From Nitrospira sp. (GTDB lineage: Bacteria; Nitrospirota; Nitrospiria; Nitrospirales; Nitrospiraceae): 12,539 bases of DNA. The notes beneath the pieces are model-generated. The model saw only the letters and a list, made by a program, of their open reading frames with translations, was not told the DNA's origin and did no database searches. This document shows, piece by piece, positions 1 to 12,539 of the stretch; position 1 is the stretch's first letter, and each line of letters opens with the position of its first letter. The stretch lies in assembly GCA_025361385.1 (NCBI GenBank), contig JANYAJ010000180.1, positions 1 to 12,539 of the forward strand, given 5' to 3'. Position numbers and translations under genes: made by a program.

Positions 1-1584
1 CGTCGCCGCCACCACCGTGTGGTTCATCGTCGCCGGGACCCAGCCCGTCGTCCGGTGACAGCTATCGCAGACAGCCGCCCGATTCGTCCCGCCTTTGTGA
101 TTCGTCGGAATGCCGGTCGACGAGACCCCATGACAACTGGCGCAACTCCCTGGCGTCACACCGGTATGGTTAAACGTGGCCGGGGTCCAGGCCGTCGTCG
201 TGTGGCACGTGTTACACGCGCCTGGTGCCAAGCCGCCCTTGTGGCCCGTCGGAATGCCGCGGGACAACGTATTGTTATGACAGGTCGAACAGGGGGTCGC
301 CGCTACCGCGCTATGGCTCATCGTCGCCGGCTTCCACACCGTCGTCCGGTGACAGCTATCGCAGGCGGCCGCCGCGTTGGTCCCACCTTTGTGGTTCGAC
401 GGAATGCCGCTCGACGTTTTCCCGTGACAGGTACTACAGGTGCCAGGAGTGACGTTTGCATGACTAAATGACGCGGGTTTCCACGCAGTCGTGGTGTGAC
501 AAACGTTACAAGCGCCCGGCGTTACGCCACCTTTGTGGCCCGAAGGAATTCCGGTCGACACCGCGCCGTTATGACAGGTCGAGCAGGGAGTCGCCGAAAC
601 GGATATATGATTCATCGTGGCCGGTTTCCACGCTGTCGTCCGGTGACAGCTATCGCAGGCAGCTGAGACGTTAGTCCCGCCTTTGTGGTTCGACGGAATG
701 CCGCTCGACGTTTTCCCGTGACAGGTACTACAGGTGCCTGGTGTCACACCCGTGTGACTAAACGTCGCAGGCCTCCAGGCTGTGGTCCGATGACAGCTAT
801 CGCAGGCTGCAGCCGGATTCGGGCCACCTTTGTGGCCAACGGGAATACCTGTGGCAGTCTTTCCATGACAAGTGACGCAGCTTCCTGGTGCCACTCCGGT
901 ATGGTTGAACGTTGTTGGTCTCCAAGCCGTGGTTCTATGGCAGCTGTCGCATGATCCAGGCACCATCCCGCCCTTGTGACCGGAAGGAACACCAGTCGCG
1001 TTGATGCCGTGACAAGTCGTGCAGGTTCCCGGCATCACACCTGAATGGTTATAACCATTCGTCACAAGCCTCCAGCTTCCACCGCCACCGCCCTTACGAT
1101 GGCACGAATCGCAAGAGGCCGCCGTGCTCATGTGACTCGTGGGTTTCCCTTCGGCGGTGGAGCCGTTATGGCATTTCGAACAGGTCCCCGGCAGAATCCC
1201 ATTGTGAGTAAAGAAGGCAGGTCTCCAGTTCGTGGTGCGGTGACAACTGTTACAGTTGACCGACGTCGGCAAGTGGTTCGCCGGCTTAAAGGTGGCGACG
1301 ACACGGCCTCCAGGCGAATGACATTGCATACATTGCGTCGGCGTTCCTCGAAAGATGCCCTGCAAATGGCACCGCTCGCACACGACCTGCGCATGGCCGC
1401 CGCTGAGCTGGAAGCCGGTACTGCTATGATCGAATTCGATGTCGGAACGACTGGTACGATTTTGGGCCGCCGCCTCGCTCGGCCACATGAAGCCAAGGCA
1501 CAACACTAGCGAGACAAGGAGCACTCCGATCAGCCGCACCGCACAAAACCGGCTGTTCAGACTGTTCATATTGGCAACGTCCAT
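1..1584 (-). CDS. Secreted tandem-repeat multihaem cytochrome c (at least 19 haems), C-terminus cut by the window edge
   Basis: The minus frame is open from the left edge to a TGA at 1612-1614. Of several ATGs I chose 1584, because AGGGG lies 7 nt upstream on that strand. The protein begins with a signal peptide: a basic n-region, a hydrophobic stretch at about residues 18-33, and cleavage near SEAAAQ (36-41). Then follow 19 CxxCH motifs, from CERCH (residue 69, bases 1366-1380) to CDSCH (bases 55-69), all in one frame. From 1023 down to 55 they alternate every 72 or 75 bases, giving a two-haem unit of about 49 residues: CDSCHRTTAWRPATFNH, then CxTCH, GIPxxHKGG. Each haem has one extra conserved His (NHxGV or GHKGG), so bis-His ligation is likely. 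It should be periplasmic or outer-surface and act as an electron wire. The family resembles cytochrome c3/c7-like repeat proteins; the redox partner is unknown. No stop is visible, so the true haem count is higher. Confidence 0.93.
   Translation of the reverse strand, partial: MDVANMNSLNSRFCAVRLIGVLLVSLVLCLGFMWPSEAAAQNRTSRSDIEFDHSSTGFQLSGGHAQVVCERCHLQGIFRGTPTQCMQCHSPGGRVVATFKPANHLPTSVNCNSCHRTTNWRPAFFTHNGILPGTCSKCHNGSTAEGKPTSHMSTAASCDSCHRKGGGGGSWRLVTNGYNHSGVMPGTCTTCHGINATGVPSGHKGGMVPGSCDSCHRTTAWRPTTFNHTGVAPGSCVTCHGKTATGIPVGHKGGPNPAAACDSCHRTTAWRPATFSHTGVTPGTCSTCHGKTSSGIPSNHKGGTNVSAACDSCHRTTAWKPATMNHISVSATPCSTCHNGAVSTGIPSGHKGGVTPGACNVCHTTTAWKPASFSHANVTPGTCSTCHGKTSSGIPSNHKGGTNAAAACDSCHRTTVWKPATMSHSAVAATPCSTCHNNTLSRGIPTGHKGGLAPGACNTCHTTTAWTPATFNHTGVTPGSCASCHGVSSTGIPTNHKGGTNRAAVCDSCHRTTGWVPATMNHTVVAAT
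55..951 (-). repeat. Tandem haem-module repeats inside the multihaem cytochrome gene (147-bp unit, 294-bp super-unit)
   Basis: The CxxCH codons at 55, 130, 202, 277, 349, 424, 496, 571, 643, 718, 790, 865 and 937 are separated by alternating 75 and 72 bases, so the two-haem unit is 147 bp. A four-haem super-unit of 294 bp is also visible: the CDSCH sites at 55, 349 and 643 share flanks, and 386-444 is identical base for base to 680-738 (59 nt, offset 294). This suggests recent internal duplication or gene conversion, and it is a place where short-read assembly could collapse or expand copies. Confidence 0.9.
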
Positions 1585-1658
1585 ATTCATTCCCCTACAC
1601 ATCCGCATACATCAACCCTCGCCCACGCACCTCGGCTCTTCTTGCCTGATAATATTAT

Positions 1659-1674
1659 TGGGAATATAATCCCA
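1659..1674. promoter_or_regulatory. Operator-like dyad 1 (TGGGA-N6-TCCCA)
   Basis: TGGGA at 1659-1663, a six-base spacer ATATAA, then TCCCA at 1670-1674; the dyad extends one more pair to TTGGGA/TCCCAA. It lies about 75 bases upstream of the minus-strand cytochrome start. Its half-site centres are 11 bp apart, about one helical turn, as expected for a dimeric helix-turn-helix regulator. The cognate regulator is not in the window. Confidence 0.65.
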
Positions 1675-1704
1675 ACTTAAGACGCGCACCATATCACCTC
1701 AAGA

Positions 1705-1720
1705 TGGGAAAGCAATCCCA
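1705..1720. promoter_or_regulatory. Operator-like dyad 2 (TGGGA-N6-TCCCA)
   Basis: TGGGA at 1705-1709, spacer AAGCAA, TCCCA at 1716-1720. Arms and spacer length match dyad 1, with its centre 46 bp from that of dyad 1. The spacer differs in sequence while the arms are conserved, which argues for protein binding rather than a copied element. Confidence 0.65.
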
Positions 1721-1879
1721 AATTCACTGACCGGTGCTACGCAATAGGTATACCGTTCCGGCTCAATCCCCTAACGCCATGATTTGCCACAGAAGACCAG
1801 ACAGAACAAACCCACTAATCGCGTACGAATAAGACTGTTTGGAACGGAGCTGAAGGGAAATGCAGACACCGAATACAAA

Positions 1880-1895
1880 TGGGAATATGATCCCA
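1880..1895. promoter_or_regulatory. Operator-like dyad 3 (TGGGA-N6-TCCCA)
   Basis: TGGGA at 1880-1884, spacer ATATGA, TCCCA at 1891-1895. Dyads 2 and 3 also share the flanks (AT before, AAT after). This copy is about 45 bp upstream of the sigma-54-like element at 1941-1956, a placement compatible with an activator site for the plus-strand operon. Confidence 0.65.
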
Positions 1896-1940
1896 AATGA
1901 CAACTACGTGCAAAAGCTAGCAGCCCGCCGCCACCCCTGC

Positions 1941-1956
1941 GGGCGTGGGAATTGCG
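1941..1956 (+). promoter_or_regulatory. Candidate sigma-54 (-24/-12) promoter for the b-cytochrome operon
   Basis: GGGCGTGGGAATTGCG matches the sigma-54 consensus TGGCACGNNNNTTGCW at the essential GG and GC with exact 10-base spacing, and also at C4, G7 and both Ts before GC. It mismatches at T1, A5, C6 and the last base. Transcription would start near 1968, giving a leader of about 60 nt before the ATG at 2029. A TGGGAATT half-site lies inside the element. It is a single match judged by eye. Confidence 0.4.
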
Positions 1957-2028
1957 TTCACATATAGGGTTCGAGAAAGAAGCCGTGCGCGATTTTCGGC
2001 GGATTTCCCGCAGGAGGAGTACGATGAC

Positions 2029-2952
2029 ATGCCGTCGGCAGAGTTAATCCAAGCAGAACAACGCACCACGAGCACTACGGCCCCTCGACCGTCGCCCGCT
2101 CACGCCAGGCCTGCGAAGGAACAGGAGCCCTCTTCTTCTAGGATAGGTCAGCTTGGTGGGGCTATTATCTTAAGTGTCTTGAGCTGGGCCTCCTATGAGG
2201 CAGCCTATGGGAAGTACTACACGCCCCGCTCGAACTTTGGATTCTACCTCGGCGTCGTCGGCACGGTCATGATGCTCTTATTACTGGCCTATCCGCTCCG
2301 CAAACATGTGCCGTGGATGCAGCGGTGGGGAGCACTTAAAAACTGGTTTCGCATCCACATGATCATGGGCATCGTCGGCCCAACCCTTATCCTGTTCCAT
2401 TCGACCTTTCATATCCGATCCACCAATGCAGCCGTGGCGCTCTTCAGCATGCTGGGGGTCGTCATCAGCGGTATCATCGGCCGCTTCGTCTACACCAAGA
2501 TTCATTATGGCCTCTACGGCAGCCGCGCGACGCTGGGGAAAATTCAGGAGAAATTTGCAGGCCATTCGAATGATGCCAAATCCAGACTGCACTTCGCCCC
2601 CCGTGTCGAGCAATGGCTCCATTCATTCGAACGCGACTCGACGCAAATCGATCGCTCCTTCCTTTCGCATCTCCTCCACTTCCTGACGCTTGGCTTCAGG
2701 AGAGGCATCCTGGGATTCCGTTGTGCGAGAGAGCTGCGACGGATTCTGAAGACCCAACGGTGTGCAGAGTTCCCTGGCGGGGCATCGGAGGCGATTCAGT
2801 TGGCGTCATCGTATTTGAGAGAAAGCCAGCGTGTCTCTCAGTTTAGTACCTACGAACGCTTCTTTGCGTTGTGGCACGTGCTTCACATTCCGCTGATCTA
2901 CATCCTGGCCGCGAGTACGGTGTTTCACATCATGGCCGTCTACATGTACTGA
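2029..2952 (+). CDS. Five-helix membrane protein, probable di-haem b-type cytochrome (ferric-reductase / cytochrome b-like)
   Basis: The frame is open from a GTG at 1945, but ATG 2029 is preferred because AGGAGGAG lies 9-11 nt before it. That gives 307 residues. A polar N-terminal tail (1-38) precedes hydrophobic helices at about 41-58, 71-90, 109-125, 134-155 and 283-305, with a basic cytoplasmic-type loop of about 120 residues between helices 4 and 5. His110 and His124 (RIHM, FHST) are 14 apart, as are His286 and His300 (LHIP, FHIM). This is the spacing of bis-His ligands in membrane b-type cytochromes, so two b haems are plausible; His128 and His283 are also nearby. The likely role is electron exchange between the quinone pool and the haem protein encoded 15 nt downstream. 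No flavin or NAD(P)H domain is present, unlike full ferric reductases. The exact family is uncertain. Confidence 0.8.
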   Translation: MPSAELIQAEQRTTSTTAPRPSPAHARPAKEQEPSSSRIGQLGGAIILSVLSWASYEAAYGKYYTPRSNFGFYLGVVGTVMMLLLLAYPLRKHVPWMQRWGALKNWFRIHMIMGIVGPTLILFHSTFHIRSTNAAVALFSMLGVVISGIIGRFVYTKIHYGLYGSRATLGKIQEKFAGHSNDAKSRLHFAPRVEQWLHSFERDSTQIDRSFLSHLLHFLTLGFRRGILGFRCARELRRILKTQRCAEFPGGASEAIQLASSYLRESQRVSQFSTYERFFALWHVLHIPLIYILAASTVFHIMAVYMY

Positions 2953-2967
2953 GGCCTATCAACGATC

Positions 2968-4764
2968 GTGCGCGCCTCACCGAATTACATTTCCCTGCTT
3001 CTCCTCAGCACCTTGATGCTCATGGCCACGCCGGCCCTGGCAGACAACGTCGAGACAGCGTTGATGCCAGGACAAGTGATCGAAGGCCATGCCAAATGGG
3101 AGGAAGATTGCGCCAAATGTCACAAACGCTTCGACAAGGGGGCGCAGAATACGCTCTGCCAAGATTGCCACAAAGACATCCGCAAGGACATCGAGCAAAA
3201 GCAGGGCTCTCACGGACGGTTCAAAGAGCAGCGGGACTGCAAGTCATGCCACACGGAGCATAAGGGACGAGCGGAGAATATCGCTCCGATGACGGACCAG
3301 ACGTTCGATCACGAGCGGACGGACTTCCCGCTCAAGGGCGCCCATGCCAACGCCAAGAAGGTCGAGTGCAAGGCCTGCCATAAGCCCAAAGCCAAGTATC
3401 GCGACGCGCCGTCCGATTGTTATGCCTGCCACAAGAAGGACGACAAACACAAAGAAAACTTGGGCTCTGCCTGCGCAGACTGTCATACCGAGAAGAACTG
3501 GAAGGACACGGCGGCGAAGTTCAATCACGACAAGACGCGTTACCCGCTCCGCGGCAAACACGTCGACGCCAAATGCCAAGACTGCCATCCCAATGAGCGG
3601 TACAAGAACACGCCGATGGATTGCCTCTCCTGCCACAAAAAAGACGACAAACACAAAGGACAGGAGGGGACGAAATGTGAGGAATGCCACGACGACCGGT
3701 CCTGGAAGAAATCGCCGTTCGACCATAACAAATCTCGTTTCCCGTTGATGGGCAAACATGCCAAGGTCGAGTGCAAGAAGTGCCACCTGACCCCTTCCTT
3801 CAAAGATGCGCCGCTAGATTGTTATGTCTGTCACAAGAAAGACGACAAACACAAAGGGAACTACGGAGAGAAATGCGAGAGCTGCCACGCGGAAAGCGAT
3901 TGGAAGACCATCACGTTCGATCATGATTTGCACTCCAAGTACCCGCTACGAGGCCGGCATATCACGACAAAATGCGAGTCCTGCCATAAGGGGCACCTCT
4001 ATAAGGACACCACGCCTGTCGCCTGCTTGGCCTGCCACACAAAAGACGACAAGCACAAGGAAAAATTTGCTGAAAGATGTGACACCTGTCACACAGAACG
4101 GAATTGGAAACTGCTCCTCTTTGAGCATGACCACGACACGAAATATCCGTTGAGAGGGAAGCACCGAACGACAAGGTGTGAGTCCTGTCACAAAGGGCAT
4201 CTCTACAAGGACACCACGCCTGCCGCCTGTTTGGCCTGTCACAAAAAAGACGACAAGCACAAGGGACAATTTGCCGAGAAATGTGAAACCTGTCACACGG
4301 AACGGAATTGGAAACTGCTCCTCTTTGAGCACGACCACGACACAACATATCCGCTACAAGGCAAACACAGAACCGCGACCTGCGAGAGTTGCCATACGGG
4401 ACGACTCTATCAAGACAAGACACCCACAGCCTGTTATGCCTGCCATACGCTCGACGACCTACACCGGCGCCGGTTGGGCACCGAGTGCCAGAACTGCCAC
4501 AGCATACGAGACTGGAAGCTCTGGGACTTCGATCACGATACCAGGACCCGATTCAAGCTGGAGGGCGGGCACAAAGGAGTCGAATGTGCTGCGTGCCATA
4601 AAGATCGGATGGAGGCGAAGGTCAAGACGTCAGCACAATGTGTCAGTTGCCATAAGAAAGACGATAAACACGAGGGGAATTATGGCCTGCAATGCGAACG
4701 CTGCCATGACACGTCGATATGGAAGAGCCTCAAGTCCGGAACGGGATCGTTTCGTTTCCGATAG
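2968..4764 (+). CDS. Secreted 24-haem cytochrome c built of three-haem modules
   Basis: The start is GTG 2968, 15 nt after the previous stop, and gives 598 residues. A signal peptide (hydrophobic about 8-20, cleavage near ALA-DN at 25-26) targets the periplasm. I count 24 CxxCH motifs from CAKCH (residue 48) to CERCH near the C-terminus. From the fifth motif on, the pattern is a 66-68-residue module: CxxCH-KKDDKHKG, CxxCH-TExxWK, FDHD, YPLRGKH, CxxCH. Each module supplies three extra His (DDKHK, FDHD, GKH), enough for bis-His ligation of three haems. Mature regions are rich in Lys and His. Two adjacent modules are nearly identical in DNA. The role inferred is a periplasmic or envelope-spanning electron conduit taking electrons from, or giving them to, the b-type membrane protein encoded upstream. 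The function of the exact family is not known to me. Confidence 0.93.
   Translation: MRASPNYISLLLLSTLMLMATPALADNVETALMPGQVIEGHAKWEEDCAKCHKRFDKGAQNTLCQDCHKDIRKDIEQKQGSHGRFKEQRDCKSCHTEHKGRAENIAPMTDQTFDHERTDFPLKGAHANAKKVECKACHKPKAKYRDAPSDCYACHKKDDKHKENLGSACADCHTEKNWKDTAAKFNHDKTRYPLRGKHVDAKCQDCHPNERYKNTPMDCLSCHKKDDKHKGQEGTKCEECHDDRSWKKSPFDHNKSRFPLMGKHAKVECKKCHLTPSFKDAPLDCYVCHKKDDKHKGNYGEKCESCHAESDWKTITFDHDLHSKYPLRGRHITTKCESCHKGHLYKDTTPVACLACHTKDDKHKEKFAERCDTCHTERNWKLLLFEHDHDTKYPLRGKHRTTRCESCHKGHLYKDTTPAACLACHKKDDKHKGQFAEKCETCHTERNWKLLLFEHDHDTTYPLQGKHRTATCESCHTGRLYQDKTPTACYACHTLDDLHRRRLGTECQNCHSIRDWKLWDFDHDTRTRFKLEGGHKGVECAACHKDRMEAKVKTSAQCVSCHKKDDKHEGNYGLQCERCHDTSIWKSLKSGTGSFRFR
3970..4375 (+). 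repeat. Near-identical 204-bp tandem modules within the 24-haem gene
   Basis: Two consecutive units of 204 bp (68 residues) align with few differences. CTCTATAAGGACACCACGCC at 3997 recurs as CTCTACAAGGACACCACGCC at 4201, and GAATTGGAAACTGCTCCTCT at 4101 recurs at 4305. The other modules of the gene are much more diverged, so this pair looks like a recent duplication. Confidence 0.85.
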
Positions 4765-4773
4765 GCTGCAGGC

Positions 4774-4799
4774 TCTCTGTTCAACGCACACAACAGAGA
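4774..4799 (+). promoter_or_regulatory. Hairpin before the TPR-peptidase gene
   Basis: TCTCTGTT (4774-4781) pairs perfectly with AACAGAGA (4792-4799) across a 10-base loop. No T-run follows, so it is not a clear intrinsic terminator. The 3' arm covers the only weak ribosome-binding site (AGAGAA) before ATG 4811. It could attenuate translation of the third gene or protect the mRNA end of the cytochrome gene. Confidence 0.35.
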
Positions 4800-4810
4800 A
4801 TTATTAATCC

Positions 4811-6373
4811 ATGCATCACAAAGACATCTCACATATTCTTCGCCTCCTCACCTGTTTCCTCGTCCTATTCCTGGTCTACCAGATCTGGCTGAAACCGACC
4901 TATTTCAGTCCAGTGCCATTGCCTCAACCGCCCGCGGGGCCTGCGACATTCCCCCCTCCCTCAGATCCTGATCAAGCCCTCAGGGTAGAACATGGGCGGT
5001 GGAGCGAGCCACAAACACGGCTCCTAGAATCCGGTCAGCCCCCAAACTCGAAACTTGGTTCGATTCGAGAGGAGCTTGAGAAGGGAAACTACGCCGAGAC
5101 CGAACGTCATCTGCGCGCACTCCCTGAAAAAACGCTCGCGAACACACAAGTCCGTAAATATGTTGCCGCGCTCTGGAATAATCTCGGCATTCAACAGGAA
5201 AAGTTCGGCGGGATAGAAGTCTCGGTCAAAGCGTTCAAGCGATCCGTCGCGCTCGATCCATCGAGCCCCATCGCGCACCTCAACTTGACCCAGGCCTACT
5301 GGGGGCTGCGCGATCCAGCGATGACGCCTCAGTTTCTTGAAACAGTGATTCGCCTCATCCCGCAGGATCCGTTCCCCCATCTCGCCCTCGCGGATCTCCT
5401 GTTAGAGAAAGGCCAAGTTACCGTGGCAGCCAACCACCTGAGCCAAGCCCGCACAAGAGCAGAGGCCGATGCCACGCTGCGGCCTTACCTGAAAAAGTTG
5501 ACCGCCAAAGCCGAGTTCGCTACTCCAGTAAACCAATCGGTCGCACGCGTGGCCCCTTCCTCCACATTCGTCGCACCGACTCCCGGCCCACAAGACAGGC
5601 AGCTCCCTCCATCCGTTGCGGTACCAGCAAGCCAGGAGCTCGCTGCAACCATAAGCCCATCGGAGGAACGCCCACGACAGCTCTCTCTTCATGAAACTGG
5701 GCATTTCACCGTTCAGTTTGACGGATCTCCTGATCATGCGACCTGGGCCCGCATGAAGGCAATCCTGGACTATGCACACGAAGAGATCACTCAAAAATTC
5801 GGCCACGTCCCCACTACACCCATAACGGTCATCCTTCATACCAACCAGAAATTTGTCGGACCGCCTGGCTCCCCCATCTGGGCCGATAGCTTGTTTGATC
5901 GCACCTCCGGTGCCATCCACATTCCGACACAGGGTGCGCTGGAGGACTTAGCCCTGTTCAGCCGCATCGCTCGACATGAATTCGTCCATGCCCTTCTCTT
6001 TGAGTACCTGAAAGGGCGCAGCACAGTGGCACCCACCTGGCTCATAGAGGGTCTCGCGATGCACTTAGCGGAAGATCCCTGGTCGGACATGGAAGAGACC
6101 AAACAGCCCGGTGCGGCTCTTATTCCACTGACCTCATTACAAGGAGCATGGGGGAAACTTCCGAGTGGATCGTTGTTAACCGCCTATCTCGAAGCGAGTT
6201 CGGCGACGCAACTTCTTCTGGATAGTTATAGTCTGCACAACGTGCGGCAGGTGATGAATGCATTACGAGAGGGACGGTCGCTTGATGCAGCCATGCAACA
6301 AAAGTTGTCGGTGCCGTACGACCAGTTTCAGCGCCAGTGGGAAAAGACCAGCCGGCAGCCGAATAACGGATGA
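4811..6373 (+). CDS. Membrane-anchored TPR protein with C-terminal peptidase MA-like metallopeptidase domain
   Basis: The protein has 520 residues. One N-terminal hydrophobic segment (about 9-25) acts as signal anchor and is followed by a Pro-rich linker (33-55). Helical repeats of TPR type span about 83-215 (NLGIQQE, AFKRSVALDPSSPIAHLNL, ALADLLLEKGQV). A second Pro/Ser-rich linker (235-285) leads to the peptidase domain from about residue 297. HEFVH (389-393) is the zinc-binding HExxH, and WLIEG supplies the third ligand Glu413, the gluzincin arrangement. The active site is therefore intact. The gene follows the 24-haem gene by 46 bp on the same strand, so it is probably in the same operon and faces the periplasm. 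It may help assemble, mature or turn over the multihaem cytochromes; this is inference from context, and the substrate is unknown. Confidence 0.82.
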   Translation: MHHKDISHILRLLTCFLVLFLVYQIWLKPTYFSPVPLPQPPAGPATFPPPSDPDQALRVEHGRWSEPQTRLLESGQPPNSKLGSIREELEKGNYAETERHLRALPEKTLANTQVRKYVAALWNNLGIQQEKFGGIEVSVKAFKRSVALDPSSPIAHLNLTQAYWGLRDPAMTPQFLETVIRLIPQDPFPHLALADLLLEKGQVTVAANHLSQARTRAEADATLRPYLKKLTAKAEFATPVNQSVARVAPSSTFVAPTPGPQDRQLPPSVAVPASQELAATISPSEERPRQLSLHETGHFTVQFDGSPDHATWARMKAILDYAHEEITQKFGHVPTTPITVILHTNQKFVGPPGSPIWADSLFDRTSGAIHIPTQGALEDLALFSRIARHEFVHALLFEYLKGRSTVAPTWLIEGLAMHLAEDPWSDMEETKQPGAALIPLTSLQGAWGKLPSGSLLTAYLEASSATQLLLDSYSLHNVRQVMNALREGRSLDAAMQQKLSVPYDQFQRQWEKTSRQPNNG

Positions 6374-6391
6374 TCGCCTCTGGCCCTGTTG

Positions 6392-6420
6392 CGCAAAGGA
6401 GGGTAGTCATCCTCCTTGCG
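6392..6420. terminator. Hairpin between convergent genes, possible bidirectional terminator
   Basis: CGCAAAGGAGG (6392-6402) pairs with CCTCCTTGCG (6411-6420) across an 8-base loop, with one bulged A. It sits in the 58-base gap between the end of the TPR-peptidase gene and the end of the convergent O-methyltransferase gene, where a shared terminator is expected. Neither side shows a good T-tract. Confidence 0.5.
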
Positions 6421-6431
6421 AGAGAGGATCT

Positions 6432-7085
6432 CTACCCACCGCCACCTTTCAGCCTCACCACCAGGACTCCGTCCCGGATCGTGACGAGCACGGCAGAGAC
6501 ACGCGGATCGTTCGACACTGTTCGATTCAGCTCTTGAATGGCCGCCGTCTTCTCATCTGGCGGCGGCTGCTTCAGCACATCGCCGTCCCAGAGGACGTTA
6601 TCGATGAGGATGACGCCAGTCGGCGAGAGCAGATCCAACGCCCGGCGATAGTAATTCAGATAGTTCACCTTGTCGGCGTCGATAAAGATCAGATCGAACG
6701 GCCCCGTGAGCTCGCGCATCGTATCGAGTGCCGGCCCCATGCGAACCTCGATCTTTTTGCCGATCGGCGATCGTGAGAAATACTGGCGCGCAAGCGCGGA
6801 GGACTCGTCATCGACCTCGCACGTAATCACAGTCCCATCCGCCGGTAACGCTTCCGCAAAGCAGAGGGCGCTATAGCCGGTGAACATGCCGATCTCCAGC
6901 ACCCGCCTGGCACCCACCAGCTGCGCCATCATTTTGAGAAAGGCCCCTTCGAGCGGCCCAACCAACATCTGCGGAGACTCCATGCGCCGCTGCGTCTCTT
7001 CCCGCAAGGCGCGACAGAGGTCCGACTCCGGCATGGAATGGGCCTGGGCATAGGCTTCGATGTCGGCAGAAACAAGGTTCTTCAT
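6432..7085 (-). CDS. SAM-dependent O-methyltransferase (caffeoyl-CoA OMT / family 3 type)
   Basis: The protein has 217 residues, the usual length for this family. SAM-binding motif I is VLEIGMFTGYSA (62-73). It is followed by an acidic residue after a strand (CEVDD, 89-93), by DLIFIDADK (131-139) and by LIDNVLWDGDV (160-170). Asp136, Asp162 and Asn163 match the divalent-metal ligands of cation-dependent catechol-type O-methyltransferases. It should be cytoplasmic and transfer a methyl group to a hydroxyl of a small aromatic or similar substrate, whose identity cannot be read from sequence. The start ATG has GGAG 12 nt upstream on the minus strand, a rather long spacing. It diverges from the carboxypeptidase gene with about 110 bp between starts. 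Confidence 0.92.
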   Translation of the reverse strand: MKNLVSADIEAYAQAHSMPESDLCRALREETQRRMESPQMLVGPLEGAFLKMMAQLVGARRVLEIGMFTGYSALCFAEALPADGTVITCEVDDESSALARQYFSRSPIGKKIEVRMGPALDTMRELTGPFDLIFIDADKVNYLNYYRRALDLLSPTGVILIDNVLWDGDVLKQPPPDEKTAAIQELNRTVSNDPRVSAVLVTIRDGVLVVRLKGGGG

Positions 7086-7195
7086 TGTTCGGATCCACTC
7101 CAGTTTGAAAACGGCTGGTTCGTTGCGTACACTGCCTCGAACGTGCAGATCAGTGCGATCATACCATGACGATTCCTGGAGGAGACACCCTTACC

Positions 7196-8737
7196 GTGAA
7201 GACCCTGAAGACTGTGGAAGATTTGACGACCAGACTCTTGGAGATCCAGCGCATTAACAGCGCGGCCGCGCTTCTCTCCTGGGATCAAGAAACCTATATG
7301 CCGACCGGCGGGGGCGAAGCCCGCGCCGAACAGATTTCGACGCTCCAGGGCATTGCGCACCAGAAGCTCGTCTCACCGGACATTGAACGATTACTCGCCG
7401 CCTGGATCGATTCAGAGACTGGTGAGATGCGTGACAGCCCCGGAGATGCTTGGGACGAGCCCTCTCGATCGTTGCTCCGTGAAGTGTGGCGTGACTACAG
7501 CCGCGCCAAAAAACTCCCCTCAGATTTTGTGGTGACGCTCAGCCGGGAATGTTCGCTGGCACAGCAAGTCTGGGCCGAGGCGAAGAAGGCGAGCAACTTC
7601 GCCATGTTTCTGCCGAACCTGCGCACCATCCTGTCGCTCAAGCGGCAGGAAGCCCAGTATCTCGGTTATAAGGACTCGCCCTACGATGCACTGCTGGACG
7701 TGTATGAACCGGGGTCGACCATCGCCGCACTCCGCCCCTTGTTCGCGCAAGTCAAAGCGCGTCTCGTTCCGCTGCTGCAGAAGATTCAGAACAGTTCAGT
7801 GCAAATCGACGATGCCGCGCTCTTCCGCAGCTTCGACGTGACCCGACAGATGGAATTCGGCCGGTTAGTCTTGATGGCCATGGGCTACGACTTCGAACGG
7901 GGACGCCTCGATCTGTCGGCCCATCCCTTCACGACCTCCTTTCACCCGACGGACGTGCGCGTCACGACGCGTGTCTTCGAACATGATCTGCAATCCTGCT
8001 TATTCAGCTGCATCCATGAAGGAGGCCATGGCCTCTACGATCAGGGACTCGACACGCGTTACTATGGGACGCCGCTCGGCGATTCAGTCTCGCTGGGCAT
8101 TCATGAGAGCCAGTCGCGCATGTGGGAGAACTGCGTGGGCCGCTCGCGATCCTTCTGGCGCTTTTTCTATCCCCTGCTGCAACAGACGTTTCCTCAGCAA
8201 TTGGGTGCGCTCGATGGGGAGCAATTCTATGCGGCCATCAATCGCGTCAAACCGTCGATGATTCGAGTCGAAGCCGACGAGCTCACCTATAATCTCCACA
8301 TCATGCTGCGGTTTGAAATCGAACAGGATCTCATCGAAGGGCGGACGAACCCGGAGGACCTGCCGGGGATCTGGAACCGGAAGATGGAAGAATACCTGGG
8401 CATCGTCCCCGCGAACGATGCGGAAGGGGTGCTGCAAGACGTGCATTGGTCGTTCGGCGCCTTCGGCTACTTCCCGACCTACACGCTCGGAAACCTGTAC
8501 TCCGTTCAATTCTACGAACAGGCCCAGCGGGAAATTCCACGGCTGGAGGAAAAAATTACGGCAGGGCAACTCATGGAGCTACGACGCTGGCTCGAACAGA
8601 AGATTCACCGCTGGGGCCGGATGTTCACGCCGGACCACCTGGCCCAACGCGTGACGGGGAAAAGCCTCGATCCTGAACCGTTTCTATCGTATGTCGAGAA
8701 AAAATATGGCGAGATCTACCGGCTCACGGGATCGTAG
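7196..8737 (+). CDS. M32 family metallocarboxypeptidase (carboxypeptidase Taq type)
   Basis: The frame also has an ATG at 7166, but GTG 7196 follows GGAGGAG (7178-7184) at 11 nt and yields 513 residues beginning MKTLKTVEDL, closer to the family's usual N-terminus and length. LLSWDQETYMP near the N-terminus is a family hallmark. HEGGH (274-278) is the HExxH zinc site, and HESQSR (303-308) carries the third ligand, Glu304. The motif YNLHIMLRFEIEQDLIEG further on is also typical. It is a cytoplasmic zinc carboxypeptidase that removes C-terminal residues from peptides with broad specificity. There is no signal peptide. It appears monocistronic, and its 3' end overlaps the convergent neighbour by 22 bp. 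Confidence 0.95.
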   Translation: MKTLKTVEDLTTRLLEIQRINSAAALLSWDQETYMPTGGGEARAEQISTLQGIAHQKLVSPDIERLLAAWIDSETGEMRDSPGDAWDEPSRSLLREVWRDYSRAKKLPSDFVVTLSRECSLAQQVWAEAKKASNFAMFLPNLRTILSLKRQEAQYLGYKDSPYDALLDVYEPGSTIAALRPLFAQVKARLVPLLQKIQNSSVQIDDAALFRSFDVTRQMEFGRLVLMAMGYDFERGRLDLSAHPFTTSFHPTDVRVTTRVFEHDLQSCLFSCIHEGGHGLYDQGLDTRYYGTPLGDSVSLGIHESQSRMWENCVGRSRSFWRFFYPLLQQTFPQQLGALDGEQFYAAINRVKPSMIRVEADELTYNLHIMLRFEIEQDLIEGRTNPEDLPGIWNRKMEEYLGIVPANDAEGVLQDVHWSFGAFGYFPTYTLGNLYSVQFYEQAQREIPRLEEKITAGQLMELRRWLEQKIHRWGRMFTPDHLAQRVTGKSLDPEPFLSYVEKKYGEIYRLTGS

Positions 8738-9294
8738 CCCATCGCCTGATTCAGCTTGGCGAGCGCCGGCGCAGGCAGCAAAAACTCCGCCTGCACCTCG
8801 ATTCGGGACGGAACCAGAAGAGTCGTATGAAAGACGATATCGCGAATCGCGATCTTAAACTCAGGATCCTGAGGCGTACTGAGTTCAACTGACTCGACCG
8901 ACTGGGTAATGGCTCCGCTATCTTGAGGGCCGTACACCGTTACGACCGCCTTCAAAATCTCCACAACCTTCTCGTTCGTCTCAACCCCCTCAATACCCTT
9001 CTCCAACAAGGGAATGGCCTCTTCCCGTGCTTGGTCAGACAGCGAGAAGTTTTCCACCCGCTCTTTCCGACGCAATGAGGTGAGATCGTTGTCGAGATCC
9101 TTGCTGAACGCCCCGTAGGCGAACCGGAAAAATTCGAAGTGGAAACCCTTGAATCCCTTGCCGAACATCTGCAGCTCGCATAAGAAGCAGAGCTGCTGCA
9201 ATTTCACATCGCTGAGCAACCCATGCGGCTCCGCCAGGTGCAGGACGTAGAGCAGGAGGGCCCGGTCGACCGTGATTTGATTGGGTTTTCGCAT
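8716..9294 (-). CDS. Panacea / SocA-like (DUF4065-related) protein
   Basis: The protein has 192 residues. The segment KLQQLCFLCELQ (31-42), then FHFEFFRFAYGAFSKDLDNDL (52-72 region, key residues F-YG-F-L), resembles the Panacea domain core: KLQKL-like helix, then a YGPxxxxL-like turn. Known Panacea proteins are often antitoxins or proteolytic adaptors paired with a toxin. No toxin-like gene is adjacent here; the neighbours are a carboxypeptidase and fur, so a toxin-antitoxin role is not supported. The start ATG is backed by GAGG 9 nt upstream on the minus strand. The last 22 bp overlap the carboxypeptidase gene in convergent orientation. The family assignment is by eye and moderate; it could be another phage-like 'Gp' domain relative. 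Confidence 0.6.
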   Translation of the reverse strand: MRKPNQITVDRALLLYVLHLAEPHGLLSDVKLQQLCFLCELQMFGKGFKGFHFEFFRFAYGAFSKDLDNDLTSLRRKERVENFSLSDQAREEAIPLLEKGIEGVETNEKVVEILKAVVTVYGPQDSGAITQSVESVELSTPQDPEFKIAIRDIVFHTTLLVPSRIEVQAEFLLPAPALAKLNQAMGYDPVSR

Positions 9295-9451
9295 TCGCTG
9301 ATGCCTCGCTCGTGCCGTGTGTGGGACGGCGCACTATAAACAGCGCCGGAGTTCTCCGTCAATTCCTCTCCCCCCGCTCCGGCTCCCAACAGGATGCCCC
9401 TTGACCGGCCGAGCCGTTTCGTCTTTAATGAGGCCCCATCGGAGGCCCGTC
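9295..9451. promoter_or_regulatory. Divergent promoter region between the Panacea-like gene and fur
   Basis: This gap of 157 bases must hold the promoters of both flanking genes. TATAAA at 9335-9340 could be a -10 hexamer in the fur direction, but I see no convincing -35. GGAGTTCTCC (9348-9357) is a short palindrome. No clear Fur-type operator is visible here, so autoregulation of fur is not shown. Confidence 0.3.
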
Positions 9452-9886
9452 ATGGCAGCGAAGCATGTGAAAGAAATGGAGGCGCTCAAGGAGCACCTCG
9501 GCAAGCATCAGCTCAAACTCACGCGCCAACGTGAATTGATTCTGAGCGCCTTCCTCCGGCAAGAGCACATTACCGCGGAAGCCATGTATCACCAACTGGC
9601 CAAGTCCGATCCACATCTCGGGCTCGCCACCATCTATCGAACACTCAATCTGTTCTGCGATGCCGGCCTTGCACAAGCCCGCCATTTCGGCTCTCAGACG
9701 CAGTACGACAACATCGCGCACAAGGGCCACCACGATCACCTGATCTGCACCGGCTGCGATAAGATTGTAGAGTTTGAGAACTGCGACATTGAGCGCCTTC
9801 AGGAAGAAGTGGCGACCCAGAACGGATTTATCATCAAAACTCACCGACTTGAGCTCTACGGCCTCTGCTCCCGCTGCCGCCATTGA
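9452..9886 (+). CDS. fur: Fur-family metal-dependent transcriptional repressor
   Basis: The start is ATG 9452, with GGAGG (9441-9445) 6 nt before it; the upstream in-frame ATGs lack such a site. The product has 144 residues, the usual Fur length. The winged-helix DNA-binding region includes LTRQRELIL (23-31) and the recognition helix LATIYRTLNLFCDAGL (58-73). The metal-binding and dimerisation half has HKGHHDHLICTGC (90-102) and a second CxxC (C139-C142), giving the two CxxC pairs of the structural zinc site. It senses Fe(II) and represses iron uptake genes; PerR or Zur identity cannot be fully excluded from sequence. The gene directly precedes ferric-iron ABC transporter genes, which supports the iron-responsive reading. 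Confidence 0.9.
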   Translation: MAAKHVKEMEALKEHLGKHQLKLTRQRELILSAFLRQEHITAEAMYHQLAKSDPHLGLATIYRTLNLFCDAGLAQARHFGSQTQYDNIAHKGHHDHLICTGCDKIVEFENCDIERLQEEVATQNGFIIKTHRLELYGLCSRCRH

Positions 9887-9912
9887 CGAAACCGCTTTTT
9901 TTTAGTATCATT

Positions 9913-9929
9913 TTGAGACAGCTTATCAA
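9913..9929. promoter_or_regulatory. Candidate Fur-type operator upstream of the iron-binding protein gene
   Basis: TTGAGACAGCTTATCAA is an imperfect palindrome (TTGAgA...TtATCAA) in an AT-rich stretch just after fur. Its outer parts recall the TGATAAT/ATTATCA halves of the Fur box, and a further TTTCAATT follows. It lies 23-39 nt before the ATG at 9952, in position to block transcription or initiation. Consensus match is only partial. Confidence 0.35.
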
Positions 9930-9951
9930 TTTCAATTCCATAAGGACCCCC

Positions 9952-10992
9952 ATGATATTTGTATGCTCTCTCCCAACATGGCGCCGGACCATGCTCTCCT
10001 CTCTCCTGCTGCTCGTGGTCGCCTGGATCTTCGTGCCCTCCGCCCCAGCCGCCGATAAAATCACCATCTACTCCGGCCGCTCGGAACGTCTCATCAAACC
10101 GGTACTCGATGCCTTCACAGCAAGCACCGGGATCCAGGTCGAACTGTTGTCCTCCGGCACGACGGAATTGGTCAATCGGCTGAAGGCGGAAGGCGAGCGC
10201 ACATCGGCCGACCTCCTGATCACCAACGACGCCGGCAGCTTGGAGTTAGCACGGACCGCCGGCCTCCTCTGCCCCCTGAACATGCGGGAAGTCGAACGGG
10301 CGATTCCCGCGCAGTTTCGCGCACAGGACAATGCTTGGGTGGGTCTCTCCGGACGATTCTGGATCGTGGTCTACAACACCACGATGGTCAAGCCGGACCA
10401 AGTGAAGTCGCTCCTCGACCTCGCCGATCCAAAATGGAAAGATAAGATTGCGATTCCGAATTCGGGCAGTGAATATCTGCAAGCCGGCGTCTCGGTCATT
10501 CGCGCCACGCATGGCGAGGAGAAGACCAAGCAATTCCTGCAAGGCCTCAAGGCCAATGCGGATGGCCAGGTCTACCAGAAAAGCTCGCAGATCGTGGATG
10601 CCGTCGCCAAGGGGCAGGTCGCACTGGGCATCGTGAATCACTACTACATATACCGTCACCTAGCCGCGCAACCAGGAGCACCTATCGCGGCGTTGATGCC
10701 CGACCAGCAAGAAGGCGGAATGGGGGCCATTATGAACGTTGCCGGCGTCGGCATCGTCAAGTCGACCAAGCACCTCGACAGTGCGAAGTTGCTCGTGGAA
10801 TTCCTGGTCGCTCAAGCGGGACAGAAGTTGTTTGCCGATCTCGACAAGGAGTACCCCCTCCATGCAGATGTGAAAGCAGATCCGGCGCTCGCGGACCGGA
10901 AGAGTTTCCGTGCCGCGCTGGTCCCCCTCAGCAAATTGGCTGAATTGCGCGAACCGACCCTCACACTGATCGAACAAGTGGGTCTCCGGTAA
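9952..10992 (+). CDS. fbpA: Periplasmic ferric-iron-binding protein of an ABC transporter
   Basis: The frame is open from further upstream, but ATG 9952 has AAGGA 5 nt before it and gives 346 residues; ATG 9991 is an alternative. The signal sequence has a hydrophobic core at about 15-29 and cleavage near APAA (31-34). The mature start KITIYSGRSERL (36-47) is typical of the iron(III)-binding family, with Tyr40 in the place of an early iron ligand. NHYYIY (229-234) supplies the tyrosine pair of the metal site. The bilobal type 2 periplasmic binding fold is implied by the family. It captures Fe(III) in the periplasm and delivers it to the permease encoded 15 nt downstream, so the two are one operon. 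Proximity to fur and the candidate palindrome suggest iron repression. Confidence 0.9.
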   Translation: MIFVCSLPTWRRTMLSSLLLLVVAWIFVPSAPAADKITIYSGRSERLIKPVLDAFTASTGIQVELLSSGTTELVNRLKAEGERTSADLLITNDAGSLELARTAGLLCPLNMREVERAIPAQFRAQDNAWVGLSGRFWIVVYNTTMVKPDQVKSLLDLADPKWKDKIAIPNSGSEYLQAGVSVIRATHGEEKTKQFLQGLKANADGQVYQKSSQIVDAVAKGQVALGIVNHYYIYRHLAAQPGAPIAALMPDQQEGGMGAIMNVAGVGIVKSTKHLDSAKLLVEFLVAQAGQKLFADLDKEYPLHADVKADPALADRKSFRAALVPLSKLAELREPTLTLIEQVGLR

Positions 10993-11007
10993 TCGAAGGA
11001 ACCCACC

Positions 11008-12539
11008 GTGAGCACGATTCGCCGCCAACTGACGTCGCCACTCCAACTCTTCGCCTTAGCGACGGCTGGCATCATCCTGCTCCCGCTCGGGTACGTCACA
11101 TCACAAGCCCTCTCCGCCGATCCCGCCGTCTGGAGCCGCTTGTGGGCAACCCGTATCCCCGAGCTCCTGTTCAACACCGTCTCACTTGCCGCCAGCGTGG
11201 CGGTCATCACCTTGTTCCTCGGCGTGTCGACCGCCTGGCTGGTCACTCGTGTGGAGTTTCCCGGTCGCAGACTATGGGAGGGGGCGCTGGTCCTTCCATT
11301 GGCAATGCCAACCTATGTGCTGGCCTACGTCTACTCCTACATTCTTGGGTTCGGCGGTCCCGTCGAGCATGTCTGGCAACTCCTGGCAGGGCCTCAGGCC
11401 AGGATTTTTTCTCCCCATAGTTATTGGGGTGCGACACTGGTGATGGCGCTGGATACGTTTCCCTTCGTCTATCTGCTCAGCCGGAGTGCGCTCCTCAGCA
11501 TGAACGTGTCGTTCGAAGAGGTAGCGAGGGCCAGCGGCGTCTCCCGCCTCTCGACCCTCTGGCGCGTTACCCTGCCGCTGATGCGCCCCTCGATCGCCGC
11601 CGGTGTCGCGCTCGTTATTTTGTATGTGGTGTCGGACTTCGGCGCGGTGTCGTTGCTGCGCTACCAGACCCTCACCTATGCCGTGTTTCAGCAGATGACC
11701 GGCCGATCCGACAATACCGCGGCGAGCATCTTGAGCCTCTTATTGGTCGGGCTGGCGCTGATCTTCCTGATCACGGAACGCTGGTTCCGGCAGAAGAGCC
11801 GGTTCTATCAGACCACCGGTCGCTACCGAGCTCCGCAACGGCAGCGTTATGGATGGCTCGGCACGCTTGCCGTCACCGGCTATCTCGGACTGATCGTCGG
11901 CGCAGCCTTCGCACTTCCGGCCGCACTCTTGATTCAATGGAGCCTGTCGCCGGAGGCACAGGCCACCCTCGACAGCCGCTTCTTCGGGTTCGTCTGGAAC
12001 AGCGGCATCCTGGCGGCCAGTGCTGCCACCGGCGGCGTCTTAATCGGCTTGCCGCTCGCCTATCTGGCGAGCCGCCGCCCGACCTTCCTGAATCTGAGCT
12101 GCCTCCAAGCTGCCTATGCCGGCTATGTGCTACCGGGACCAGTTGCGGCCCTAGCCGTCCTCGTCCTCTTTACCAAGCTGGCCCCAGTGTTTTATGGCTC
12201 AGTCCTGATCCTGATCGTGGCCTACGTGATCCACTTTCTCCCGGCCGGGCTCCAGTCGCTGGAGCCGGCGCTCCAGCACATTACGCCAAACCTCGAAGAG
12301 GTCGCACGCACGCTCGGCCTTGGCATGCGCGAAACCTGGCGCCGGGTCACCCTGCCGCTCGTCCGGAACGGATTCGTCGTCGCCTGGGTCTTGATGTTCC
12401 TGCAAACAATGAAGGAGTTGCCCGCAACCCTCTTGTTGCGGCCGGTGGGATTCGACACCCTGGCCATTCGCGTCTGGATGGAAGCGAGCGAGGAATATTT
12501 TCAACTCGCGGCCCCTTCGGCACTCTTGATTGTCGTACT
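11008..12539 (+). CDS. fbpB: Ferric-iron ABC transporter permease, two fused membrane domains, C-terminus cut by the window edge
   Basis: The start is GTG 11008 with AAGGA 7 nt before it. The frame stays open to the right edge: 510 full codons are visible, and family members are usually about 530-560 residues. Two homologous halves each carry multiple hydrophobic helices and an EAA loop that contacts the ATPase: EEVARASGVSRLSTLWRV from residue 170 and EEVARTLGLGMRETWRRV from residue 430, each followed by TLPL. This duplicated layout is typical of FbpB/SfuB-type permeases. It moves Fe(III) across the inner membrane in the complex with the binding protein encoded upstream. The ATPase gene is not in the window and may lie just beyond the edge. 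Confidence 0.92.
   Translation, partial: MSTIRRQLTSPLQLFALATAGIILLPLGYVTSQALSADPAVWSRLWATRIPELLFNTVSLAASVAVITLFLGVSTAWLVTRVEFPGRRLWEGALVLPLAMPTYVLAYVYSYILGFGGPVEHVWQLLAGPQARIFSPHSYWGATLVMALDTFPFVYLLSRSALLSMNVSFEEVARASGVSRLSTLWRVTLPLMRPSIAAGVALVILYVVSDFGAVSLLRYQTLTYAVFQQMTGRSDNTAASILSLLLVGLALIFLITERWFRQKSRFYQTTGRYRAPQRQRYGWLGTLAVTGYLGLIVGAAFALPAALLIQWSLSPEAQATLDSRFFGFVWNSGILAASAATGGVLIGLPLAYLASRRPTFLNLSCLQAAYAGYVLPGPVAALAVLVLFTKLAPVFYGSVLILIVAYVIHFLPAGLQSLEPALQHITPNLEEVARTLGLGMRETWRRVTLPLVRNGFVVAWVLMFLQTMKELPATLLLRPVGFDTLAIRVWMEASEEYFQLAAPSALLIVV

Follow-up and report, generated by a model that had tools for sequence, protein, structure and literature searches.

Which protein reads the three dyads with identical arms that lie between two divergent cytochrome operons of a Nitrospira genome, and in which direction does it act? 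The window analysed here is the whole stretch of DNA that contains them, 12,539 bp in length. A sequence-only reading of the window had described three copies of a TGGGA-N6-TCCCA dyad, each with its own spacer, and had taken them for binding sites of one dimeric regulator shared between two redox operons and controlling both directions. A pattern scan agrees with its coordinates and spacers: exact copies of TGGGANNNNNNTCCCA occur at the three places listed in Table 1 and nowhere else in the window. The conserved unit is slightly longer than first stated, with T or A before TGGGA and A after TCCCA. With up to two mismatches allowed, the window holds 12 matches compared with a shuffle mean of 6.4, and 8 of 200 shuffles reach 12. 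The dyad signal thus sits in the exact matches.

Table 1. Dyads, promoter-like sequences and genes of the control region and its flanks (window coordinates).
Feature	Position	Strand	Description
Left gene	1..1608	-	Multihaem cytochrome, truncated by contig end; 19 CXXCH in the remaining portion
Promoter-like sequence 1	1642..1670	+	TTGCCT-17-TATAAT; 10/12 matches; -10 box inside dyad 1
Dyad 1	1659..1674	.	TGGGA-ATATAA-TCCCA; centre contains TATAAT box of promoter-like sequence 1
Dyad 2	1705..1720	.	TGGGA-AAGCAA-TCCCA; centre without promoter box
Promoter-like sequence 2	1863..1891	+	CAGACA-17-TATGAT; 9/12 matches; -10 box inside dyad 3
Dyad 3	1880..1895	.	TGGGA-ATATGA-TCCCA; centre contains TATGAT box of promoter-like sequence 2
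Right gene 1	2029..2952	+	Membrane protein, 307 aa; no Pfam match above cut-off
Right gene 2	2968..4764	+	Multihaem cytochrome, 24 CXXCH
Right gene 3	4811..6373	+	TPR / peptidase-MA-like protein; weak Pfam matches only

Right gene 1 was given a start at 2029 instead of the listed GTG at 1945, since CAGGAGGAG is found shortly before 2029 and the orthologue in a related genome (G008) starts at that place. Scanning positions 1550-2100 for promoters gives two promoter-like sequences compared with 0.6 expected. When the dyads are tested for a -10 box in the centre with a -35 box 16-18 nt upstream, dyads 1 and 3 have the pair and dyad 2 does not. Both promoter-like sequences face right and the same scan finds none that faces left, which leaves the left operon without a good promoter. 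The earlier proposal is supported as far as a common dimeric regulator of the dyads is concerned; for the proposed control in both directions, promoter-like sequences are found on the right-facing side only. Farther along the window, a Fur-family gene is followed by an ABC-transporter solute-binding protein and permease (9317-12537, + strand; Pfam), an iron-uptake-like set, and a 192-aa ORF on the - strand (8716-9294) has no Pfam match at E<=0.001.

Conservation of the dyads was followed in related genomes. At least one exact site is present in 18 of 20 relatives, many of them with GC-rich centres that resemble background, and the reversed pattern is present too. In two relatives (G009 and G008), all three dyads recur at near-identical spacing, again between these divergent cytochrome genes; G007 has two of the three. 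Of the 32 genus genomes, 13 have a clear orthologue of right gene 1, and the window's own genome is one of them. Weaker matches (E 1e-9 to 5e-15) do not count towards the 13, including one in G026 that covers 33 residues at 70% identity. Three exact sites occur at the loci of the window's genome (G000), G008, G009, G038 and G037, two at those of G007, G036, G022 and G029, and one at those of G027, G034 and G023. The locus of G004 has no exact site and none within one mismatch, though that genome has the candidate regulator introduced below. In an alignment of the 13 regions (545 sixteen-base windows), dyad 1 ranks 1, dyad 2 ranks 4 and dyad 3 ranks 215, the last having disappeared or decayed at roughly half of the loci. 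Exact sites thus persist at 12 of the 13 orthologous loci, which supports the view of the dyads as sites for one dimeric regulator. Conservation upstream of orthologous cytochrome loci had been named in advance as a check, and neither background frequency nor missing conservation came out. The dyads are best read as operators.

A candidate for the regulator comes from other places where the dyad occurs. In four genomes (G009, G008, G007 and G003), the same dyad stands directly at the start of a gene that is followed by a lipoprotein-like gene. Pfam assigns the two genes at two of these loci to DUF6502 (PF20112) and DUF5666, and in G004 the dyad precedes another DUF6502 gene. The motif had not been assigned to any named regulator in the sequence-only reading; DUF6502 can now be named as the candidate. 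It is found in 16 of the 32 genus genomes (17 genes). Upstream DNA is available for 15 of these genes. The exact dyad is present at 11, GGGA-N6-TCCC at one and a dyad altered in both arms at another; the sites of the remaining two have decayed. In the DUF6502 paralogue L055 (G007:C71, around 1463-1480), both arms have changed together, to TGGGC-TATTTT-GCCCA, and the helix-turn-helix (HTH) reads GLPRKEV compared with GLTRKEV. The window's own genome encodes DUF6502 at the very end of contig C460 (G000:C460:1-789, E 5.9e-124); the promoter of this gene is cut off by the contig end, and near relatives (G007, G008, G009 and G038) carry the dyad there.

The association extends beyond the genus, the dyad holding its fixed place at DUF6502 starts in two phyla. 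A scan of named genomes gives 67 DUF6502 loci, mostly from Nitrospira and Burkholderiales and some from gammaproteobacterial MAGs. The set used for counting has 64 loci: L096 and L100 (start inside the gene), L102 (although upstream DNA exists for it), and L087 (which has the dyad but is an apparent copy of L086) are omitted, and the paralogue L055 is added. With start codons chosen by script, an exact dyad that begins 17-22 nt ahead of the start codon is present at 40 of the 64 loci, that is, in 15 of 30 labelled Nitrospira and in 25 of 34 others, a group that includes L055 (Nitrospira) and L104 (unclassified). The looser GGG-N8-CCC is found at the same place in 48 of 64 (raw count 49, of which L078, at -56, lies elsewhere). 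At 1204 other ORF starts in the same DNA (-60 to +12), there are 5 exact and 26 loose matches. There remain 24 DUF6502 genes without the exact dyad, 16 of them without even GGG-N8-CCC there. Among 18 genes of the close subgroup the exact dyad is present in 13; at least two of the 18 (L191 and L197) are already counted and L203 probably too; the 15-gene, 64-locus and 18-gene counts overlap (e.g. L071 and G008) and are not independent.

The dyad at DUF6502 genes coincides with a promoter-like sequence, as dyads 1 and 3 do. In 48 DUF6502 loci, the dyad centre contains a -10-like hexamer that is paired with a -35-like hexamer 16-18 nt ahead of it. The mean score is 8.2/12 compared with 4.3 at random positions, the AT-rich dyad centre adding to the former. 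In 57 of 64 loci, a script finds a closely following gene, which matches DUF5666 in 42 and DUF4382 in 15. All 57 partner lipoproteins have an invariant lipobox cysteine, and a conserved glycine-rich stretch (consensus GGGIGGTG) comes just after it in both the DUF5666 and the DUF4382 types.

Whether the sites go with the protein can be asked at the level of whole genomes. The window's genome is a 3.05-Mb draft (562 contigs, 82% complete) with 6 exact sites compared with 2 for the reversed-pattern control, and 3 of the 6 lie within the 237-bp stretch of the window that holds the dyads. The remaining three resemble background: two (C11:710 and C391:808) fall within ORFs, and the third (C177:4938) forms the centre of a longer hairpin. 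This hairpin, GAAGTGGGA-GTGCCA-TCCCACTTC, stands shortly after an ORF (L031 4938-4953, that is, G000:C177), occurs also at L038 3795 and is kept in two genomes; it looks like a terminator-like structure that mimics the operator pattern. The genus genomes with DUF6502 together have 85 exact sites in 52.9 Mb compared with 21 for the control, about fourfold, whereas those without DUF6502 have 22 in 46.5 Mb compared with 15. A Mann-Whitney test on sites per Mb gives p 7.6e-6 for the sites and 0.71 for the control, the former being too small since the genomes are related. The excess over background that had been anticipated thus holds across genus genomes with DUF6502 but is small in the window's own genome. 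The cytochrome locus is accompanied by DUF6502 in 12 of 13 genomes.

Outside the genus, the pattern is sparser. Sixteen Burkholderiales genomes, selected because the dyad stands at their DUF6502 gene, together hold 20 copies of TTGGGA-N6-TCCCAA: 16 are at DUF6502 and 4 are elsewhere. The reversed control occurs 3 times. Apart from its own operon, the regulator may have few targets in these Burkholderiales. At two Burkholderiales loci (L133 2847 and L123 2877), a second exact dyad lies between divergent ORFs about 3 kb from DUF6502 and is a possible further target. At the DUF6502 loci L160, L161, L168 and L170, a cytochrome gene with 30-33 CXXCH follows. Other genes near a site in Nitrospira-type genomes encode PKD-domain proteins (L027, L037 and L163), an NHL-repeat protein (L161, with look-alikes at L160 and L168) and a NapC/NirT-type cytochrome (L155). 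We group these as surface and redox proteins. Genes that resemble those of cytochrome c maturation (ccm), recognised from sequence, lie between the DUF6502 operon and the cytochrome locus at L025 (4897-13240) and L026 (5026-13370).

The sharpest evidence on which protein reads the palindrome comes from a distant DUF6502 subgroup. DUF6502 is found in 118 of 299 genomes of one Burkholderiales species' family, and many of these proteins belong to the distant subgroup, with an HTH such as GVHRRDV. From this part of the match list, 40 upstream regions were used in the order listed (E 3e-27 to 5e-22; G323, whose match begins at profile position 37, was skipped, and L222 is the gene of L219). GTGGGA-N5-TCCCAC, with at most 2 of 12 mismatches, is present in 24 of the 40 compared with 1.1 expected from block shuffles and absent from 16, and the N6 form is present in 0 of the same 40 (0.6 expected). 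Of the 24 matches, 23 lie within 250 nt of the matched start, and inspection of distant loci by eye finds a clear N5 palindrome in 7 of 12. Operator spacing thus tracks the protein subgroup, and no other observation argues as strongly for DUF6502 itself as the reader of the palindrome. Public records also hold the coupled pair under the names DUF6502 and DUF5666 on plasmids of Azospirillum, Rhizobium and Methylocystis, with no stated function; the Azospirillum and Methylocystis pairs have the N5 palindrome upstream, and two Rhizobium loci have neither form.

It could be argued that a different regulator reads the dyads, with DUF6502 being no more than a target. One candidate would be the response regulator that is encoded with a histidine kinase upstream of DUF6502 in G007-G009. 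Immediately upstream of the site at L025 and L026 there is indeed an ORF for a response regulator, together with a HisKA/HATPase kinase, and two genomes have sites with no detected DUF6502: G027, with the cytochrome locus and one exact site there, and G035, with 5 sites compared with 0 for the control. However, site and DUF6502 occur in a different context in G003, and the dyad stands at DUF6502 with other neighbours in Burkholderiales. The spacer varies with the DUF6502 subgroup, and the mere 4 additional 18-base sites in the Burkholderiales genomes (picked, as noted, for the dyad at DUF6502) are as for a self-regulator. We consider another reader of the dyads unlikely. A shared dimeric regulator for the dyads is well supported, and DUF6502 is most likely that regulator.

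A structural model of DUF6502 has helices 31-49, 59-66 and 70-78 arranged as an HTH (pLDDT about 85-94); an earlier model built from 10 close sequences was set aside (pLDDT 46.7). Taken together, the sequence comparisons suggest that DUF6502 is probably an autoregulated dimeric repressor and that its operators in the window control multihaem-cytochrome genes. The mechanism would be as follows: A DUF6502 dimer would place one HTH on each dyad arm. At DUF6502 genes and at dyads 1 and 3, where the operator centre is the promoter -10 box, the bound protein would exclude RNA polymerase. The first target of the repressor would be its own operon, which consists of DUF6502 and the coupled DUF5666/DUF4382 lipoprotein, and in Nitrospira-type genomes it would additionally control genes for multihaem cytochromes and other surface proteins. 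In the window, dyads 1 and 3 would cover the two right-facing promoter-like sequences, and cooperative or looped binding at dyad 2 could extend control to the left operon. We infer binding of DUF6502 to the dyads, repression rather than activation, and control of the left operon.

An operator over the -10 box of a recognisable promoter suits repression, and the dyad at DUF6502 genes spans the -10 box of a recognisable -35/-10 pair. This speaks against a second possibility, which we regard as decidedly improbable, that DUF6502 reads the dyads as an activator in the manner of HetR, the best fold resemblance found and a protein described as activating target genes in the available text of PMC4649674. 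A third possibility, that the dyads work as RNA hairpins (attenuators or terminators) or are repeats that arose by chance, is very improbable and was set aside. In its favour, the C177:4938 match is such a hairpin, dyad 3 scored as terminator-like on the - strand (one found, 0.7 expected) and arms changing together would fit an RNA stem too. Against it, a -10-like box lies within dyads 1 and 3 and within the DUF6502 dyads, so that much of their length would be upstream of the transcript start; no Rfam family reaches threshold in the window, and position and conservation are far from chance.

Repression by DUF6502 would be of a familiar general kind. Like autorepressors that sit over their own -10 box, DUF6502 has a palindromic operator on its own operon promoter and few further Burkholderiales targets. 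In contrast to them, its protein family and operator are undescribed in the literature searched: a literature search (without subscription papers and preprints) did not find DUF6502 or the dyad motif as strings, and DUF5666 does appear in the text available there.

The resemblance to HetR is one of predicted structure. HetR, which regulates heterocysts and cell differentiation in cyanobacteria, is the best match to the predicted fold of DUF6502 (Foldseek E 1.6e-4), and on this model the two may be distant structural relatives. By sequence, 0 of 58 DUF6502 members match the HetR family (PF03574/PF18460) at E<=10, and the profile-profile probability is 0.2 with a thin HetR alignment (Neff 1.3). 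A PDB sequence search with DUF6502 gives no meaningful match, an NCBIfam search with two DUF6502 proteins gives no match, and HetR-like proteins on plasmids give only weak partial matches (E 5 to 9). The HetR binding site is GGGnnnnnCCC in the available text of PMC4192349, a spacing of n5 that differs from both GGG-n8-CCC at the window dyads and GGG-n7-CCC in the distant DUF6502 subgroup. Among the matches listed by a search that had subscription papers and preprints outside it, no paper is by its title on HetR relatives outside cyanobacteria. Tentatively, and with the balance leaning against it, DUF6502 can be pictured as a widespread non-cyanobacterial branch of the HetR fold, whose autoregulated dimers act on GGG...CCC palindromes with subgroup-dependent spacing. 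HetR would then have its origin in an older family of bacterial regulators, from which it was recruited. A peptide or surface signal for the hood-like domain, of the kind that PatS provides for HetR, might even come from the coupled lipoprotein, in which a conserved glycine-rich stretch follows the lipobox.

If the reading of DUF6502 as an autoregulated repressor is true, a domain of unknown function that has thousands of relatives (3857 proteins match at E<=0.001) would gain a role, an operator code and its first regulon, and the multihaem-cytochrome genes of Nitrospira-type bacteria would gain a named regulator. Operator spacing tied to protein subgroup offers a direct test of site choice by DUF6502 proteins, and the DUF6502 link makes the origin of HetR testable.
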